Shown here in pieces: positions 1 through 64,000 of a stretch of DNA of 64,000 nt. The translations under genes and the position numbers were made by a program. The notes beneath the pieces were generated by a model. The model was given only the letters and a program-made list of their open reading frames with translations, was not told the DNA's origin and did no database searches. The stretch comes from Saprospirales bacterium (GTDB lineage Bacteria > Bacteroidota > Bacteroidia > Chitinophagales > Saprospiraceae): assembly GCA_002698985.1 (NCBI GenBank), contig PAAY01000014.1, positions 1 to 64,000 on the forward strand, read 5' to 3'. Numbering within the stretch: the stretch's first letter is position 1; every line of letters starts with the position of its first letter.

Positions 1-789
1 ATCGCCCACCTTGATGGCAATGAAATCCTGATCCAGCGCTTCGGTCTGGTTGGTCATGTCAACATTTATGCACTCAGGGAAGTTCTCTGCCCACGGATTG
101 GCCGGATCAGGAAAAACATAACTGGCTGGGATAAAACGCCAGGAGGTGTTGGGATTATCTGTATTGGGATTTATGTACTCTGAAGATATTTTTGGTATAA
201 TATTCAAAATTAGCATTCTCAGTAATACTATATCTCGAGTAGTTACAAATCCTGTTTTATTCGCATCTGCTGCAATCATTTTATAAGGAGAACCCAGAAG
301 TTGGACACCTAAAATATGTTTAGAAATCAACACCAAATCAAACGTCGTCACCCCATTCAGCCAGCCTGTATTTTTAAAAGGCTGAATGCTGTAATGGTTT
401 TGACTGCAATTGAATACTTCTGAATAAAACCCGCAGGGGTCAATCGTGGTGCCTGTTATTTCTTCCGGGCATCCCGTGGATTCACACACACAACCACCAC
501 CCGGCTCCTGACCTGCCCGTATCGTAATGCCTTCGATTGGATTGACAACTTTCTCATCAGCACCACATGTATTATCTGAATCGAGATTGGCATTCAAGGT
601 GATGAGGACGGGGTCGCCGTTTTCTTTGTGAATGGCCACCCTGATTTTATTACTTCGTGGAGTATGAAAAGAATTTGAGGAAGGAGACGGATTTCCCACC
701 TGCTGAGCCGACAATTGTAAAGCCAAAATGAGAAATGCAAAAAGATGGCACAAGCCCTTCAATTCAATGAAATATCGGAGAGGGATCAT
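1..789 (-). CDS. Secreted protein with dockerin-like domain (3' end outside window)
   Basis: I translated this open frame directly from the sequence. It begins at the ATG whose complement is at 787-789 and runs off the window edge, so 263 codons are visible and the C-terminus is missing. The N-terminus is a signal peptide with the hydrophobic run LFAFLILALQLSAQ. Around residues 165-215 there are two helix-loop duplicates, GVTTFDLVLISKHILG and TGFVTTRDIVLLRML. This is the arrangement of a type I dockerin as found in many large Saprospiraceae secreted proteins, although the first half lacks the full calcium-binding loop. Family knowledge suggests an extracellular protein held by cohesin-type partners or ending in a T9SS sorting domain. 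The partner and the end cannot be seen here. Confidence 0.7.
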   Translation of the reverse strand, partial: MIPLRYFIELKGLCHLFAFLILALQLSAQQVGNPSPSSNSFHTPRSNKIRVAIHKENGDPVLITLNANLDSDNTCGADEKVVNPIEGITIRAGQEPGGGCVCESTGCPEEITGTTIDPCGFYSEVFNCSQNHYSIQPFKNTGWLNGVTTFDLVLISKHILGVQLLGSPYKMIAADANKTGFVTTRDIVLLRMLILNIIPKISSEYINPNTDNPNTSWRFIPASYVFPDPANPWAENFPECINVDMTNQTEALDQDFIAIKVGD

Positions 790-1042
790 TTTGAATTATT
801 GTTTCGAGGAGATTCTTGTTTCCATAATGCCCACAGGATGTTTTCTGCATGCAGCACATTTTTTCTAACAGGTTCAGATGTCCGATAATATCAGTCTTTC
901 AGGCGGGTGGAACGTTCGGTGTGCAAGATAAGGTGGAATTTTTATTTGTGCAAGGGGGTGCAAGAACAGGGATGAGGGATGAAAGAGCTTGCGACTGCCA
1001 ACCGACAACCGCCCCCGATGCAGATAGCTATCGGCACGGGGA

Positions 1043-1069
1043 CAACCGGCAACCGGCAACCGGCAACCG
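1043..1069. repeat. Short tandem repeat, AACCGGC heptamer
   Basis: About four tandem copies of the heptamer AACCGGC lie just past the 3' end of the tamB-like gene, in the 790-1072 spacer. Looser versions (CAACCGAC, CAACCGCC) lie at about 998-1013. It resembles the other short-period intergenic arrays of this window. Confidence 0.6.
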
Positions 1070-1072
1070 AAT

Positions 1073-4000
1073 CTACTTCTTTTCCCGCTTCTTCTTAATG
1101 AAATTGAACAGCTCTGACAGGTTGTCGAATTCCTTTCTGAAGCTGAGGCCGCCGCCGTATTTGGTGCGCTGGCCACCGCCGATGTCGGGTTCGCTGCTCT
1201 GGTAGGCCCTGATTTTCAGGCGCCGATCTTTGGTGATGGCGTACTCGATGACGAATTCGTGGGCTACCAGACCGTTGTTGGTGATGTAAATGTTGTCACC
1301 GGGACCTACTTCGAAATTGCCCCGGGCCTTGATGGAGAAGCGGTCGCTCAGGAGGTTCACTTTGACCTTTCCCTGCACCTCATTGCTGGTGGCCAGGTTT
1401 TGCCCTTCGAAGGAGCCGGAGCCATAGCGGTTGTAAGACAGGTCGAGGTCGATGCCCTGAATGATATTGTTTCCGGCCAGCAATTCCGACAGAAATTCGG
1501 TGACATAAATGGAAAGCTGGTTGGACAGCATTTCACTCAGGGTGTTGATGGTGACATCCTGCGCCTGCAAAGTGTAATCTGAGGGCAGGAACTGCCCCAG
1601 CACCAGCAGACCAAATACCTGCCTGTTCAGCTCGTTGGGGTCCTGCCGGATGATGCGCAACTTGTTCTCTGCCAGTGAACGCAGTTCCGTATCCAGCGAG
1701 GGAAATTCCACATCGAAGCTGATGTCTGGTCTGAACAGCTCACCTTTCAACTTCATCTTCAGCCTGACCGGAGTGGCAGTCCGTGCCCTTGACTCCAGGT
1801 CAGAACTGGCCAGTTGGAGGTACTCCTGGATGAAATTGTAAACCGAGGTGTTCGTACCGTCGTAAACGGCGTCGATGTCGATGTTGGCATTGTATGGATC
1901 GCCCGACCAGGTGATGGTGCCACCCGGCTCGATGGTAAAGGCCTTGTTGAAGCCGAGGTTCATCAATGTAAACAGGTATTCACCTGAGCTGACGGTGTAA
2001 TCGCCGTAAATCTCCATGGTTCCTTCCCGCTTCATGATCACCTGGATGTTGCCGTTGCCGTTGCCTTTGATCACATCGCCATAGGCTTTGTCGAAGATCA
2101 ATTCGATGTTGGCATCGGGGGTAAGCTCCAGGTCAAAGGTCATGTTCAGGCCCCTGAGCACGTCGGTCAGTTCCGGTTCCTCTTCTTCATCTTGCTTTGG
2201 GAAGGTGATGAATCCCACTTCATTGGGTGCCACCGACCCACTGAGCGGTATGACGATTTTGGTGCGGGGCATGGAACGCCCCACAGCCAGCAATTCCGGT
2301 TGCTTCAAATCACCTTTGATGGTTACATAGCCCGTTCCGTAAGCCGTTCCGTAAAAGACGGGGTTGTCTTTCTCGGTGGTGTTCATGGCCAGGAATGGGC
2401 GACCGTTCTCGGTGGTCAGCTTAAGGTCAACACCGAGATGCCGCAGGTGGTCATGGGTCAGTCCTCCTTCCACATAGACCCGGTTTTTGTCACTATCGTA
2501 AACGTAATGACCGGTTCCGTCTATGGTGGTTTCGGTCAACGCCACGGTTGCCGAAGGAACAGAATAGACCGTTTGCAAGGGGATCAGGCGGAAAGAAGCA
2601 CCCTTTACCTCAGCCTCACCGGCCATGACCATGCGGTTGGGTGGCCCCGTAAAATGCACGTCTTCAGCGGTGACGGTACCCTTCACCTCACTGATGGCCT
2701 CCACGAAGTACTCCAGGATGTGCAAGGGATAATTCTCCACTGAGACATTCACGTCCAGGTAATTCTTTTCCGGTTTTACCCACTTGCGTTTGAAATTGGG
2801 GTCGAAGTTGGGCGGGTTGTAATAGCCATCCACACGCAGGTTCATGTCCGGGTGCAGAATGGCAAGGGTGGCAATGATGCTCTGTTTGGGATTGGGCGCC
2901 GAGGCATCCAGCCGCAGCGTTCCGTAATCATCGCCGTTCACGTTCAGGCTGTCGATTCTGAGCAGCGCAGCCAGTCCCTCGAGCTGGAAAATGTTTTTGG
3001 CCTTCAGGTGGAGGTCGGCGATACCTTTGAGTTTATGACGTGGGATTTTCCTGATGAATTCGAGTTCCTGAATGGGATAGTTGTTCAATTGCAGCTGCAA
3101 GCCTTTGTTCTTGACGTTCTCCAGCACGATGCGTTGCTTTCCGCTGGTCAGCACAAAGTTTTTCGTCTGAACGGAGCCTTCACCAATCCGGAGGAAATTG
3201 TTTTCATCGATGTCCCAGGGCTGGTTTAGGATTACCACCCTGCCGGGTAAGAACTGGACATGCCATGCATCATCTGTATCCAGGGTCAAGACGGCATCGA
3301 TGCTGACGTCGTCCATTATTTTGTAAAAGTTGGTGGCGATGAGGCTCATTTCCACCGTATCGCCCAGGAAATAGCCAATCAACCTGACCGGTGCCAGTTT
3401 CTGGCCATTGCCGAGTTCGGTTTCAAACACACCGATGCTGAAATTGCCCTCGTCTTCGGTGAGCTTCATGTTGAGATACAGGTCGCTGAAAGTGGCATTG
3501 GCATAGCTCCATTTCGGAATGTCAATTTCAATGAACATCTCTTGTTCTACACCATCGTAATGCCCTTTGATGGCTGTTTCATCAAAGCCGTCGATGCGAT
3601 CATCGATGAACGCAGTCAGGTGCTGCAAGTCCTTCAGCTCGATGGAATATTCGAAGCTGGATGAATCGGCTTCAAGCGGGTTCTTTGCGGCAATGCCGAG
3701 CTTTTCTGAAATCCGGGGGTGATAGGTTTCGAAAAATTGGAGGAAGAGGGTTGGAATGTTGTCGATGTTGAACCTGCCTACCACACTGGCATCGCCAAGG
3801 CTGGAGTTAACCACGAATTCCTTCGCCCCTCCGGGCAATTCTGCCGACCGGATGAAACCGTTGTTTACCCGAAGGGAATCCCGGTGATTCTTCACCACCA
3901 ACAGATCTGCAATGTTGGCTTCACCCACGATGTTTGACAGGTTGTTGCCCTTCAGGTTCAGGTCGACTTTGCCGTGAAACCGGAGGTCTTTTTGTGAGAG

Positions 4001-6001
4001 GTTGAGGTTGTTAGGGGCCAGGTGGCCAAGGTCAGCCCGGAAGTTGAACACGGGCAACTCGCTGGCAAAATTCACCGTTCCGGCAAATGTAAGGTCCACG
4101 TTAGGGTCATGCACTTCCAGTTCACCGTCGAAAAGATCCTTTTCAAGATGCCCGTTCAGGGCCACCTTTTTGTAGAGGTAATTTTTGAACTCGAGGCTGT
4201 CAATGACCCCATTGACCTTTGCATTGACAGCGTTCAGGGTCAGCCCCACCCCTTCCTTGACGTGGGCGTTGAGGGTTACTTTTCCAAAGTCGCTGTTACC
4301 GGACCACTTGCCAAGGTCAAAATCATTGAGGTACAGATCACCAGAATACTCGGCTTTTTCCCGGCCCTCCCGCAATTTGAGGTTCATGAACATCTCGGCA
4401 GTGCCGATGTTGCTGCGCAGCTTTCCATCGGCAACGAAATCCACGAAAAAGCCATCGAATTTTCCGCTGAAATTGATCCTGCCCAACCGGTAAAAATTCT
4501 CCGGCGGATTGAAACCGGGGATGAGCTTGCGGATGGTCTGCATGTCCGTCTTCAGGCTCTTCAGGTTCATGTGTACGAACTGCTCATCTTTGACGGCCAG
4601 GTTGCGGGTGTTGAAGCGGCCTTCCAGATGTACCCCGTCAGCAATGTCAATGACCAGGTCACGGGCATCGAGGCTGTTGACGGCTCCTTTTATGATCCCT
4701 TTGATTCTGACAACCTCTCCCGAGTTTTCCCTGAAAAAGGGGTTGTTGTTCAGGGCCGGGGCAAATTCAATGATGTCGGCAATGGTGACGGATGAATTGT
4801 GGAACCGCCCTTCCATTTTCACCTCGTTGACAAAGTCCTGCCAGTCGGTGTAGCCATCATACCTGAAAATGAGGGTGTCGCCAAGGTCCGTGTCAGGTGT
4901 TTTGATCTTCAGTCCGTAAAGTTCCATGCCATCACAGGTGACGGAAGCCTGCTGGGCAGACAGACTCTCCAAAACGAACCCGGAGCTGCTGTTGGCAGCT
5001 ATCTTGTTGACTCTCCCGTGAAAATTGAGGTCTGAAGACGTAAAGTCTTCGATGTCGATGTTGATATCAGACAGATCCAGGTGCCTGAAATTCAACAGCG
5101 AATCCGGCGTGAGCGGGATGGGTTCCATGCGGTAATTGTGGAGGGAAAACTCCCCCTCCCTGAGCTCGAACTTGCCGATGCTGCTGACAAAAGGCAGGGA
5201 TTCCACGACTTTTTCAGCCACCAACTCGGTTTGACTGTCCGTGGCTACCTCGGTTACGGGTTCTTCTTCACCGGTCGTTATGATGCTCAGATAGGGCCGC
5301 CAGATGCTCAGCCGGGAGATTCCCAGGTTTTTCCGGTTCAAATCAAACTGCCGGAAATGGACTTCGGCCCGGCTGACTGCAACATCCAGGAATTTGCCCA
5401 TCTCAGCATCGGGTTTTCTGAAACGGACATTGTCGAGATACAGGTGCTTCAGGTCAATGGTAAAGGGTTTTGGCGCTTCCTGATGCGCCTTGTCCTGAGA
5501 CCTTGCCAGGTAATCCAGCAAAAATTGGATGTTGAAATTTTCGGAGCCTTCCGGGCGTGAAAGGTTCACTTCGGCACCGGTCAATTGCAGGGAATTGATG
5601 CGCAGCTTCCGTGAAAGAAGGGTGTGCAGGCCCTGGTGGCTGACATCGAGCTTGTGGGTGTAAATCAGGGTGTCACCGAGCTGGTCTTCGATGTATAAAT
5701 CTTCGAGGTTGACGCTGGTGAATATCCCCAGCCAGACTTTCTGAACGGAAACAGTGGTGTTGAGTTCTTTCGAGAGGTAGGCAGCCAGGTGCTTTGCGGC
5801 CTTGCTCTGCACCCAGGGTATCTGGAAGGCGAGCACAGGAAGGAAGATGACCAACAGAACGGCAAAAATGATCCGGCGCAGCCAGTGCGGCACCCTCTTT
5901 CCTGTGCGAACGTCTTCCAGCTCAGGGATGTGAAGTTTCTCTTCAACCCTGTCCAGGAATGATTCTTCGCGATCGTGTTCGGGTCTTTTTCCACTGTTCA
6001 T
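1073..6001 (-). CDS. tamB: TamB-like translocation/assembly module protein (DUF490 family)
   Basis: This 1642-residue protein has a short charged N-terminus, one membrane anchor at about residues 42-62, and then a very long, almost Cys-free, beta-rich repetitive region. That is the AsmA/TamB architecture: an inner-membrane anchor with a long groove-shaped periplasmic body. The last 400 or so residues look like the conserved TamB C-terminal domain, with GLNMTFDLELTPDANIEL, then GQFLPSDY and a Lys-rich end. TamB proteins bridge inner and outer membranes and help outer-membrane protein assembly or lipid transport with a BamA-type partner. No TamA/BamA gene is in this window. It is transcribed alone downstream of ilvC, 102 bp away, and may be read through from the ilv operon. 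Bacteroidota members are usually about this long. Confidence 0.85.
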   Translation of the reverse strand: MNSGKRPEHDREESFLDRVEEKLHIPELEDVRTGKRVPHWLRRIIFAVLLVIFLPVLAFQIPWVQSKAAKHLAAYLSKELNTTVSVQKVWLGIFTSVNLEDLYIEDQLGDTLIYTHKLDVSHQGLHTLLSRKLRINSLQLTGAEVNLSRPEGSENFNIQFLLDYLARSQDKAHQEAPKPFTIDLKHLYLDNVRFRKPDAEMGKFLDVAVSRAEVHFRQFDLNRKNLGISRLSIWRPYLSIITTGEEEPVTEVATDSQTELVAEKVVESLPFVSSIGKFELREGEFSLHNYRMEPIPLTPDSLLNFRHLDLSDINIDIEDFTSSDLNFHGRVNKIAANSSSGFVLESLSAQQASVTCDGMELYGLKIKTPDTDLGDTLIFRYDGYTDWQDFVNEVKMEGRFHNSSVTIADIIEFAPALNNNPFFRENSGEVVRIKGIIKGAVNSLDARDLVIDIADGVHLEGRFNTRNLAVKDEQFVHMNLKSLKTDMQTIRKLIPGFNPPENFYRLGRINFSGKFDGFFVDFVADGKLRSNIGTAEMFMNLKLREGREKAEYSGDLYLNDFDLGKWSGNSDFGKVTLNAHVKEGVGLTLNAVNAKVNGVIDSLEFKNYLYKKVALNGHLEKDLFDGELEVHDPNVDLTFAGTVNFASELPVFNFRADLGHLAPNNLNLSQKDLRFHGKVDLNLKGNNLSNIVGEANIADLLVVKNHRDSLRVNNGFIRSAELPGGAKEFVVNSSLGDASVVGRFNIDNIPTLFLQFFETYHPRISEKLGIAAKNPLEADSSSFEYSIELKDLQHLTAFIDDRIDGFDETAIKGHYDGVEQEMFIEIDIPKWSYANATFSDLYLNMKLTEDEGNFSIGVFETELGNGQKLAPVRLIGYFLGDTVEMSLIATNFYKIMDDVSIDAVLTLDTDDAWHVQFLPGRVVILNQPWDIDENNFLRIGEGSVQTKNFVLTSGKQRIVLENVKNKGLQLQLNNYPIQELEFIRKIPRHKLKGIADLHLKAKNIFQLEGLAALLRIDSLNVNGDDYGTLRLDASAPNPKQSIIATLAILHPDMNLRVDGYYNPPNFDPNFKRKWVKPEKNYLDVNVSVENYPLHILEYFVEAISEVKGTVTAEDVHFTGPPNRMVMAGEAEVKGASFRLIPLQTVYSVPSATVALTETTIDGTGHYVYDSDKNRVYVEGGLTHDHLRHLGVDLKLTTENGRPFLAMNTTEKDNPVFYGTAYGTGYVTIKGDLKQPELLAVGRSMPRTKIVIPLSGSVAPNEVGFITFPKQDEEEEPELTDVLRGLNMTFDLELTPDANIELIFDKAYGDVIKGNGNGNIQVIMKREGTMEIYGDYTVSSGEYLFTLMNLGFNKAFTIEPGGTITWSGDPYNANIDIDAVYDGTNTSVYNFIQEYLQLASSDLESRARTATPVRLKMKLKGELFRPDISFDVEFPSLDTELRSLAENKLRIIRQDPNELNRQVFGLLVLGQFLPSDYTLQAQDVTINTLSEMLSNQLSIYVTEFLSELLAGNNIIQGIDLDLSYNRYGSGSFEGQNLATSNEVQGKVKVNLLSDRFSIKARGNFEVGPGDNIYITNNGLVAHEFVIEYAITKDRRLKIRAYQSSEPDIGGGQRTKYGGGLSFRKEFDNLSELFNFIKKKREKK

Positions 6002-6103
6002 CGATGCCGGGCTTGATTTCAGGCAAGAAACCCCAAAGTACAGTGGAAATGTTTATCCGAAGAATGCAGTTAACAGAAGTTTTTAACTAAGGTAAGCTGA
6101 CGA

Positions 6104-7165
6104 TCATTCCACTGGCTCTTTCTGGCGTTCCGGCCTCAGGCTGCGAACCACTTTGCCAGCCTGCCACATTTCGCTTTCACGGAGTTCTCGGAGCTCTTCT
6201 TCCAGTTTCTCACGGTAGTCGGGCTGGCTGTTGGTATCAATGGAACGTTGAGCCTCCTCACCGGTTGCAACTTTGTTGTACAATTCCTCGAAAACTGGCG
6301 TCACGGCGTCTCTGAACCTGTTTTTCCAGTCCAGGGCACCCCTTTGTGCAGTGGTGGAGCAATTGGCGTACATCCAGTCCATGCCGTTTTCCGCAACCAG
6401 CGGCATCAGGCTTTGGGTGAGTTCCTCAACGGTTTCATTGAACGCTTCACTGGGTGAGTGCCCCATTTTGCGAAGCACGTTGTATTGCGCCTCAAAAATA
6501 CCCTGAATGGCGCCCATCAAGGTACCCCTCTCGCCAGTCAAATCACTGTAAACTTCTTTTTGGAAGGTGGTTTCGAACAAATAGCCCGAGCCAATGCCCA
6601 CACCCAGGGCCACCACGCGCTCAAAAGCCCGGCCTGTTGCATCCTGGTAAATGGCATAGCTGGAGTTCAGCCCCCTGCCTTCGAGGAACATGCGGCGCAG
6701 GCTGGTACCACTGCCCTTCGGGGCAACGAGTATCACGTCCACATCCTCTGGCGGAACAATTCCGGTGCGATCCGAATAGGTGATGGCAAAGCCATGTGAA
6801 AAGTAAAGGGCTTTGCCTTTGGTGAGGTGTTTTTTGACATTGGGCCACTGCGCAATCTGCGCTGCATCCGACAGCAGGTATTGCACAATGGTGCCCTGAC
6901 GAACCGCCTCCTCGATGGGAAACAGCGTTTCGCCCGGCACCCAGCCATCGGCCACTGCCTTGTCCCAACTGGCAGAAGGCTGCCGCTGACCAACGATCAC
7001 GTTGAAGCCATTGTCTCGCAGGTTGAGTGCCTGGCCAGGCCCCTGAACGCCGTAGCCAATGATGGCAATCACTTCATCTTTCAGTATTTCACGGGCCTTC
7101 TCCAGGGGAAATTCTTCACGGGTGACGACGTTTTCTTCAACGCCTCCAAAATTCATCTTTGCCAT
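6104..7165 (-). CDS. ilvC: Ketol-acid reductoisomerase (NADP+)
   Basis: Converts 2-acetolactate to 2,3-dihydroxyisovalerate (valine/leucine branch) and acetohydroxybutyrate to the isoleucine precursor, using NADPH and Mg2+. The N-terminal Rossmann fold carries GYGVQGPGQ at about residues 38-46 and the coenzyme loop GQRQPSASW. The catalytic His is in YFSHGF and the metal-binding Asp/Glu lie in DLTGERGTLMGAIQG. The 353 residues fit the family, and the all-helical knotted C-terminal domain appears complete (FNETVEELTQ, then NCSTTAQRGALDW). It is the last gene of the ilvD-B-N-C operon, 70 bp after ilvN. The start ATG is unambiguous (MAKMNFGG). Confidence 0.95.
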   Translation of the reverse strand: MAKMNFGGVEENVVTREEFPLEKAREILKDEVIAIIGYGVQGPGQALNLRDNGFNVIVGQRQPSASWDKAVADGWVPGETLFPIEEAVRQGTIVQYLLSDAAQIAQWPNVKKHLTKGKALYFSHGFAITYSDRTGIVPPEDVDVILVAPKGSGTSLRRMFLEGRGLNSSYAIYQDATGRAFERVVALGVGIGSGYLFETTFQKEVYSDLTGERGTLMGAIQGIFEAQYNVLRKMGHSPSEAFNETVEELTQSLMPLVAENGMDWMYANCSTTAQRGALDWKNRFRDAVTPVFEELYNKVATGEEAQRSIDTNSQPDYREKLEEELRELRESEMWQAGKVVRSLRPERQKEPVE

Positions 7166-7235
7166 TTTCGAAGATTTTGCTGTTTGTGTTTTGCAGTTCT
7201 GCCTGCTGTTATGATTTCAGAACCAGCGAATTGCC

Positions 7236-7775
7236 TCAACCGGCATCCGTCAGCTCTTTTTCGACTGATTTCAGGTAAGTGTTCAACTGTTCCATCGGCT
7301 TCACGATGGCCACCCTGCCCGAACGCACGAACTCAAAAATGCCGTACTGCCGGAGTTCTTCGAGCAGGCGTTCCGTTTCGTGCTGGTGGCCGGTTTTTTC
7401 GATGACGATGTAATTCGGTTCGATCTCCAGGATGCGGGCATTGTGGCTGCGGATGAGGGTCTCTATGCTTTGGCCGTTGTGGAAGGCCTGGGTAGGCACT
7501 TTGTAGAGCGCCACCTCCTGGTACACGATCTCATCTTCTTCGTAATAAAATGCCTTCACCACATCCACCTGCTTTTCGAGTTGAGCCACCAGCACCTGCA
7601 CCATGTGCTCCTCCACGTTCACGACGATGGTAAAGCGGTGGATGCCCGCAATGGACGATTTCGAAACCGTCAGGCTCTCGATGTTGATGTGCCTTCGGGT
7701 AAATACGGCGGTAACCCTGGCCAGCAAGCCGGTCTGGTTTTCCGTAAAAACGGTGATGGTATATTCCTTTTTCAT
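7236..7775 (-). CDS. ilvN: Acetolactate synthase small (regulatory) subunit
   Basis: Regulatory subunit of acetohydroxyacid synthase. It stimulates the catalytic subunit and carries the valine-binding ACT domain. The N-terminal ACT domain is visible in YTITVFTENQTGLLARV and the following RRHINIESL, followed by the C-terminal ALS_ss_C region. The open frame extends three codons further to a TTG, but I chose the ATG giving MKKEYTITV (179 residues) because it matches family starts. It begins 18 bp after the ilvB stop, so the two subunits are translated together. The name ilvH would be equally valid. Confidence 0.93.
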   Translation of the reverse strand: MKKEYTITVFTENQTGLLARVTAVFTRRHINIESLTVSKSSIAGIHRFTIVVNVEEHMVQVLVAQLEKQVDVVKAFYYEEDEIVYQEVALYKVPTQAFHNGQSIETLIRSHNARILEIEPNYIVIEKTGHQHETERLLEELRQYGIFEFVRSGRVAIVKPMEQLNTYLKSVEKELTDAG

Positions 7776-7793
7776 TGGTTGCAATTCAGTTTG

Positions 7794-9560
7794 TCAGGCA
7801 TTCTTGGGTCTTTCCAGCAGTATCTCCCCCACCCCGGCACCAGCAGGCACCATGGGGAAAACATTCTCCTCTTTGGCCACACAGACGTGCAACAGGAAGG
7901 GGCCATCGTGGGCCAGCATTTCTGCAACGGCGCCCGGCAGTTCATCGGGTTTTGAAATGGCCTTGCCCTGCACACCAAAGCCCTCTGCTATCTTCACAAA
8001 ATCAGGGTTTTGCAGCTCCACCGACGAATAGCGGCGGTCGAAGAACAATTGCTGCCACTGGCGAACCATGCCGAGGTAATTGTTGTCCAGCAATACAATC
8101 TTCACCGGAGCCTTCCATTGCGACAGCAATCCCAACTCCTGCAAGGTCATCTGAAAGCCGCCGTCGCCAATGAAAGCCACCACGGTTTTGTCAGGAGACG
8201 CCATTTGAGCGCCAAAGGCAGCCGGCAGGCCATAGCCCATGGTGCCCGCCCCACCGGAACTCACCCACAGGTTGCGGTCTTCAAAGCGGTAATAGCGGGC
8301 GGCCATCATCTGGTGCTGCCCCACATCGGTGCACACGATGGCTTTGCCTTTGGTCTGCTCAGACACCTCGTGCACCACCATGCCCATTTTGATCCGGCCT
8401 TCTTCGTCAGCTGCCAGGGCTTTTCTGACGACGACCTCCTCTTCTTTTGCTGCGCAGGCAGCGAAGCGGGCATACCAGTCAGGGTAGTTTTTTTGCTTCA
8501 CCTTCGGCAAAAGCCGGGTGAGTGCATGGGCCACGTCGCTGTGGATGGGCACATGGGCCTTTACATTCTTGTTGAGTTCAGATTTGTCTATCTCGATGTG
8601 GATGACCTGGGCCTGACGGGCGTATTTCGAGAGGTTGCCCGTTACCCGGTCATCGAAGCGCATGCCGATGGCGATCAGTACATCGCATTCATTCTGCAAT
8701 ACATTGGGTCCGTAGTTGCCGTGCATGCCCAGCATGCCCATGTTGAGCGGATGCGAGGAAGGCGCTACCGACAGTCCGTGCAGCGTGCATGCAAAGGGAA
8801 TCCCCGTCTTCTCCACAAACTCCAGAAACAGGTCATGTGCCTGGGCTATCTGGATGCCATGACCCGCCAGGATGAGCGGCCGTTCTGCATTGTTGATCAA
8901 TGCGGCTGCTTCCTCGATGGCACGCTCGTCCGGTTTTGGGAAGGGATGGTAACCCCTGATTTTTGGCGCAGCCGAAGGAACAAATTCCAGTGTTTCCAAC
9001 TGGGCGTTTTTGGTGATGTCAATGACCACCGGCCCAGGCCTTCCGGTATTGGCCACATGAAAGGCCTTGGCAAAAACTTCCGGTATTTCCGAAGCCTTGG
9101 TAATCTGGTAGTTCCATTTGGTCACCGGCAGCGTACAGTTCACCACATCGGTTTCCTGAAAGGCGTCGGAGCCGAGCAGAGCAGCGTGCACCTGACCGGT
9201 AATACACACCAAGGGAATGGAATCCAGAATTGCATCGGCCAGACCGGTGATGAGGTTGGTGGCGCCGGGTCCGGAAGTGGACATGCAGACACCCGTTTTG
9301 CGCATCATACGTGCATAACCCTCAGCAGCGTGAATGGCGCCCTGCTCATGCCGCGGGAGGATGTGCCGGATCTTGTCCTGGTAATTGAACAAGGCATCGT
9401 ACACGGGCATAATGGCCCCGCCAGGATAACCGAAAATGGTGTCAACACCCTCGGCAATCAGGCATCGCAATACAGCCTCGGCACCCGTAATCACTTCTTT
9501 GGCCACCGGAGCTTCGGCTTTCACATTTTTATCTTCGTCAATGTTTACCGGTTTTGTCAT
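7794..9560 (-). CDS. ilvB: Acetolactate synthase large (catalytic) subunit
   Basis: Thiamine-diphosphate enzyme that condenses two pyruvates to acetolactate, or pyruvate with 2-oxobutyrate. All three TPP-enzyme domains are present in 588 residues: the N-terminal PYR domain with the catalytic-Glu region ([15 protein letters not shown], then [15 protein letters not shown]), the central FAD/NAD-type domain, and the C-terminal PP domain with the diphosphate motif starting [11 protein letters not shown] and ending LLDNN. The first 25 residues are a hydrophilic extension. The ATG overlaps the ilvD stop in an ATGA, which indicates translational coupling. A 519-residue open frame on the opposite strand is a codon-usage shadow. 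Confidence 0.95.
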
Positions 9561-11281
9561 GCTGTTTGATTTTTAATGCCAGCCACATGTGCATTTGTCA
9601 CTGGCTCATCGCCGTCGGTAATGCAGCCCTCACTGGCAGACGATACCAGCCGGGCGTATTTCTTCAGGTAGCCCGTCAGCTGTTGTTTGGGAGGCGTCCA
9701 GGCTTCCCTGCGGGCATTGATTTCTGCTTCTGACAAATCCACATCGATCCTGTTGTTCACGGCATCGATGGTGATGATGTCGCCATCCCGGAGCAAGGCG
9801 ATGGCACCTCCCACCTGTGCTTCGGGAGTAATGTGCCCGACCACGAAACCATGGGTTCCACCCGAAAAGCGCCCGTCGGTGATAAGTGCCACGGACTGGC
9901 CCAGCCCGGCTCCCATGATGGCGGAGGTAGGCTTGAGCATCTCCGGCATGCCGGGCGCACCTTTGGGACCACAGTAGCGTATCACGACCACTTCTCCGGG
10001 CTGCACCCGTTTACCAATGATGGCAGCATTGGCTTCTTTTTCTGATTCGAAGACCCTGGCCGGGCCGCTGAAGTACTCGCCTTCCTTTCCGGTGATCTTT
10101 GCCACGGCGCCTCCCTCTGCAAGGTTTCCGTACAAAACCTGGAGGTGCCCCTCCGGTTTGATGGGTTTTTCAATGGGCATGATGACTTGCTGCCCTTCGG
10201 TCAATGGTTCGCAAGCCTCCAAATTCTCAGCAATCGTTTTGCCGGTCACGGTCATGCAATCGCCGTGCAGGTAACCGGCATCGAGCAGCACCTTCATGAC
10301 CGCCGGCACACCGCCCACATTGAACAGGTCTTCCATGACGTGTTTGCCACTGGGTTTGAGGTCCGCTATAAAAGGTGTCTTGTCGCTAATGCGCTGGAAG
10401 TCGTCGAGCGTAAGCTCAACGTTCGCCGCACGGGCAATGGCCAGCAAATGCAGCACGGCATTTGTGGAACCGCCAAGCGCTGTCACTACGGTGATGGCAT
10501 TTTCAAATGCCTTTTTCGTCAGAATGTCCAAAGGTTTCAGGTCCTGTTCCAGCAAATACCTGATGGCCTTGCCCACCCTGTCGCATTCATCCAGTTTGTC
10601 CGTTCCATTGGCAGGAATGGAAGAATTGTAGGGCAGCGACATACCCAAAGCCTCGATGGCACTGGACATGGTGTTGGCGGTGTACATGCCGCCGCAGGCA
10701 CCCGGTCCGGGGCAACTGTTTTGTACTACTTTTTTGAATTCTTCTTCATCGATGCGGCCGGCAATCCGCTCACCCAGCGCCTCAAAAGCGGAAACAATGT
10801 CCAGCTTCTTGCCGGCCACGCAACCGGGGCTGATGGTGCCACCATAGAACAGGATGGAAGGCCGGTTGAGTCGAGCAAGGGCTATCATGGCACCGGGCAT
10901 GTTTTTGTCACAACCGGCTACAGCGACCACCGCATCGTACCATTGCGCTGACACCACCGTCTCGATGCTGTCGGCAATCAGGTCGCGGCTGGGCAGGCTG
11001 AAGCGCATCCCATCGGTTCCCATGGACATGCCATCGCTGACACCAATGGTGTGGAAGATCAGCCCCACCAGGTCTTCAGCGTTTACTCCTTCTTTGATTC
11101 GCTTCGCAAGGTCGTTGAGGTGCATGTTGCAGGTGTTGCCTTCCCATCCGGTACTGGCAATGCCCACCTGGGCCTTGTTCATGTCGGCCTCGGTGAGGCC
11201 AATCCCGTACAACATGGCCTGCGCCCCGGGCTGGCTGTCGTCCTGCGTTAAGGTTCTGCTGTATTTGTTGAGTTGCGGCAT
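9557..11281 (-). CDS. ilvD: Dihydroxy-acid dehydratase
   Basis: Dehydrates 2,3-dihydroxyisovalerate and 2,3-dihydroxy-3-methylvalerate to the 2-oxoacids that are transaminated to valine and isoleucine. Iron-sulfur ligand motifs are present: CDKNMPG at about residues 117-123 and [16 protein letters not shown] at about 190-205. The ending [19 protein letters not shown] is the family's conserved C-terminal signature. Length (574) is normal. It is the first gene of the operon. The order ilvD-ilvB-ilvN-ilvC is common in Bacteroidota; leuABCD, ilvA and ilvE are not in the window. I see no T-box or peptide attenuator upstream. Confidence 0.95.
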
Positions 11282-11460
11282 CTGTTTTCTTTTTGCTACA
11301 CAAAAGTCAGGCTCAGAAATTTGATCACAGCGTCAAATCAAATTCCTGCTACAAAGCTCAACAAGGGCCTCCTGGAATGTAAAGGCCTGCTTTTCAAGGG
11401 GTTTGCAAGCTTTCTGATTACAGCTTTAGGTGGTTGCTGTTGGGGATTCGGGGGGAGGAA

Positions 11461-11485
11461 CTGATCGGGCTTCGCCCTTTTTGAG
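11461..11485 (-). repeat. 25-bp dispersed repeat with GGGC-TTC-GCCC hairpin, copy 1
   Basis: The reverse complement of this stretch matches 15964-15988 over 25 bases without mismatch. It contains the self-complementary GGGCTTCGCCC core and is followed by short TTGAGGAATTGAAGAG-type runs, as is the other copy. Confidence 0.75.
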
Positions 11486-11521
11486 GAATTGAAGAGGGGG
11501 TGGTATTGAGGCAGCCATGTA

Positions 11522-11667
11522 GCTGATCGGTTATTGTGAAGATCCGCCCTGCGGGCGGATGACAAAAGGGGGGACTGGGGAAATGAGGGTGTAAATGATG
11601 AACGTTCGGGTTCTCTGCTAACGAACTAAATCCTGCGAATCCGTCAATCCTGAGAATCATGATCCTG
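11522..11667. repeat. Direct repeat of about 145 bp, copy 1
   Basis: Matches 11716-11859 (offset 194 bp) with only scattered substitutions. Near its start it carries an imperfect hairpin CCGCCCTGCGGGCGG. The rest runs through ACAAAAGGGGGGACTGGGG and GGGTTCTCTGCTAACGAAC to ATGATCCTG. No open frame is conserved between the copies, so this looks like a noncoding intergenic repeat. Confidence 0.8.
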
Positions 11668-11715
11668 GGTGCTTGGGTGGGTGCGGGCTAGCGAGACCTT
11701 CGAGGCATCTGCCTG

Positions 11716-11859
11716 GCTGATCATTCATTGTGAAGATCCGCCTTCGGCGGATGACAAAAGGGGGGACTGGGGAAATGAGGGTTTTAATTATGAACGTCCG
11801 GGTTCTCTGCTAACGAACTAAATCCTGCTAATCCGCTAATCCTGAGAGTCATGATCCTG
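11716..11859. repeat. Direct repeat of about 145 bp, copy 2
   Basis: Second copy of the element at 11522-11667. Its hairpin is a shorter perfect palindrome, ATCCGCC-TTC-GGCGGAT. The arms of the two copies differ but both stay paired, which suggests the folded form is what is maintained. Confidence 0.8.
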
Positions 11860-11984
11860 ACAGGAGGTGGTTTAATACCACAGTGTGAACAGGGTTCAAA
11901 ACAGAGTTGAATGGAGACTTTCTCCCCAACCTACAACCTACAACTTACAACCTCCATAATCCATATAATCCTCACAATCCCCCC

Positions 11985-12028
11985 CAAAAAAAACAACTCC
12001 GGCGCCAGCAACGCCGGCACCGGAGTGT
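11985..12028 (-). terminator. Intrinsic terminator of the PA-domain gene
   Basis: On the minus strand a GC-rich hairpin (arms CTCCGG-GCC / GGC-CCGGAG with one bulge) is followed directly by a run of eight T, 34 bp past the stop of the gene at 12062-13807. Confidence 0.8.
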
Positions 12029-12061
12029 ATAGTGGGTTTCCCGTAGTGTGAAAAAGGGAAC

Positions 12062-13807
12062 TTAGTGTTGTACTGTGAAAGCACGTGCAGCGCTTCCGTT
12101 GTCAGTCTTCAGGATGAGGAAGTACTGGCCGGATGGCAGGTCGCTTACGTCGAAATCAGCTTTGTCGTAGTTGACATTGCTGCGCTTTTCCTGACGGACG
12201 ACGATACCGCTTGCGCTTTGGATTTTGTATTCGAGGGTTGAAGTCAGCTCGGGAAGATCCACCTCAACAGTCAGACGGTCTGATGTGGGATTCGGGAACA
12301 TGCTCATGTTGCTCACGATTTCCACGTCTTCGGCTGAGTTGGCAGAGTTTACGATAACGGCAGTGGCAGCAGAGCCAAAGAAATCTGTGAATATGAAGCC
12401 ATTATCCACGTCAGGAATGTTATTCACCCAGCCTTGTACGCCGATGTATGGTAGTTCCAGGTCTGATTGAGCAATGAAAGTTGACCAAAGCGTTTGGTCG
12501 AAGTTTTCATCGAAGCCCATGAAAACGAGCTCAGAGCCTTCGTAGCGGGTACCTACAAAATAGGTAGCACCATCGCCTGAAACAGCCAGACCTTCTTCGA
12601 AGGTGTTAAAGTCGAGAACTGGAACTTTCACCCAGTCGCCGGTGGAGGCAGGATCGGGGAAGGTAACATCGGTGATGGCCACCAATGAAAGCTCATCGGT
12701 TCCAACGCCACCATCGCTGTTTGCATCAACCCATTCGTAGATAAAAGCTCCGACAGAACCCTGGATGTCGCCCAAGGTCAGGCCATTGCCGATGGCAACA
12801 TAAAACTGAACACTGTCGATGACCATGCCCTGGCCGTTAGGGATGCTGAAGCCTGAAAGGAACTCGATGTTTCCACCCCCTGAAATGGTGTAGGCATTGG
12901 TACGGAAAGGACGGTTGTTGTCCGGATCCCATCCTGCTTTGCTGTAAACATTCTCGCTGAAGAAGAAAGAAGTGGTGGCGCTGTTGTCGTTTTCCAACTG
13001 GTCAGTGCTGTCGCTGCTGATGGTGTAAGCCATTACGAATTCACCGGGAGTTTCACCGGCAGCATCAAAATCAGGAAGGGCTATGACAACTGAAGAATCC
13101 GGCTCGAGCATAGCCTCAGAAGCTGACTCGTTGTAGAGCTCGTTACCATCCTTTGTAATAGTGGCAGCTACGGTGATGTTGGTGGCAACATTAAGGCCAT
13201 TGTTGGTCACCTCAGCACCTACGGGAACCAAGAATCCCGCCGTGGCCTGGCTGGCAGGGAAAGTACCAAAAGGCGGACGGAATACCCCTGAGCGATCATT
13301 CGTAGCAATGTCGTTGTCAAACTTGATGGCTCCGATGGAGATGTTCACGGTTTCTCCCTGGTCAATGGCAGCACGGATCAACTGGCCATCTTCGTAGGAA
13401 AGCATCACACATGGAATGGTGACCTGATCACCTACCGCACCGGCACCCATGACAATGGTTCCGGCCCCTGCAGTGTGGTTGAATACTATCACGGCGATAG
13501 CACCGGCATTCTCAGCGTTAAGACACTTCACACCGAACTCGCAGCTTCCGCGGTCGATAAGGGCAATCTTACCGGCTACATCGGCACCGTTGATCAGTGA
13601 ATCACATCCGTGAGTAGGATTGGCAGAGCCGTCATCAACAAATACCGCATCGCCTGTCCAGACGCCGGTTGTCAGGTCAGCTCCGAAACCCGCAGCGGAA
13701 AAGCTGTAATTTCCAGCCAAGTCAGCCGGGGAGTTAACCAGCACCACCTGCGCACTGGCAGTGGCAAAGGCAAATAAACCAGCAAAAAGAAGTGTAAAAA
13801 TTCTCAT
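12062..13807 (-). CDS. T9SS-sorted secreted protein with PA (protease-associated) domain
   Basis: The open frame reaches 13891, but I place the start at the ATG at 13807, which gives a clean signal peptide MRIFTLLFAGLFAFATASAQ. Residues about 50-160 form a PA domain: VAGKIALIDRGSCEFGVKC, then NAGAIAVIVFNHTAG and IPCVMLSYEDGQLI. PA domains are lid or substrate-contact modules found on secreted peptidases, but no peptidase catalytic motif is visible. The middle is a beta-sandwich-rich region with possible CARDB-like stretches. The end is a type A T9SS sorting domain (MFPNPTSDRLTVEV to GQYFLILKTDNG). Expected location is the cell surface or outside the cell. Substrate unknown. A strong terminator follows. 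Confidence 0.85.
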   Translation of the reverse strand: MRIFTLLFAGLFAFATASAQVVLVNSPADLAGNYSFSAAGFGADLTTGVWTGDAVFVDDGSANPTHGCDSLINGADVAGKIALIDRGSCEFGVKCLNAENAGAIAVIVFNHTAGAGTIVMGAGAVGDQVTIPCVMLSYEDGQLIRAAIDQGETVNISIGAIKFDNDIATNDRSGVFRPPFGTFPASQATAGFLVPVGAEVTNNGLNVATNITVAATITKDGNELYNESASEAMLEPDSSVVIALPDFDAAGETPGEFVMAYTISSDSTDQLENDNSATTSFFFSENVYSKAGWDPDNNRPFRTNAYTISGGGNIEFLSGFSIPNGQGMVIDSVQFYVAIGNGLTLGDIQGSVGAFIYEWVDANSDGGVGTDELSLVAITDVTFPDPASTGDWVKVPVLDFNTFEEGLAVSGDGATYFVGTRYEGSELVFMGFDENFDQTLWSTFIAQSDLELPYIGVQGWVNNIPDVDNGFIFTDFFGSAATAVIVNSANSAEDVEIVSNMSMFPNPTSDRLTVEVDLPELTSTLEYKIQSASGIVVRQEKRSNVNYDKADFDVSDLPSGQYFLILKTDNGSAARAFTVQH

Positions 13808-14013
13808 GGAAAAAGATTTTGGTGAAACATTTAGTTCAAATGATATATCCGCAAACGGATCAATTGCTAAAGGTAGCAATTGCCGCCGCAATTTCCGGAT
13901 TTTCTGGCATTGTCATAGCTGTCAAACAGATGACATTTAACATTGATACAAGGTCAATCATCGACAAATAGGTGCATTGCAATCATTGCGTACTGAGTGC
14001 AAGGATGCCTGAT

Positions 14014-15303
14014 TCAATGCACTTCGTTTTTGTAAACCTTGCCATCTTTCATCACAAAGCCCACATTCAGCATGGCTTTGATGTCGGAAAGTGGGTCGCC
14101 GGGCACGGCAACGATATCGGCCAGCTTGCCCGGCTCGATGGTGCCCAACTGGTCTTCTTTCCGAAGCAATTGTGCAGCCGTAATGGTGGCAGCCCTGATG
14201 GCCTCGATGGGCTTCATCCCTCCTTCTACCATGTAAACGAACTCCCGGGCATTGTCTCCGTGAAATGAGACACCGGTGTCCGTTCCGAAAGCGATTTTCA
14301 CCCCGGACTTGTAGGCTTTTGAAAAGGTGGCTTGTATTTGCGGGCCGATGATGGCCGCTTTCATGGCTACCACCCGAGGGTAATAGCCTTCCTTTCTGGC
14401 CATTTCTGCGACGAATTTACCGGCAGCGATGGTGGGCACGTAATATGTGCCGTGTTCTTTCATCAATTCGATGACTTCATCGTCCATGTAGGTACCGTGC
14501 TCGATGCTGGTCACTCCGGCCATTACGGCTCTTTTCATCCCCTCCTTGCCGTGGGCATGGGCAGCCACGGTGAAGCCGTAATCCTTCGCTGCCGCAACGA
14601 TGGCCTCTAGTTCTTCCATCCGGAATTGGGGATTGTCGCCGGAGGCTGCAACGCTGAGCACGCCCCCGGTGGCAGTGATCTTGATGAGGTCAGCACCGTT
14701 TTTATAGCGCTGCCGGACGGCCTTCCAGGCGTCATCGGCGCTGTTGACCACCCCCTCTTTGGGACCTGGATCGCCTTTCAGGTCATCCCGAACGCCATTG
14801 GTGGGGTCGGCATGGCCGCCGGTGGTAGCCAGGCTCTTTTCACAGGTGAAGATTCTGGGACCTTCCACAAATCCCTGGTTGATGGCATCGCGCAGCGCCA
14901 CGTTCACACCGGAGCCGCCGAGGTCTCTAACAGTGGTGAATCCAGCCATGAGGGTTTTCTGTGCGTAGGTCGTTGCCCGAAGGGCTACAAAGGAATTGTT
15001 CAGCCGGAATTTTTCTTCGTAACGTTTTGGATTGCTCTCGCCTTCGATGTGAACATGCATGTCCATCAGGCCTGGCATAACAGTCATTTTCCGAAGGTCG
15101 TAAAGCACAGCCCCTTCCGGTGCCGGCACCAGGCCTTTGCGCACCTCTTTGATTTTGTTGCCCTCCACTATTACGGTTACATCGCTCAACACCTGTTCAT
15201 CCACACTGGTGATGAGCTTGCCACAATGCAGGTAAGTCGTTTGCGACGATAAAAAAGCAAAAGGGAAAAAAAGGTAGAAAAGCGCAGTGAGGATCCTGTT
15301 CAT
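14014..15303 (-). CDS. Exported metal-dependent amidohydrolase (imidazolonepropionase/prolidase-like)
   Basis: The open frame extends to 15753, but the region before residue 151 is low-complexity and antisense to the next gene. The real start is the ATG at 15303, giving a signal peptide that ends in FAFLSSQ and a 429-residue protein. It has the amidohydrolase TIM-barrel signatures: DMHVH (metal His pair) about 70 residues in, TVAAHAHG and [10 protein letters not shown] (further metal His), and [12 protein letters not shown] (catalytic Asp). The C-terminal [14 protein letters not shown] strand is typical of the Xaa-Pro dipeptidase / imidazolonepropionase-like group. It is probably a periplasmic or secreted hydrolase of small amides or dipeptides. 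The exact substrate cannot be read from sequence. Confidence 0.85.
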
Positions 15304-15437
15304 AGTGGCGGGTATTTGATTTGCGGAAACAAAGGCCTCCACATCAATGCGAGATTTTTGTCTGTCAACAGCGCACAAAGAAAAACGATCCCGGACAATT
15401 CGGAGGGTTTGCAAGGAAAAATTTTGAGCCTGCGCTT

Positions 15438-15860
15438 TCAGCTCTTCTTTTCTTCGAAAAACGGAGCGATGCGCGTTCGGAGCTCTTCGGGCATTTCTAT
15501 GACTTTTCCGGTTTTCATATCCACGAAGGCCAGACGAACCGTGCCACCATTGACCAGCTTTCCGGCTTCGTTGTGGATTTCCATGTGAAAGGTGATGTAG
15601 CGATCGGGCAGGGTTTTGAGCGTGGTGCTGATGGTGAGAATCTCGTCGTACCGGGCCGGCCTCACGAAGCGCATCTGAAGCGATGTCACCGGCAACATGA
15701 CGCCCATTTTCTCCTCCATGTCTTTGTACAACACACCCAAAGACCGCAGCCACTCCACCCGGCCTATCTCGTAATAAAAGGCATAATGCCCGTAATAGAG
15801 GTAGCCCATCCGGTCCACCTCGCCGTATCTCACCCGCTTTTCTACTTTGTGTGTGTACAT
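15438..15860 (-). CDS. Acyl-CoA thioesterase, 4HBT/YbgC hotdog family
   Basis: A 140-residue single hotdog-fold protein. The N-terminal motif [20 protein letters not shown] has the catalytic Asp and the Tyr/His pattern of YbgC/FadM-type thioesterases, and the C-terminal strand ([17 protein letters not shown]) is standard. It likely hydrolyses short or medium acyl-CoA thioesters in the cytoplasm. It lies 134 bp upstream of the amidohydrolase on the same strand, and a TTTAGAG-type repeat array lies directly before its start codon. Confidence 0.88.
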
Positions 15861-15868
15861 GTTGGTTG

Positions 15869-15950
15869 GAGGGTTTAGAGAGGTTTAGAGAGGTTTATAG
15901 AAGTTGAGAGGGGTTTAGAGGGGTTTATCCTGGCATTCACTGGGAAGTTG
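15869..15950. repeat. TTTAGAG array with REP-like hairpin, copy A
   Basis: Five short-period units (GGTTTAGAG or GGTTTATAG, one replaced by AGTTGAGAG) are followed by the imperfect hairpin CCTGGCATTCACTGGG and a closing AAGTTGAG. The same parts occur in copies B (38471-38524), C (43707-43760) and D (57697-57735). This is the most degenerate hairpin of the four. Confidence 0.7.
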
Positions 15951-15963
15951 AGTATCTCGATTA

Positions 15964-15988
15964 CTCAAAAAGGGCGAAGCCCGATCAG
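15964..15988 (+). repeat. 25-bp dispersed repeat with GGGC-GAA-GCCC hairpin, copy 2
   Basis: Inverted match of 11461-11485. It is followed to about 16030 by short-period CTCAGTTCCTCAGTTCTTC runs that lead into the stop of the arginine deiminase gene. Confidence 0.75.
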
Positions 15989-16032
15989 CTCCTCAGTTCC
16001 TCAGTTCTTCAGTTCTTCAATTCCTCAATTCT

Positions 16033-17286
16033 TCATTCCCGCTCAATAGGGCAAGTCATGCAGTGTGAGCCGCCACGTGCCCTCGACAGCTCATTGGACG
16101 GGAGGTTGATGATGGTATTTTCGATTTCATCGGGGTTTACCTTGCCGCTTTTGATGTCTTTGAGCAACTGCCGGGCATGTACCACATTGTAACCGGCTTC
16201 CCTGAATGCAACCTCTGTGTGGGGATTCCGGTCGTAGGTCAGCGCCACCCCGGGGCGGATGGCCACCAGGTTGCAGCCGTCGGTCCATTGCTCCCGCTCC
16301 TGGTAGGGCGAAACGCCGTTTCCGGAAAGGATGAACTCCATTTTGGGATTGATCTCATTGACGATGAAATCCCGGATGCTGTGGTAAAATGCCGTGGTGC
16401 CATTGCTCCTGAACACCTCCACGTAAGAGCTCAGACCATCAACGACAATCGGCTTGAAGGCGACGATGTGGTTGGTGTTGATCTGGGTAAAAATGGTGTC
16501 GATGTGCATGTATGAGCGGTCTTTGGGAATATTGATCTGCACCACGTTGTTGACGACTCCCTTTTCAAACAGCACATCCCTGAGCGAGTGGATTCCATGC
16601 GCACTGGTGCGCTCGCTGCAACCTATCAGCAGGAAGTTTTTGTTGAGGATCATCATGTCTCCGCCTTCCACGGAAACGACTTCACCCCTTTTGGAAGGAG
16701 GAAACTCCTCGGTGTGATTCAGGTTGATGATCCGCCCTTCGTCTTTCAGGTGCGCAAAGAGCGGATGCGACCAGAAAATGAATCGGGACAGGAAATTTTC
16801 ACGAAACCTGGCAGCCTTTCCCGGCTTGGTGATGACCACATGGTCATTGACGGTAACGGCAATGTCTCTGGTGAAAATAAAATTCGGAATGGGATCAAAC
16901 AGGATGTAATCCTCTTCGGGCAAATAACCGGTAATGAGCACATCCGCCAGGCGCTCATCCGGCAGGCTCATCAATTTGGCTTTCAGCGCTGAGGGCAGCT
17001 CTTCGTAATCTACAACTTCGTTGATAACCCATTCTTTGGTATCGGGTTCGTGGGCTATGGCTCCCGCCAGCAGCTCTTTGGCTTCCAGCACATTTTCTTT
17101 GCCAATGAAAGCACGGAGTACATCCGTAAACACATCGTGTTCTTCCTGCATCTGCGGAAGGAAGACGATGTCGTCAAACAACAATTCTTCAGCTTTTTTC
17201 GGAGAGATTCTCGCAATTCCTTCGTCCGGGCGGTGTACGATGACTTGTTTGAGCGGTCCGATTTCAGAGCTTACCTGGATGGGCAT
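16033..17286 (-). CDS. arcA: Arginine deiminase
   Basis: Hydrolyses arginine to citrulline and ammonia. The guanidino-group-modifying fold is recognisable from all catalytic motifs: FTRD (Asp, about residue 139), EGGDMM (Glu), HIDTIF (His and Asp) and the nucleophile Cys in GGSHCMTCP near the end. Length (417) is normal for ADI. The usual companions, ornithine carbamoyltransferase and carbamate kinase, are absent, so this may serve arginine catabolism or nitrogen release rather than the three-gene ADI fermentation pathway. It lies 65 bp downstream of the FAD oxidoreductase on the same strand. Confidence 0.92.
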   Translation of the reverse strand: MPIQVSSEIGPLKQVIVHRPDEGIARISPKKAEELLFDDIVFLPQMQEEHDVFTDVLRAFIGKENVLEAKELLAGAIAHEPDTKEWVINEVVDYEELPSALKAKLMSLPDERLADVLITGYLPEEDYILFDPIPNFIFTRDIAVTVNDHVVITKPGKAARFRENFLSRFIFWSHPLFAHLKDEGRIINLNHTEEFPPSKRGEVVSVEGGDMMILNKNFLLIGCSERTSAHGIHSLRDVLFEKGVVNNVVQINIPKDRSYMHIDTIFTQINTNHIVAFKPIVVDGLSSYVEVFRSNGTTAFYHSIRDFIVNEINPKMEFILSGNGVSPYQEREQWTDGCNLVAIRPGVALTYDRNPHTEVAFREAGYNVVHARQLLKDIKSGKVNPDEIENTIINLPSNELSRARGGSHCMTCPIERE

Positions 17287-17351
17287 AAAGTGGTTTTTAG
17301 TTCAACAATGCGTCCTGCAAAAACATTGAAAACGAATTGGTTAGGGCATTT

Positions 17352-18488
17352 TTACAGGACTTTTTCTATCTCGTAAATGGAGTTGATCTTGCCGGCAAAT
17401 ATGCAATAAAAGTCAGGATCGCTGTGCAATTTGTTGATCTCTGTCGGCCTGCCATCATCGATGAAATTGGCTTTCAGCTTCGACTTGATCGTAAAGAAAG
17501 AAGAGAAGTAATCGATGCTGACCCTGTCGGAAAAGTATTGCAGCATCTGGCCAATCATCTTGCGCTGGTTGGAGGCCGGTTTGGCCGGACAGAAATTGCA
17601 GTTACCAGGGAAGTCAGGTCGGCAAGTGTCGGTCTCTTTCTGACAATCGAAAGTTGGCAGGTTTTCATAACAAACCTTGTGGTGGGTATAAGCCACCGAT
17701 GAAAGTGAGAGCAGACCGGATTTACCGTAGGGCATGATGCTGCCGAATTGCCCGTCCATCACCGTCAAGCCGATCTTTTGGAGTTGCGGAGACGTCACAA
17801 AAGCAATCTCAGAAATTTCGTGCATCAGTTGGATGTCCTCAACGCCGAACAGGCGATTCACGCTGTTGCTGCCGGCGTAGGTGGCGTTGATCACGCCTCC
17901 TGCCCTGACCGGTATTTTAGAACCATCATCGAGCCGCTCCACTTGCATTCGCCAGGTGCCGGCCTCACTCACCGGGTCCACCACCCTGCTGTGCAGTATC
18001 ACCTCGATGGAAGGCCTTTCCCGAAGGCGCTGTTTGTAGTACTCCGCCACCAGAATGGGGTCGAAAGTGTATTCCGTTGTCAGGTACAGGGCCTCCAGCC
18101 TTTTGTAATTGAACAATGGATGGTCGTGTACCGGCTCGCAGCGAATGCCGATGAAATTGCAGAAGCGCTCAAACTGACGGGCATCGGTCAGGGAGCCGTA
18201 TTTGTCGATGGCGTAATATTTATCGAAGGAAAAGAGAATGAAGTCCTGGTGATCCCTGGTAAAACGCTCCCGGTTGTCGTCGGACATGCGGGCGGTGGCC
18301 ACCGATCGGGGGTAATGATAACCTGCATGAAGCCTCGCCTGGTTGACGATGCTGGCCTTTTTCAGCAGTTCTTTCTCTTTCTCGACAATGCAGACTTTGT
18401 AGCCCTTGGTGTCCAGGTACAATGCCGCATAGATGCCGAAAATACCGCCACCTACGATGAGGAAATCGTATGTCTTTTGGGTTTTGAT
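17352..18488 (-). CDS. FAD-dependent oxidoreductase, start codon uncertain
   Basis: FAD/NAD(P)-binding oxidoreductase of the DAO/ThiO-like fold. The dinucleotide-binding motif IVGGGIFGIYAA lies upstream of any ATG or TTG in frame: a product starting at the TTG at 18422 would lack it. I extend to the ATC at 18488, which gives IKTQKTYDF before the motif. An ATG in the same place would be ideal, so either a non-standard start (ATC/ATT) or a sequence error is likely. Other motifs are NQARLHAGYHYPRS and a Cys-rich insertion (CRPDFPGNCNFCPAK) that could bind a metal. It starts as the aldo-keto reductase gene ends, indicating coupling. The substrate is unknown; the GT2 neighbour suggests a sugar or lipid-linked intermediate. 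Confidence 0.7.
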   Translation of the reverse strand: MKTQKTYDFLIVGGGIFGIYAALYLDTKGYKVCIVEKEKELLKKASIVNQARLHAGYHYPRSVATARMSDDNRERFTRDHQDFILFSFDKYYAIDKYGSLTDARQFERFCNFIGIRCEPVHDHPLFNYKRLEALYLTTEYTFDPILVAEYYKQRLRERPSIEVILHSRVVDPVSEAGTWRMQVERLDDGSKIPVRAGGVINATYAGSNSVNRLFGVEDIQLMHEISEIAFVTSPQLQKIGLTVMDGQFGSIMPYGKSGLLSLSSVAYTHHKVCYENLPTFDCQKETDTCRPDFPGNCNFCPAKPASNQRKMIGQMLQYFSDRVSIDYFSSFFTIKSKLKANFIDDGRPTEINKLHSDPDFYCIFAGKINSIYEIEKVL

Positions 18489-18493
18489 AGCAA

Positions 18494-19420
18494 TCAGTTT
18501 TGGTTCAGTTTGACCAGTTCTTCGTAAACATCCCTGTAATCGTATTGCCGGAGGCTACGAAAAAAATCCAGGGTGCTCTCCAACTGATGCACCTTCGAGG
18601 GCCCCACCAGCACACCTTTCATTTGCGGATGGTAAGCTGCATAAATGAGCCCCACCTGGTGCATGGCGTTCAGCGCCGGCCGGTTTTTGTTTTCCTTCGC
18701 TTGCGCAATGACAGTCCGGATGCCGTTCAGCAGGGAATCGAATTTTTCCGGATCGGCTCCACGGGCTTTGATTGAACTTTGATCGGAATAGCCTTCCTCC
18801 AGTTTCAGTCCGCCGGCGTTGATGCCGTAGGCGTAAAAGCAGCGGGCGCTGAAGTGCCTGGCGTATCGCTCCACATCAGATTGAACAACATTGTGCTTCA
18901 GTTGGATGTCAAAATCAAACCCGTAAGTGCCATTCAGCGAAGCATAAATTTCCGGATGCCTGATACCGGACAGGCCTGGACGCAGCCCTTTCGCCACCAC
19001 CTCGCCAAAAGCCCGAAAGGTATCCTCGATCTCCCTTTCATCCTCCCGGTTGTCCCAATGCACCATGAATGTTTGAAGGTTATTGCCGAAGAGAAACTGG
19101 TACTCGTCCAGCATCATCAGCATAAAGGAGCGGGTCAGCAGGTGATCCGGGGTGTGCATGTTGTTCAGGCTGCCAACTTTGATGTTGACCTGCAAGTCTT
19201 CAACGCCGTTGGCCCGGATCCATTCGGCAAGGATCTGCTCGGCCAACCTGAAGTGCTCCGGCACCCTGTCGATGGGATAATTGGTGGCCGTATCCACCTT
19301 TCGCTGCCCGGCGGCGTACCAGGCATCCAGCAGTTGGAAGGCCGTGACCTTGTCCACCGTCCAGCCCCACATGGCTGTTCCGAGCACCAGTTCATCTGCT
19401 ATCGGGGCGTTTGCACTCAT
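18494..19420 (-). CDS. Aldo/keto reductase family protein
   Basis: I place the start at the ATG at 19420 (MSANAPIADELVLGTAMWGW) rather than the longer frame, because this ATG overlaps the GT2 stop in an ATGA and begins at the first barrel strand. The catalytic tetrad of AKRs can be matched: Asp in VDTATNYP with Tyr just after, Lys in VNIKVGS and His in FMVHWDN. The end (GLIYAAYHPQMKGVLVGPS) forms the last barrel strands, and 308 residues is normal. It sits between a glycosyltransferase and an FAD oxidoreductase, so it probably reduces or oxidises an intermediate in the same route. Substrate not identifiable. Confidence 0.82.
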   Translation of the reverse strand: MSANAPIADELVLGTAMWGWTVDKVTAFQLLDAWYAAGQRKVDTATNYPIDRVPEHFRLAEQILAEWIRANGVEDLQVNIKVGSLNNMHTPDHLLTRSFMLMMLDEYQFLFGNNLQTFMVHWDNREDEREIEDTFRAFGEVVAKGLRPGLSGIRHPEIYASLNGTYGFDFDIQLKHNVVQSDVERYARHFSARCFYAYGINAGGLKLEEGYSDQSSIKARGADPEKFDSLLNGIRTVIAQAKENKNRPALNAMHQVGLIYAAYHPQMKGVLVGPSKVHQLESTLDFFRSLRQYDYRDVYEELVKLNQN

Positions 19421-20148
19421 GCAGGCTTTTTTGTTTTGAGTACTTTCATGGCCTCCAGGTATTGCATGGCAAGGGGTACGATTTTCACCTTGCTGCTGCT
19501 CACGTCGTCCGTCCATTCCACCGGCAGCTCACACATTTTCAGGCCTTTCCATTCAGCCACGGTCAGCAGTTCCGTCGAAAAAAACCAGCCGTCGCTGACG
19601 GCCCCGGCCTCGTGCAGCGGCTGGTAGTGTTTGCGCCACAGCCATTTGAAACCGCACATGCCGTCGGAAAACCGGACGCCGAGGTACATTTTAAGAATAC
19701 GGTTGAAGGCCCGCGAAGTTATTTCCCTTTTCAAGGTTCGGCCAATGACTTTTGACCGTGGGTGCAGCCGGGTGCCATACACCAGGTCGCAGCCCCCTTC
19801 AGTGAGCGCCTGAATAGCCTCCGGAAAATGCTTCAGGTCGGTGGCCAGATCCAGGTCCATGTAGCCAACGATATCCGCATCGGATTGCGACCAGGAGGTC
19901 TTCAGCGCCAGCCCCACCCCTTTCCGGGGAACTTTGAGGGGTTGCACCTCCGGCAGCTTTGCCTTCAGCTCATTGGCAATGTCCCAGGTGCGGTCGGTGG
20001 AACCATTGTCGGCAATGACGATCCGCCAGCGCCAGGGCTCCGGAAAATTGGTTTTCAGAAAGCCATGAAGAATTTCCACTTGCTGGCGCAAAGTGGCCTC
20101 TTCGTTCAGCACCGGGATGGTTACATCAAAACTTGGATAGGATTTCAT
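19417..20148 (-). CDS. Family 2 glycosyltransferase (dolichyl-phosphate-mannose synthase type)
   Basis: A 243-residue GT-A fold transferase without membrane segments. The N-terminal nucleotide-sugar strand (VTIPVLNEEATLRQQV) is followed by IADNGSTDRTW and the metal-binding GYMDLDLATD. The acceptor-side DLVYGTRLHPRS, then GFKWLW, resembles DPM1-like enzymes that load a sugar onto polyprenyl phosphate. It is the first gene of a three-gene operon with one ATGA overlap, followed by the aldo-keto reductase and FAD oxidoreductase genes. The divergent 261-bp spacer to 20410 holds only short palindromes (for example AATGCC-TTC-GGCATT at about 20264-20278). Confidence 0.85.
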   Translation of the reverse strand: MKSYPSFDVTIPVLNEEATLRQQVEILHGFLKTNFPEPWRWRIVIADNGSTDRTWDIANELKAKLPEVQPLKVPRKGVGLALKTSWSQSDADIVGYMDLDLATDLKHFPEAIQALTEGGCDLVYGTRLHPRSKVIGRTLKREITSRAFNRILKMYLGVRFSDGMCGFKWLWRKHYQPLHEAGAVSDGWFFSTELLTVAEWKGLKMCELPVEWTDDVSSSKVKIVPLAMQYLEAMKVLKTKKPA

Positions 20149-20409
20149 TTTCGGGTCGTTTCAGCGGCAAAGAAAACCGTTTATTTGGATTGTTTAATCG
20201 TTTACGCCTTACGGCGTTTAGTCCGCCCTGTCCGGCTGGTCAGACGGGCTTTCAGCGGAGTTTAAATGCCTTCGGCATTGAACAGTAATTGCATTCATAC
20301 TCAGTCAATTCCACCAATTGGTCGAAAGCCGCACCAACAAAGAACAAGCCTTCTTACCTTAGCAGCCGCAATCACCCTTCCTGTTCTGACGAAAATTGAA
20401 TAGTTGTCA

Positions 20410-21426
20410 ATGAGTACCAGTGAATACAAGCCCAAATCATTCTGGCAACGGCCGGAGGGCATTACCGGAATCATCTTTCTGGCCATACTCGGTATAGGCG
20501 GAGGCATCCTGCTGGCCAATGCACTGCCGGCACTTATTGCACTTGCGCAAAATACCGTTTACCTGACGCTGATGCTGATCGCCCTGGCGGCCATCGTGTA
20601 CGTCATTGTGGACCCAAAGATGCGTGCACTGATTGGCTATGGCTACAAGAGTCTCATGCGCTGGATTACCGGCCTCTTCGTCAAACTGGACCCCATCGCC
20701 ATCCTCAAAGCCTATGTGGCTGACCTTCAGGACAACCTCCGCAACATGAACAAGCAAATGAACAAACTGCGCGGGCAGATGCACATCCTGAAGGAGATGA
20801 TGTACAAGAATGAAAAGCAGATAAAGGAAAACCTCGAGCTGGCATCGCAGGCCAAGTCCATGGACAAGCAGGCGGCCATGGTCATCAAAACCCGCAGGGC
20901 AGGCCGGCTCAAAGAGAGCAACATGCGCCTGGATGAGCTCTACAAGAAAATGGAAGTGCTGTACCGCGTGCTGAAACGCATGTACGAAAATTCCGAAGTG
21001 CTCATGGAAGACATCAAGGACCAGGTGATGATCAAAGAGCAGGAGCGCAAAGCCATTCACGCTTCCACTTCGGCCATGCGCTCAGCCATGAACGTCCTCT
21101 CCGGCAACAAAGACAAACGCGCCATGTTTGACGAAGCCCTCGAAGCCGTTGCCGATGACGTGAGCAAAAAAGTGGGTGAAATGGAACGCTTCATGGAAGT
21201 CACTTCCAATTTCATGGACTCCATCGACCTGCAAAAAGGCGTTTTCGAAGAAGAAGGCCTCGACATGCTGGAGAAATGGGAAAAAGAGACTTTTTCCAGC
21301 CTGCTGGGCGAGGAAAAGAAAACCCTCCTCGACAAAGCAAAAGACGACAACGAGGTGCTGGACCTCAACGAACCCATCAAAGTTCCCGAAAGGCAAAGCA
21401 ACCAGTACGACTCGTTTTTTGAATAG
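20410..21426 (+). CDS. Membrane-anchored coiled-coil protein of unknown function
   Basis: The open frame begins at a TTG, but I chose the ATG two codons later (MSTSEYKPKSFW). Two hydrophobic helices occur at about residues 22-45 and 48-68 (GIIFLAILGIGGGILLA; VYLTLMLIALAAIVYVI). The remaining 270 residues are highly charged and helical with long heptad-like stretches (QDNLRNMNKQMNKLRGQMH; KKMEVLYRVLKRMYEN). The topology suggests a helical hairpin in the inner membrane with a cytoplasmic coiled coil, loosely reminiscent of PspA-type or scaffold proteins. I do not recognise the family. It stands alone, convergent with the gene at 21468. Confidence 0.7.
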   Translation: MSTSEYKPKSFWQRPEGITGIIFLAILGIGGGILLANALPALIALAQNTVYLTLMLIALAAIVYVIVDPKMRALIGYGYKSLMRWITGLFVKLDPIAILKAYVADLQDNLRNMNKQMNKLRGQMHILKEMMYKNEKQIKENLELASQAKSMDKQAAMVIKTRRAGRLKESNMRLDELYKKMEVLYRVLKRMYENSEVLMEDIKDQVMIKEQERKAIHASTSAMRSAMNVLSGNKDKRAMFDEALEAVADDVSKKVGEMERFMEVTSNFMDSIDLQKGVFEEEGLDMLEKWEKETFSSLLGEEKKTLLDKAKDDNEVLDLNEPIKVPERQSNQYDSFFE

Positions 21427-21467
21427 TGTCCCACTGGCGCTTTCAGGCAACCGTCCACCGCTCACTC

Positions 21468-23117
21468 CTACCCTTTCCTTGCCACAACCACATACCGGGT
21501 TGAAGCGCAGCTATCCGCCCATTCCGGTATTTCGGCCAGCGAAGTGGCATCGTACAGGCTCACCTCCTGGAAATGCTCCCCAAACAGCTGCCGCATGCGG
21601 TAGAGAGCTGGCAGGTAGCGTTTGTGCTTGCCGGCGTAGTTGATCTTCATCTGTTTTCCACCAAAATCAAGGTTGATGATTTCGCTCTCCTGGTAATTGA
21701 TACCACCTTCTTCAATCAGTTCCGGTGTGCGCAAGGAAACGATGTTGCCCTCGTCTGCGCTCATCAGGTTGGGATACCAGCGAATGTGATCCGGGGTGAT
21801 AAAATCACCGACAAAGTAACCACCATCCTCAAGTATGGCTGCGATTTTGCTAATTGCCTCACCCAGTTTTCTGGCGGGTAGGTATTGCAACACATTCAGA
21901 CCGGAGAAAGCAATGTCCCAGGTTTTTACCGAAGGGTCCAATCCAAGTATATCGCCCACATCCGCCTGGATGCGTTTCCGGGCTTCATTGATCATGGCCT
22001 CTGAAATGTCGATGCCGTAGCACTGCTCAAAACGCAAGCCCAGCTCGTCCATCATGAATTTTTCCACCAGGCCGGTGCCACAACCCAGTGAAATGAGCGA
22101 CTTGCTCGAAAAGTCCACCCCGAATTTTTCCTGAAAGAAAAAGAGGTACCTGCGCATGAAGCTGTCCATGCACGGCTGACAGATCAGTTCGTCGTACATA
22201 CGGGCATAGTCCATAAAAGAATCACCGGACTGTTTCACCCCTTCTACCTGACGTTGGAATGCTGCGGCGTTTTTGAGTTCGCAGTTCAGAATGCGCCATT
22301 GGATGGAATCGCTGACATGGCCGTTTTCGTCAATGACCTGCACAAGCTTTTGCCACAGGGCGACTTTTTGCGAAGCGTCAAAGGTTTTGAAAATCACCTC
22401 TTCCCATCGCCCTTCGGGCAACTCTATGCCTGCTGTTTTCATCTTGCCAAGCCGCCGGCTCAGCTCCACCATGTGCCGCAGGTGTGTTGGAAAGTCCCCC
22501 ATAGCCCCTGGTTCCGAAGATACATATTCCGATTCCGGCAAGGCGAAGAACACGCCACCGTTCACCCGGTGGATCTGCCCATTCTCCAGGTCGAAAAGCC
22601 TGGCCTCTCCGGTCACGTTATCCTGAGCCTCATAAGTTCCGTAAACATGCAGGCTCAGAAAAAATTTATCGGGAGTGGGATTACCCATCTGGTGCACCAG
22701 GTGATGGCTTACACCCACCACATCTCCGGGCTTCATCCGCCACCTGGCCAGGGTCATCAGACCCTCTTCGTCATAGCGGAAAGTGGCGTGCTCGGCAGGG
22801 CCAAACACCTGCACCGCTCCCCACTGGGTGTAGCCGTGATCGTGTATGGTGGAGAAGTCTCCCGGCCGCCAGGACATCACCATGATCTCAAAATTGTCAG
22901 CCTTGTAAACCAGTTTACGGCCATAGCTGTCGGAAACAGGGTGTTCAAAATCCGACCATTGAACCAGGTCACCAGCCTGAACATTGGCTTCCATCACGAT
23001 CTTGCGCATTTCACCGGGATTGCCGGGTGGCGATTCTTTAAGCTGATGTGCTATTTTTTGCAGAGATTCAGGCAGGTACTGATAGGTGGAAGTTTGGTCG
23101 GGCTGTGCAGTTTTCAT
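21468..23117 (-). CDS. Fusion: cysteine-dioxygenase-type cupin + class I SAM methyltransferase
   Basis: Start placed at the ATG at 23117 (MKTAQPDQTS), giving 549 residues. Residues about 60-160 are a cupin of the cysteine dioxygenase family: IHDHGYTQWGAVQVFG carries His92 and His94, and SHHLVHQM supplies a candidate third iron ligand (His138, His139 or His142). Residues about 300-549 form a Rossmann methyltransferase with motif I LISLGCGTG at 342-349 region and the acidic CYGIDISEAMINEAR. A helical linker with LICQPCMD joins them. By family knowledge the first half would oxidise a thiol with O2 and the second would methylate a related substrate. The combination recalls OvoA-like thiol-histidine enzymes in logic only, not in fold. 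Substrate unknown. Confidence 0.8.
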   Translation of the reverse strand: MKTAQPDQTSTYQYLPESLQKIAHQLKESPPGNPGEMRKIVMEANVQAGDLVQWSDFEHPVSDSYGRKLVYKADNFEIMVMSWRPGDFSTIHDHGYTQWGAVQVFGPAEHATFRYDEEGLMTLARWRMKPGDVVGVSHHLVHQMGNPTPDKFFLSLHVYGTYEAQDNVTGEARLFDLENGQIHRVNGGVFFALPESEYVSSEPGAMGDFPTHLRHMVELSRRLGKMKTAGIELPEGRWEEVIFKTFDASQKVALWQKLVQVIDENGHVSDSIQWRILNCELKNAAAFQRQVEGVKQSGDSFMDYARMYDELICQPCMDSFMRRYLFFFQEKFGVDFSSKSLISLGCGTGLVEKFMMDELGLRFEQCYGIDISEAMINEARKRIQADVGDILGLDPSVKTWDIAFSGLNVLQYLPARKLGEAISKIAAILEDGGYFVGDFITPDHIRWYPNLMSADEGNIVSLRTPELIEEGGINYQESEIINLDFGGKQMKINYAGKHKRYLPALYRMRQLFGEHFQEVSLYDATSLAEIPEWADSCASTRYVVVARKG

Positions 23118-23431
23118 AGTCGTGTATTTTAAGTGAAACCATTTCCGGGAAAATAACAATTCCCTTGAATCTGTGCTTTTACCCAACCGGTATTCTGCAC
23201 ATTGCAAGACATTGTCAATACCTGTAATTCGAATATTTATTCCTTAATCAAGCTGAAAAAAAGCCGGAATACCATTATCTTGCAGCCCAATTCACCCATC
23301 TGGTCTTTTCTCACAACAGCCAGCTACATTCCATATCATTTCAAACTGGCACATTTCCATCCCAGGCTATCGGTTTAGGATTTAACTTATTCAGTGTTTC
23401 CCCCCTGAATTGCATCTAAAACATTATAACT
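23118..23431. other. Divergent intergenic region
   Basis: Holds the promoters of the cupin-methyltransferase gene (leftward) and the large secreted protein (rightward). I found no clear TAnnTTTG box, riboswitch or repeat here; the left half is AT-rich (CGAATATTTATTCC at about 23231-23244). Confidence 0.5.
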
Positions 23432-26400
23432 ATGATCAAGCACTATTTACCCAAACAATCCTTGGCAGCGGTAAGAATTGCCTTTTTGGCAGCCTTCTTA
23501 TTCACTGCATTTACCAGCAACAGCTTAATGGCTCAGGCCGAAGATTGCTGTACTGACGGCAACAAAATCGCAGCAATGACCATCACCTACACCGGTGAAG
23601 ATTGCAGCGCCACCAGTCACAACCAGACCCCCGACAAGGTTACTTGCAACGGCGATCCTGCTGACAAACAAGCAGTTCACATCATTGTGAACAACAAGCA
23701 AAACCCCGATGAGGGAGATCTCTTCTTCGAGGGCGATGTGCAGCTTGGAACACCATTCACCGTGGAGGCCGCCACCGCCGGCAAAGACGAATTCAAAGCA
23801 GAAACCTGGTTCCACATTTTCGACGATCAGTGGAACCTGCTCCAGGAAGTCCGTTTCCACACTTCCTGTTCACAACCCATAGCAGCGGGCAACCAGTTCG
23901 GCAGCATCCGGATTGACAAGCTGTTTTTGACAGACGGTACGAGCTGCTCCGCTCAACCGCCTTCCATCTGTACCGGATCAATCACATTGGTCCGCTGGGA
24001 TTGGTCAGACGGATGCAACCTGGGTTCACAAAGTGGTAACTGGCCACCTAATTACATCAATGGAACTGCATGTGCGTTTGAGGTTTCAAACCTTAAACGG
24101 GACGAAGGCAGTAACTCCTGCATCGATGGCCTTGACAACGACAGCGATGACAATGACGCTGTCTGTTTTGACAAATGGAAAAACGATGAGGACGACGACG
24201 ACAACGAAGACAGAACACTTTATTTCGAAATTTCCTTCGACAATGGTGAATCGGGACAACTGACCGCTTGGGAGTTCTACCAAATGGCTCCGCCAATTAT
24301 CGACAACGACAACGAATGCAATAATTACCCTGAATCGATCCGGGTTCGTGTTTTGAAGAACAACGTTCAGATTATTGAACAATACATCGACACGGACCAG
24401 CAGGCCTGGAAAAAGGAATCAATTTCCTTCCCCGGCAACACCGGTAACTTCTCCGGCGGCGACTCCTACAGGTTTGAAATCATCGGTTTTGATCTGAACT
24501 ATCATTGCGGCAGCAATCCCGATGCCCGTGCATTTGGGCTGGACAACATGGAGCTGAAAGGCTGCTGTGGCGATACTCCTCCTCCCGGTTGCGATCCGTG
24601 TGAATTTGCAGGCAAGATTGAAAACGATGAAGCCGAATGTGGTCCATTTGACCCGGAAACAATCGTAGAAGTGGAAGTTGCAGACTGCGACAACACACCC
24701 CCACCCCCACCTCCATTGATGGATTGCTGCCCTTTCCTCGACCATGACCTGGTGCGCATAACCGCCCGGTACACCGGCCAGGACTGCAACGCTTCCTACC
24801 ATGACCAGGACAGCGACAAGGCAAGTTGCGAAGGAAATCCTGGGTCTGCACCATACGTACACATCATCGCCAGTGAAAAAGAAGGTGGCAATGGTGATGT
24901 CTGGTTCGATGGATGGGTCAACCTCGATGACACCTTCGTTATCGACCCAGAATTCGACAACGAAGACGACCTGGCTTCAAACACCTGGGTGGATATCTAT
25001 TCGCCCTCCGGGCAACTGCTCCAAAGGGTAAAATTCCATACTTCCTGCTCCCAACCTCTGGGCATTGGCAACCAGTTTGGCGGCATCCAGATCGTAGAAA
25101 TTGAAGATGAAGACGGTCAGTTTTGTGGCAATTCGGGCAACCCTTCCAATGATTGTTGCCCATTCCTCGACCATGACCTCGTTCGCATTTCCATTCAATA
25201 CACCGGCGAAGATTGCAGCGCATCCAACCACAACCAGGACAGCGACAAGGTTTCCTGCGAGGGTGATCCAGGCTTTGCACCATACGTGCACATCGTCGCC
25301 AGTGAAAAAGAAGGTGGCAATGGTGATGTCTGGTTCGACGGATGGGTCAACCTGGATGAAACCTTTGTTATCGACGCAGAATTCGACAACGAAGACGACC
25401 TGGCTTCAAACACCTGGGTGGATATCTATTCGCCCTCCGGGCAACTGCTCCAAAGGGTGAAATTCCATACTTCCTGCTCCCAACCTCTGGGTATTGGAAA
25501 CCAGTTCGGCAGCCTCCTCATTCTTGAAATCGAGGATGAAGATGGACTCACCTGTGGTCAGGCAACAGGAGATGACGACGACGATCCGCAAGGATCCCAG
25601 GATTGCTGCGACAGCGGCGAAAAAATCGCACAGCTCACCATGACCTACACCGGTGAGGATTGCAGCGCTACCAGCCACAACCAGGATCCCGACAAGGTTT
25701 CCTGCGACGGCGATCCCAACGACATGGCCACCGTCCACATCGTAGCCAGTGAAAAGAAAGGTGGCGATGGTAAAGTCTGGTTCGACGGAACCGTCAACCT
25801 CGGTGAGCAATTCACCCTCGACGCAGCCAATGGCAACGAAAGCAGACTCAAATCAAACACCTGGGTGGATAGTTATTCGCCCTCCGGGCAACTGCTTCAA
25901 AGGGTGCAGTTCCACACCTCCTGCTCGCAGCCCCTCAGCATCGGCAACCAATTTGGCAGCCTGACTGTGGACTTCATCGTTTTCGAAGACGGTTCAAACT
26001 GTGGACCTCCACCGCCGCCACCCACTCCCGACCTGGAATACCAGTGGCTGGCCAGTACGGACGGCTGCCCCGATGACCTCAGCCAGGCCATTCCGGGTGC
26101 CACTGAGCGGGATTACGATCCCGGCTACATCACGCAGACCACCTGGTATGTCCGCCTGGTACGCCCGAAAGATTGCGAAGGCAATGACGACGCATGGACA
26201 GCCTCCAACTGCATCGAAAAGCGGGTGGTCAACCTCGATGTTGATTTCCTCGACATCAGTTGCGACGACAACGGCACCTTCGATCCTGCCGATGACCTTT
26301 GGAGCTTTGGTTTCAAAGTCTCTGGTTCCGGAAACGGCTGGAATGCCACCGCCTACTCCAATGTCGGTGTGCTCCAATTCAGCGGCGACTACGGTGAAAC

Positions 26401-28477
26401 CATTACCATGGGGCCATTCAAAATTGCCGACGGACCCATTACCATTGACCTCGAAGACCAGGACCTGCCCGATTGCCACACCAGCAACACCCTGATGCCA
26501 CCGCCGCCCTGCTCGCAGGAGCCGCCAAAGGCAAGCCTGGGTGACTACGTCTGGAATGACCTGAATAAAAACGGCAAACAAGACCTCGGAGAGCCCGGCG
26601 TGGACGGCGTGAAGGTGACCCTGCACAAATGCGACGGCACTTTCGTTGCCGAGCAATTCACCGCCAACGGTGGTCTGTACCTGTTCACCGACCTCGCCCC
26701 GGACATGCACTATTACGTGGTGTTCAGCGACCTGCCGGCTGATTTTATCTTCACTTCGCAAAACGCGGCTGGCGATGCAGTGGATTCCGATGCCGACCCC
26801 AACACGGGCCGTACCGAATGCACCTTCCTCAGCCCCGGCGAGGAAGACCGCACCTGGGATGCAGGCCTCGTAAGCACCGCTCCCGTCCTCGGCAAACTGG
26901 GTGACTACGTCTGGTTCGACGCCAATGGCAACGGCATTCAGGAACAAGGTGAACCCGGCATGGGCGACATCTTCGTCATCCTGGAAGACTGCAACGGCAA
27001 CTACCTCGACTTCACCATTACCGATGCCAATGGCATGTACATGTTCAGCGATTTGGAGGCAGGTGATTACACCGTTCGCTTCGCAAATCCGGGTGACGGC
27101 TATTTCGGCTTCCCCATCAAATTGACCGTTCAGGATGCCGGCAACGACGACACTGTTGACAGCGATGCCGACTGGCTCGGCCGCACGCCTTGCATCACCC
27201 TGGGCCCGGGCGAGGTGAACCTGACCATCGACGCCGGTTTCACCGGGGAGGCGCCACAGTGCACCCTCACTCCCGAGGTGACCAACATCGAGTGCATCGA
27301 CAATGGCACCCCTGACGACCCCAGCGATGATATTTTCAAATTCACCCTCACCGTTTACGGCGTCGCCACCGGAGCCTGGGGCTTCGATGTGGCCGAAACG
27401 GGCGAGCAGATGCTGGCTTACGGCGTGCCGCATGTCATGGGCCCCTTCCCCATTTCCGAAGGCGACCTGACCCTGACCCTCTGCGACCACGACGTCATCG
27501 GATGCTGTACCACGGTGACCGTTACGCCACCCGCTACTTGCTCCACCCCGGTTTGCGACAACGTCACCAACGGCGGTCTGATCGGCAATGACGAAAGCCA
27601 TTGCGGCAGCTACGATCCCGAACCCATCATTTCCCTGGAAGATCCTTCCGGCGGCAGCGGCGATATCGAATACGTATGGCTCTCCTCAACCGAGGGTTGC
27701 CCCTGGGATGCCAGTCAGGCCATCCCCAACAGCAACAGCCCGACCTACGATCCCGGTGAAATCACCCAAACCACCTGGTTCCTGCGCTGTGCCCGCCGTG
27801 TGGGCTGCGACACCTTCATCGAAAGCAACTGCGTGGTGAAAGAAGTGGTTACGGACTGCGGCGGCGGCTGCAACATCACCCTCGATGTCAGCCCCGGCAC
27901 CATTACCATCGGCGGCCTCACGGCCCCCAACGTGATCGTGCACGTCTTCAATGCCAGCAACTGGGCCACCGTGTTCAGCTGCTTCAACAACTGCGACAAT
28001 CCGCAAGTGGTCGGCAACCTGCCGGGAGGCACCTACTACGTGAAAGTAGAACTCTTCGGCGCCAGCTGGGAGCCCCTCTGCGACCGCCAGGAGTACGTTG
28101 ATGTGCCCGGCAACATGATTATCAAGCCCGTTGTAACCGGACCGCAAAGCCACAGTGCTGAAAGCGCCCGCAAGCAACAGCCCAACACAACGATCCAACA
28201 AAACGGCATCCAGTTCCGCAGCCAGCACCAATTCGCACTGGTACCGAACCCCGCCGGCGAGTTCGTAAAAGTCCTCTGGGAAACCGGCAACTACGACAAC
28301 TTGGAGATCATTTTCTTCAACCAGCTCGGCCAACAAGTCAAAACAGTCAAACTGGATGACGGAAACACCGGCGAGCAAACCATTGACATTGCGAGCCTGC
28401 AAAGCGGCACCTACCTGGTGCAACTGCGCAGCAACAACACTTTACCTCTGGTAAAAAGGCTCGTGATCAGCCACTAA
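23432..28477 (+). CDS. Giant T9SS-secreted protein with four Cys-containing modules and two SdrB-like domains
   Basis: 1681 residues with signal peptide ending in SLMAQ. A module of about 130-143 residues occurs four times, starting near residues 38, 431, 574 and 724. Each runs from DCC through YTG-DC and a conserved HNQ to FHTSCSQPL and GNQFG, with about six conserved Cys. Residues about 170-430 hold an extra beta-sandwich with an Asp-rich, calcium-binding-like stretch (DGLDNDSDDND). Residues about 1036-1145 and 1156-1270 are two SdrD B-like repeats (GDYVWNDLNKNGKQD; GDYVWFDANGNGIQE). Two Ig-like stretches follow, then a type A T9SS sorting domain (LVPNPAGEFVKVLWE to YLVQLRSNN). Likely a surface or matrix adhesin. 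A strong terminator follows. Confidence 0.88.
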   Translation: MIKHYLPKQSLAAVRIAFLAAFLFTAFTSNSLMAQAEDCCTDGNKIAAMTITYTGEDCSATSHNQTPDKVTCNGDPADKQAVHIIVNNKQNPDEGDLFFEGDVQLGTPFTVEAATAGKDEFKAETWFHIFDDQWNLLQEVRFHTSCSQPIAAGNQFGSIRIDKLFLTDGTSCSAQPPSICTGSITLVRWDWSDGCNLGSQSGNWPPNYINGTACAFEVSNLKRDEGSNSCIDGLDNDSDDNDAVCFDKWKNDEDDDDNEDRTLYFEISFDNGESGQLTAWEFYQMAPPIIDNDNECNNYPESIRVRVLKNNVQIIEQYIDTDQQAWKKESISFPGNTGNFSGGDSYRFEIIGFDLNYHCGSNPDARAFGLDNMELKGCCGDTPPPGCDPCEFAGKIENDEAECGPFDPETIVEVEVADCDNTPPPPPPLMDCCPFLDHDLVRITARYTGQDCNASYHDQDSDKASCEGNPGSAPYVHIIASEKEGGNGDVWFDGWVNLDDTFVIDPEFDNEDDLASNTWVDIYSPSGQLLQRVKFHTSCSQPLGIGNQFGGIQIVEIEDEDGQFCGNSGNPSNDCCPFLDHDLVRISIQYTGEDCSASNHNQDSDKVSCEGDPGFAPYVHIVASEKEGGNGDVWFDGWVNLDETFVIDAEFDNEDDLASNTWVDIYSPSGQLLQRVKFHTSCSQPLGIGNQFGSLLILEIEDEDGLTCGQATGDDDDDPQGSQDCCDSGEKIAQLTMTYTGEDCSATSHNQDPDKVSCDGDPNDMATVHIVASEKKGGDGKVWFDGTVNLGEQFTLDAANGNESRLKSNTWVDSYSPSGQLLQRVQFHTSCSQPLSIGNQFGSLTVDFIVFEDGSNCGPPPPPPTPDLEYQWLASTDGCPDDLSQAIPGATERDYDPGYITQTTWYVRLVRPKDCEGNDDAWTASNCIEKRVVNLDVDFLDISCDDNGTFDPADDLWSFGFKVSGSGNGWNATAYSNVGVLQFSGDYGETITMGPFKIADGPITIDLEDQDLPDCHTSNTLMPPPPCSQEPPKASLGDYVWNDLNKNGKQDLGEPGVDGVKVTLHKCDGTFVAEQFTANGGLYLFTDLAPDMHYYVVFSDLPADFIFTSQNAAGDAVDSDADPNTGRTECTFLSPGEEDRTWDAGLVSTAPVLGKLGDYVWFDANGNGIQEQGEPGMGDIFVILEDCNGNYLDFTITDANGMYMFSDLEAGDYTVRFANPGDGYFGFPIKLTVQDAGNDDTVDSDADWLGRTPCITLGPGEVNLTIDAGFTGEAPQCTLTPEVTNIECIDNGTPDDPSDDIFKFTLTVYGVATGAWGFDVAETGEQMLAYGVPHVMGPFPISEGDLTLTLCDHDVIGCCTTVTVTPPATCSTPVCDNVTNGGLIGNDESHCGSYDPEPIISLEDPSGGSGDIEYVWLSSTEGCPWDASQAIPNSNSPTYDPGEITQTTWFLRCARRVGCDTFIESNCVVKEVVTDCGGGCNITLDVSPGTITIGGLTAPNVIVHVFNASNWATVFSCFNNCDNPQVVGNLPGGTYYVKVELFGASWEPLCDRQEYVDVPGNMIIKPVVTGPQSHSAESARKQQPNTTIQQNGIQFRSQHQFALVPNPAGEFVKVLWETGNYDNLEIIFFNQLGQQVKTVKLDDGNTGEQTIDIASLQSGTYLVQLRSNNTLPLVKRLVISH
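24722..25579 (+). repeat. In-frame tandem duplication, 429-bp period
   Basis: The coding copies starting at 24722 and 25151 are nearly identical in DNA over long stretches, for example the segments following GAATTCGACAACGAAGACGA at 24950 and 25379. The period of 429 bp is exactly 143 codons. The outer copies (23543 and 25601) are more diverged. This implies a recent internal duplication or gene conversion. Confidence 0.85.
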
Positions 28478-28503
28478 ACCGTGGCAACAAACACTATGAA
28501 CCC

Positions 28504-28538
28504 GAAAGCCCGCCAACCAGCGGGCTTTCTTTGTTTTT
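28504..28538 (+). terminator. Intrinsic terminator after the giant secreted protein
   Basis: Hairpin GAAAGCCCGC-CAACCA-GCGGGCTTTC followed by TTTGTTTTT, 27 bp past the stop at 28477. Confidence 0.9.
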
Positions 28539-28564
28539 GGGGTGAATGGGATAACATGGTTGGG

Positions 28565-28597
28565 TTTGGAAATTTGAGTGGGGGTTTTGTAGATTTG
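28565..28597 (+). promoter_or_regulatory. Candidate promoter of the ParB/methylase cassette
   Basis: TTTG at 28565-28568 and TAGATTTG at 28590-28597 with a 21-bp spacer fit the Bacteroidota -33/-7 pattern. Transcription would start near 28602 and leave a leader of about 155 nt. Confidence 0.4.
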
Positions 28598-28758
28598 TGC
28601 GGTTGTTTACCACAATCAACAATTCTTTGCTTATTGAAAAGCATTGCTTTGTGATAGTTTAAATACCATGAACAGCGTTGTTATTCGCGACAGGGATGAA
28701 GAGGAATATGAGCATTGCGTCTATTGGGAGTTGATCACACTTAATAAAAACATAAGTT

Positions 28759-30117
28759 ATGGCAAGTCATCGAGAACTGGTAGACATTCTATCTTTGAAT
28801 ATAAACATCGAAAACCCAAGATTTGAAATGGTTAGCAATCAACGAGAAGCAATAAAAACAATGATTGAAGACCAAAAAGAAAAACTCATAAAATTAGCAG
28901 AAGATATTATTAGCGAAGGATTGAACCCAGGGGATCCAATCTTTATAACAAAACATAAAAAGCAGAAAGGTGTGTACAACGTATTGGAAGGAAATCGAAG
29001 AGTAACAGCCTTGAAACTATTAGAAAACCCAGATCTTATTCCAGAATCTAATAAATCAATTCTAAATAAATTTAAGAAGTTATCTGAACAATATTCAAAA
29101 TCTCCAATTGAAAAAGTACCTTGTATTTTATTTGATGATGAAAAAGAAGCTGAACATTGGATTAAACTAAAGCATACAGGGCAAAATGATGGAGTAGGCA
29201 CTGTAGGATGGGATGCTCAACAAAAAGCAAGATTTGACGAGAGGGTGAAAGGGAAATATAACTATGCATTACAAATAATTGACTTCATGAAAAAAGAAGA
29301 GTCAGTTGACGAAGATTTAAAGAAAAATTTAGGAAAAGTAAAATCTTCTTCACTACAAAGACTAGTAAGTGACCCTGATTATAGAAAAATGGCAGGAATA
29401 GAAATCAAAGACGGAAAAGTCATTACTAGGTATGACCCTTCAGAGGTGGCAAAACCACTAAGTAAAACCATTAATGATCTACTACGCAAGGATTTTACCG
29501 TCAAAGACATCTATTACAAGGATGATCGATTGAATTACCTTGAGACATTCAAAAAGTCCGACTTACCAGATAAAACCCAAAGACTAGCTGGGCATTGGGA
29601 GCTTATTAGTAAGACGAGACCAAAAAAAGCCACCTCCAGTTCTGAAAAACAAGAAAGTAGAAAAAGAAGCAAATCACCTATTTCTAAAAGAACCACAATA
29701 ATTCCAAAAAGCACAATATTATCTATCAATCAGTCACGAGTTAACAAGATTTACCACGAACTAAAAGACCTTGACCTGAGAGACTTTGAGAATTCAGCAG
29801 CAATTGCGTTCAGGGTATTCATTGAACTTTCCATGGATAGCTATATAGAGAAATTTCCAATTTCCGGAGTAACTATCAATAGCAAGCTGAGTCACAAACT
29901 GAAATCCGTTGCCTCGGATATTCAAAACAAAGGCATTCTAGACAAGCATAAATTAAAAGGGGCATACACAGCGGCAACCATGAAAGATAGCATCTTTTCC
30001 ATTGACACTTTCAATGCCTTTGTACACAACAAAGATTTTCACCCTGATGCTTCAATGTTAAAAAAGAATTGGGATAATCTTGAAATATTTTTTACCACAT
30101 TATGGGACTTAATTTGA
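28759..30117 (+). CDS. ParB/sulfiredoxin-fold N-terminal protein with helical C-terminal domain, linked to adenine methylase
   Basis: 452 residues. The N-terminal third has the ParB/Srx-like layout: target-like strand (LSLNINIENPRFE), a helix with IIS-EGLNPGDPIFIT and then the hallmark VLEGNRRVTALKLL at about residues 74-87. The middle (about 130-280) is helical and Lys-rich; residues about 290-325 are a basic Ser/Lys linker. The C-terminal 130 residues (AIAFRVFIELSMDSYIEKF; NAFVHNKDFHP; WDNLEIFFTTLW) form an all-helical domain that I associate with abortive-infection or HEPN-like domains only tentatively. The gene is strongly A-rich, unlike its neighbours, which indicates transfer. It overlaps the methylase by 16 bp. 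ParB-fold proteins can bind or cut DNA or hydrolyse NTPs; which applies here is not visible. Confidence 0.75.
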   Translation: MASHRELVDILSLNINIENPRFEMVSNQREAIKTMIEDQKEKLIKLAEDIISEGLNPGDPIFITKHKKQKGVYNVLEGNRRVTALKLLENPDLIPESNKSILNKFKKLSEQYSKSPIEKVPCILFDDEKEAEHWIKLKHTGQNDGVGTVGWDAQQKARFDERVKGKYNYALQIIDFMKKEESVDEDLKKNLGKVKSSSLQRLVSDPDYRKMAGIEIKDGKVITRYDPSEVAKPLSKTINDLLRKDFTVKDIYYKDDRLNYLETFKKSDLPDKTQRLAGHWELISKTRPKKATSSSEKQESRKRSKSPISKRTTIIPKSTILSINQSRVNKIYHELKDLDLRDFENSAAIAFRVFIELSMDSYIEKFPISGVTINSKLSHKLKSVASDIQNKGILDKHKLKGAYTAATMKDSIFSIDTFNAFVHNKDFHPDASMLKKNWDNLEIFFTTLWDLI

Positions 30118-31070
30118 CTTCCAATTATTATTCACCACTTAGATATCCAGGTGGTAAAGGAAAGCTATCTCATTACATTCAACTTCTGATAGAATACAAC
30201 CTTCTTACAGACGGCCATTATGTTGAACCCTATGCAGGTGGAGCTTCCATAGCGCTTTCACTATTATTTGGAGAGTATGTAAGAAATGTCCACATTAACG
30301 ATTATGACTACAATGTTTTTTCGTTTTGGCATTCTGTCCTCCACCATACTGACGAACTAATTGACTTAATTAGAAAAACTGATATAACTATTGAAAATTG
30401 GGAACGAAATAAAGAAGTTCTTAACAACCCAGAATCACATTCTCAGATAGAAGTTGGTTTTTCAACATTTTATTTGAACCGAACAAATCGATCTGGAATT
30501 TTAAAGGCCGGTGTGATCGGAGGAAAACAACAAAATGGAAAATGGAGAATAGATGCAAGGTTCAATAAAAATGATTTAATTCAAAGAATAAAAAAGATTA
30601 GTCGCTACAAATCTCGAATTAAACTATACAACCAAGATGCCGTAGACCTAATAAAAAACCTCGATAAAACCCTTCCTAAAAAAACCTTATTTTATCTTGA
30701 TCCACCATACTACAAAAAAGGGAAAGACCTATATATAAATTTTTACAACCATACTGATCACAAGAAAATTTCGGAGCTAATCACCTCGCTGAAGAACAGA
30801 TATTGGCTAGTTTCCTACGACAATGATGAAAACATTAGATTCTTTTACAGGGATTTTCTACAGAGAACATATGAACTAAGTTACCATGCGGCAAAGGCCT
30901 CGAAAGGAAAAGAAATAATTATATTTTCAGACGATTTAATAGTTCCAAACATTAAAAACCCTTTAGACAAATCTGAGATAAAAAAAATCAGCCAACTTGG
31001 ACTATCTGGAGAATGGATTAAAGCAAGAAGTTCTATGTACAACCAACACCACAAAGACCAAACCTTCTAA
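30102..31070 (+). CDS. D12-class (Dam-like) DNA N6-adenine methyltransferase
   Basis: 322 residues with the N-terminal motif PLRYPGGKGKL (SAM-binding motif I equivalent of the D12/Dam family), the EPYAGGASIALSLL strand and the catalytic DPPYYKKGKDLY (motif IV, DPPY) at about residues 200-211. It should transfer a methyl group from SAM to adenine N6 in a short DNA site. The ATG lies inside the end of the ParB-like gene, so the pair is translationally coupled. Base composition is A-rich as in its partner. No restriction endonuclease gene accompanies it, so it could be an orphan epigenetic methylase or the modification half of a defence or mobile-element module in which the ParB-like protein is the effector. 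Confidence 0.9.
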   Translation: MGLNLTSNYYSPLRYPGGKGKLSHYIQLLIEYNLLTDGHYVEPYAGGASIALSLLFGEYVRNVHINDYDYNVFSFWHSVLHHTDELIDLIRKTDITIENWERNKEVLNNPESHSQIEVGFSTFYLNRTNRSGILKAGVIGGKQQNGKWRIDARFNKNDLIQRIKKISRYKSRIKLYNQDAVDLIKNLDKTLPKKTLFYLDPPYYKKGKDLYINFYNHTDHKKISELITSLKNRYWLVSYDNDENIRFFYRDFLQRTYELSYHAAKASKGKEIIIFSDDLIVPNIKNPLDKSEIKKISQLGLSGEWIKARSSMYNQHHKDQTF

Positions 31071-31176
31071 ACCTCGGCATTGCGTGTAGTCTCCCCATCC
31101 TCAGCCCCTACAAGTATCAAGCGCAGCGGCACTTGCAGGAGTTTCTTACCCCCTCCCCATCCTCCCCCACTCTCCT

Positions 31177-31184
31177 TACCTTCG
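31177..31184 (+). promoter_or_regulatory. Candidate -7 box of the M1 aminopeptidase gene
   Basis: TACCTTCG followed by CG, the same ten bases as in front of the cobalamin riboswitch (39770-39779). It is one mismatch from TAnnTTTG and 30 bp before the ATG at 31214. Confidence 0.4.
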
Positions 31185-31213
31185 CGTTTCATTTTCAAAT
31201 CACCTGTCGCAAC

Positions 31214-33091
31214 ATGAAGAACACAATGACAAAGTTGTTTGCTGTACTTACGCTGATGGCTTTCACCGTGCTGGCCTGTCAGCAGGAACAAAAAGCCCCG
31301 GAAACCGAAAAAACCGCCACATCCGACCCGCACAGTTTTAGTCGTCCTTCCGAGGCCCGGGGCACGCACCTGGACCTGGAGCTGTACGTTCATTTCGACA
31401 GAAAAGAGCTGGAAGGCGTGGCCCGCTGGACCGTTGAGGCGGCAGCGGATGCCACCGAAATCGTCTTCGATACCCGGCAGATGCACATCGACAGGGTGAC
31501 GGTGGGGGAAGCCGAAAACCCAGTTGATTTCACGCTGGGTGAGGAGGATCCGCTGCTGGGACAGGTCCTTCGTGTGCCCCTGCCGGAGTACCGTAAGCCC
31601 TCCGACAAAATCAACATTTACTACCGCACCCTGCCGGAGGCGGCGGCGCTGGGCTGGATGGAGCCGGAAATGACCGCCGGAAAAAAGCTGCCCTTCCTGT
31701 TCACGCAGGGGCAGGCCATTCTGACCCGCACCTGGATTCCCTGCCAGGATAGCCCCGGACTGCGAATCACCTACACGGCACAAGTAACGGTGCCCGGCGG
31801 CATGATGGCCGTGATGAGCGCCGAAAACCCACAGGAAAAATCCGGCGATGGCGTTTACAGCTTCCGGATGGAGCAGCCCATTCCGCCTTACCTCATCGCC
31901 CTGGCAGTCGGGGACATCGCTTTTAAATCCGTGGGGCCAAGAACGGGTGTCTATGCCGAACCGGTCTTGCTGGACAAGGCTGCCTGGGAGTTTGCCGACA
32001 TGGAAAACATGCTGACCACTGCCGAAGGACTTTACGGACCCTACGACTGGGGCCGCTACGACCTGATCGTGCTGCCGCCGGGCTTTCCCTTTGGGGGAAT
32101 GGAAAATCCCCGCCTGACCTTTGCCACGCCTACCATCCTCGCCGGCGACCGCAGCCTGGTTTCGCTGGTGGCGCATGAACTGGCGCACTCCTGGTCGGGC
32201 AACCTGGTGACCAACGCCACCTGGAACGACTTCTGGCTCAACGAGGGCTTCACCGTTTATTTCGAGCGGCGCATCATGGAGGCCCTGTATGGGCTGGACT
32301 ACACCAACATGCTGGAGTTGCTGGAATACCGTGAATTGCTCGACGAAATCGAATACCTGGGGCCCGAAAGTCCCGACACCCGTCTGAAACTGGACCTGGC
32401 CGGCAGAGATCCTGATGAGGGCATGACCGACATCGCCTACCAGAAAGGGGCGGCATTTCTGAAGATGCTGGAACAAACCGCCGGCCGGGAACGCTTCGAT
32501 GCCTTTCTGAAGGCCTGGTTCGACAAACACAAGTTCACTTCCGTAACCACCGAGGATTTTCTGGCCTTCCTCCGGGAAAACCTGTTGGACAAGTACCAAC
32601 TCGAGGCCAACGTCGATGAATGGGTCTATCAGCCCGGCTTGCCCGGTAACTGCCCCGTTCCGGAAAGTGATCGCTTCTCAAAGGTGGAGGCACAGGCCCG
32701 GGCGGCGATGGAAAAGTTGCCAGACACAAGTGGCTGGACCTCTCACGAGTGGGTGCACTTCGTGCGCAATTTACCGAAGGAAATCAGCCCGCAGCGCCTC
32801 CAGGAACTCGACCGGGCTTTTCAACTCAGCAACACCGGCAATTCAGAACTCCTGGCCGCCTGGCTGGAAACGGCCATCCGCCGGGGCTATCTGGCTGAGG
32901 TACAGCCACAATTGGAGAGTTTTTTGACCAGCATGGGTCGGCGCCGCTTCCTGATGCCGCTGTACACCGCACTGGTGGACACCGGTGAACTGGATCTGGC
33001 CAGGAGTATTTTTGCGAAGGCGAAGGACAGCTACCACGCCGTGAGCGCCAACAGCGTTGAAAAGTTACTGGATGAAGCGGGGCAACAGTAA
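31214..33091 (+). CDS. M1-family zinc aminopeptidase lipoprotein (leukotriene A4 hydrolase/aminopeptidase B type)
   Basis: The open frame starts earlier, but the ATG at 31214 gives the lipoprotein signal MKNTMTKLFAVLTLM with lipobox VLAC, so the mature protein is lipid-anchored. The exopeptidase loop FGGMENP precedes the zinc motif HELAHSW (His at about residue 321) with the third ligand Glu 18 residues later in NEGFT, and a Tyr-containing proton-donor region (TDIAYQKGAAFLKML). The C-terminal third is helical (ARM-like), as in leukotriene A4 hydrolase relatives. It removes N-terminal residues from peptides in the periplasm or on the surface. A 510-residue antisense frame is a shadow. Confidence 0.92.
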   Translation: MKNTMTKLFAVLTLMAFTVLACQQEQKAPETEKTATSDPHSFSRPSEARGTHLDLELYVHFDRKELEGVARWTVEAAADATEIVFDTRQMHIDRVTVGEAENPVDFTLGEEDPLLGQVLRVPLPEYRKPSDKINIYYRTLPEAAALGWMEPEMTAGKKLPFLFTQGQAILTRTWIPCQDSPGLRITYTAQVTVPGGMMAVMSAENPQEKSGDGVYSFRMEQPIPPYLIALAVGDIAFKSVGPRTGVYAEPVLLDKAAWEFADMENMLTTAEGLYGPYDWGRYDLIVLPPGFPFGGMENPRLTFATPTILAGDRSLVSLVAHELAHSWSGNLVTNATWNDFWLNEGFTVYFERRIMEALYGLDYTNMLELLEYRELLDEIEYLGPESPDTRLKLDLAGRDPDEGMTDIAYQKGAAFLKMLEQTAGRERFDAFLKAWFDKHKFTSVTTEDFLAFLRENLLDKYQLEANVDEWVYQPGLPGNCPVPESDRFSKVEAQARAAMEKLPDTSGWTSHEWVHFVRNLPKEISPQRLQELDRAFQLSNTGNSELLAAWLETAIRRGYLAEVQPQLESFLTSMGRRRFLMPLYTALVDTGELDLARSIFAKAKDSYHAVSANSVEKLLDEAGQQ

Positions 33092-33164
33092 GCGCCGCTT
33101 TGCCGTTTAGATGACCCGTTTGAACAAATTCTGTTAAAAACACCTTCCACCCTTTCTTTCTGTC

Positions 33165-33172
33165 TATTTTTG
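33165..33172 (+). promoter_or_regulatory. Candidate -7 box of the cohesin/SprB gene
   Basis: TATTTTTG matches TAnnTTTG exactly, about 130 bp before the ATG at 33303. Predicted transcription start is near 33177, which would put the inverted repeat at 33206-33257 into the leader RNA. Confidence 0.4.
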
Positions 33173-33205
33173 GCCGCGTTTGACAGGGCAGATAATTGTT
33201 ATATG

Positions 33206-33257
33206 TTGAGAGAAGTTGAGAGAGCTTACCACCGCTGTCCCTCTAAACTTCTCTCAA
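33206..33257. repeat. Inverted repeat with TTGAGAGAAGTT arms
   Basis: TTGAGAGAAGTT-GAGAG and CTCT-AAACTTCTCTCAA are reverse complements apart from one base and are separated by 16-20 bp. The units belong to the same TTGAGAG/TTTAGAG vocabulary as repeat copies A-D, but the central hairpin is replaced by unrelated sequence. Confidence 0.65.
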
Positions 33258-33302
33258 CCCAAACCGCCGGTCATTTACTCACGAAATCGCTAATTGAAAG
33301 AA

Positions 33303-36300
33303 ATGCATTTCCGTTACATCCCATTTACTATCCTGCTACTTACCAGTTGGGCACTTCAAGCCCAGACACCCCAGAACATCAGCATCCCGCCGGGTGCCAC
33401 CATTCAAAACGTTTCCAGCTTTGCGGCCTGTGCCGACCAGTTTGCCGGAACGGTGCATTTTGAAGATGAATTTGGAAACCCTGTTGTGGAGGACACCTTT
33501 TTCCTCTGCTTCGGTGAAATTCTGAACATCGTGCACAATGGTGACGCCGACCTGACGGGTGATCCCGATCCCGGCACCCAGCCGGGAATCACCTATGCAA
33601 TTCTGGACTGCCCACCGACGGTTTCCGGACCCAACCTCAGTACGATCATAACGGATCCATGCCTGACCACAACGCCGCCCCCGGCGATGGGCATCTGGGC
33701 GGTTTCCGGAGGTTCGGCCAACGGAAATATCCAGTTCAACAACTCCGGTCAAATTCAGAACTTTTACAATGGTGGCAATCCCGTCTTGAAATGGTTTGCC
33801 CCCCTTACCATTGACCGTTTCACCGATAAAGCATACGAACAGGACCCGGCCACCATGGAGGTAGGCCCATGCGTCAACCTCAACGTGGCGGAAGCTTTTC
33901 CGGTGGTGTACCTGAACGAGATAGACGTGAGCAACCTCAGCACCAACACCGGTGTGAGCGGTTGCCAGGGCACTTTCGAGGTGGTGGGCGGTCTGCCTGA
34001 ATTCGACGGCAGCAACTACGACATCACCATCGAGTTGGTGGGCAGCCCAGGTGTTTACGGCTACGTCGTCAACGGGCCTTACACCCACAACGAAACGGTG
34101 ACTTTCCAGGTGCCGGTGCCCGGCGTTTACGAAGTGATCGTAGCCGATGGCAAAGGCTGCCAGCACCAGTTCTTCGCCAACATGGCCAGCTGCGTCAACA
34201 CCAGCCAGAGTGCCCAAAGCATGACCGTAGCCCCTGGCGACAACATTTGTATCAACATCACCAACGAGGGCGGATTCATCGACCTGGTGTCCATGCAATA
34301 CGCGCTCAATTGGGACGACAATATCCTGCAATTCTTCAGCGTCACCAACCTGACGCCGCTGCTCCCCAACTTCACCGTTGGCGGCAGCTTCAACGCCACC
34401 AGTGATTCGCTGTTTTTCTCCTGGGCCAACCTTGCCGGCAACGGCAACAGCCTGCCCGATGGAACGGTGCTGTACCAGGTCTGTTTTGATGTCGTCGGAA
34501 CGGACGGGGAATGCACCGACCTCAACTTTGTGGCACCGCCCGGCCCGGGCATCGAAGTCATCAATGAGGCCGGGTCCTCGATCGGTTTCTTCGGAATGCC
34601 GGGTCAGGTCTGCGTTTCCAACACTGCCCTGGTGGTGGATTTCACCACCGACTCGGTCAGTTGCTTCAACAGCAACGACGGCGCTTTTACCGTGACGGTG
34701 AGCGGCGGTATGGCCCCCTATTCCGTCACCTGGCAGGATGACATGGGCGGTCCTGTACAGGGCCCCGCCACCATCAACCTCGACGGCGGCAGCTTCACCG
34801 TGCAAAACCTGACCAAAGGCACCTATACCGTGACCGTTGCCGATTCGAATGGAACCCCGGTCGTGGCCAGCGAACAGGTGACCGTGCCCGGCCCGCCGGA
34901 CATCGAGATTCTTTTCAATGAAACGCCCCCACTCTGCAACGGCGACCCCGGCAGCGTGGATGCCACCATCGTGGTGGACAGCGTTATCGTCAACAATCCT
35001 ACTGCACAATTCGATTTCCTGTGGAGCACCAACGACACCGGCACCTCCATCAGCGGTGTGCTGTCCGGCGTTTACTCACTGACCATTACAGATCAGGCGA
35101 CCGGCTGTACGGTTGAGGACAACACCTTTTTGCCCCAACCCCCGGTTCTCAACGTGCTCATCACCACCGACTCGGCCACTTGCAGCGGCATCGGCGACGG
35201 CGCCATCCATGTGGTGGTTTCCGGCGGCACACCGGATGTGAACGGCGACTACACAATCCAGTGGCCCAGCATCGGACCGGCACCGGGACTGACCCTGCAA
35301 AACACCATCTCCAATATCAACGGCCTTGAATCTGACTCCTATCCCCTTCGGGTAACCGACAGCAACGGCTGTACTTTCGAAGCCGACATCTGGCTGCCGG
35401 CCCGCAAGGTGCTCAGCATGGATGCCGTCATTCAAAACATCAGTTGCGCCGGCATTTGCAGCGGTGAGATCGCCATCACCGGAGTTTCCACTTCGGCCAA
35501 CGGCCAACCACCGTCTCTGCCGTACAACTTCGACTGGTTCGGGAGCCCGCCGCCGCCACCACCCAGCACCACAACGGCCACTTCCTCCACCACCACCAAT
35601 ATGTGCGCCGGGGTTTACACCATTGTTATGGAAGACGCCGCCGGCTGTGAAATTGACACCAGCTTCACCCTGGAAGAACCACCACAGGTGATGGTAGAGG
35701 TGTTGGAGGCCAACGATGCCTCCTGTACACCAGGCAACGACGGCAGCATCATCGTGGGCGTAACGGGTGGAACCTACCCATTCAACTACCTCTGGAACAG
35801 CATCACCACCGACAGCATCGCCACCGGACTTGGTGCGGGCTTCTATGCCGTGACGGTTCAGGATGCCAACGGCTGCGAAGACTCCACTTCTGCCACCATC
35901 ATCCAGCCGATGCCGCCGACCATTACCGCACTGGACAACGACACCCTTTCCTGCCCCAACGGCAGCGACGGCATGCTGACGGTTCAGGCAACACCCGGCG
36001 GTGCACCCATCACCCTGTATTCCTGGTCGAACAGCGCCAACGGTCCGACCATCACCAACCTGCCGGTTGGCAACTATACGGTCACCGTTACCGACGGAAA
36101 CAACTGCACCGCAGAGGCGAGTGCCCAGGTGGTGGCACCTGCACCCATGGTCATTGACAGTATTACTACCGTCGCTCCGCAATGTCCGGGTTCGGGAGGA
36201 GGCCAGATCACCGTGTTCGTAAGCGGTGGGGCAGCGCCTTACCATTTCAACTGGAGCACGGGCTTGCAAGGCGTAGGCTTCAATGTGCTGGGCGGCTCCA

Positions 36301-37910
36301 CCATCACCGCCGGCAGCTATACGGTGACCATTACCGACGACAACAATTGCGAGCCACTGGTGCAGAGCATCACCCTGCTCGATCCGCCCAGCCTGCAGGT
36401 TTCCTTCTCAGCCATCGACTCGGTGAGCTGTTCCGGAACAATGGCCGCCTGCGATGGTGGCGCTACGGCAACGGCATCGTATTCCAATGGTGACACAGGC
36501 CTCTTTGACTTTACCTGGCAAAGTGGCGAAAGCGACAACGACCTGACCAGCAGCACAGCCGTTCAGCTCTGTGCCGGCAGCCAGTTCGTCGTCGTTTCCG
36601 ACGGAATATGTTTCGATACTTTTACGGTTGACATCCCTGCTCCGCCGGCCATCCAGCCGGGCGCTGACATCACCAATGTTAGCTGTAACGGTGGTTCTGA
36701 CGGAGAGGTGACCCTGACGCCTACGGGAGGCACCCCACCCTACACCATCACCTGGACGGGCAACATCGTAAGTCCGACCCTGCCCAACCTCACAGCCGGC
36801 ACCTACATGGCCGTTATCGAAGATGCAAATGGTTGTACTTTCAACCACACCATTACCATTACGGAGCCGCCCGTACTCACTGCCAGCATCAACCAGGCCG
36901 GCACGATGGACGTGAGCTGTGCCGGTGAAAACGACGGCATCATTACGGTGGAAGTGCAGGGAGGCAACCTGCCGCTCGGCTCACCATCCTACATCTGGCA
37001 AAACGGCATTGCACCCATTACCTCCAACTTTGCGGCCGGACTGAGTCCTGGCACTTATTCTGTAACAGTGGTGGATGTAAAGGGCTGTGCCGATACGCTT
37101 ACGCACACCATTTCTGAGCCGGCTTCCATCCAGTTCAGCCTGGGTGAGGTTACACCCATTCAGTGTGCAGGAGGAAACACCTTCATCACAGTGGATTCTG
37201 TCTGGGGTGGGCAATTGAGCACCTACCAGTTTTCCGTTGACAACGGCATTCTGCGGGTTTTGGGAACCCCCAGCCCCGTATTTGCCGGAACGCATACCAT
37301 CTCCATCGTGGACGTGCTGAACGGTTGCACGGTAGACACCGTCATCACCATTTCGGAACCGGTGCCACTGAACGTGGTATTGCCGGATGTTTTGACGATT
37401 GAACTGGGAGACACCACCACGGTGCTGGATCCCGTCATCGTTTCCTCGCTGCCGATAGACTCCTTCCTGTGGACGCCTTCGGAAGAGCTGAGCTGCAGCA
37501 ATTGTAAAAACCCAACCGTCATTCCGACGGTAACACAGTTGTACACCCTCACCATCACCGATGTGAACGGCTGTACGGCCAGTGACCAGGTGCTGATCGA
37601 AATAGACCGCAACCGGAATGTGTACATCCCCAACGTGTTCTCGCCCAATAACGATGGCATCAATGACATCTTCCGGGTTTACACGGGCATCGGTGTCACC
37701 AACATCAATTTCTTCCGGGTTTACGACCGCTGGGGAGAGCTAGTTTTTGACGCCAAAGACCTGTCGCCAAGTGCCGATGGCACCATTGGCTGGGACGGCC
37801 GATTCAATGGGGAAGACATGGATCCGGCGGTATTCATGTACCTGATCGAGGTAGAGTTTCTCGACGGAAGGGTCTTGCTTTACCGTGGCGATGTGGCGTT
37901 GCTTCGTTAA
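33303..37910 (+). CDS. Giant surface protein: cohesin-like domain, SprB repeats, type B T9SS sorting domain
   Basis: The open frame starts at TTG 33294; the ATG at 33303 begins a signal peptide (MHFRYIPFTILLLTSWALQAQ), giving 1535 residues. Residues about 303-445 match a cohesin-type beta-sandwich (MTVAPGDNICINI, DLVSMQYALNWDDNILQF, LPDGTVLYQVCFDV). Then come about ten SprB-like repeats of roughly 80-95 residues with the recurring pattern VSC-GG-DG, GG-PPY, WS and GTYTVTVTD-NGC. Residues about 1440-1535 are the gliding-motility-type CTD (YIPNVFSPNNDGIND to FMYLIEVEFLDG). Such proteins are exported by T9SS and attached to the surface. SprB-type filaments serve gliding or adhesion, and the cohesin domain could hold dockerin-bearing proteins such as the one at 1-789. 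Confidence 0.9.
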   Translation: MHFRYIPFTILLLTSWALQAQTPQNISIPPGATIQNVSSFAACADQFAGTVHFEDEFGNPVVEDTFFLCFGEILNIVHNGDADLTGDPDPGTQPGITYAILDCPPTVSGPNLSTIITDPCLTTTPPPAMGIWAVSGGSANGNIQFNNSGQIQNFYNGGNPVLKWFAPLTIDRFTDKAYEQDPATMEVGPCVNLNVAEAFPVVYLNEIDVSNLSTNTGVSGCQGTFEVVGGLPEFDGSNYDITIELVGSPGVYGYVVNGPYTHNETVTFQVPVPGVYEVIVADGKGCQHQFFANMASCVNTSQSAQSMTVAPGDNICINITNEGGFIDLVSMQYALNWDDNILQFFSVTNLTPLLPNFTVGGSFNATSDSLFFSWANLAGNGNSLPDGTVLYQVCFDVVGTDGECTDLNFVAPPGPGIEVINEAGSSIGFFGMPGQVCVSNTALVVDFTTDSVSCFNSNDGAFTVTVSGGMAPYSVTWQDDMGGPVQGPATINLDGGSFTVQNLTKGTYTVTVADSNGTPVVASEQVTVPGPPDIEILFNETPPLCNGDPGSVDATIVVDSVIVNNPTAQFDFLWSTNDTGTSISGVLSGVYSLTITDQATGCTVEDNTFLPQPPVLNVLITTDSATCSGIGDGAIHVVVSGGTPDVNGDYTIQWPSIGPAPGLTLQNTISNINGLESDSYPLRVTDSNGCTFEADIWLPARKVLSMDAVIQNISCAGICSGEIAITGVSTSANGQPPSLPYNFDWFGSPPPPPPSTTTATSSTTTNMCAGVYTIVMEDAAGCEIDTSFTLEEPPQVMVEVLEANDASCTPGNDGSIIVGVTGGTYPFNYLWNSITTDSIATGLGAGFYAVTVQDANGCEDSTSATIIQPMPPTITALDNDTLSCPNGSDGMLTVQATPGGAPITLYSWSNSANGPTITNLPVGNYTVTVTDGNNCTAEASAQVVAPAPMVIDSITTVAPQCPGSGGGQITVFVSGGAAPYHFNWSTGLQGVGFNVLGGSTITAGSYTVTITDDNNCEPLVQSITLLDPPSLQVSFSAIDSVSCSGTMAACDGGATATASYSNGDTGLFDFTWQSGESDNDLTSSTAVQLCAGSQFVVVSDGICFDTFTVDIPAPPAIQPGADITNVSCNGGSDGEVTLTPTGGTPPYTITWTGNIVSPTLPNLTAGTYMAVIEDANGCTFNHTITITEPPVLTASINQAGTMDVSCAGENDGIITVEVQGGNLPLGSPSYIWQNGIAPITSNFAAGLSPGTYSVTVVDVKGCADTLTHTISEPASIQFSLGEVTPIQCAGGNTFITVDSVWGGQLSTYQFSVDNGILRVLGTPSPVFAGTHTISIVDVLNGCTVDTVITISEPVPLNVVLPDVLTIELGDTTTVLDPVIVSSLPIDSFLWTPSEELSCSNCKNPTVIPTVTQLYTLTITDVNGCTASDQVLIEIDRNRNVYIPNVFSPNNDGINDIFRVYTGIGVTNINFFRVYDRWGELVFDAKDLSPSADGTIGWDGRFNGEDMDPAVFMYLIEVEFLDGRVLLYRGDVALLR

Positions 37911-37985
37911 AGAAGGTTCCACTTTGAGCTTTGAAATTGTCGCTGTTCATTAACTTAGGGCATTCCTAACTCACAATTTGCAGCC

Positions 37986-38471
37986 ATGAAACTCAGCTAC
38001 CCCTTCCTCGCCCTTGCTTTGCTGCTGTTCTGCCAGTGCGCCACACTGAAAGAAAGCCGCCAGGCCCGTAAAAACGTCGAAACGGTGCGCCTCTGGTTTG
38101 AAGAAGGCTGGAACCACAACCGGAATGAAGAGTTGCTGGAAGAGGTCTTCCATCCCGAATGGACGGATGGCAACCCCCTACGACCCAACCAGGCCGTCGG
38201 AATCGAGGGCATGCGGCAGCTTGTAAAGTTTTACCGGCAGGCTTTTCCAGATGCACATTTCACAATCACCCACCTCTTTGGCCAGGGAAACAATGTGGCC
38301 ATAAGGTATGTAGTGGAAGCCACTCACCACGGTGACGCTTTCGGAATTCCTGCCACGGGCAAGCACTTCAGTTCCTCAGGGATGGTGATCTACGAAATGA
38401 AAGACGGGAAAATTTACCGCAGCTGGCAGGAACTGGACCTGATGGGAATCATCAACCAGCTTAGGAATTGA
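37986..38471 (+). CDS. SnoaL-like (ester cyclase/NTF2-fold) lipoprotein
   Basis: 161 residues. The N-terminus (MKLSYPFLALALLLFCQCATL) is a lipoprotein signal with Cys in LFCQC. The rest is a cone-shaped NTF2-like fold of the SnoaL family: helix VRLWFEEGWNHNRNEELLEEVF, strand ITHLFGQGNNVAIRYVVEATHHG and GKIYRSWQELD. Members range from polyketide cyclases to non-enzymatic proteins, so the role is open. It lies 75 bp after the giant surface protein and is followed at once by repeat copy B. Confidence 0.82.
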   Translation: MKLSYPFLALALLLFCQCATLKESRQARKNVETVRLWFEEGWNHNRNEELLEEVFHPEWTDGNPLRPNQAVGIEGMRQLVKFYRQAFPDAHFTITHLFGQGNNVAIRYVVEATHHGDAFGIPATGKHFSSSGMVIYEMKDGKIYRSWQELDLMGIINQLRN

Positions 38472-38524
38472 GGTTGAGAGGAGTTGATCCCGGCATTCGC
38501 CAGGAGGTTTAGAGAGGTTTAGAC
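38471..38524. repeat. TTTAGAG array with REP-like hairpin, copy B
   Basis: GAGGTTGAGAGGAGTTGATC leads into the hairpin CCCGGCATTCGCCAGG and then GAGGTTTAGAGAGGTTTAGA. It begins at the last base of the preceding stop codon and ends 14 bp before the next gene's ATG, so it fills the whole spacer. Confidence 0.8.
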
Positions 38525-38537
38525 GAAAGACCAATCA

Positions 38538-39320
38538 ATGTTACCCAGACCACCGCTTGTTACCATCATCACCGTTTGTTACAATTCGGCCCACCTGCTG
38601 GAGGGCACCATCCGGAGCGTGCTGGCGCAGGATTATCCCCACATCGAATACCTTGTCATTGACGGGGCCTCGACGGACCATACCGGCACCATCATCAAGC
38701 TGATGGAGAACCTGAACCACCGCCTGCTCAATGCCAAAGTTTTCAAAACCATCAGCGAACCCGACAAGGGACTTTACGATGCCATGAACAAGGGACTCAA
38801 AATGGCCAGCGGTGATTTCGTTTTGTTCCTCAATGCCGGTGACCGCCTTTTTGAGAAGGACACCATTAAAAAAATGATGGAGCATTGCACTGCCGAAACC
38901 GATGTGCTGTACGGCGAGGTGATGCTGGTGACGGAGACCCGCCGTCACCTCGGCACCCGCTCTCAACTCACCACCCGCAAGCTGCCGGAAAACCTGAGCT
39001 GGAAAAGTTTGAAACGGGGCATGGTGGTTTGCCACCAGGCATTCATGGCCCGCACTTCCATCGCTCCGCAATACCTGGAAAACAACCTGGCTGCCGACAT
39101 CGATTGGGTCATCAGCATTCTGAAAAAAAGTCGCCAGACGGTGAACACCCAGCTCATCGTTGCAGAATACCTGGTAGGCGGTCTCTCCCGAAAACGCCAC
39201 CGACAGTCGCTCAAAGACCGCTTTGCAGTGATGCGGCGGCACTATGGCTTGCCTGCCACTTTGTGGGCGCATTTCCTCATCCTTCTGAGGTCTTTCTTCC
39301 AAAATGAGGCCGTGGCCTGA
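38538..39320 (+). CDS. Family 2 glycosyltransferase (WcaA-like)
   Basis: 260 residues of GT-A type. N-terminal PLVTIITVCYNSAHLLEGTI, IDGASTDHTGTI and the DXD-like region LFLNAGDRLFEKDT identify the family; PDKGLYDAMNKGLKMASG is the typical donor/acceptor loop of WcaA/colanic-acid-type transferases. It probably adds a sugar to a surface polysaccharide or lipid-linked oligosaccharide in the cytoplasm. No other polysaccharide genes flank it. A small hairpin (AGGCGATC-TCCT-GATCGCCT at 39327-39346) follows the stop and may terminate transcription. Confidence 0.88.
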   Translation: MLPRPPLVTIITVCYNSAHLLEGTIRSVLAQDYPHIEYLVIDGASTDHTGTIIKLMENLNHRLLNAKVFKTISEPDKGLYDAMNKGLKMASGDFVLFLNAGDRLFEKDTIKKMMEHCTAETDVLYGEVMLVTETRRHLGTRSQLTTRKLPENLSWKSLKRGMVVCHQAFMARTSIAPQYLENNLAADIDWVISILKKSRQTVNTQLIVAEYLVGGLSRKRHRQSLKDRFAVMRRHYGLPATLWAHFLILLRSFFQNEAVA

Positions 39321-39379
39321 AGTAAAGGCGATCTCCTGATCGCCTCCCATATTTTACAACATAGCAACTCCAGTAGCCT

Positions 39380-39615
39380 TTCCAGTGACCTAAAGGTCAC
39401 TGCTACCGGCACAGCCTGCCTGTCAGCCGAAGGCGGGAAGGCCGTGCTACTGTAACACAGCATTTATGCTGCGATAGTCCAACGACCTTCAGGTCGTAGG
39501 GATAACTTCCAGTGACCTGAAGGTCACTGCTACCTGCACAGCCTGAAGGCCGTGCTACTTTAACGCAGCATTTATGCTACCACAGGCCTAGAACCTTCAA
39601 GTCGTGGGGATAACT
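39380..39615. repeat. Two direct repeats of 108-128 bp rich in palindromes
   Basis: Copy 1 (39380-39507) and copy 2 (39508-39615) share, in order, AGTGACCT-(A/G)A-AGGTCACT, GCACAGCCTG, AGGCCGTGCTACT, CAGCATTTATGCT and CCTTCA(G/A)GTCGT. Copy 1 carries an extra 20-bp segment (TGTCAGCCGAAGGCGGG). Several parts are themselves palindromes, so the RNA or single strand would fold extensively. Confidence 0.8.
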
Positions 39616-39769
39616 CTAAGAACAAATGGAAACGCCCCGTTAAAGAATGTCAAAAACGACAATAGAACCAGGCATACAGCATAATCATCTCACCCTACTT
39701 CACCCATCACAACGACTAAAAGCCACCCTAAATACAACCTTTCCCATCCAGGATTCCACATTCAATTGC

Positions 39770-39777
39770 TACCTTCG
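39770..39777 (+). promoter_or_regulatory. Candidate -7 box of the riboswitch transcript
   Basis: TACCTTCG, one mismatch from TAnnTTTG. The predicted start near 39782 falls just before the first base of the aptamer, which supports the call. Confidence 0.5.
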
Positions 39778-39783
39778 CGCCGC

Positions 39784-39945
39784 CTTTGGTTCCATGCTTA
39801 TGGATGAAAAGGGAATCAGGTGAAAATCCTGGACTGTTCCCGCAGCTGTAAGCTCCACCAAAGTGCTGCCAACCGATGGCCACTGTTTGCCGTAGGCGAA
39901 TGGGAAGGCCGGCCGCACCGGAGCAAGTCAGAAGACCTGCCAGAG
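39784..39945 (+). promoter_or_regulatory. Cobalamin (B12) riboswitch aptamer
   Basis: The conserved elements of the cobalamin aptamer occur in the right order: GAAAAGGGAATCAGGTGAAA then TCCTGGACTGTTCCCGCAGC (39805-39845), GCCACTG and TGGGAAGGCC (39878-39910) and GCAAGTCAGAAGACCTGCC (39923-39941). In such switches, binding of adenosyl- or another cobalamin reduces expression of the downstream gene. The next gene is the BtuG-like lipoprotein at 40112. Confidence 0.93.
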
Positions 39946-40001
39946 GCATAGTCCACCTTCGGGTGCGGCTATCCTTCTCAGCTTTCGGAGAAAAGGCTGC
40001 G

Positions 40002-40055
40002 AGGATCAGAATCCTGCCACGGCGTTCCTGCCGGATTCCTTCCTCCTGTTTTTTC
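40002..40055 (+). terminator. Probable riboswitch expression platform
   Basis: Two mutually exclusive hairpins share bases: AGGAT-CAGA-ATCCT (40002-40015) and GAATCC-T-GC / GC-C-GGATTC (40009-40038). The second is followed after a short gap by GTTTTTTC (40049-40056), so it could act as a transcription terminator when cobalamin is bound. The pairing was judged by eye only. Confidence 0.5.
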
Positions 40056-40111
40056 GTCATGGTGCTGAAGTTGGGGCCCGCCCAATTGTTAAACCTTTAA
40101 AACAGTTTACC

Positions 40112-41191
40112 ATGTCTTTCAAAACCCTTACCCGCCAATGGATCTGGCTGCTTTCATTCGTTGTGCTGGCGCTCACGGCCTGTAACAAAGACGACGACAC
40201 CCAGCCAGCTGACACTTTTGGCCCAGGCATTTTCATCGTCAACGAGGGGCCGTTCCAGAATGGAACAGGATCCATCAGTTTCTGGGACCGCCAAAGCGAT
40301 GTCGTTCTTCAGAGCATTTATTTCGGACTGAACGGCGAGGACCTCGGCAACATCGCTCAATCCATGACCATTGCCAATGGTCAGGCCTTCATCGTCGTCA
40401 ACAATGCCGGCAAAGTGGTGGCCGCAGACGCTGCCACGTTCATGAAAAACGGAGAGATTACCGGTCTGTCATTGCCCCGGTACATGGTGGCTTTGGAAGG
40501 CACATCCACTGCTTTTGTGTCGCAATGGGGCGCTACCGGCACCGATGGCTCAGTGGCCGTCGTCAATACGGACAACTATACCGTGACCAGCACCATCCCA
40601 ACCGGCAGCGGTGCCGAAACCATGCTGCTCGTGGGCGATGAACTGTGGGTGGCCAATTCCGGCGGTTTCGGCCGTGATTCCACCATCAGCATCATCGACG
40701 TGAACAGCCTTGCCATCAAAGAAACCATCGTTGTTGGGGACAACCCCAACAGCCTTGTGCAGGACAGCGACGGCAACATTTGGGTAATCTGTGCGGGCTA
40801 TGCCCACAACTTCGACCCCAATGACCCGCTCAGCACCCCCGGCAAACTGGTTCGCATCAGCAACAAGACCATCAGTAAAACCTTCGAACTGCCTAACGAT
40901 GCCGGCCGGCTCATCATCAACAGCCAGGGCAACCGCCTCTTCTACCTCGACAGCCGTTACGGAGGCAGGGTGTTCGATTTCTTCACCAACCAGCCCCAAC
41001 TGAATACCACGCCATTCCTGGATGGAACCTGGTATTCCCTGGGTTATGATCCCGTAGAAAACACCGTCCTTGCCGGCAACGCCGGAGACTTCTCCTCCCC
41101 CGGCAGCATGACTGTGGTGGATGCCACCGGAAACATGGTCCGCGAGGTGATGACGGGGATTATTCCGACCTTTTTCGTGGTAAGGGAATAA
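40112..41191 (+). CDS. btuG: BtuG-like surface cobalamin-binding lipoprotein (beta-propeller)
   Basis: 359 residues. The signal peptide ends in lipobox LTAC and is followed by NKDDD, an acidic surface-export signal as in Bacteroidota surface lipoproteins. The mature part is made of repeated strands typical of a YncE-like seven-bladed propeller (DUF5074-type): GTGSISFWDRQSDVVLQS, DGSVAVVNTDNYTVTS, DSTISIIDVNSLAIKET, PGKLVRISNKTISKTF. Bacteroides BtuG proteins have this form and pass B12 to the BtuB transporter with very high affinity. Function is assigned from this fold plus the cobalamin riboswitch directly upstream. Unlike Bacteroides loci there is no btuB or other uptake gene next to it; the next gene, 132 bp on, is unrelated. 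Confidence 0.8.
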   Translation: MSFKTLTRQWIWLLSFVVLALTACNKDDDTQPADTFGPGIFIVNEGPFQNGTGSISFWDRQSDVVLQSIYFGLNGEDLGNIAQSMTIANGQAFIVVNNAGKVVAADAATFMKNGEITGLSLPRYMVALEGTSTAFVSQWGATGTDGSVAVVNTDNYTVTSTIPTGSGAETMLLVGDELWVANSGGFGRDSTISIIDVNSLAIKETIVVGDNPNSLVQDSDGNIWVICAGYAHNFDPNDPLSTPGKLVRISNKTISKTFELPNDAGRLIINSQGNRLFYLDSRYGGRVFDFFTNQPQLNTTPFLDGTWYSLGYDPVENTVLAGNAGDFSSPGSMTVVDATGNMVREVMTGIIPTFFVVRE

Positions 41192-41323
41192 TTGAAAGTT
41201 TTTGAGAGGCTTTTGAGGGGTTTTTGGCTTAGCCGTTCCTTTCTTAAAAGAGGCTCGGAGTTTGGAAACCAGGTGCTGAATGCTTTGTTTTAGCCCTGGT
41301 TTTTTCATTTCAACCTCCACACG

Positions 41324-42223
41324 ATGTTCAGTAATAAATCTCCCTTCGAAAAAGCACTGATTGGCAGCATCGTCTTACATGGTATTGGCGCCATAAGTCT
41401 GTTTTCTTTTTTAATGGTTTACGGGTTCTATTTCTTTTGCATCCTTCCCTTTTTGGTTGGGTTGTTTTTTTATGATTTGGAAAACCGCTTGCACAGTATT
41501 CTTGGAATGTTTTCAGGCTTCGTCATTGTAATGGCCATCATTGCAATATTTAACCTCGAAGGGTATGCCTGTTTGTTGATGGCAACGCCAATCTTTCTTT
41601 TTAGCGGGGCGCTGGGCATACTCACCAGATGGATTTATTTCAAAATCATCAAAAAGTCTGACCATGAGAATGACAATAACCTGAGTGCTTTTGCCGTGCC
41701 GATTGTTATTTTCCTCGCAACTGGATTGATTGAAAAATATTCACTGAACGGGAATTTTTCAGTCGATACCGTTGAAACCAGTGTTGTGGTGAATGCTTTG
41801 CCGGAAGAAGCCTGGCAGGCATTGTTTGAATTTGACACCTTGAGCGGAGAAACATCAGGGTTGATTAAATTGGGACTTCCTACACCTTACAAAGCCAGTG
41901 TTGATTCGATGGCAGTTGGAGCCACCAGGATCTGTTATTTTGAACCTGGCAATATCGTTCAGGAAATTACACGGTTGGAACCCGGCAGGTTAATGGAAGT
42001 AAAAGTCATTGACTACCAGTTGGTTGGTAAAAACTGGATTCAATTCACCAAGGCTGTTTATACGCTCCACCCTGTTGACAGCAAGCGAACCGAAGTGACT
42101 CGCAGCACCAGTTATTCTTCCCAACTTTCACCCCGGTTTTACTGGCGAACCCTGGAATCTTTGGCAATCGATGCCGAACACGTCTATGTTCTGGACAACC
42201 TAAAAAGAAAACTTGAAAATTGA
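41324..42223 (+). CDS. Membrane protein with C-terminal SRPBCC (START-like) domain
   Basis: 299 residues. The first half has four likely membrane helices (about residues 12-35, 37-50, 58-78, 84-105) and a fifth weak one near 125. Residues about 145-299 look like a SRPBCC/polyketide-cyclase domain: VETSVVVNALPEEAWQALF at its start, RICYFEPGNIVQEITRLEPG in the middle and ESLAIDAEHVYVLDNLKRKL as the last helix. Such domains bind hydrophobic ligands. The codon use is a little more AT-rich than the neighbours. Function unknown; no operon partner. Confidence 0.72.
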   Translation: MFSNKSPFEKALIGSIVLHGIGAISLFSFLMVYGFYFFCILPFLVGLFFYDLENRLHSILGMFSGFVIVMAIIAIFNLEGYACLLMATPIFLFSGALGILTRWIYFKIIKKSDHENDNNLSAFAVPIVIFLATGLIEKYSLNGNFSVDTVETSVVVNALPEEAWQALFEFDTLSGETSGLIKLGLPTPYKASVDSMAVGATRICYFEPGNIVQEITRLEPGRLMEVKVIDYQLVGKNWIQFTKAVYTLHPVDSKRTEVTRSTSYSSQLSPRFYWRTLESLAIDAEHVYVLDNLKRKLEN

Positions 42224-42316
42224 TGTGCTACCTGCATAATTCTTTAGTAGCCTCTGAAAAAACCTTTCAAAAACCACAGAAAAACCACCTCGAAAACCAA
42301 CCAAAAACCCACGCCC

Positions 42317-42985
42317 ATGCCCAAAAAAAAGACGACCCGAATCACAAAAGCAAAACGTGAAAAGGCCGCACAGATAGCAGCCATTCTGGACGAGCTTTAC
42401 CCGGAAGTGCCCATTCCGCTGGAACATTCTGATCCCTACACCTTGCTCATAGCGGTGCTCCTCTCCGCACAGTGCACCGACGAGCGGGTCAACAAGGTGA
42501 CGCCCCATTTATTCGCACTGGCGCATACCCCGGAGGAAATGGCGCAGCAGGATGTGAGCACCATCGAGGACATCATCCGCCCCTGTGGCCTGGCACCCCG
42601 CAAGGCGAAGGCCATTTCGGAACTCTCGAAGATTCTGGTGGAGAAGTACAAGGGCCAGGTTCCGGAAGATTGGGAGGCACTCGAAGCTCTGCCAGGTGTG
42701 GGTCACAAAACCGCCTCTGTAGTTATGTCCCAGGCCTTCGGAAAACCCGCTTTTCCGGTGGACACCCACATCCACCGCCTGGCCTGGCGCTGGGGCCTCA
42801 GCAATGGCAAAAACGTGGAACAGACAGAACGGGACCTCAAGGCCCTCTTTCCCGAAGAAAGCTGGAACAAACTGCACCTGCAGATCATCTACTTCGGCCG
42901 TGAATACTGCCCCGCCCGCGGCCACGATCCCCGTCAATGCCCCATCTGCAGCAAGTTCGGCAGGAAGGAATTGTTTAGGGAGTAG
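42317..42985 (+). CDS. nth: Endonuclease III-type DNA glycosylase/AP lyase
   Basis: 222 residues; base-excision repair of oxidised pyrimidines. The helix-hairpin-helix LPGVGHKTA with the catalytic Lys and the following VDTHIHRLAWR with the catalytic Asp are clear, as is SAQCTDERVN at the N-terminal side. The C-terminal iron-sulfur loop is unusual: CPARGHDPRQCPIC gives only three Cys with nonstandard spacing, and the fourth Cys of the C-x6-C-x2-C-x5-C motif is missing before the end (SKFGRKELFRE). I recall loss of this cluster in related Flavobacteriia. The last codons and the TAG stop run into a GGAGTAG repeat. Confidence 0.9.
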   Translation: MPKKKTTRITKAKREKAAQIAAILDELYPEVPIPLEHSDPYTLLIAVLLSAQCTDERVNKVTPHLFALAHTPEEMAQQDVSTIEDIIRPCGLAPRKAKAISELSKILVEKYKGQVPEDWEALEALPGVGHKTASVVMSQAFGKPAFPVDTHIHRLAWRWGLSNGKNVEQTERDLKALFPEESWNKLHLQIIYFGREYCPARGHDPRQCPICSKFGRKELFRE

Positions 42986-43020
42986 GGAGTAGGGAGTAGA
43001 GACGTTGCACCGCAACGTCT
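42976..43020. repeat. GGGAGTA tandem repeat with AGACGTTGC hairpin
   Basis: Three heptamers TAGGGAG lead into the perfect inverted repeat AGACGTTGC-ACC-GCAACGTCT (43000-43020). The nth stop codon lies within the first heptamers. The hairpin could terminate nth transcription, but similar GAGACGTTGC palindromes are known as dispersed repeats in several bacteria. Confidence 0.8.
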
Positions 43021-43077
43021 GGCCCAGCACCCACCAATTCAACAATTCAACAGTCTCAACAATTCAACAGTCTCAAA

Positions 43078-43719
43078 ATGCCGCTTAAGGAAGCTTGTGT
43101 TGAAAGCCTGCAAGAGGCACTGGCCGCTGAGCGGCAGGGTGCCGACCGGTTGGAGCTTTGTTCCAGGCTGGAGGTGGGCGGCTTGACACCGGGTGTTGAA
43201 TTGGCACAGGAAGTACTGAATGCCGTCAGTATTCCGGTGATGCTGATGATCCGTTGCCGGGAGGGAGACTTCTGCTACTCCCCGGTTGAAGTCGATGAAA
43301 TGCTCCGGCAAATAGCGACATTCAAAGCATTGAACAGTCCTCAACTGGCAGGATTCGTCACCGGTGCGCTCACTGAAGTGGGCACCGTGGATGTGCCAAC
43401 TCTAAGCCGCCTTGCCGGTGCTGCCCAGCCCTACCCCATCACCTTTCACAAGGCCATCGATGAATGCCCGGATCCACTCGCTGCCATCCAGGTTTTGAAG
43501 ACCCTTCCAGGAATTACCCGGGTGCTCAGCTCAGGTGGTGCGTCAACAGCGCAGGAAGGAGCAGAAATGCTCATGTCCATGATCGCTGCTGCCGGAGATG
43601 ATCTGACCATCATCGCAGCCGGCAAAGTGACCCATGAAAACCTGGCCGCTTTGCACCGTTCGATCGGTGCCAGCGAATACCACGGCCGCCTGATCGTCGG
43701 CAACCTAAAACCCCTCTAA
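43078..43719 (+). CDS. cutC: CutC family protein (copper homeostasis)
   Basis: 213 residues of TIM-barrel type. The start KEACVESLQEALAAERQGAD with RLELCSRLEVGGLTPG is the family signature, and FHKAIDECPDPLAAI, RVLSSGGASTAQEG and KVTHENLAALH match the later barrel strands. CutC is linked to copper handling, though direct copper transport was never shown; some members may be enzymes. A copper-ATPase gene lies 2 kb away, but on the other strand. The stop codon TAA is formed inside repeat copy C. Confidence 0.9.
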   Translation: MPLKEACVESLQEALAAERQGADRLELCSRLEVGGLTPGVELAQEVLNAVSIPVMLMIRCREGDFCYSPVEVDEMLRQIATFKALNSPQLAGFVTGALTEVGTVDVPTLSRLAGAAQPYPITFHKAIDECPDPLAAIQVLKTLPGITRVLSSGGASTAQEGAEMLMSMIAAAGDDLTIIAAGKVTHENLAALHRSIGASEYHGRLIVGNLKPL

Positions 43720-43760
43720 ACCTCCCGGCGAATGCCGGGATCAACTCCCCTCAACCCTCC
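43707..43760. repeat. TTTAGAG array with REP-like hairpin, copy C
   Basis: AAACCCCTCTAAACCT, then the perfect hairpin CCCGGC-GAAT-GCCGGG, then ATCAACTCCCCTCAACCC. It is the reverse orientation of copies A and B. Its CTCTAAA supplies the cutC stop codon, and its far end lies 7 bp from the stop of the convergent TonB gene. Confidence 0.85.
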
Positions 43761-43766
43761 ATTACC

Positions 43767-44609
43767 TCATTGCAATTTAAACCGCACCGGCAGGGTAAAC
43801 TGCACCCGCACCGGGCGCCCACCCTGCATGCCGGGGTGCCACCGAGGCATCGATTTGATTACCCTCACCGCCTCTGCTCCCAAACCTCCGCCGGGGTCCC
43901 GTAGCACCTGGATTCCGGACACCGAGCCATCTGTTTCCACTACAAAGCGAACGGCCACCAGCCCTTCGATGGCCAATTCGCGGGCAATAGAAGGATAAAT
44001 GAGCCGGCTTTGGATAAAGCCCAGCAGCGTCGCATCTGAACATTTTTTACGCTCCTCCCGGTCACTTATCTGTTCACAGCCGGGGAACATCGGCGGCACT
44101 TCCACGATGATGTAAAGGGAATCGGGTTCAGGAATTTTGGGCCGTGGCGGCGGCGCGCTGACGACAGGCCTTGGTATTGCCGGTTCCGGATCGGCCATTG
44201 GTTCGCCGGGGTCCGGGTTCTGAAAAACAACGGGCTCCACAGGCAGGTCGGAAGGAACAACCTCGATTTTGGTGGGTATGGGTTTCGGTGGTTTCTTCTC
44301 AGGCTGTGCCGTCCGGGGTGTTTCCTTCATTTCTATCTCCTCCAGCGGCAGGTAGGAGTAAGCATCGTGGTTCACGCCGGTTGCGAAGCGAGTAAAAGAA
44401 AAGGCAATGACGGCAACGGCAATGGCCACCGTAAACCCAATGTTCAGCGAAAGCGAACGATGCCGGGCCCAGCGGTGGTCGCGAAGGATTTTTCTGGATG
44501 CATGCGTTTTGCGGGCGGAATATCTAAAAAGTTGAATGGCGAGGACCACAAAAAAGATCAGTCCGAGAAGGGCCAAAGCTGCCTGCGTGGCGTTCATTTC
44601 AAATGTCAT
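43767..44609 (-). CDS. TonB-family protein, paralogue 1 (diverged)
   Basis: Start placed at the ATG at 44609 (MTFEMNATQ), 280 residues. It has two membrane helices (about residues 8-30 and 56-76) instead of the single one of classical TonB, a Pro-rich linker (about 95-175) and a TonB C-terminal domain (MFPGCEQISDREERKKCSD; YPSIARELAIEGLVAVRFVV; GRPVRVQFTLPVRFKL). TonB proteins transmit proton-motive force to outer-membrane receptors. Compared with paralogues 2 and 3 the later Cys (GAGCGEEA) is replaced (GGGLGAEA) and the poly-Pro runs are shorter. No exbB/exbD nearby. Confidence 0.85.
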   Translation of the reverse strand: MTFEMNATQAALALLGLIFFVVLAIQLFRYSARKTHASRKILRDHRWARHRSLSLNIGFTVAIAVAVIAFSFTRFATGVNHDAYSYLPLEEIEMKETPRTAQPEKKPPKPIPTKIEVVPSDLPVEPVVFQNPDPGEPMADPEPAIPRPVVSAPPPRPKIPEPDSLYIIVEVPPMFPGCEQISDREERKKCSDATLLGFIQSRLIYPSIARELAIEGLVAVRFVVETDGSVSGIQVLRDPGGGLGAEAVRVIKSMPRWHPGMQGGRPVRVQFTLPVRFKLQ

Positions 44610-44778
44610 GGCGGCAAGTTTTTGAGTCCGGCAAAAGCAGGGCAGGACAGTCATGATGCCTGACAGCATTCTCTTATTCGCCCTTCGGGCAATGCCGGAA
44701 CTGGTTAAAAGATCAATAAAACTTACCGGTAAGAATCACAGGAAAGATGAGGCGCCAGGCCTTTTTGGTGGGAGGCTC

Positions 44779-44985
44779 TCAGTCGTTTTCGTACATCTCG
44801 TTTTGCCGGTCAGGAAGAGGCGCTTCTTCTTTTGCAAAAAGCACCACCACCACCTGGATGACCACGAGAATGGGCAAAAGAACTGCCCCTGCCGCCGCCC
44901 AATACAACGAGTCGAAAAAAGCCGCCGTGAGTGTAACACCCATCAACAGGACGAAAACGATCAATGTAATTGTACGGTAAGCCAT
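44779..44985 (-). CDS. Small two-helix membrane protein
   Basis: 68 residues: two hydrophobic helices (TITLIVFVLLMGVTLTAAFF and AAAGAVLLPILVVIQVVVVLF) and an acidic tail (EEAPLPDRQNEMYEND). It begins 116 bp after the SafE-type gene on the same strand, in the area where Bacteroidota cbb3-oxidase assembly loci carry small membrane proteins. I do not recognise the family. Short, so moderately sure that it is expressed. Confidence 0.5.
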   Translation of the reverse strand: MAYRTITLIVFVLLMGVTLTAAFFDSLYWAAAGAVLLPILVVIQVVVVLFAKEEAPLPDRQNEMYEND

Positions 44986-44990
44986 TTTAT

Positions 44991-45100
44991 AGGGATGAGG
45001 GATGAGGGATGAGGGATGAGGAATCGAGGAATCGAGGAACTGATGAATCGAGGGTGCTAGCCCCCAAACTCTACACTCTAAACTCTACACCCTAAACCCC
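44991..45100. repeat. Short-period intergenic arrays (GGGATGA; TCTACACTCTAAAC)
   Basis: Several heptamers of AGGGATG and AGGAATCG-type repeats run from 44991 to about 45053. They are followed at 45068-45098 by AACTCTACACTCTAAACTCT and ACACCCTAAACCC, an inverted relative of the array at 60342-60402. The array ends at the stop codon of the SafE-type gene. Confidence 0.75.
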
Positions 45101-45793
45101 TCAATGGCACATCGGCAGGTTGTCCATTTGATCCCAGAAGAAGAATTCACCGGGGATGTGGAAATTGAAGCCTCTGGCCAGGAACAGGATTGCGAAGAAA
45201 ACAAGAAAAGCCGGGTAGAGTTTTTTCAGGAAATTGCGCAAGCGAAGGGAAAGCATGTTTCCGAAGAAAACAGAAGTGAGCATGACGGGCCAGGTGCCCA
45301 GTCCGAACAGGGCCATGTATGCGGCGCCTTCCACCACGCCGGCGGTGCTGACGGCCCCGGCAATGGCCAGGTACACCAATCCGCAGGGCAGAAAACCATT
45401 GAGAATACCAATGCCGAGCGGTGCCAATGGGCTGGTACTTTTGAGGGTGCGGCCCAGGCGGGTTTTCAGACCGAAATAGAACTTTTCCACCACAGGCAGG
45501 GACAACAGGCGGTTCTCAACATTGATACTCAGCAAAGCTATGAGCAGCAGGGCCACCCCCAGGGCAATGACGAGGTACTTTTGAAAGCCTGCGATGAAAA
45601 GACCCTTTCCGATCAAACCGATGATGAGGCCGAGCAGGGCATAAGTGGCAATGCGGCCCAGGTTGTAGAGAACGGCCCGCCAGAGCAAGCCACCCTGCTT
45701 TTGCGAACCAACCGTGAGCGCAATGGGACCACACATGCCCACACAGTGCACGCTGCCAAAAAGTCCAATTGTAAATGCGGTCCAGAGTATCAT
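45101..45793 (-). CDS. SafE/TauE-type membrane protein of cbb3-oxidase assembly loci (UreH-like domain)
   Basis: 230 residues with six predicted membrane helices. The conserved N-terminal FGSVHCVGMCGPIAL (two Cys, possibly copper-binding) and the mid-protein GILNGFLPCGLVYLAIAGA motif identify the family annotated as sulfite exporter TauE/SafE or UreH-like. In Bacteroidota this gene typically follows ccoI-ccoS-ccoN/P-ccoG-ccoH and is thought to help copper insertion. Here it follows the copper ATPase with a 15-bp gap, so both likely form one transcript. Confidence 0.82.
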   Translation of the reverse strand: MILWTAFTIGLFGSVHCVGMCGPIALTVGSQKQGGLLWRAVLYNLGRIATYALLGLIIGLIGKGLFIAGFQKYLVIALGVALLLIALLSINVENRLLSLPVVEKFYFGLKTRLGRTLKSTSPLAPLGIGILNGFLPCGLVYLAIAGAVSTAGVVEGAAYMALFGLGTWPVMLTSVFFGNMLSLRLRNFLKKLYPAFLVFFAILFLARGFNFHIPGEFFFWDQMDNLPMCH

Positions 45794-45808
45794 GGCTGGT
45801 TCTGTGAT

Positions 45809-48304
45809 TTACACCTGTGCCAAAGGTATGTTTCTCAGTTTTTTACGGGCTTCATAAGTGCTCAGCCCCACCCCAATGAGTACGATGGTGAGCGAACTGG
45901 CCGGCATGAGAATGGCTGCCACCAGCGGCGACAAAGTACCCGTTACGGCAAAGGAAAGCCCGATGACATTGTAAATGCCTGCGAAAATCCAGGTTTTGTA
46001 AACGGCCTTCAGCGAACTGCGCACATAATCCATAAAAGCTGGCAGGTCCTCAAAGCGCCGTGAGTCCAGAATGGCATCGCAGGCAGGGGTGAAATTGTTG
46101 GCATTTTCGGAAATGGCGATGCCCACATTGCTCTGCGCCAGGGCACCGGCGTCGTTCAGGCCATCTCCCAGGAAAAGCACCCGGTGTCCTTCCTGTTGTT
46201 TTTGCTTCACAAAATTGAGCTTGTCAGCCGGGCTCTGATTGGCAAAAAACCAATTGTCTTTGTCATTTTTTCCTTCGGCAAAATGGCTTTGGAGCAGGGC
46301 CTTCTCCCGGTCGTTGTCGCCGGTGAGCAAGTAAGTCTTTGCCCAGGACCTGAAGTAGCTCAAAACAGCATCGGCACCATTGCGCAGCGAGCTTCTCAAA
46401 TGGAAACAGCCCAGAAATTCACCATCGATTTCGATGCAAACCGAAGCACCTGCATTGTTTTTGAAAGTTGCCGCAAAACCGTCCGCTCCGGCTTCCTTGC
46501 CCAGTATGAAAGACCTGGAGCCAATTCGAAGCCAGTGGCCGTTGACTTTTCCGCTTATCCCCTTTCCAGGTACTTCTTCAAAGGCCTCCACCTTCTGATA
46601 GGCTTCGGCTGCGCCAAAATGGTTGTCGAGGTATTTGCTCACCGGGTGGGTGGACTGACGTACCAGGGTCTTCACCAGGCTTTTTTGATCTCCACTGAGT
46701 TCTTTTCCTTCGTAAACGAGGGCCCCTTTGCTGCTGTAGGTGAGGGTCCCTGTTTTATCGAAGATGACGGTGTCAATGTGGTTGAGCACCTCAATGACAT
46801 TCGTATTCTTCAGGTAAAAGCCTCGCTGCGAAAGAATCCTGACGGCATTGCCGAGGGTGAATGGAATGTTGAGGGCCAGGGCGCAGGGGCAGGCAATGAT
46901 CAGTACTGCCGTGAATGCGAAAATGGCCGTTTCCCGGTCTTTTGGGAACCAGTAAATCAGAGTTGCGAAAGCGATGAGGAGAATGACCACTGTGAAATAC
47001 CGCCCTACCCGGTCGGCCAGTTGGCTGGTGCCGTCGAGTTTTTCCTGTTTGAAACTGTGGTCGTTCCACAGGCGTGTGAGGTAGGATTGGGAAACGGCTT
47101 TTGTCAGCAAAACCTCCACAGCGCTGCCGTTGTGGCGCCCGCCTGCAAACACCTCTTCGGTCTCCCGTTTGTCCACCAGTTCGGACTCACCGGTCACAAA
47201 GCTGTAATCGATGCTAGAACATCCTTTCTTCAGAATGCCGTCAGCGGGTATGATCTCCCCATGGCGCAACCGGATGGTGTCACCGGCTTTGAGCTTATTG
47301 AGTGCCACCGTCTTTTCTCCTTCCTCTGGATCCAGCAACACGGCAGCAACGGGGAAATAGGATTTGTAATCCCTGTCAAAAGAAATCCGGTGGTAAGTGA
47401 GCGATTGGTACCATTTGCCGATGAGCAGGAAGAAAACCAGCCCTGCGAGGCTGTCCATATAGCCTGCCCCTGCGCCGCTGATGATCTCGTATGCACTGCG
47501 TAAAAACAGCACGGTCATGCCCAGTGCCAGGGGCACATCGATGCCGGGGTTCCAGGTGCGCAGGCTGTGCCAGGCCGATTTCAGGTAGTCCTGACCGGAA
47601 TAGAGGAACACCGGCAGAGCCAGCAGGATGTTGATGTAGCCGAAAAGTTGACGAAAAGTTGCCTCCTCCTCGCTCAGCCCCAGGTACTCCGGAAAACTGA
47701 GCAGCATGATGTTGCCAAAAGCAAAGCCGGCGACGCCGAGTTGATAGATGAGCCGGCGGTTGTAGGCCTTCCGTTCTCCTTTCTCCAGTGTGGCCATGTT
47801 CAGCTCTGGGGCATAGCCGATGGAGGCCAGTAGTTCCACAATTTTCCGAAGGGAAGTCTCATTGGGGTTGTAGGTGATGGCGGCTTCTTTGCGAAGGAAA
47901 TTCACCTTGGAATCCCGGATGCCGGGTGCGAGCTTGTACAGGTTCTCCAGCAACCAGATGCAGGATGCACAGTGAATCTGCGGGAGGTGGAATGCCACCC
48001 GGGCGATACGACCGTCGTTGAAATCGAGAATTTTGGAAGCCACTTCTGCGTCGTCGAGCCAGGCGTATTGTTCCAGCTTCCGGCCTTTCAATGACACCCC
48101 GGCCTTTTCTTCGATTTCATAGAACTGGCACATGTCATTGCTCTGGAGTATTTCATAAACCATCCGGCACCCCTGACAGCAAAAGGGCTTGTCATCAAAT
48201 TGAACGAGCTCATCGCTGCAATTTTCACCACAGTGGTAACACGCGGGCGGAGAAGACCGGGTGGTCAATGTATCGGCAGGATGTGAAGAGGTGTTGGCAG
48301 TCAT
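45809..48304 (-). CDS. ccoI: Copper-exporting P1B-type ATPase for cbb3 oxidase biogenesis (CcoI/FixI type)
   Basis: 831 residues. The N-terminal Cys-rich metal-binding segment CYHCGENC and FCCQGCRMVYEIL (residues 22-52) is characteristic of FixI/CcoI. An HMA-like domain with HCASC follows at 111-115, then the P-type ATPase core: TGES (371-374), the membrane CPC motif (472-474), DKTGT phosphorylation site (516-520) and GDGLNDAGAL hinge. It pumps Cu+ across the inner membrane to assemble cbb3 cytochrome oxidase. The ccoNOPG genes are not in this window. The promoter is divergent from the stress-protein gene and carries an FNR-type site, which fits use at low oxygen. Confidence 0.93.
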   Translation of the reverse strand: MTANTSSHPADTLTTRSSPPACYHCGENCSDELVQFDDKPFCCQGCRMVYEILQSNDMCQFYEIEEKAGVSLKGRKLEQYAWLDDAEVASKILDFNDGRIARVAFHLPQIHCASCIWLLENLYKLAPGIRDSKVNFLRKEAAITYNPNETSLRKIVELLASIGYAPELNMATLEKGERKAYNRRLIYQLGVAGFAFGNIMLLSFPEYLGLSEEEATFRQLFGYINILLALPVFLYSGQDYLKSAWHSLRTWNPGIDVPLALGMTVLFLRSAYEIISGAGAGYMDSLAGLVFFLLIGKWYQSLTYHRISFDRDYKSYFPVAAVLLDPEEGEKTVALNKLKAGDTIRLRHGEIIPADGILKKGCSSIDYSFVTGESELVDKRETEEVFAGGRHNGSAVEVLLTKAVSQSYLTRLWNDHSFKQEKLDGTSQLADRVGRYFTVVILLIAFATLIYWFPKDRETAIFAFTAVLIIACPCALALNIPFTLGNAVRILSQRGFYLKNTNVIEVLNHIDTVIFDKTGTLTYSSKGALVYEGKELSGDQKSLVKTLVRQSTHPVSKYLDNHFGAAEAYQKVEAFEEVPGKGISGKVNGHWLRIGSRSFILGKEAGADGFAATFKNNAGASVCIEIDGEFLGCFHLRSSLRNGADAVLSYFRSWAKTYLLTGDNDREKALLQSHFAEGKNDKDNWFFANQSPADKLNFVKQKQQEGHRVLFLGDGLNDAGALAQSNVGIAISENANNFTPACDAILDSRRFEDLPAFMDYVRSSLKAVYKTWIFAGIYNVIGLSFAVTGTLSPLVAAILMPASSLTIVLIGVGLSTYEARKKLRNIPLAQV

Positions 48305-48417
48305 TTCAGACGCTGAGATTCAAAATGGCTTGGCCGGAAAGTGAATTCCGGGCCCTGCTTTTTTATTTTGTCGCTTCGCAATGGTAGTGTTTTTCACTGG
48401 TAGCGACTACGAATGGA

Positions 48418-48425
48418 CAAAGTTA
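48418..48425 (-). promoter_or_regulatory. -7 box of the ccoI promoter
   Basis: On the minus strand TAACTTTG fits TAnnTTTG exactly. The inferred start near 48413 leaves a leader of about 110 nt and places the centre of the operator at 48450-48462 at about -43. Confidence 0.55.
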
Positions 48426-48449
48426 GACAGGCCGCTGCGAGGCAAATGT

Positions 48450-48462
48450 TGACATAAGTCAC
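48450..48462. promoter_or_regulatory. FNR/CRP-family operator, site 1
   Basis: TTGACATAAGTCA: half-sites TTGAC and GTCA with a 4-bp spacer, the layout of FNR- and HcpR-type boxes. It is centred at about -43 of the inferred ccoI start, the class II activator position. Confidence 0.6.
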
Positions 48463-48472
48463 TCTGGCGTTT

Positions 48473-48485
48473 TGACAATTGTCAT
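48473..48485. promoter_or_regulatory. FNR/CRP-family operator, site 2
   Basis: TTGACAATTGTCA is a near-perfect palindrome with the same TTGAC-N4-GTCA form as site 1. It is centred about 43 bp upstream of the inferred start of the stress-protein gene and 23 bp (about two helical turns) from site 1. Confidence 0.65.
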
Positions 48486-48509
48486 AATCGGGCCCTGCCC
48501 GTTCAGGAT

Positions 48510-48517
48510 ATGTTTGT
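48510..48517 (+). promoter_or_regulatory. -7 box of the universal stress protein promoter
   Basis: TATGTTTG fits TAnnTTTG exactly. There is no TTTG at -33; operator site 2 takes that place, as expected of an activator-dependent promoter. Inferred start near 48522, leader about 44 nt. Confidence 0.6.
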
Positions 48518-48565
48518 TCTTGGTTCTGAACCATCATACCCACTTCCACCACACCAAATTTTATC

Positions 48566-49402
48566 ATGATCAAACAGATTCTCTGCCTCACTGATTTTTC
48601 TGAAAGCGCTGAAAACGCAAAAGCCGTTGCGCTTTCCATTGCCAAAAGAACCAATGCCAGGATCAATTTTGTGCATGGAATGACCGTTGGGCTGATTTGG
48701 GATGAACTGAATGAAGAAACCCGGAGGAAATACCCGGAAATTGCGCATCTCGTCAACGAGGCAAAAAAGAGATTGTCGGTACTGGTTGAAGAATGTAAAA
48801 AAGACGGGTATGATTGCAGCTATGAAATTCGCTATGCCGACGGACAAAGAAACATGTCCAACCAGCTTCTACAGGGAGAATACGACCTGCTGATCATGGG
48901 GGCACAAGGCTTTGGAGACCGCTCCCAATTTTCCATTGGTGCCAATGCGGTGAAAATCCTCCGGACAGCCAAAAGGCCCGTCCTCATCATCAAAGACCTC
49001 CCTCAAAAAGAAATCAGCTTCGAAACAGTGGTCTTTGCCACTGGTATGGAACCGGACACGCACCCGGCTTTTGAAAAGTTGTTGGAGTTCAGCAAGGAGT
49101 TCGGATCCAGGGAAATGCACCTGCTGGCCGTTACAACTCCGCATAATTTTCAGCCCACCAGCAAGGTAATGGAGACCATGCGAAAATTTGTCTCCAACCA
49201 CAAGCTGAACAATATTTACCTGCACAATCTAAACCACTACAGCGTGGAAGCCGGCATCCTCGAATTTGCGGTTGAGATTGATGCTGACTTGCTGGCCATA
49301 GCCAACCACGGCAGAAATGACATCACAGGTTTGTTCATCGAGAGTATTCCGGAAAACCTGGTGAAGTATGGACATTTTCCGGTTTTGAGCATCAGGGTGT
49401 GA
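48566..49402 (+). CDS. Universal stress protein, tandem UspA domains
   Basis: 278 residues in two UspA-like halves. The first (1-145) starts MIKQILCLTDFSESAENAKA and ends with the nucleotide-loop region LLIMGAQGFGDRS-FSIGANAVKILRTAKRPVLIIKD. The second (150-278) is more degenerate but ends with LLAIANHGRNDITGLFI and HFPVLSIRV. Bacteroidota tandem Usps are cytoplasmic and often induced at low oxygen. The gene is divergent from ccoI and has its own FNR-type operator. Confidence 0.88.
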   Translation: MIKQILCLTDFSESAENAKAVALSIAKRTNARINFVHGMTVGLIWDELNEETRRKYPEIAHLVNEAKKRLSVLVEECKKDGYDCSYEIRYADGQRNMSNQLLQGEYDLLIMGAQGFGDRSQFSIGANAVKILRTAKRPVLIIKDLPQKEISFETVVFATGMEPDTHPAFEKLLEFSKEFGSREMHLLAVTTPHNFQPTSKVMETMRKFVSNHKLNNIYLHNLNHYSVEAGILEFAVEIDADLLAIANHGRNDITGLFIESIPENLVKYGHFPVLSIRV

Positions 49403-49422
49403 TGCATTTCGCCGTCTTCTAA

Positions 49423-49464
49423 TAGGAAAGCGGAATCCAGTGGCGACCGGATTCCGCTTTCCTA
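49423..49464. terminator. Bidirectional hairpin terminator between convergent genes
   Basis: A perfect 16-bp inverted repeat (TAGGAAAGCGGAATCC / GGATTCCGCTTTCCTA) with a 10-nt loop lies between the stops at 49402 (plus) and 49483 (minus). Confidence 0.85.
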
Positions 49465-49482
49465 TTTAATTTCAAATCGTGC

Positions 49483-50385
49483 CTACTCCAGTACGAACCG
49501 GATCGGCAGTGTAAACATTACCCGCACTGGGCGGCCTCTTTGTTTGCCGGGGTTCCAGGGAGGCATCATACTCACCACCCTCGCGGCTTCTTCACCGCAT
49601 CCGGCGCCAATATCCCTGACAACCTTGATATTGGAAACGCTGCCATCTGGTTCCACAACGAATTGGAGTACCACCATGCCTTCGATACCATTTTCACGGG
49701 CTACCGGTGGATATTGGATATTGGAGTAAATGAACTCCATGAGTTTTTCTTCGGCGCATTGCTTGCGTTCTGCCTTGTCGGTCAGATGCTCACACCCCGG
49801 AAAGGTTGGGTTTTCTTCCACTACCTTGAAAATCTCGCCCTCTTTGGGAGGTGGGGGTGGTGGCGGCGGCGGTGGTGCAGCCACTTCCGTTTTGACCGGA
49901 GCTGGGGGCGCCTCGATGGCCGTTTCCTCGCTGATGCTCTGGTCTTCAAAAACAACCGTTTCAAGTTCCGGCAGATCTTCAGCCACGGCAACAAAAGCCT
50001 GTGGTTGAGGCGGAGGAGGTGGAGGCGGAGGTGGAGGCTCAGCAGTACGGGGAGTTTCTACTTCTATGTCATCTGAAATGTCTGTCAGGTACATGGACAT
50101 GTCAAATTTTTTCTCGTACCTGGTCCAACTGAATGCAAAAATCATCAGTAACAATGTCGCAACCAAGCTCAACATTCCGAAGCTCGGGATCAGCTTGAAG
50201 GTGTCAACTTCAGGGTATTTCACCACGGCAAGGTGTTTCGCTTTATCCTGCTTGTGATGCTCTGCAGCAAGTTTGGGTGCGACGTTCTGAAAGTAGTATT
50301 TAAAAGCCCAGACTACAGCAATCAGCAAAACGATCAGTACCCCGGCTCCCAGGAGCACATAGGTTGTTGTGAGTTCGAGTGTCAT
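49483..50385 (-). CDS. TonB-family protein, paralogue 2
   Basis: 300 residues. Two membrane helices (about 8-30 and 68-88), two poly-Pro runs flanking an acidic stretch with VVFEDQSISEE, and the TonB C-terminal domain (FPGCEHLTDKAERKQCAEEKL; YPPVARENGIEGMVVLQFVV; GKQRGRPVRVMFTLPIRF). Conserved Cys in FPGCE, KQC and GAGCGEE suggest a disulfide in the periplasm. It is most similar to paralogue 3, 191 bp upstream, which points to a tandem duplication. It would energise an outer-membrane receptor through ExbBD, none of which are nearby. Confidence 0.88.
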   Translation of the reverse strand: MTLELTTTYVLLGAGVLIVLLIAVVWAFKYYFQNVAPKLAAEHHKQDKAKHLAVVKYPEVDTFKLIPSFGMLSLVATLLLMIFAFSWTRYEKKFDMSMYLTDISDDIEVETPRTAEPPPPPPPPPPQPQAFVAVAEDLPELETVVFEDQSISEETAIEAPPAPVKTEVAAPPPPPPPPPPKEGEIFKVVEENPTFPGCEHLTDKAERKQCAEEKLMEFIYSNIQYPPVARENGIEGMVVLQFVVEPDGSVSNIKVVRDIGAGCGEEAARVVSMMPPWNPGKQRGRPVRVMFTLPIRFVLE

Positions 50386-50517
50386 GGCGAATGTATTTTG
50401 GGTTTGAAGATCTGGTCAGCTTTGCAGCTTTGTCGGGATTAAATTAGCTGGACGACGTTGCAGGCAAGCTGGCATTCATTCACCATGACAAATGATTTTG
50501 GTCAACACCTGAATGAC

Positions 50518-50551
50518 AAAAGCGGCAATCATTGCTATGAATGCCGCTTTT
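50518..50551 (-). terminator. Terminator of TonB paralogue 3
   Basis: Inverted repeat AAAAGCGGCA / TGCCGCTTTT with a 14-nt loop, 25 bp past the stop at 50577. On the minus strand the hairpin ends in CTTTTGTCATT. Confidence 0.65.
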
Positions 50552-50576
50552 GCAGGTGTCAGACTTCCGAAAAGTA

Positions 50577-51473
50577 TTACTCGAGTTTGAATCGAATCGG
50601 AAGGTTAAATTGTACCCTCACTGGGCGTCCGCGTTGCTTGCCGGGCTCCCATTTGGGCATCATCTTCACAATGCGGAGGGCTTCCTCTCCACAACCGGCG
50701 CCGATATCACGAACGACTTCCGGAGCAGTGATGGAACCATCCTTTTCCACGACGAATTTTACGACGACCATTCCTTCTACACCGTTCTCACGGGCAATGG
50801 CCGGGTACTTGATGTTGCTGTAAATGAACTGCAACATCTTTTCGTCAGAACATTTTTTCTTCTCCATCCTGTCGGTGATGTTTTCACACCCGGGGAAGGA
50901 TGGGTTGTCTTCAACCACTTTGAAGATCTCTTCTTCTTTTGGTGGTGGTGGTGGCGGAGGTGGAGGTGGTGGCGCTTTTTCCACAACGGGTGGTGGAGCT
51001 TCCACGACCGTTTCTTCTTCGATTGACTGGTCCTCGAACACCACGGTCTCCTCGATGGATACATCGTTGGGCACCTCCTGAATTACAGGTGGTGGCGGCG
51101 GTGGAGGTGGAGGTGGCGGCTCAGCTGTACGGGGCGTTTCGACTTCAATTTCTTCCTCGAGGGTATCGAGGTAGGCTGAAATGTCGATGTTCTTTTCGTA
51201 TTGAGTCCAGCTGAAGGCGAGGATCATCAACACGATTGCGACCAGCAGCCCGTAGTTCAGCAGGGTTCCCCGCAATGAGAATGTATCCACTTCCGGATAC
51301 TTGTTGCGGCCTTCCAGCGGAGAACTGAAAGTGCGCTTTTGGGGCCCTTCGGTAAGGTTTTTCTCAAATCGCTTCTTGTAAACGGATCGGATTACAAAAG
51401 TGAGAACGACTGTGAAAATCACCAAAACCAGGGCAGTAATCAAGACGGCAGAACCCGTGATTTCAAAATCCAT
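50577..51473 (-). CDS. TonB-family protein, paralogue 3
   Basis: Start placed at the ATG at 51473 (MDFEITGSAV), 298 residues, because the longer frame runs into the upstream gene. It has the same plan as paralogue 2: helices at about 8-30 and 68-88, repeats of EPPPPPPPPPP and EAPPPVVEKAPPPP, then FPGCENITDRMEKKKCSDEKM and the TonB domain ending in VQFNLPIRFKLE. It is the first copy of the tandem pair. The start codon is 3 bp from the VanZ stop, so the two genes are likely co-transcribed. Confidence 0.88.
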   Translation of the reverse strand: MDFEITGSAVLITALVLVIFTVVLTFVIRSVYKKRFEKNLTEGPQKRTFSSPLEGRNKYPEVDTFSLRGTLLNYGLLVAIVLMILAFSWTQYEKNIDISAYLDTLEEEIEVETPRTAEPPPPPPPPPPPVIQEVPNDVSIEETVVFEDQSIEEETVVEAPPPVVEKAPPPPPPPPPPPKEEEIFKVVEDNPSFPGCENITDRMEKKKCSDEKMLQFIYSNIKYPAIARENGVEGMVVVKFVVEKDGSITAPEVVRDIGAGCGEEALRIVKMMPKWEPGKQRGRPVRVQFNLPIRFKLE

Positions 51474-51475
51474 AG

Positions 51476-51850
51476 TTAAGAGGTTTTGTTGACAAAGAAT
51501 CGGAATAAGTATAAACCGGCAAATGCGCCGCAAATGTTAGCAACGATATCCAATAGTTCAAAAAATCGGTCAGGAAAATAGGCATATTGAATGATTTCCA
51601 ACCCAAAACCGTACAGTGAACAACAAAAGAACACTATCCAGGCTGTTCGGTTGGTCAATCTTGCAATTTTCCAAAAACCCCAAAGAAACGAAACGGCCAG
51701 CCCAAAGTAAGCAAAAAAATGTTCAAGCTTGTCAATGGACATCAGATCAACCGGCAAACTCACGCCACCCCTGGTACTGAAATAGGCAATGAGGAGTGTA
51801 AGGACGATTGCCGGTAAAAAATACTTCAAGCCGTTAGGTCTTTCGTGCAA
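51476..51850 (-). CDS. VanZ-like membrane protein, non-ATG start
   Basis: 124 residues with four membrane helices and the VanZ-family landmarks DKLEHFFAYFGLAVSFLW and FGLEIIQ-FPDRFFELLDIVANICGAFAG. The frame has no ATG before the first helix; it probably starts at the TTG at 51850 (LHERPNGLKYF) or the TTG six codons later. VanZ members affect cell-envelope or drug resistance in some bacteria, but in Bacteroidota the role is unknown. It is transcribed with the downstream TonB gene. Confidence 0.8.
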   Translation of the reverse strand: MHERPNGLKYFLPAIVLTLLIAYFSTRGGVSLPVDLMSIDKLEHFFAYFGLAVSFLWGFWKIARLTNRTAWIVFFCCSLYGFGLEIIQYAYFPDRFFELLDIVANICGAFAGLYLFRFFVNKTS

Positions 51851-51905
51851 GACAGTTGAAAGATGTATATCCGGTTAAATTTGGTGGGTGGGCAGAAAAA
51901 AAATA

Positions 51906-52298
51906 TTAACTCACCAAAGCTTTGTAGGCCTCAGCATCCAAAAGATCATTCAACTCTTCAGGTTTGGTCATTTCGATCTTGATGATCCATCCCTCACCGT
52001 AAGGGTCCGAATTGATCAGGGTAGGATCATCACCTCCATCTTCAGAAATGGCCTCGTTCATTTCCAGCACCTTTCCGGAAACAGGCATGAACAAGTCAGA
52101 AGTGGTTTTGACGGCCTCCACGGTTCCAAAAACATCGTGCTGGTTCAGCTCTTCATCAATGGTATCCACATCCACGTAAACGATGTCACCCAACTCACTC
52201 TGGGCAAAATCAGTGACACCTACATAGGCGATGTTGCCATCTTCCACACGAATCCATTCGTGATCTTTTGTGTACTTAAGTTCCTTCGGAAAATTCAT
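51906..52298 (-). CDS. gcvH: Glycine cleavage system H protein
   Basis: 130 residues; the lipoylated carrier that shuttles the aminomethyl group between P, T and L proteins. The lipoyl-attachment motif is [11 protein letters not shown] with Lys64. The start [20 protein letters not shown] and the end [10 protein letters not shown] are typical. gcvP, gcvT and lpd are elsewhere, as is common in Bacteroidota where gcvH is often separate. The window also carries tdh and kbl, which produce glycine from threonine. Confidence 0.95.
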
Positions 52299-52367
52299 CA
52301 GTAATTACTTGGTTGGTTAGTTAGCTATTGTTTCGCTTCACAGCTGTGTCTGATTCTACAGCGGCGC

Positions 52368-52375
52368 CAAATTTA
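52368..52375 (-). promoter_or_regulatory. Candidate -7 box of gcvH
   Basis: Minus-strand TAAATTTG fits TAnnTTTG exactly, 70 bp before the gcvH start. A TTG 17 bp upstream could serve as the -33 element. Confidence 0.45.
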
Positions 52376-52500
52376 GTTGTTTTTGTAAAACCCAAGCCAA
52401 GAATGAAATTTTTCACCTCAACTAATTCAGACAAAGCAGATTCTCACTGTTGCCGGCAAAATATCCGCACAAGAAGTTATGGGAGATTAAGAGAAAGGAC

Positions 52501-52508
52501 TATCTTTG
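52501..52508 (+). promoter_or_regulatory. Candidate -7 box of rpmE2
   Basis: TATCTTTG, an exact TAnnTTTG, lies 77 bp before the rpmE2 start. The -33 position has no good TTTG. Confidence 0.5.
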
Positions 52509-52584
52509 CCCGCCGAATTGAAAACGGGTGGTGAAAAACGAATTTCAGGCCCTGATTTTCAGACTAAAAGCAAAATTCTTAGCA

Positions 52585-52857
52585 ATGAAAAGTGATATCC
52601 ATCCAAAGAACTACCGTCTCGTTGTCTTCAAAGACTTTTCCGCCAATACGGCATTTCTGAGCCGTTCTTGCGCTGAAACCAAAGAAACAATCGTTTGGGA
52701 AGACGGTAAAGAATACCCATTGGTGAAACTGGAGATTTCTTCTGATTCTCACCCATTCTTCACCGGTAAGATGAAATTCGTTGACTCAGCTGGTCGTATC
52801 GACAAGTTCAACAAGCGTTTTTCAAAGACCAAGTTTGCCAAAACCGACACTGAGTAA
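52585..52857 (+). CDS. rpmE2: Ribosomal protein L31, type B
   Basis: 90 residues from the ATG at 52585 ([15 protein letters not shown]); the open frame reaches further upstream, but this is the family start. The CxxC zinc motif of type A L31 is absent, and the sequence has the type B features [13 protein letters not shown] and [20 protein letters not shown] with a basic, Lys-rich end. Type B is the normal form in Bacteroidota. Clean terminator downstream. Confidence 0.95.
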
Positions 52858-52881
52858 TCCACGGCAGACTTACCCGGGTTC

Positions 52882-52920
52882 AGAAAAAAGCCTCAGCGAT
52901 TGCGTTGGGGCTTTTTTCTT
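52882..52920 (+). terminator. Intrinsic terminator of rpmE2
   Basis: AGAAAAAAGCC pairs with GGCTTTTTTCT around a loop containing GCGATTGCG, and ends in the T run. It may also work leftward. Confidence 0.85.
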
Positions 52921-53034
52921 ACATTAGCCCCGCCTTAATACGTCATCAACGAACTGGTCGGAGGCATTCAGCTTTAAGTGCTTAAGAACCAGCAGCTTAC
53001 ACCGAATTACAACAGTCTTAGCTTTGATCCATTC

Positions 53035-54282
53035 ATGAGGAATCTGATTCTTTTCGAAAACGAAACCAGGACGAACCTTCTTCCTTTCACATACACCCGC
53101 CCCTGCTGCGAAATACGTCTGGGTATCCTCAACATCCGGGAAAAGTGGGAAAAAGCCATGAACGGCTCTGGTTCCTTCATCACCCAGGATTACCTGACCG
53201 ACCTCTACGACATATCCCTCAGCGATAAGAATTACCTCATCAATGGAGCTGTGTTGCCGACTCCCGAAGTCGTTAATCAGATTCTTCAACTGGGGGTGGG
53301 AGAAGCTTTGGTGAACAACGATGAATTGATTGCCGCCCTGCTCGACCTTGACCAATTCAACAGGCTGGTAGACGATGACATCGAGGTATTCAGCAGCTAC
53401 GACCTCAGCGAATCGCAGAGTTTGATAAAGGTGAACAACCTGTGGAACCTCTTCACGCTGCTGGATTGGTCCATCCGGTGGGATTTTGACAAAATTACCG
53501 AGGGACGCACTTCAGAACCCCTGCCGGAATCAAACACCCTGATCGGCAGCCCGAACTGGCTCTTCATAGAAAAGGGTGCCTTGGTTGAAGGGGCAACCAT
53601 CAATACCAGCGCCGGCCCGGTTTACATAGGAAAGAACGCAACCGTCATGGAAGGTTCGAACATCAGAGGCCCCTTCGCATTGGGTGAAAAGGGTACGGTT
53701 AAAATGGGTGCTAAAATTTATGGCCCCACGGCGGCAGGCCCCTACTCTACCCTCGGCGGTGAAATCAAAAATGTGCTGATGCTGGAACACGCCAGCAAAG
53801 GGCATGAAGGTTACATTGGCAATTCAGTAATCGGTGCCTGGTGTAATCTTGGAGCCGACACCAACTGCTCAAACCTCAAAAACAACTGGACCGAAGTCAA
53901 AATCTGGGATTTCGAAAAAAGAGCGCTCTTGCCCTCCGGGCAACTGAAAGCCGGGCTTTTCCTGGGAGACTACAGCATGACCAGCATCAACTCCATGTTC
54001 AACACCGGTACTGTAGTGGGCATTTGCTGCAACATTTTCGGTTCCGGTTTCCCCGAGAAATTCATCCCTTCCTTTACCTGGGGAGGAACCAATGGCTCGC
54101 AGACCTACCTGATAGACAAAGCCCTGGCCGCCATCGAAAGAATGAAGAACATCCATAAACAACCTTTCTCGGTAGAAGAGCGCATCATGCTGCTGAAAGT
54201 GTTTGAAGAATCAGCCCGGTACAGGACCTGGGAGAAAAAATCAGATACAATGTCCTACCTGAAGGCAGCCAGAGATAATTGA
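53035..54282 (+). CDS. GlmU-like protein (sugar nucleotidyltransferase / left-handed beta-helix)
   Basis: 415 residues from the ATG at 53035 (MRNLILFENE). The first 190 residues resemble a reduced nucleotidyltransferase domain (LLPFTYTRPCCEIRLGILNIREKWE) without the full LAAGKGTRM nucleotide loop of true GlmU. The second half has left-handed beta-helix hexapeptides: IEKGALVEGATINTSAGPVYIGKNA, SNIRGPFALGEKG and GYIGNSVIGAWCNLGADTNC. The family is annotated GlmU-like in Bacteroidota and is assumed to act on sugar phosphates or nucleotide sugars. Whether it has both activities is unclear because the catalytic loop is degenerate. Confidence 0.82.
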   Translation: MRNLILFENETRTNLLPFTYTRPCCEIRLGILNIREKWEKAMNGSGSFITQDYLTDLYDISLSDKNYLINGAVLPTPEVVNQILQLGVGEALVNNDELIAALLDLDQFNRLVDDDIEVFSSYDLSESQSLIKVNNLWNLFTLLDWSIRWDFDKITEGRTSEPLPESNTLIGSPNWLFIEKGALVEGATINTSAGPVYIGKNATVMEGSNIRGPFALGEKGTVKMGAKIYGPTAAGPYSTLGGEIKNVLMLEHASKGHEGYIGNSVIGAWCNLGADTNCSNLKNNWTEVKIWDFEKRALLPSGQLKAGLFLGDYSMTSINSMFNTGTVVGICCNIFGSGFPEKFIPSFTWGGTNGSQTYLIDKALAAIERMKNIHKQPFSVEERIMLLKVFEESARYRTWEKKSDTMSYLKAARDN

Positions 54283-54326
54283 AGACTGAGCCTGCCTTTT
54301 ACTTTGGAGATATTAGGGAACCGGTT

Positions 54327-54356
54327 GGTTTAGAGGGGTTTAGAGGGGTTTAGAGA
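54327..54356. repeat. TTTAGAG array without hairpin
   Basis: Three tandem GGTTTAGAG(GG) units in the spacer between the GlmU-like gene and the glucosaminidase gene (convergent, 54283-54481). It belongs to the same unit family as copies A-D. Confidence 0.75.
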
Positions 54357-54481
54357 ACGTTATGGGCAGGCACTCGTAATGGGTGTTCGCTGTCTAATAC
54401 ACTTTGTCTTGAGTATGACTTCCATTCAATGTCCTTAAGAATGCCGTGCATTTCGCTCGAAGGTAGACATCCTTCCAGGCG

Positions 54482-55294
54482 CTAGGCATTCCCATCGTAC
54501 TGATACAATTTCAGGGTCTCGATGATCCTGATGAGCTTTTCTGCATAGGCTTTATCGGTGGCGTAACCAGCCTTTTTGAGGCCCCTGGCCCATTTCCGGT
54601 AATCGTTGCCATACTTCTTCAAATGTGCGTACCGGTTGGTTCCCAAAAGCCTGGCATGGGCTTCGAACGATTCTTCCGCTGTTTCAAATACCCTGAACAT
54701 GTCGTACTTGTCATCATCGGCGTAATTCCTGCAAGTGCAGCCCAGGCATTTGCGCTTGCACTTGATTCCGAAGTGATTGTTGGACTGAAGGGCCAGTTTG
54801 CTCATGCCGGCATTGGACTCCAGCAGGGCCTGCGCCAGGGTGATACTCACCGGAATCTGATGGGCCCTTGCCGACCGTTTTGCATTGTCGAGGTTTTGCC
54901 GGACATAATCGAGGCAAATGGTAAATTTCTGTTCCACAATGCTTGCCGGAACTCCTTTTTCATAAGCCAGGTCAGGATTGAGGATGAAGGTGAGGTTGCC
55001 AAAATCAGAAGACTTCCAAGTGGCTGAGCTTGCCTTGCTATTTTTGTCATTTCCGGGCTCCGGAAATTTGGGCAATACAGACAGTTTTTCGTCTTCAGGT
55101 TTTTCGAGGAAATGGACCGACTCTGTCACCTCCACCACCGGCTTCCCACCGATTTTGAGCTGAACATCTACATCCCGGACAGCAAAAAGGTAGAAGAGGA
55201 TGAGTCCAACAGAATACTCAAACCAGTACCTCCTCAGCTTTCTGTAAAACCACCGACCACCATACTCCCAGGGATTTACCACTTCTTTCTGCAT
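54482..55294 (-). CDS. Membrane-anchored glucosaminidase (FlgJ-like peptidoglycan hydrolase)
   Basis: 270 residues from ATG 55294; a GTG precedes it in frame. One membrane anchor (about 25-42, WFEYSVGLILFYLFAV), a spacer of about 70 residues, then the glucosaminidase/GH73 domain: ARAHQIPVSITLAQALLES with the catalytic Glu, followed by SNNHFGIKC. A Cys cluster (CKRKCLGCTCRNY) is inserted where other members have a short loop. The FRVFETAEESFEAHARLLG and KKAGYATDKAYAEKLIRII segments complete the family fold. It likely cleaves the GlcNAc-MurNAc link in the periplasm. It is divergent from a GlcNAc-kinase-like gene. Confidence 0.9.
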   Translation of the reverse strand: MQKEVVNPWEYGGRWFYRKLRRYWFEYSVGLILFYLFAVRDVDVQLKIGGKPVVEVTESVHFLEKPEDEKLSVLPKFPEPGNDKNSKASSATWKSSDFGNLTFILNPDLAYEKGVPASIVEQKFTICLDYVRQNLDNAKRSARAHQIPVSITLAQALLESNAGMSKLALQSNNHFGIKCKRKCLGCTCRNYADDDKYDMFRVFETAEESFEAHARLLGTNRYAHLKKYGNDYRKWARGLKKAGYATDKAYAEKLIRIIETLKLYQYDGNA

Positions 55295-55488
55295 CACTGT
55301 TACTTTTTGTTAGGCCCATCCTCCGGCATTCTGATTGGTGATTTCCAAACACAAAAGAAACAATTTGTTTTATTTTAAGCAAAATTATCAAAAACTTTTT
55401 GTTTTATCTTTTCTTCTTGCAAACACAAGGCAGTGGCGACAATAGCTCAAAACTTCTGACAGGCTTTACATTTGCAAAAAAACATTCC

Positions 55489-56367
55489 ATGCTTTTAGTG
55501 GCCGACGGTGGTGCAACCAAAATTGACTGGGCCTGGACGCTCGATGCTGGCGAAACCGCTTTTGCAGAAACTGGTGGTTTCAATCCAACCTACGGCAAGG
55601 CTGACCTTCGGGAAAAGCTGAAAAAAGAATTGGCCGATCTCCCCCATCCGGCAGGGCGCATGGAACTGTACTATTATGGTGCAGGATGCCGTGCCCCGGA
55701 GGCTGTTGGAAGGGCCAGGGCTGTGCTGCAAGCAGTTTGGCCGCAGGCCGAAGTAAATGTATTTGATGACCTGTTGGGAGCAGCCCGGGCAACTTGCGGC
55801 ACTCAGCCCGGGATCGTCTGCATCCTGGGCACGGGTTCCAACTCCATGTGCTTCGACGGAGAAAAGGTGGTTGACCAGATCCCCAATCTGGGAGTTTTGT
55901 TAGGTGATGAAGGCAGCGGCGCACATATCGGCAAAGAATTGCTCAGGGCCTATTTCTACCGTGAAATGCCGGATCACATCAGGCAATTACTCAGCCCGAA
56001 ATTGCCCGGAGGGCGAGATGAATTCATTAAAACACTGTACGCCCAGTCCAACGCAGGTTCTTTCCTGGCTTCCTTCGTAAAATTGGTTGCCGGGCTCAAG
56101 TCAGATGCCTGGCTGAACGGTTTGGTGCAATCATGTCTGGAAGAATTTGTTCAGAGGCATGTATTAAAATACCCGGGGGCAGCGGCCCTACCCGTTCATT
56201 TCTGTGGGTCCATCGCCTGGCATTTTGGGTCGCAATTGGATGCAGTTTTGCAGAAGCACAGTCTTCGAAAAGGAAAGGTCCTGAGAAAACCCATTGCCGA
56301 ACTTTTCAAATTTCACCTGAACAATGCATCTTCGCAGCCCTTTACCTCGGACAGGAAAAACAGCTGA
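55489..56367 (+). CDS. GlcNAc kinase-like protein (BadF/BcrA ATPase family)
   Basis: 292 residues from ATG 55489 (MLLVADGGATKIDW), which puts the phosphate-1 loop at the N-terminus as in the family; the longer frame adds no conserved residues. Phosphate-2 is ILGTGSNSM, and the LLGDEGSGAHIGKELL loop is the family hallmark. Members phosphorylate N-acetylglucosamine or related amino sugars with ATP. With the divergent glucosaminidase and downstream pfkA, a role in cell-wall amino-sugar recovery is a reasonable inference. Confidence 0.85.
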   Translation: MLLVADGGATKIDWAWTLDAGETAFAETGGFNPTYGKADLREKLKKELADLPHPAGRMELYYYGAGCRAPEAVGRARAVLQAVWPQAEVNVFDDLLGAARATCGTQPGIVCILGTGSNSMCFDGEKVVDQIPNLGVLLGDEGSGAHIGKELLRAYFYREMPDHIRQLLSPKLPGGRDEFIKTLYAQSNAGSFLASFVKLVAGLKSDAWLNGLVQSCLEEFVQRHVLKYPGAAALPVHFCGSIAWHFGSQLDAVLQKHSLRKGKVLRKPIAELFKFHLNNASSQPFTSDRKNS

Positions 56368-56426
56368 GAACCCCGCCCGGTCTGTCCGGAAGCCCAACCA
56401 AATTTTACCGGTAAAACCCTGATACG

Positions 56427-57416
56427 ATGAGTGACAAACCCATTAAGCGAATAGGTGTGTACACCTCCGGTGGCGATGCGCCCGGTATGAATGCTGCCCT
56501 GAGGGCGGTTGTGAGGACGGGCATCTTCCGAGGACTGGATGTTTACGGTATTTACAGTGGTTATGAAGGAATGATCAACGACGATATCAAAAAGCTGAAT
56601 GTCCGTGATGTTGGCAATATCATTCAGCGGGGTGGTACCTTCTTGAAAACTGCCCGCAGCATGGAGTTCATGACACCTGAGGGCCGTAAAAAAGCCCACG
56701 CCAGTTTAAAGCGCCACAAAATCCAGGCCTTGGTGGCATTGGGCGGCAACGGAACCTTCACCGGTGCCCAGGTTTTTCACGAGGAATATGGCATTCCGGT
56801 GGTAGGTGTTCCTTGCACCATCGACAACGACCTCTACGGCACCGATGTCACCATCGGTTTTGACACCGCAGTAAATACAGCCATCGATGCGGTGGACAAG
56901 ATCCGCGACACCGCTGAATCGCACAACAGGGTCTTCTTCATTGAAGTAATGGGACGCAACTCAGGCTACATCGCCCTTTACACAGCCATCGGAAGCGGAG
57001 CCACGACCGTGCTTCTTCCGGAAAGGGAAACCTCCATGGAAGAGCTCGTCCGGATTCTAAATCAGGAGGCGGTCAAAAACAAAGCATTCTCCCTGGTCGT
57101 CGTTGCCGAAGGAAACAAACTGGGTAAGACCCAGGACATTGCCGAAGAGGTAAAGCAAAGGCTGAAACTGGAAGAAGACGTGAGGGTGACCGTGGTGGGC
57201 CACATGCAACGCGGTGGCTCCCCGTCTGGCTTTGACCGTTTGGTAGCTACCCGCCTCGGCAATGCCGCCGTGGAAGCAATCCTCCAGGGCTACAAAAACG
57301 CCATGGTAGGCATCTCCAACAATCAACTCAAACACACGCCCCTCTCCATTGCCATCAAAAACGAAAAGGAAATCAACATGGACCTGTTGAGGATGATCGA
57401 AATGCTGGCAGTGTGA
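56427..57416 (+). CDS. pfkA: 6-phosphofructokinase, ATP type, with GGNG in the nucleotide loop
   Basis: Phosphorylates fructose-6-phosphate in glycolysis. 329 residues with the start GVYTSGGDAPGMNAALRAVVR, the catalytic TIDND (proton acceptor), the substrate loop MGRNSGYIAL and the end GHMQRGGSPSGFDR. The usual GGDGS loop is LGGNGTFTGA here: the Asp that helps to bind Mg-ATP in the E. coli enzyme is Asn. The rest looks intact and the ATP- rather than PPi-type Gly is kept. Follows the GlcNAc-kinase-like gene at 59 bp on the same strand. Confidence 0.93.
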   Translation: MSDKPIKRIGVYTSGGDAPGMNAALRAVVRTGIFRGLDVYGIYSGYEGMINDDIKKLNVRDVGNIIQRGGTFLKTARSMEFMTPEGRKKAHASLKRHKIQALVALGGNGTFTGAQVFHEEYGIPVVGVPCTIDNDLYGTDVTIGFDTAVNTAIDAVDKIRDTAESHNRVFFIEVMGRNSGYIALYTAIGSGATTVLLPERETSMEELVRILNQEAVKNKAFSLVVVAEGNKLGKTQDIAEEVKQRLKLEEDVRVTVVGHMQRGGSPSGFDRLVATRLGNAAVEAILQGYKNAMVGISNNQLKHTPLSIAIKNEKEINMDLLRMIEMLAV

Positions 57417-57724
57417 TTGAGGTTGAGGAGGCGAGGATTTGAAGATTTGAAGATTTGAAGAATCGAGGAATGAGCGCCCCTATAGCCATCGGGGCAAAAA
57501 GCCATTTTCAATTGGAGTTGCCTGCAAGAGTCGTTGGTTGAGAGGAGTTGGCATTGATCTAAAACTTGGGTTTATATAGATTTAGGGCGACCGAGCGGAA
57601 CCTCTCTAAACTTCTCTAAACCTCTCTAAACGAATGAGGGCACTTTTTGGCAGTGCCCTCAGGAATCGAGGAATCGAGAATGGTAACGTCTGTTCTTCTC
57701 CAAACCTCCCGGAGAATGCCGGGA
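57417..57724. other. Repeat-rich intergenic region between pfkA and a convergent membrane gene
   Basis: No gene. From left: three GATTTGAA units (57435-57459), a TTGAGAG-type run (57538-57553), AACCTCTCTAAACTTCTCTA-type units (57599-57631), a hairpin (57636-57660), GGAATCGA units and repeat copy D. Confidence 0.75.
57636..57660. terminator. Hairpin GAGGGCACT / AGTGCCCTC
   Basis: A perfect 9-bp stem with a 7-nt loop. The same CTTTTTG(G)CAGTGCCCTCA segment recurs at 60713-60731 in the other large spacer, so it is as likely a dispersed repeat as a terminator. Confidence 0.5.
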
Positions 57725-57735
57725 TCAACCCCTCT
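57697..57735. repeat. REP-like hairpin, copy D
   Basis: CTCCAAACCTCCCGG-AGAAT-GCCGGGATCAACCCCTC, the same orientation and parts as copy C. On the minus strand it supplies the last three codons and the stop of the gene at 57725-58579. Confidence 0.8.
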
Positions 57736-58579
57736 GTCTCTGGGCTCGTGCCTGCAAAAACAGGGATGCGGGTATCAAAAAATGAGGGAAGCGGTACACC
57801 ATTTCGTAAACCCATTGGTGGAGGCTGTCGAGGGGAAACTGCCAGTAGAAATTGCCCAAGACACGGGCAGCAGCTGTGGCTGCTCCCCAAAACACGGCAT
57901 AGAGCAGGAACCACCGGCTGAACCTGGCCGGCAGAAAAATTCCCACTGCTACCAAGAAGTCCAGAATTCCCGCTGTCTTCAGAAACATGATGGTTTGAGC
58001 AGCATCGGTGCCGAGGATGTGAATGGTCATGCTCATGAAAAGACCCGGCACCGGGTAATAGCCTATGGCATACAATCCGTGACAAGTGAAGGTCAGCGAG
58101 GTGGCTATTTTCATGGACAGTACCAAACGGTCGGTTATCCCGTGTTTGAGAAGAAAAATTAAGAAAAGCGGACTGCCGAATTGCAGAGCATATTCGAAGA
58201 ACTGCCCGAAATGATAGAACCGGGCTTTGGTGTAAGCCAACGCCAGAAATACGAGTCCAATGCTTCCGGCAACCATCAACGCCCTGCCCCATCGCCCCAG
58301 CCTTGAAATGAATGCCGCTGCCAGAGCACAAATCAGGTAAAACCAGCCGAGCCCGTAAACGAGTCTGCTGATTGCGGCATCCACTGCCGGATTCCGGGCG
58401 TACTCATCCCAGGTCATACCCAATACAGTCTCAACCAGCCACCCCGACCAGTTCGGGTCCCATAGAATCTCACGGTAAGGGGCATCCCAGAAAAGGTGCT
58501 GGTAAGCCCGGCCGGCAAATACCGCAACGGTGGCCAGCTGAACCAGGCGAAAGATTACCGTATGTTTTTGATTTTCCAG
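57725..58579 (-). CDS. Multi-pass membrane protein, probable CTG or other non-ATG start
   Basis: At least six membrane helices in 232 residues counted from the first ATG region. The frame stays open and protein-like for 52 more codons upstream (FRLVQLATVAVFAGRAYQHL; FWDAPYREILWDPNWSGWL) with no ATG, GTG or TTG. A start at the CTG at 58579 would give LENQKHTVIFRLVQ, and an ATG in that place would be perfect. Either the gene uses an unusual start or a base is wrong. The fold resembles small DoxX-like or carboxylase-like membrane proteins, but I do not recognise it. Confidence 0.65.
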   Translation of the reverse strand: MENQKHTVIFRLVQLATVAVFAGRAYQHLFWDAPYREILWDPNWSGWLVETVLGMTWDEYARNPAVDAAISRLVYGLGWFYLICALAAAFISRLGRWGRALMVAGSIGLVFLALAYTKARFYHFGQFFEYALQFGSPLFLIFLLKHGITDRLVLSMKIATSLTFTCHGLYAIGYYPVPGLFMSMTIHILGTDAAQTIMFLKTAGILDFLVAVGIFLPARFSRWFLLYAVFWGAATAAARVLGNFYWQFPLDSLHQWVYEMVYRFPHFLIPASLFLQARAQRQRG

Positions 58580-58683
58580 TGTAAGTTGTTTTTTGTTCGC
58601 TTCGCAAAAATGCCCGGTAAAAAACCGGCACTTTCAACTAAAAACCAAAAGGGATGTTGCTTCAGCGTCGTAAAATCTGAACC

Positions 58684-59088
58684 TTGGACAGCAACAACAT
58701 CATACAGGAAATCAGCTTTCGCACTGCCCGCAGCTCCGGTGCAGGCGGGCAGCACGTGAACAAAGTTGAGACCAAGGTGGATGTGCTTTTTGATGTTGAT
58801 TCGTCAAAAGCTTTGAGCGAAGAAGAAAAAGAACTGGTCAGAAAACGGCTCAAGAACCGGATCAACAAAGACGGCTACCTAGTAGTCAGTTGCCAGGAAA
58901 CCCGATCGCAGCGCAAAAACAAAGAGCTGGCAATTGAACTGCTGATCGATTTGCTTCGCAAAGCCGCAAGACCACCCAAAAAACGCCGACTGGCCAAACA
59001 ATTGAAAGCTGATCCGGAAAAGCGCCTGGCCCGTAAAAAACTGCATTCCAGAAAAAAAGAGCTGAGAAAGCGGGTGGATTTGCCATAA
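58684..59088 (+). CDS. arfB: Ribosome rescue hydrolase ArfB (YaeJ/ICT1 type)
   Basis: 134 residues. The catalytic GGQ motif is at residues 21-23 in [18 protein letters not shown], followed by the release-factor domain 3 fold and a basic Lys/Arg tail (KKRRLAKQL to RKRVDLP) that enters the empty mRNA channel. It hydrolyses peptidyl-tRNA on ribosomes stalled without a stop codon. The only start in frame is the TTG at 58684, because a TGA precedes it. Transcribed toward ribB with a 63-bp gap. Confidence 0.92.
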
Positions 59089-59151
59089 GCTGCCAACCTT
59101 TGCAGCCAATTGCCACTGGAGCCATGCTGACTTATCCTAACCAAATCAACA

Positions 59152-60336
59152 ATGGAAAAAATTACTTCGCAAGTGGAAGCTTCAAACAGCCATAACGGCA
59201 CCAACCAGGAAATCCAACTCAACACAATAGAGGAAGCCGTTGAAGACATCCGGAATGGCAAGGTCATCATCGTCGTTGACGACGAAGACCGGGAAAACGA
59301 AGGGGATTTCATTTGCGCCGCAGAATGCATCACTCCGGAGATCATCAACTTCATGGCCACCCACGGCCGGGGGCTCATCTGCGCACCCATTGAAGAAAAA
59401 AGGGCCGATGAACTGGGCCTGACCATGATGGTCCCGGACAACACCTCCCTCCATGAAACGGCTTTTACGGTTTCCATTGACCTGATTGGCCACGGCTGCA
59501 CCACCGGCATCTCGGCTTACGACCGGGCCACCGGCATCAAAGCCCTGGTGGATCCCAATACCAAACCAGAAGATTTTGCACGGCCGGGACACATCTTCCC
59601 GCTCAGGGCCAAATCCGGCGGCGTACTCCGCAGAACCGGCCACACTGAAGCTGCCATCGATCTGGCGAGGATGGCCGGATTCAAACCCGTAGGCGTGCTG
59701 GTAGAAATCCTCAACGAGGACGGCACCATGGCCCGCCTGCCCCAACTCATCAAGATTGCGAAGCGATTCGACCTCAAGGTTATCAGCATCAAAGACCTGG
59801 TGGCTTACCGGATGAAAAACGAAAGGCTCATCAAGCGGGAGTTCACCATGCCTTTCAAACACCGGCTCGGAGAGTTTGAACTAGTCGCCTACCGGCAATT
59901 GCAAACCGGTGACATCCACCTGGCCATCATCAAAGGCATCTGGCAACCCGACGAGCCCGTACTGGTGCGGGTACATTCCACCATGGAACACAACGAACTG
60001 CTGCAAATGATCATGGGCGACATGGCCCACCGCATCGATGTGGCCATGGAACACATTGCCAGAGAAGGCAAAGGCGCCCTCGTCATAATGCGACACAGCG
60101 ACAAAGACGGCAACCTCCTCGATTGCCTCCACAACCTCAAGAAAAACAACGAACGCCGTTTCAGAATACCTGCTCAAAGCCGCCAAAAACAAGAGCAACG
60201 GGACTATGGCATCGGTGCCCAAATTCTCAGAGACCTCGGCATTTCCAAAATCAGACTACTCACCTCCAACACCACCCGCCGCATCGGCATGATAGGCTTC
60301 GGCCTCGAAATCGTAGAATTGGTCGGCTGGGAATGA
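59152..60336 (+). CDS. ribB: 3,4-dihydroxy-2-butanone 4-phosphate synthase with degenerate GTP cyclohydrolase II domain
   Basis: 394 residues. Residues about 25-230 form a complete RibB domain: [38 protein letters not shown] and [14 protein letters not shown]. This makes the four-carbon unit of riboflavin from ribulose 5-phosphate. Residues about 235-394 have the RibA fold ([32 protein letters not shown]) but not its active site. Where GTP cyclohydrolase II has Cys zinc ligands after VRVHS, this protein reads [20 protein letters not shown], and the RGHEGRGIGL segment is replaced. I infer no cyclohydrolase activity; it may be structural or regulatory. Confidence 0.92.
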
Positions 60337-60341
60337 GTTGG

Positions 60342-60402
60342 TGTGGAGTTTAGGGTGTAGGGTTTAGGGTGTAGAGTTTAGAGTGTAGAGTTTAGGGTTT
60401 GG
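60342..60402. repeat. TTTAGGGTGTAGAG short-period array
   Basis: Seven or so units of GTTTAGGGTGTAG, GTTTAGAGTGTAGA and the like, starting 5 bp after the ribB stop. An inverted array of the same units lies at 45068-45098. It is not telomeric in a bacterium of this type, only similar in look. Confidence 0.8.
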
Positions 60403-60553
60403 GGGGGGATCCGTGGAAATCCGTGTAATAACACTATGTCACTCTGCGGTTAAATGAGTTTAGGTCGGTCCGGCCCCAGTCGATTCCTCGGTTACTGAGC
60501 GCACTGTAAAAAGTGTTATCCTCGTCAAAAGATGTTATTTCTTCTGAACAAAA

Positions 60554-60672
60554 GTCGGACAGAGTCCGACAAGATGTGGTCCCGGACAGAGTCCGGAACC
60601 AGCGTCACTGCTGGCGCCTCCCGAAATTTCTTCGGGACGTCCGGTGCCTCTTCCAGCCGGACTCTGTCCGGC
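60554..60672. repeat. Three CGGACAGAGTCCG palindromes
   Basis: GTCGGACAGAGTCCGAC (60554-60570), CCGGACAGAGTCCGG (60582-60596) and GCCGGACTCTGTCCGGC (60656-60672), with a further hairpin CCCGAA/TTCGGG at 60620-60636. The outer bases covary between the copies while the core CGGACAGAGTCCG stays. Confidence 0.8.
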
Positions 60673-60771
60673 AGATAAATGGTTGAAATTCCCAATGGAG
60701 TTAGTCAATCGGACTTTTTGCAGTGCCCTCATTCCTCGGTTCCTCAATTCTTCGATTCTTCAATTCCTCAT

Positions 60772-60814
60772 AAAAAAAAACGCCCCGGTTGATTGCTCAG
60801 CCGGGGTGTTTTTC
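60772..60814. terminator. Bidirectional intrinsic terminator
   Basis: Nine A, then CGCCCCGG-TTGATTGCTCAG-CCGGGGTG, then TTTTT. It serves the membrane protein gene ending at 60832 on the minus strand, and could stop plus-strand transcripts. Confidence 0.9.
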
Positions 60815-60831
60815 ATTTGTCAGCAGCAGGT

Positions 60832-61383
60832 TTATTCCATCCTTCCGGGCAGGAACCAGCCCAGCCAAAGACCAACCAGTCCCCACTGAACTACCGAATC
60901 GATCAGGTAGCCCATGGAGGGCGTCTCGAACCAGGCGCTGTTCAGGTAGGAGATGGTCAGGTAACCGATCAAGCCTACAAACAGGGAGGACAAAACTGCG
61001 GTTTGCAGGTTGAGGCCCTGCATTTTGCCCAAAATCCAAATGAGCAGGATGGCTGAGAGCAAATCCACCACAAAACCCCGGATCATGCTCATGCCCATGT
61101 TCACATTCATTGACGAATAATAGCTGACCCTTGCCCAGGGCTTGCCGGCAGCCTCGCTTTGGTAGGCCTGCATTTCATCGTTACTTGCTCCAGGAGCCGG
61201 CTGCGGCATAAAGTAATGGCCGGGCTCCAGGTTTTCACTGAGCACCTGCATGACGGCATCCTGGTTGGGAGCATACTGCATTTCAGCCTGGTGCAGGCCG
61301 AGCGCTGCCCAAGACAGGAATTGCCAGATGAAGAGAATTACGGCTGCGACCAAAGCAGCAATCAGTCGATTTTTCATACGCAT
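60832..61383 (-). CDS. Membrane protein with four helices
   Basis: 183 residues. One helix at the N-terminus (LIAALVAAVILFIWQFLSW), a periplasmic loop of about 70 residues (HQAEMQYAPNQDAVMQVL) and three helices after residue 100. The last ends in VGLWLGWFLPGR. The open frame begins ATG CGT ATG, so a start two codons later (MKNRLIAALV) is equally good. I do not recognise a named family. It stands alone 109 bp downstream of kbl. Confidence 0.75.
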   Translation of the reverse strand: MRMKNRLIAALVAAVILFIWQFLSWAALGLHQAEMQYAPNQDAVMQVLSENLEPGHYFMPQPAPGASNDEMQAYQSEAAGKPWARVSYYSSMNVNMGMSMIRGFVVDLLSAILLIWILGKMQGLNLQTAVLSSLFVGLIGYLTISYLNSAWFETPSMGYLIDSVVQWGLVGLWLGWFLPGRME

Positions 61384-61491
61384 TGATTTTGATGTGAGAA
61401 TTTATCAAGGTCAAAGGGGTTGGTAATGGTGCTGGGGTTTTGACCTTCAGGTGTATCCAATCAATGCTAACGAAAACCGGCTGCAAATGAT

Positions 61492-62682
61492 TCAGTTCAG
61501 CACACCGAGCGCTTTGCCTACCTTGGTGAAAGCCGCAACGGCCTTTTCCAGGTGTTCCTGCTCGTGGGCTGCGGAAATCTGCACCCTGATGCGGGCCTTG
61601 CCTTTCGGCACCACGGGGTAGAAAAAGCCAATGACATAGATGCCTTCGTCCAACAGTTGCGCAGCGAACTTCTGCGCCAGCACCGCATCGTAAAGCATGA
61701 TGGGCACAATGGGGTGCTCACCTGGCAGGATATCAAATCCTGCTTCGGTCATGGCTTTGCGGAACCATTTCGTATTGCGCTCAAGCTTGTCTCTTAGGTC
61801 GGTGGTTTCGCTGAGCATGTCCAGCACCGCCACCGAAGCGCCGGCAATGGCCGGGGCCAGGGTGTTCGAGAAGAGGTAAGGTCTGCTTCGCTGGCGCAAC
61901 AGCTCCACGATTTCCTTTCTGGCGGCGGTGAAGCCACCCGATGCCCCACCAAGCGCTTTGCCGAAGGTACCGGTGATGATATCAATACGGCCCATCACGT
62001 TGCGGTACTCGTGGGTGCCCCGGCCGGTTTTGCCCATGAATCCGGTGGCATGGCACTCATCGATGCCTACCATGGCGTCGTATTTCTCAGCCAGGTCGCA
62101 GATCTTGTCCAGTTGCGCAATGACGCCATCCATGCTGAACACCCCGTCGGTGAAAATCAGGCGGCGACGGGCGCCCTGGGCTTCCTGGAGTTTGGCCTCC
62201 AAGTCGGCCATGTCGTTGTTTTTGTAACGGAAGCGCTGTGCCTTGCAAAGCCGTATCCCATCGATGATGCTGGCGTGGTTCAGTTCGTCGGAAAGAATGG
62301 CGTCTTCCGGCCCCAGCAAGGGTTCGAACAAACCGCCGTTCGCATCGAATGCAGCAGCGTAGAGGATGGCATCCTCCATGCCCAGGAAGTCGGCAATTTT
62401 CCGTTCCAGCTCTTTGTGTATGGTCTGCGTTCCGCAAATAAAGCGGACGGAAGAGAGGCCAAAGCCGTATTTATCAATGGCAGCGTGGGCGGCCTCTATC
62501 ACCTTTGGGTGCGAGCTCAGCCCCAGGTAGTTGTTGGCACAGAAGTTCAGCACCTCCTTACCCTGATCGGTGGCTACACAGGCTCCCTGCGGTGTCACCA
62601 GGATGCGCTCTTCTTTGTAAAGGCCTGCGCTTCTTATCTCATCGAGTTCTTTCTGAATGGCGGGCTTGACATTATCAAACAT
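61492..62682 (-). CDS. kbl: Glycine C-acetyltransferase (2-amino-3-ketobutyrate CoA ligase)
   Basis: 396 residues; PLP enzyme of the alpha-oxoamine synthase family that splits 2-amino-3-ketobutyrate with CoA to glycine and acetyl-CoA. The PLP Lys lies in [13 protein letters not shown], the PLP-ring Asp in [18 protein letters not shown], and the N-terminal [13 protein letters not shown] and C-terminal [17 protein letters not shown] are typical. It follows the threonine dehydrogenase gene on the same strand and completes the two-step path threonine to glycine. Confidence 0.95.
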
Positions 62683-62843
62683 GACAGTTGGTTTTTGATG
62701 TTGGTGATTGGGTGGTTCTTCGGCATTTTACCGAAGGAAAAAATGCTATATCAATTACATTCCTGAATCAACTTCTCTCAACGAATTAGAACTAATCCAT
62801 CTTTACAATTTCCCTCGCTTCGCAATAGCCGTTGGCATGATCA

Positions 62844-62876
62844 AACGCTGGCAGGGTTCCGAACCCTGCCAGCGTT
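62844..62876. repeat. Perfect 16-bp inverted repeat between tdh and kbl
   Basis: AACGCTGGCAGGGTTC-C-GAACCCTGCCAGCGTT, seven bp after the tdh stop. It could end or attenuate the tdh transcript before kbl, or be a dispersed palindrome. No T run follows on the minus strand, so I favour the latter. Confidence 0.8.
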
Positions 62877-62883
62877 GAGTTTC

Positions 62884-63840
62884 TCAACAATTTTGAATGG
62901 CATACCTCATTTGCAGGTGCGCAATCATGTCCCCGGTCATCTTTTCGAGGTCGTAAGCGGGTTCCCAACCCCAATCACGGCGGGCTTCGGAATCATCGAT
63001 GCTGTGGGGCCAGGATTCAGCAATGGCCTGACGGAAGTCCGGCTCGTAGCTTACCTTAAAAGTCGGTATTCGCTTCTGAATGGAGGCCGCAATTTCTGCC
63101 AGGGTGAAACTCATGCCCGCCACGTTGTAACTGGTTCGCACCCGCAGTTTTTCAGCCGGTGCATCCATGAGCATGAGGGTGGCACGGATGGCATCATCCA
63201 TGTAGATCATGGGCAGGCAGGTGTCAGGTTTGAGAAAACAAACAAAAGGCTGACCCGACATGGCTTTGTGAAAGATTTCAACGGCATAGTCCGTGGTGCC
63301 GCCACCGGGCTCCGACTGGTGGCCGATGACACCTGGGTAGCGCAAGGAGCGCACATCCAGGCCGTAGCGCTCCCAGTAGTATTGCCCCCAAAGTTCTCCG
63401 GCCACTTTGCTGATGCCGTAAACGGTGGTGGGCTTCAGAACGGCGTCCTGTGGGGTGTTGTCTTTCGGGGCTCCTTCGCCGAAAACGGCAATGGAACTGG
63501 GGAAGAAAACTTTGGCCACGTTCATCTCACGGGCTACTTCCAGCACGTTGAACAAGCCTTTCATGTTGATCTCCCAGGTTCGCAGCGGAGCGGCCTCCCC
63601 CTTCGCCGACAGGATGGCGGCCAGGTGGTATATCTGTGTGATTCGGTGCTTGTTGACGATCTCGGCCATGCGGGCAATGTCCAGCACGTCCAGTTTTTCA
63701 AAACAGGCATCACCGGGTTCTCCGTCCCGGATATCGGTGGCGATGACCTTGTTGTAGCCGTGGGTTTTCCGGAGGGTTTGGGTCAGCACCGTGCCTATCT
63801 GGCCGGCAGCACCAATGATTAGGAATTTGTCTTGACTCAT
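62884..63840 (-). CDS. tdh: NAD-dependent L-threonine 3-dehydrogenase, short-chain (epimerase-like) type
   Basis: 318 residues from the ATG at 63840 (MSQDKFLIIGAAGQIGTV); the longer frame adds nothing conserved. Rossmann motif GAAGQIG, catalytic Tyr-Lys in TVYGISKVAGE and the substrate region FFPSSIAVFGEGAP identify the UDP-galactose-4-epimerase-like threonine dehydrogenases of Bacteroidota and Cytophaga. It oxidises L-threonine to 2-amino-3-ketobutyrate for Kbl. RYPGVIGHQSEPGGGTTDYAVEIF is diagnostic for this group within the superfamily. Confidence 0.93.
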   Translation of the reverse strand: MSQDKFLIIGAAGQIGTVLTQTLRKTHGYNKVIATDIRDGEPGDACFEKLDVLDIARMAEIVNKHRITQIYHLAAILSAKGEAAPLRTWEINMKGLFNVLEVAREMNVAKVFFPSSIAVFGEGAPKDNTPQDAVLKPTTVYGISKVAGELWGQYYWERYGLDVRSLRYPGVIGHQSEPGGGTTDYAVEIFHKAMSGQPFVCFLKPDTCLPMIYMDDAIRATLMLMDAPAEKLRVRTSYNVAGMSFTLAEIAASIQKRIPTFKVSYEPDFRQAIAESWPHSIDDSEARRDWGWEPAYDLEKMTGDMIAHLQMRYAIQNC

Positions 63841-64000
63841 AGTTTGGTTAGGATAACGGCAATTTGCCGCCACGTTTCAATGATAATTCAATTGCGGGCC
63901 CAAGTTAAAAAAAGTAACAGGGCTTCCTGCGAACATTTGTCATCTCCGGGCGCATTTCCGGATTTTCACTTCGGGTATTCCGGCAATGCCTCCACAAAAT
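63841..64000. other. Region upstream of tdh
   Basis: 160 bp to the window end. It should contain the tdh promoter (leftward), but I see no clear -7 box and no repeat or gene start. Confidence 0.4.

Follow-up and report, generated by a model that had tools for sequence, protein, structure and literature searches.

What does a cobalamin riboswitch control when the gene that follows it encodes the lid of a B12 importer and not its channel? Import by BtuB and BtuG has been studied in gut Bacteroides, in which lid and channel are encoded in the same riboswitch-controlled loci, and in B. theta btuG lies beside btuB in such loci, as described in the available parts of PMC6143338 and PMC10404256. In the genome considered here, by contrast, btuG is alone behind the riboswitch and btuB is unlinked. 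None of the titles and abstract openings listed from the open-licence literature on btuG, cobalamin riboswitches and Saprospira dealt with a riboswitch-controlled btuG without btuB.

Genomes and searches

The window, i.e. the whole 64-kb stretch of DNA that was analyzed, is the first 64 kb of C20, a 100-kb contig in which the riboswitch is interior. The genome (G000) is a fragmented assembly of 4.83 Mb in 102 contigs, 95.5% complete. The comparison set comprised 120 genomes, G000 included, with a genus subset of 14; among the latter is G003, a separately titled MAG (Saprospiraceae MAG JALWSS010000188.1) with a BtuG 90% identical to that of the window, a relationship that places G000 in the Saprospiraceae. 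The RF00174 survey of the 120 genomes scored at most 19 candidates per genome, including in the nine genomes with a riboswitch directly before btuG, and the genome-wide search of G000 scored 150 of 284 first-look candidates.

The riboswitch and its leader

A cmscan analysis of the whole window gave a single match at the gathering threshold, RF00174, which covers model positions 1–189 of 189 and scores well above the gathering score of 31.5 bits (Table 1); the near-consensus aptamer proposed by the first-pass annotation, which saw the sequence only, is thus confirmed by the covariance model. The two competing hairpins and T run that it described downstream were also recovered. Both hairpins use positions 39999–40006 and would therefore compete. 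The first is named P13/L13 after PMC9600662 (available in part), as a candidate by analogy; its loop motif recurs in 24 of 43 loci at no more than 70 nt from where the aptamer ends, versus 0.1% of letter-shuffled stretches. The stretch 39955–40111 is more stable than its shuffles (z −2.99; 1 of 200 as good). The hairpin and T6 arrangement is also present in the leader of G003; a hairpin with a T run does not occur in all nine leaders that run directly into btuG, G000 and G003 being alike in this respect.

Table 1. Features of the riboswitch–btuG locus (positions in the window)
Feature	Position	Strand	Evidence
Cobalamin riboswitch aptamer, RF00174 full length	39770..39958	+	cmscan 107.5 bits, E 5.9e-26
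Post-aptamer hairpin, candidate P13/L13 (kissing-loop hairpin)	39971..40006	+	fold −12.4 kcal/mol; loop UUCGG..AAAA
Terminator-like hairpin (39999–40048) and T6 (40049–40054)	39999..40054	+	fold −17.2 kcal/mol
btuG, surface lipoprotein, BtuG-type beta-propeller, 359 aa	40112..41191	+	Pfam, phmmer, AlphaFold model, fold comparison
Codon of lipidated Cys24 and lipoprotein export signal NKDDD	40181..40198	+	read from sequence
Intrinsic-terminator-like hairpin and T run 3' of btuG	41264..41305	+	fold; unflagged by simple scan

A simple terminator scan flagged neither the leader hairpin nor the one located 3' of btuG; its rules (loop of 3–8, T run 0–2 bases past the stem) probably do not suit these hairpins. 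By the same scan, terminators are not enriched in the region (3, versus a shuffled mean of 2.8). Simply read, the competition between the P13 candidate and the terminator-like hairpin could even suggest a switch of the opposite sign. The competing hairpins do not decide the sign of control, as polarity is not readable from the sequence.

Upstream of the riboswitch, the region 39380–39615 contains two copies of a 39-nt repeat including the palindrome CAGTGACCTNAAGGTCACTG, for which these two places are the only ones matched in the window when up to 3 mismatches are allowed, and two copies of a 71-nt repeat with 85% identity.

The first-pass annotation had also raised the possibility of a scattered B12 regulon. 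This was not borne out, as no second RF00174 was found in G000 among the 150 of 284 first-look candidates that were scored.

The lipoprotein encoded behind the riboswitch

The single gene following the leader (ATG at 40112, stop codon at 41189–41191) encodes a beta-propeller with a signal peptide and the lipobox and export signal LTAC-NKDDD, read from the sequence, in agreement with the C-NKDDD lipoprotein initially described. According to the available part of PMC6143338, a lipobox and a lipoprotein export signal are features of BtuG. Pfam assigned the product to DUF5074 (8.3e-23), generic propeller families matching weakly, and the closest PDB sequences identified by phmmer were BtuG3, BtuG2 and close BtuG structures (3e-30 to 2e-26). 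An AlphaFold model built on 30 sequences had a mean pLDDT of 93.2, and Foldseek searches with this model ranked BtuG structures at the top. In VIA-align comparisons, the model was aligned to the BtuG structure 8bai with a Z of 42.5 (rmsd 1.8 Å, 308 residues), as compared with 32.9 for the archaeal propeller 1l0q and 27.7 for YncE; many further propellers fell at Z 27–33, which reflects the common fold only. The net charge of the mature protein, obtained by residue count, is −19, and that of BtuG2 has been reported as −18e (PMC10404256, available in part).

Of five upper-ligand pocket residues of BtuG2 named in the available part of PMC10404256, one is identical here (Y316, Y308 in the window protein), one is conservatively substituted (Y335, here F327) and three (Trp194, Tyr239 and Trp272) are replaced. 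In BtuG2, the corrin side chains are hydrogen-bonded by residues of blades 1–4. In the N-terminal part of the window protein, the residues N44 E45 G46, N74, G79, S84, N97, P122 and R123 are kept in relatives and common to BtuG2, and their contact with B12 is only putative.

It could be argued from the DUF5074 assignment, the weak matches to generic propeller families and the replaced pocket residues that this is an unrelated YncE- or lactonase-type protein that does not bind B12. We consider this reading hardly credible, given that BtuG structures score far above YncE and that a cobalamin riboswitch lies directly upstream. Grouping with DUF5074 or YncE proteins, put forward by the first-pass annotation as evidence against its own assignment, does not discriminate, since 'YncE family protein' and 'surface layer protein' are the names under which solved BtuG structures were deposited and the window BtuG is itself a Pfam DUF5074 protein. 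The identity proposed at the outset thus stands: by its sequence, predicted fold and lipoprotein signal, the window propeller is a BtuG.

Transcript end and neighboring genes

As had been noted from the sequence, the propeller gene is alone behind the switch. The hairpin and T run after btuG stand before the next gene, at 41324, and the fold of 41255–41312 (−24 kcal/mol) is more stable than all of its shuffles (z −4.89; 0 of 200 as good), so the transcript is probably monocistronic. The upstream neighbor encodes a glycosyltransferase, and the genes downstream encode a Polyketide_cyc2-like protein (a weak assignment, below the Pfam cut-off), an HhH-GPD endonuclease III-like protein and CutC. 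A BtuB overlooked beside btuG was considered and rejected, the neighboring ORFs of the window being other proteins.

The endonuclease III-like and CutC genes (42317–43719) also trail a riboswitch–btuB unit in four loci of genus-mates (L032, L035, L036 and L038), and one genomic slot therefore holds different B12 cargo. Further upstream in the window (33294–37910), a protein of 1538 aa that combines SprB repeats with a CHU_C signal for type IX secretion is likely to be a secreted surface or gliding adhesin.

Location of btuB

The canonical btuBG operon, with adjacent genes behind one riboswitch, is absent here. The best BtuB match in G000, and the one clear BtuB, is on another contig (C90:3-1985), unlinked to btuG; a second receptor, on C10, matches BtuB weakly (E 6e-14, 24% identity). 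The C90 protein has Pfam Plug and barrel domains and is closest, among PDB sequences, to BtuB2 and BtuB3 of B. theta (8bmx_C, 3.1e-37), with NCBIfam TIGR01779 below its cut-off (66 of 600 bits).

C90 begins near the start of btuB. In G003, a btuB with 80% identity follows lptD (Pfam LptD_2) on one contig, and in G000 the 3' end of an lptD 94% identical to that of G003 is at base 326 of contig C67, the edge of which has 94 identical bases in common with the start of C90 (bases 5–98). Thus lptD and btuB are neighbors in G000 too, a few hundred bases apart. lptD is a housekeeping gene. No cobalamin match at E≤1 was found in C67:1-6000, in C90 or in 16 kb around lptD and btuB of G003, nor was any found around btuB in G039 and G041. 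The proposal of a surface B12 binder working with a distant transporter was therefore upheld for the layout only: there is one clear BtuB, unlinked and downstream of lptD.

Given that the genome is fragmented (102 contigs, 95.5% complete), btuB could in principle lie beside the riboswitch and have been lost during MAG assembly. Such an artefact is extremely unlikely, since the riboswitch is inside a 100-kb contig, G003 has the same riboswitch–btuG layout with btuB after lptD on one contig, and the BtuB of C90 has its own neighbors.

Distribution of locus layouts

RF00174 was identified in 101 of the 120 genomes, including G000, with a total of 110 riboswitches when up to 19 candidates were scored per genome. 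The locus classes depend on the E-value cut-offs used and on contig edges; on this basis, 24 of the 110 riboswitches are followed by BtuB and then DUF4465 (22 together with G013, where BtuB is matched as two fragments, and G058, where DUF4465 is matched twice), 21 by BtuB and then BtuG, seven by loci with all three genes and seven by BtuB alone, at about 4 kb in three cases. One riboswitch precedes DUF4465 alone and another DUF4465 and then BtuG, and 35 have no BtuB, BtuG or DUF4465 within 6 kb. Of the three genes searched for, btuB comes first in 53 of the 110 loci, at a distance of no more than 400 nt from the switch.

The riboswitch leads directly to BtuG in nine cases, with 94–231 nt to the BtuG match, in nine of the 101 genomes. 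The lone riboswitch–btuG arrangement is therefore not unique to G000. Five other riboswitches (G017, G089, G102, G109 and G114) have BtuG at 1.9–4.8 kb and were not counted as direct; in G017, an ORF of receptor size (629 aa) occupies the gap between the switch and btuG. One riboswitch was found in each of the nine direct genomes, with 19 candidates scored per genome. Three of the nine (G002, G007 and G042) have their BtuB match next to the switch on its upstream side, six (G000, G003, G039, G041, G059 and G072) have it on another contig, and none has it downstream of the switch. The contigs of G002, G003 and G072 extend no more than about 3.5 kb past the switch. In loci L037 (G007), L033 (G002) and L061 (G042), btuB ends 44–343 nt upstream of the riboswitch, measured from match ends, and btuG comes after it, such that the switch is placed between transporter and lid.

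A tree was made for the best 30 among 64 BtuG matches, some of them long branches. On it the direct layout requires five changes, at least two of which are forced by starred branches, and this implies more than one gain or loss of the layout.

Two types of BtuB and their partners

The DUF4465 family was identified in 40 of the 120 genomes. Of the 14 genomes of the genus, four have BtuG and nine DUF4465, with no overlap, and one (G005, 80% complete) has neither. BtuB was matched (E≤1e-25) in 80 of the 120 genomes, of which 41 had BtuG only, 25 DUF4465 only, 13 both and one neither; BtuG was counted here at E≤1e-8, a threshold that may admit, among the distant and unlinked matches, some DUF5074 propellers other than BtuG, and the counts are drawn from related genomes, so that the Fisher values cannot be treated as independent.

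A tree of 33 BtuBs separated a BtuG-partnered side (16 sequences) from a DUF4465-partnered side (17 sequences) with a single change and 100/99 support, although 11 end branches were long and long branches meet. Its rows derive from the fetched loci and represent 32 of the 80 BtuB-bearing genomes plus G017; eight of 41 rows with neither partner (G019, G021, G023, G031, G055, G074, G091 and G116) were left out, and G029, which has both partners, was labelled DUF4465 according to its riboswitch locus. The BtuBs of the BtuG type mostly have about five extra residues near the C-terminal strands, a region in which B. theta BtuB2 and BtuB3 are also long, and those of the DUF4465 type are mostly shorter there. 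The split in the tree and the extra residues suggest a conserved pairing of BtuB and BtuG. They also bear on the view that BtuG is a free surface binder or store of B12 and not a lid on BtuB, a view with which the unlinked position of btuG would agree: the BtuBs of genomes that have BtuG group together on one side of a split with full support, and most of them share with BtuB2 and BtuB3 the longer region, making a free binder improbable.

The DUF4465 proteins carried a type IX secretion tail in all 15 that were scanned, from 16 fetched loci. The B. theta DUF4465 proteins bind B12 and are named BtuJ in the available parts of PMC13398666 and PMC12751083, and the T9SS-tailed protein is likely to be a B12 binder exported by the type IX system rather than as a lipoprotein. 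BtuH was considered as a name for this partner and rejected, since these papers use BtuJ. In Saprospiraceae relatives, a riboswitch and btuB are often followed by a gene for such a protein, as in L032, L035, L036, L039, L041 and other loci with the order riboswitch–btuB–DUF4465.

Proposed control of the lid

G000 encodes methylmalonyl-CoA mutase, MetH and a fused IcmF. A MetE N-terminal domain was not found in G000 or G003, and only weak matches were obtained in G001 and G007; methionine synthesis in G000 is therefore probably B12-dependent. No clear BtuC/FecCD inner-membrane permease was identified in G000, G001, G003 or G007, each of which gave one weak FecCD hit, that of G000 being an ABC-3 permease according to Pfam. 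These four genomes have BtuB and proteins with B12-binding domains despite this.

On the basis of layout and homology, we consider it reasonably probable that the riboswitch controls only the BtuG lid, with BtuB encoded elsewhere, after lptD, without a detected cobalamin riboswitch. When B12 is scarce, the riboswitch would permit the production of BtuG, which would reach the cell surface, form a lid on BtuB, capture B12 very tightly and hand it down. When B12 is plentiful, the lid alone would be repressed and BtuB would go on working at lower affinity; the riboswitch would then tune capture affinity and not switch uptake on and off. Deletion of btuG2 from a B. theta strain that lacks loci 1 and 3 led to a longer lag at 37 nM cyanocobalamin and to no growth at 0.37 nM, as given in the available part of PMC6143338, and this phenotype fits a lid that matters most in scarcity. 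The same source reports that the riboswitch of btuG2-deleted B. theta was not repressed at any B12 level tested, from which it follows that BtuB without its lid may transport little.

We think it rather unlikely, though far from negligible, that the genes encode an ordinary BtuBG importer, split but co-regulated, in which a diverged riboswitch or some other regulator makes btuB respond to B12 and there is no lid-only control. Operon 4 of B. theta has no identifiable riboswitch and its reporter responded to B12 like the others (protein ratios not significant), according to the available part of PMC12751083, a precedent indicating that btuB may be regulated even where it has no riboswitch. Co-regulation would also agree with the 53 of 110 loci in which btuB comes first after the switch, and the RNA searches scored 150 of 284 candidates in G000 and 19 in each direct genome. 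However, no cobalamin match (E≤1) was obtained around btuB in G000, G003, G041 or G039, each of the nine direct genomes yielded one riboswitch, and btuB follows a housekeeping gene in both G000 and G003, all of which speaks against co-regulation.

A wider proposal, which we advance tentatively and hold to be possible rather than probable, is that of an affinity switch, in which BtuB is made regardless of B12 and the lid is added in scarcity, combined with two coevolved types of BtuB having exchangeable partners (either BtuG as a lipoprotein lid or a DUF4465 binder secreted by the type IX system) and with lid-only control that has changed hands more than once. A switch placed on the lid alone would make it possible to separate two questions that are difficult to disentangle in gut Bacteroides, namely the role of BtuB without its lid and whether it is uptake capacity or uptake affinity that is regulated. 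The two-partner pattern predicts that, in environmental Bacteroidota, the sequence of BtuB tells whether B12 is captured by BtuG or by a secreted DUF4465 protein.

Comparison with known systems

The window protein has the same propeller fold as B. theta BtuG2 and BtuG3 (8bmx, 8bmy and 8okv), which is seven-bladed in BtuG2 according to the available parts of PMC10404256 and PMC6143338, and the same combination of lipobox and export signal, strongly negative charge and cobalamin riboswitch control. Common motifs are NEG, N..LG, QSM, NN and PRY. The identity to BtuG2 (8bmz) is 28% over 313 structurally aligned residues (Z 42.4), and the two differ at three of the five named upper-ligand pocket residues.

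By comparison with BtuJ, a DUF4465 protein is found after BtuB behind a riboswitch in other members of the genus and family, and is absent from the BtuG-bearing genus-mates. BtuJ1 and BtuJ2 of B. theta have lipidation signals (PMC12751083, available in part), whereas the Saprospiraceae DUF4465 proteins that were scanned have no lipobox by eye and are T9SS-tailed.

With respect to the BtuB–BtuG 'pedal-bin' importer, G000 resembles B. theta in having a clear BtuB, the only one, with BtuB2 and BtuB3 as its best PDB matches. It differs in that the genes are split, the riboswitch appears to cover the lid only and there is no clear BtuC of the FecCD type in the four genomes of the genus that were searched. 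As for the riboswitch itself, it is like others of the RF00174 family in its full-length aptamer and in the downstream hairpin with a recurring loop motif, and it is set apart from them by its apparent target, which here is the gene of the lid only.
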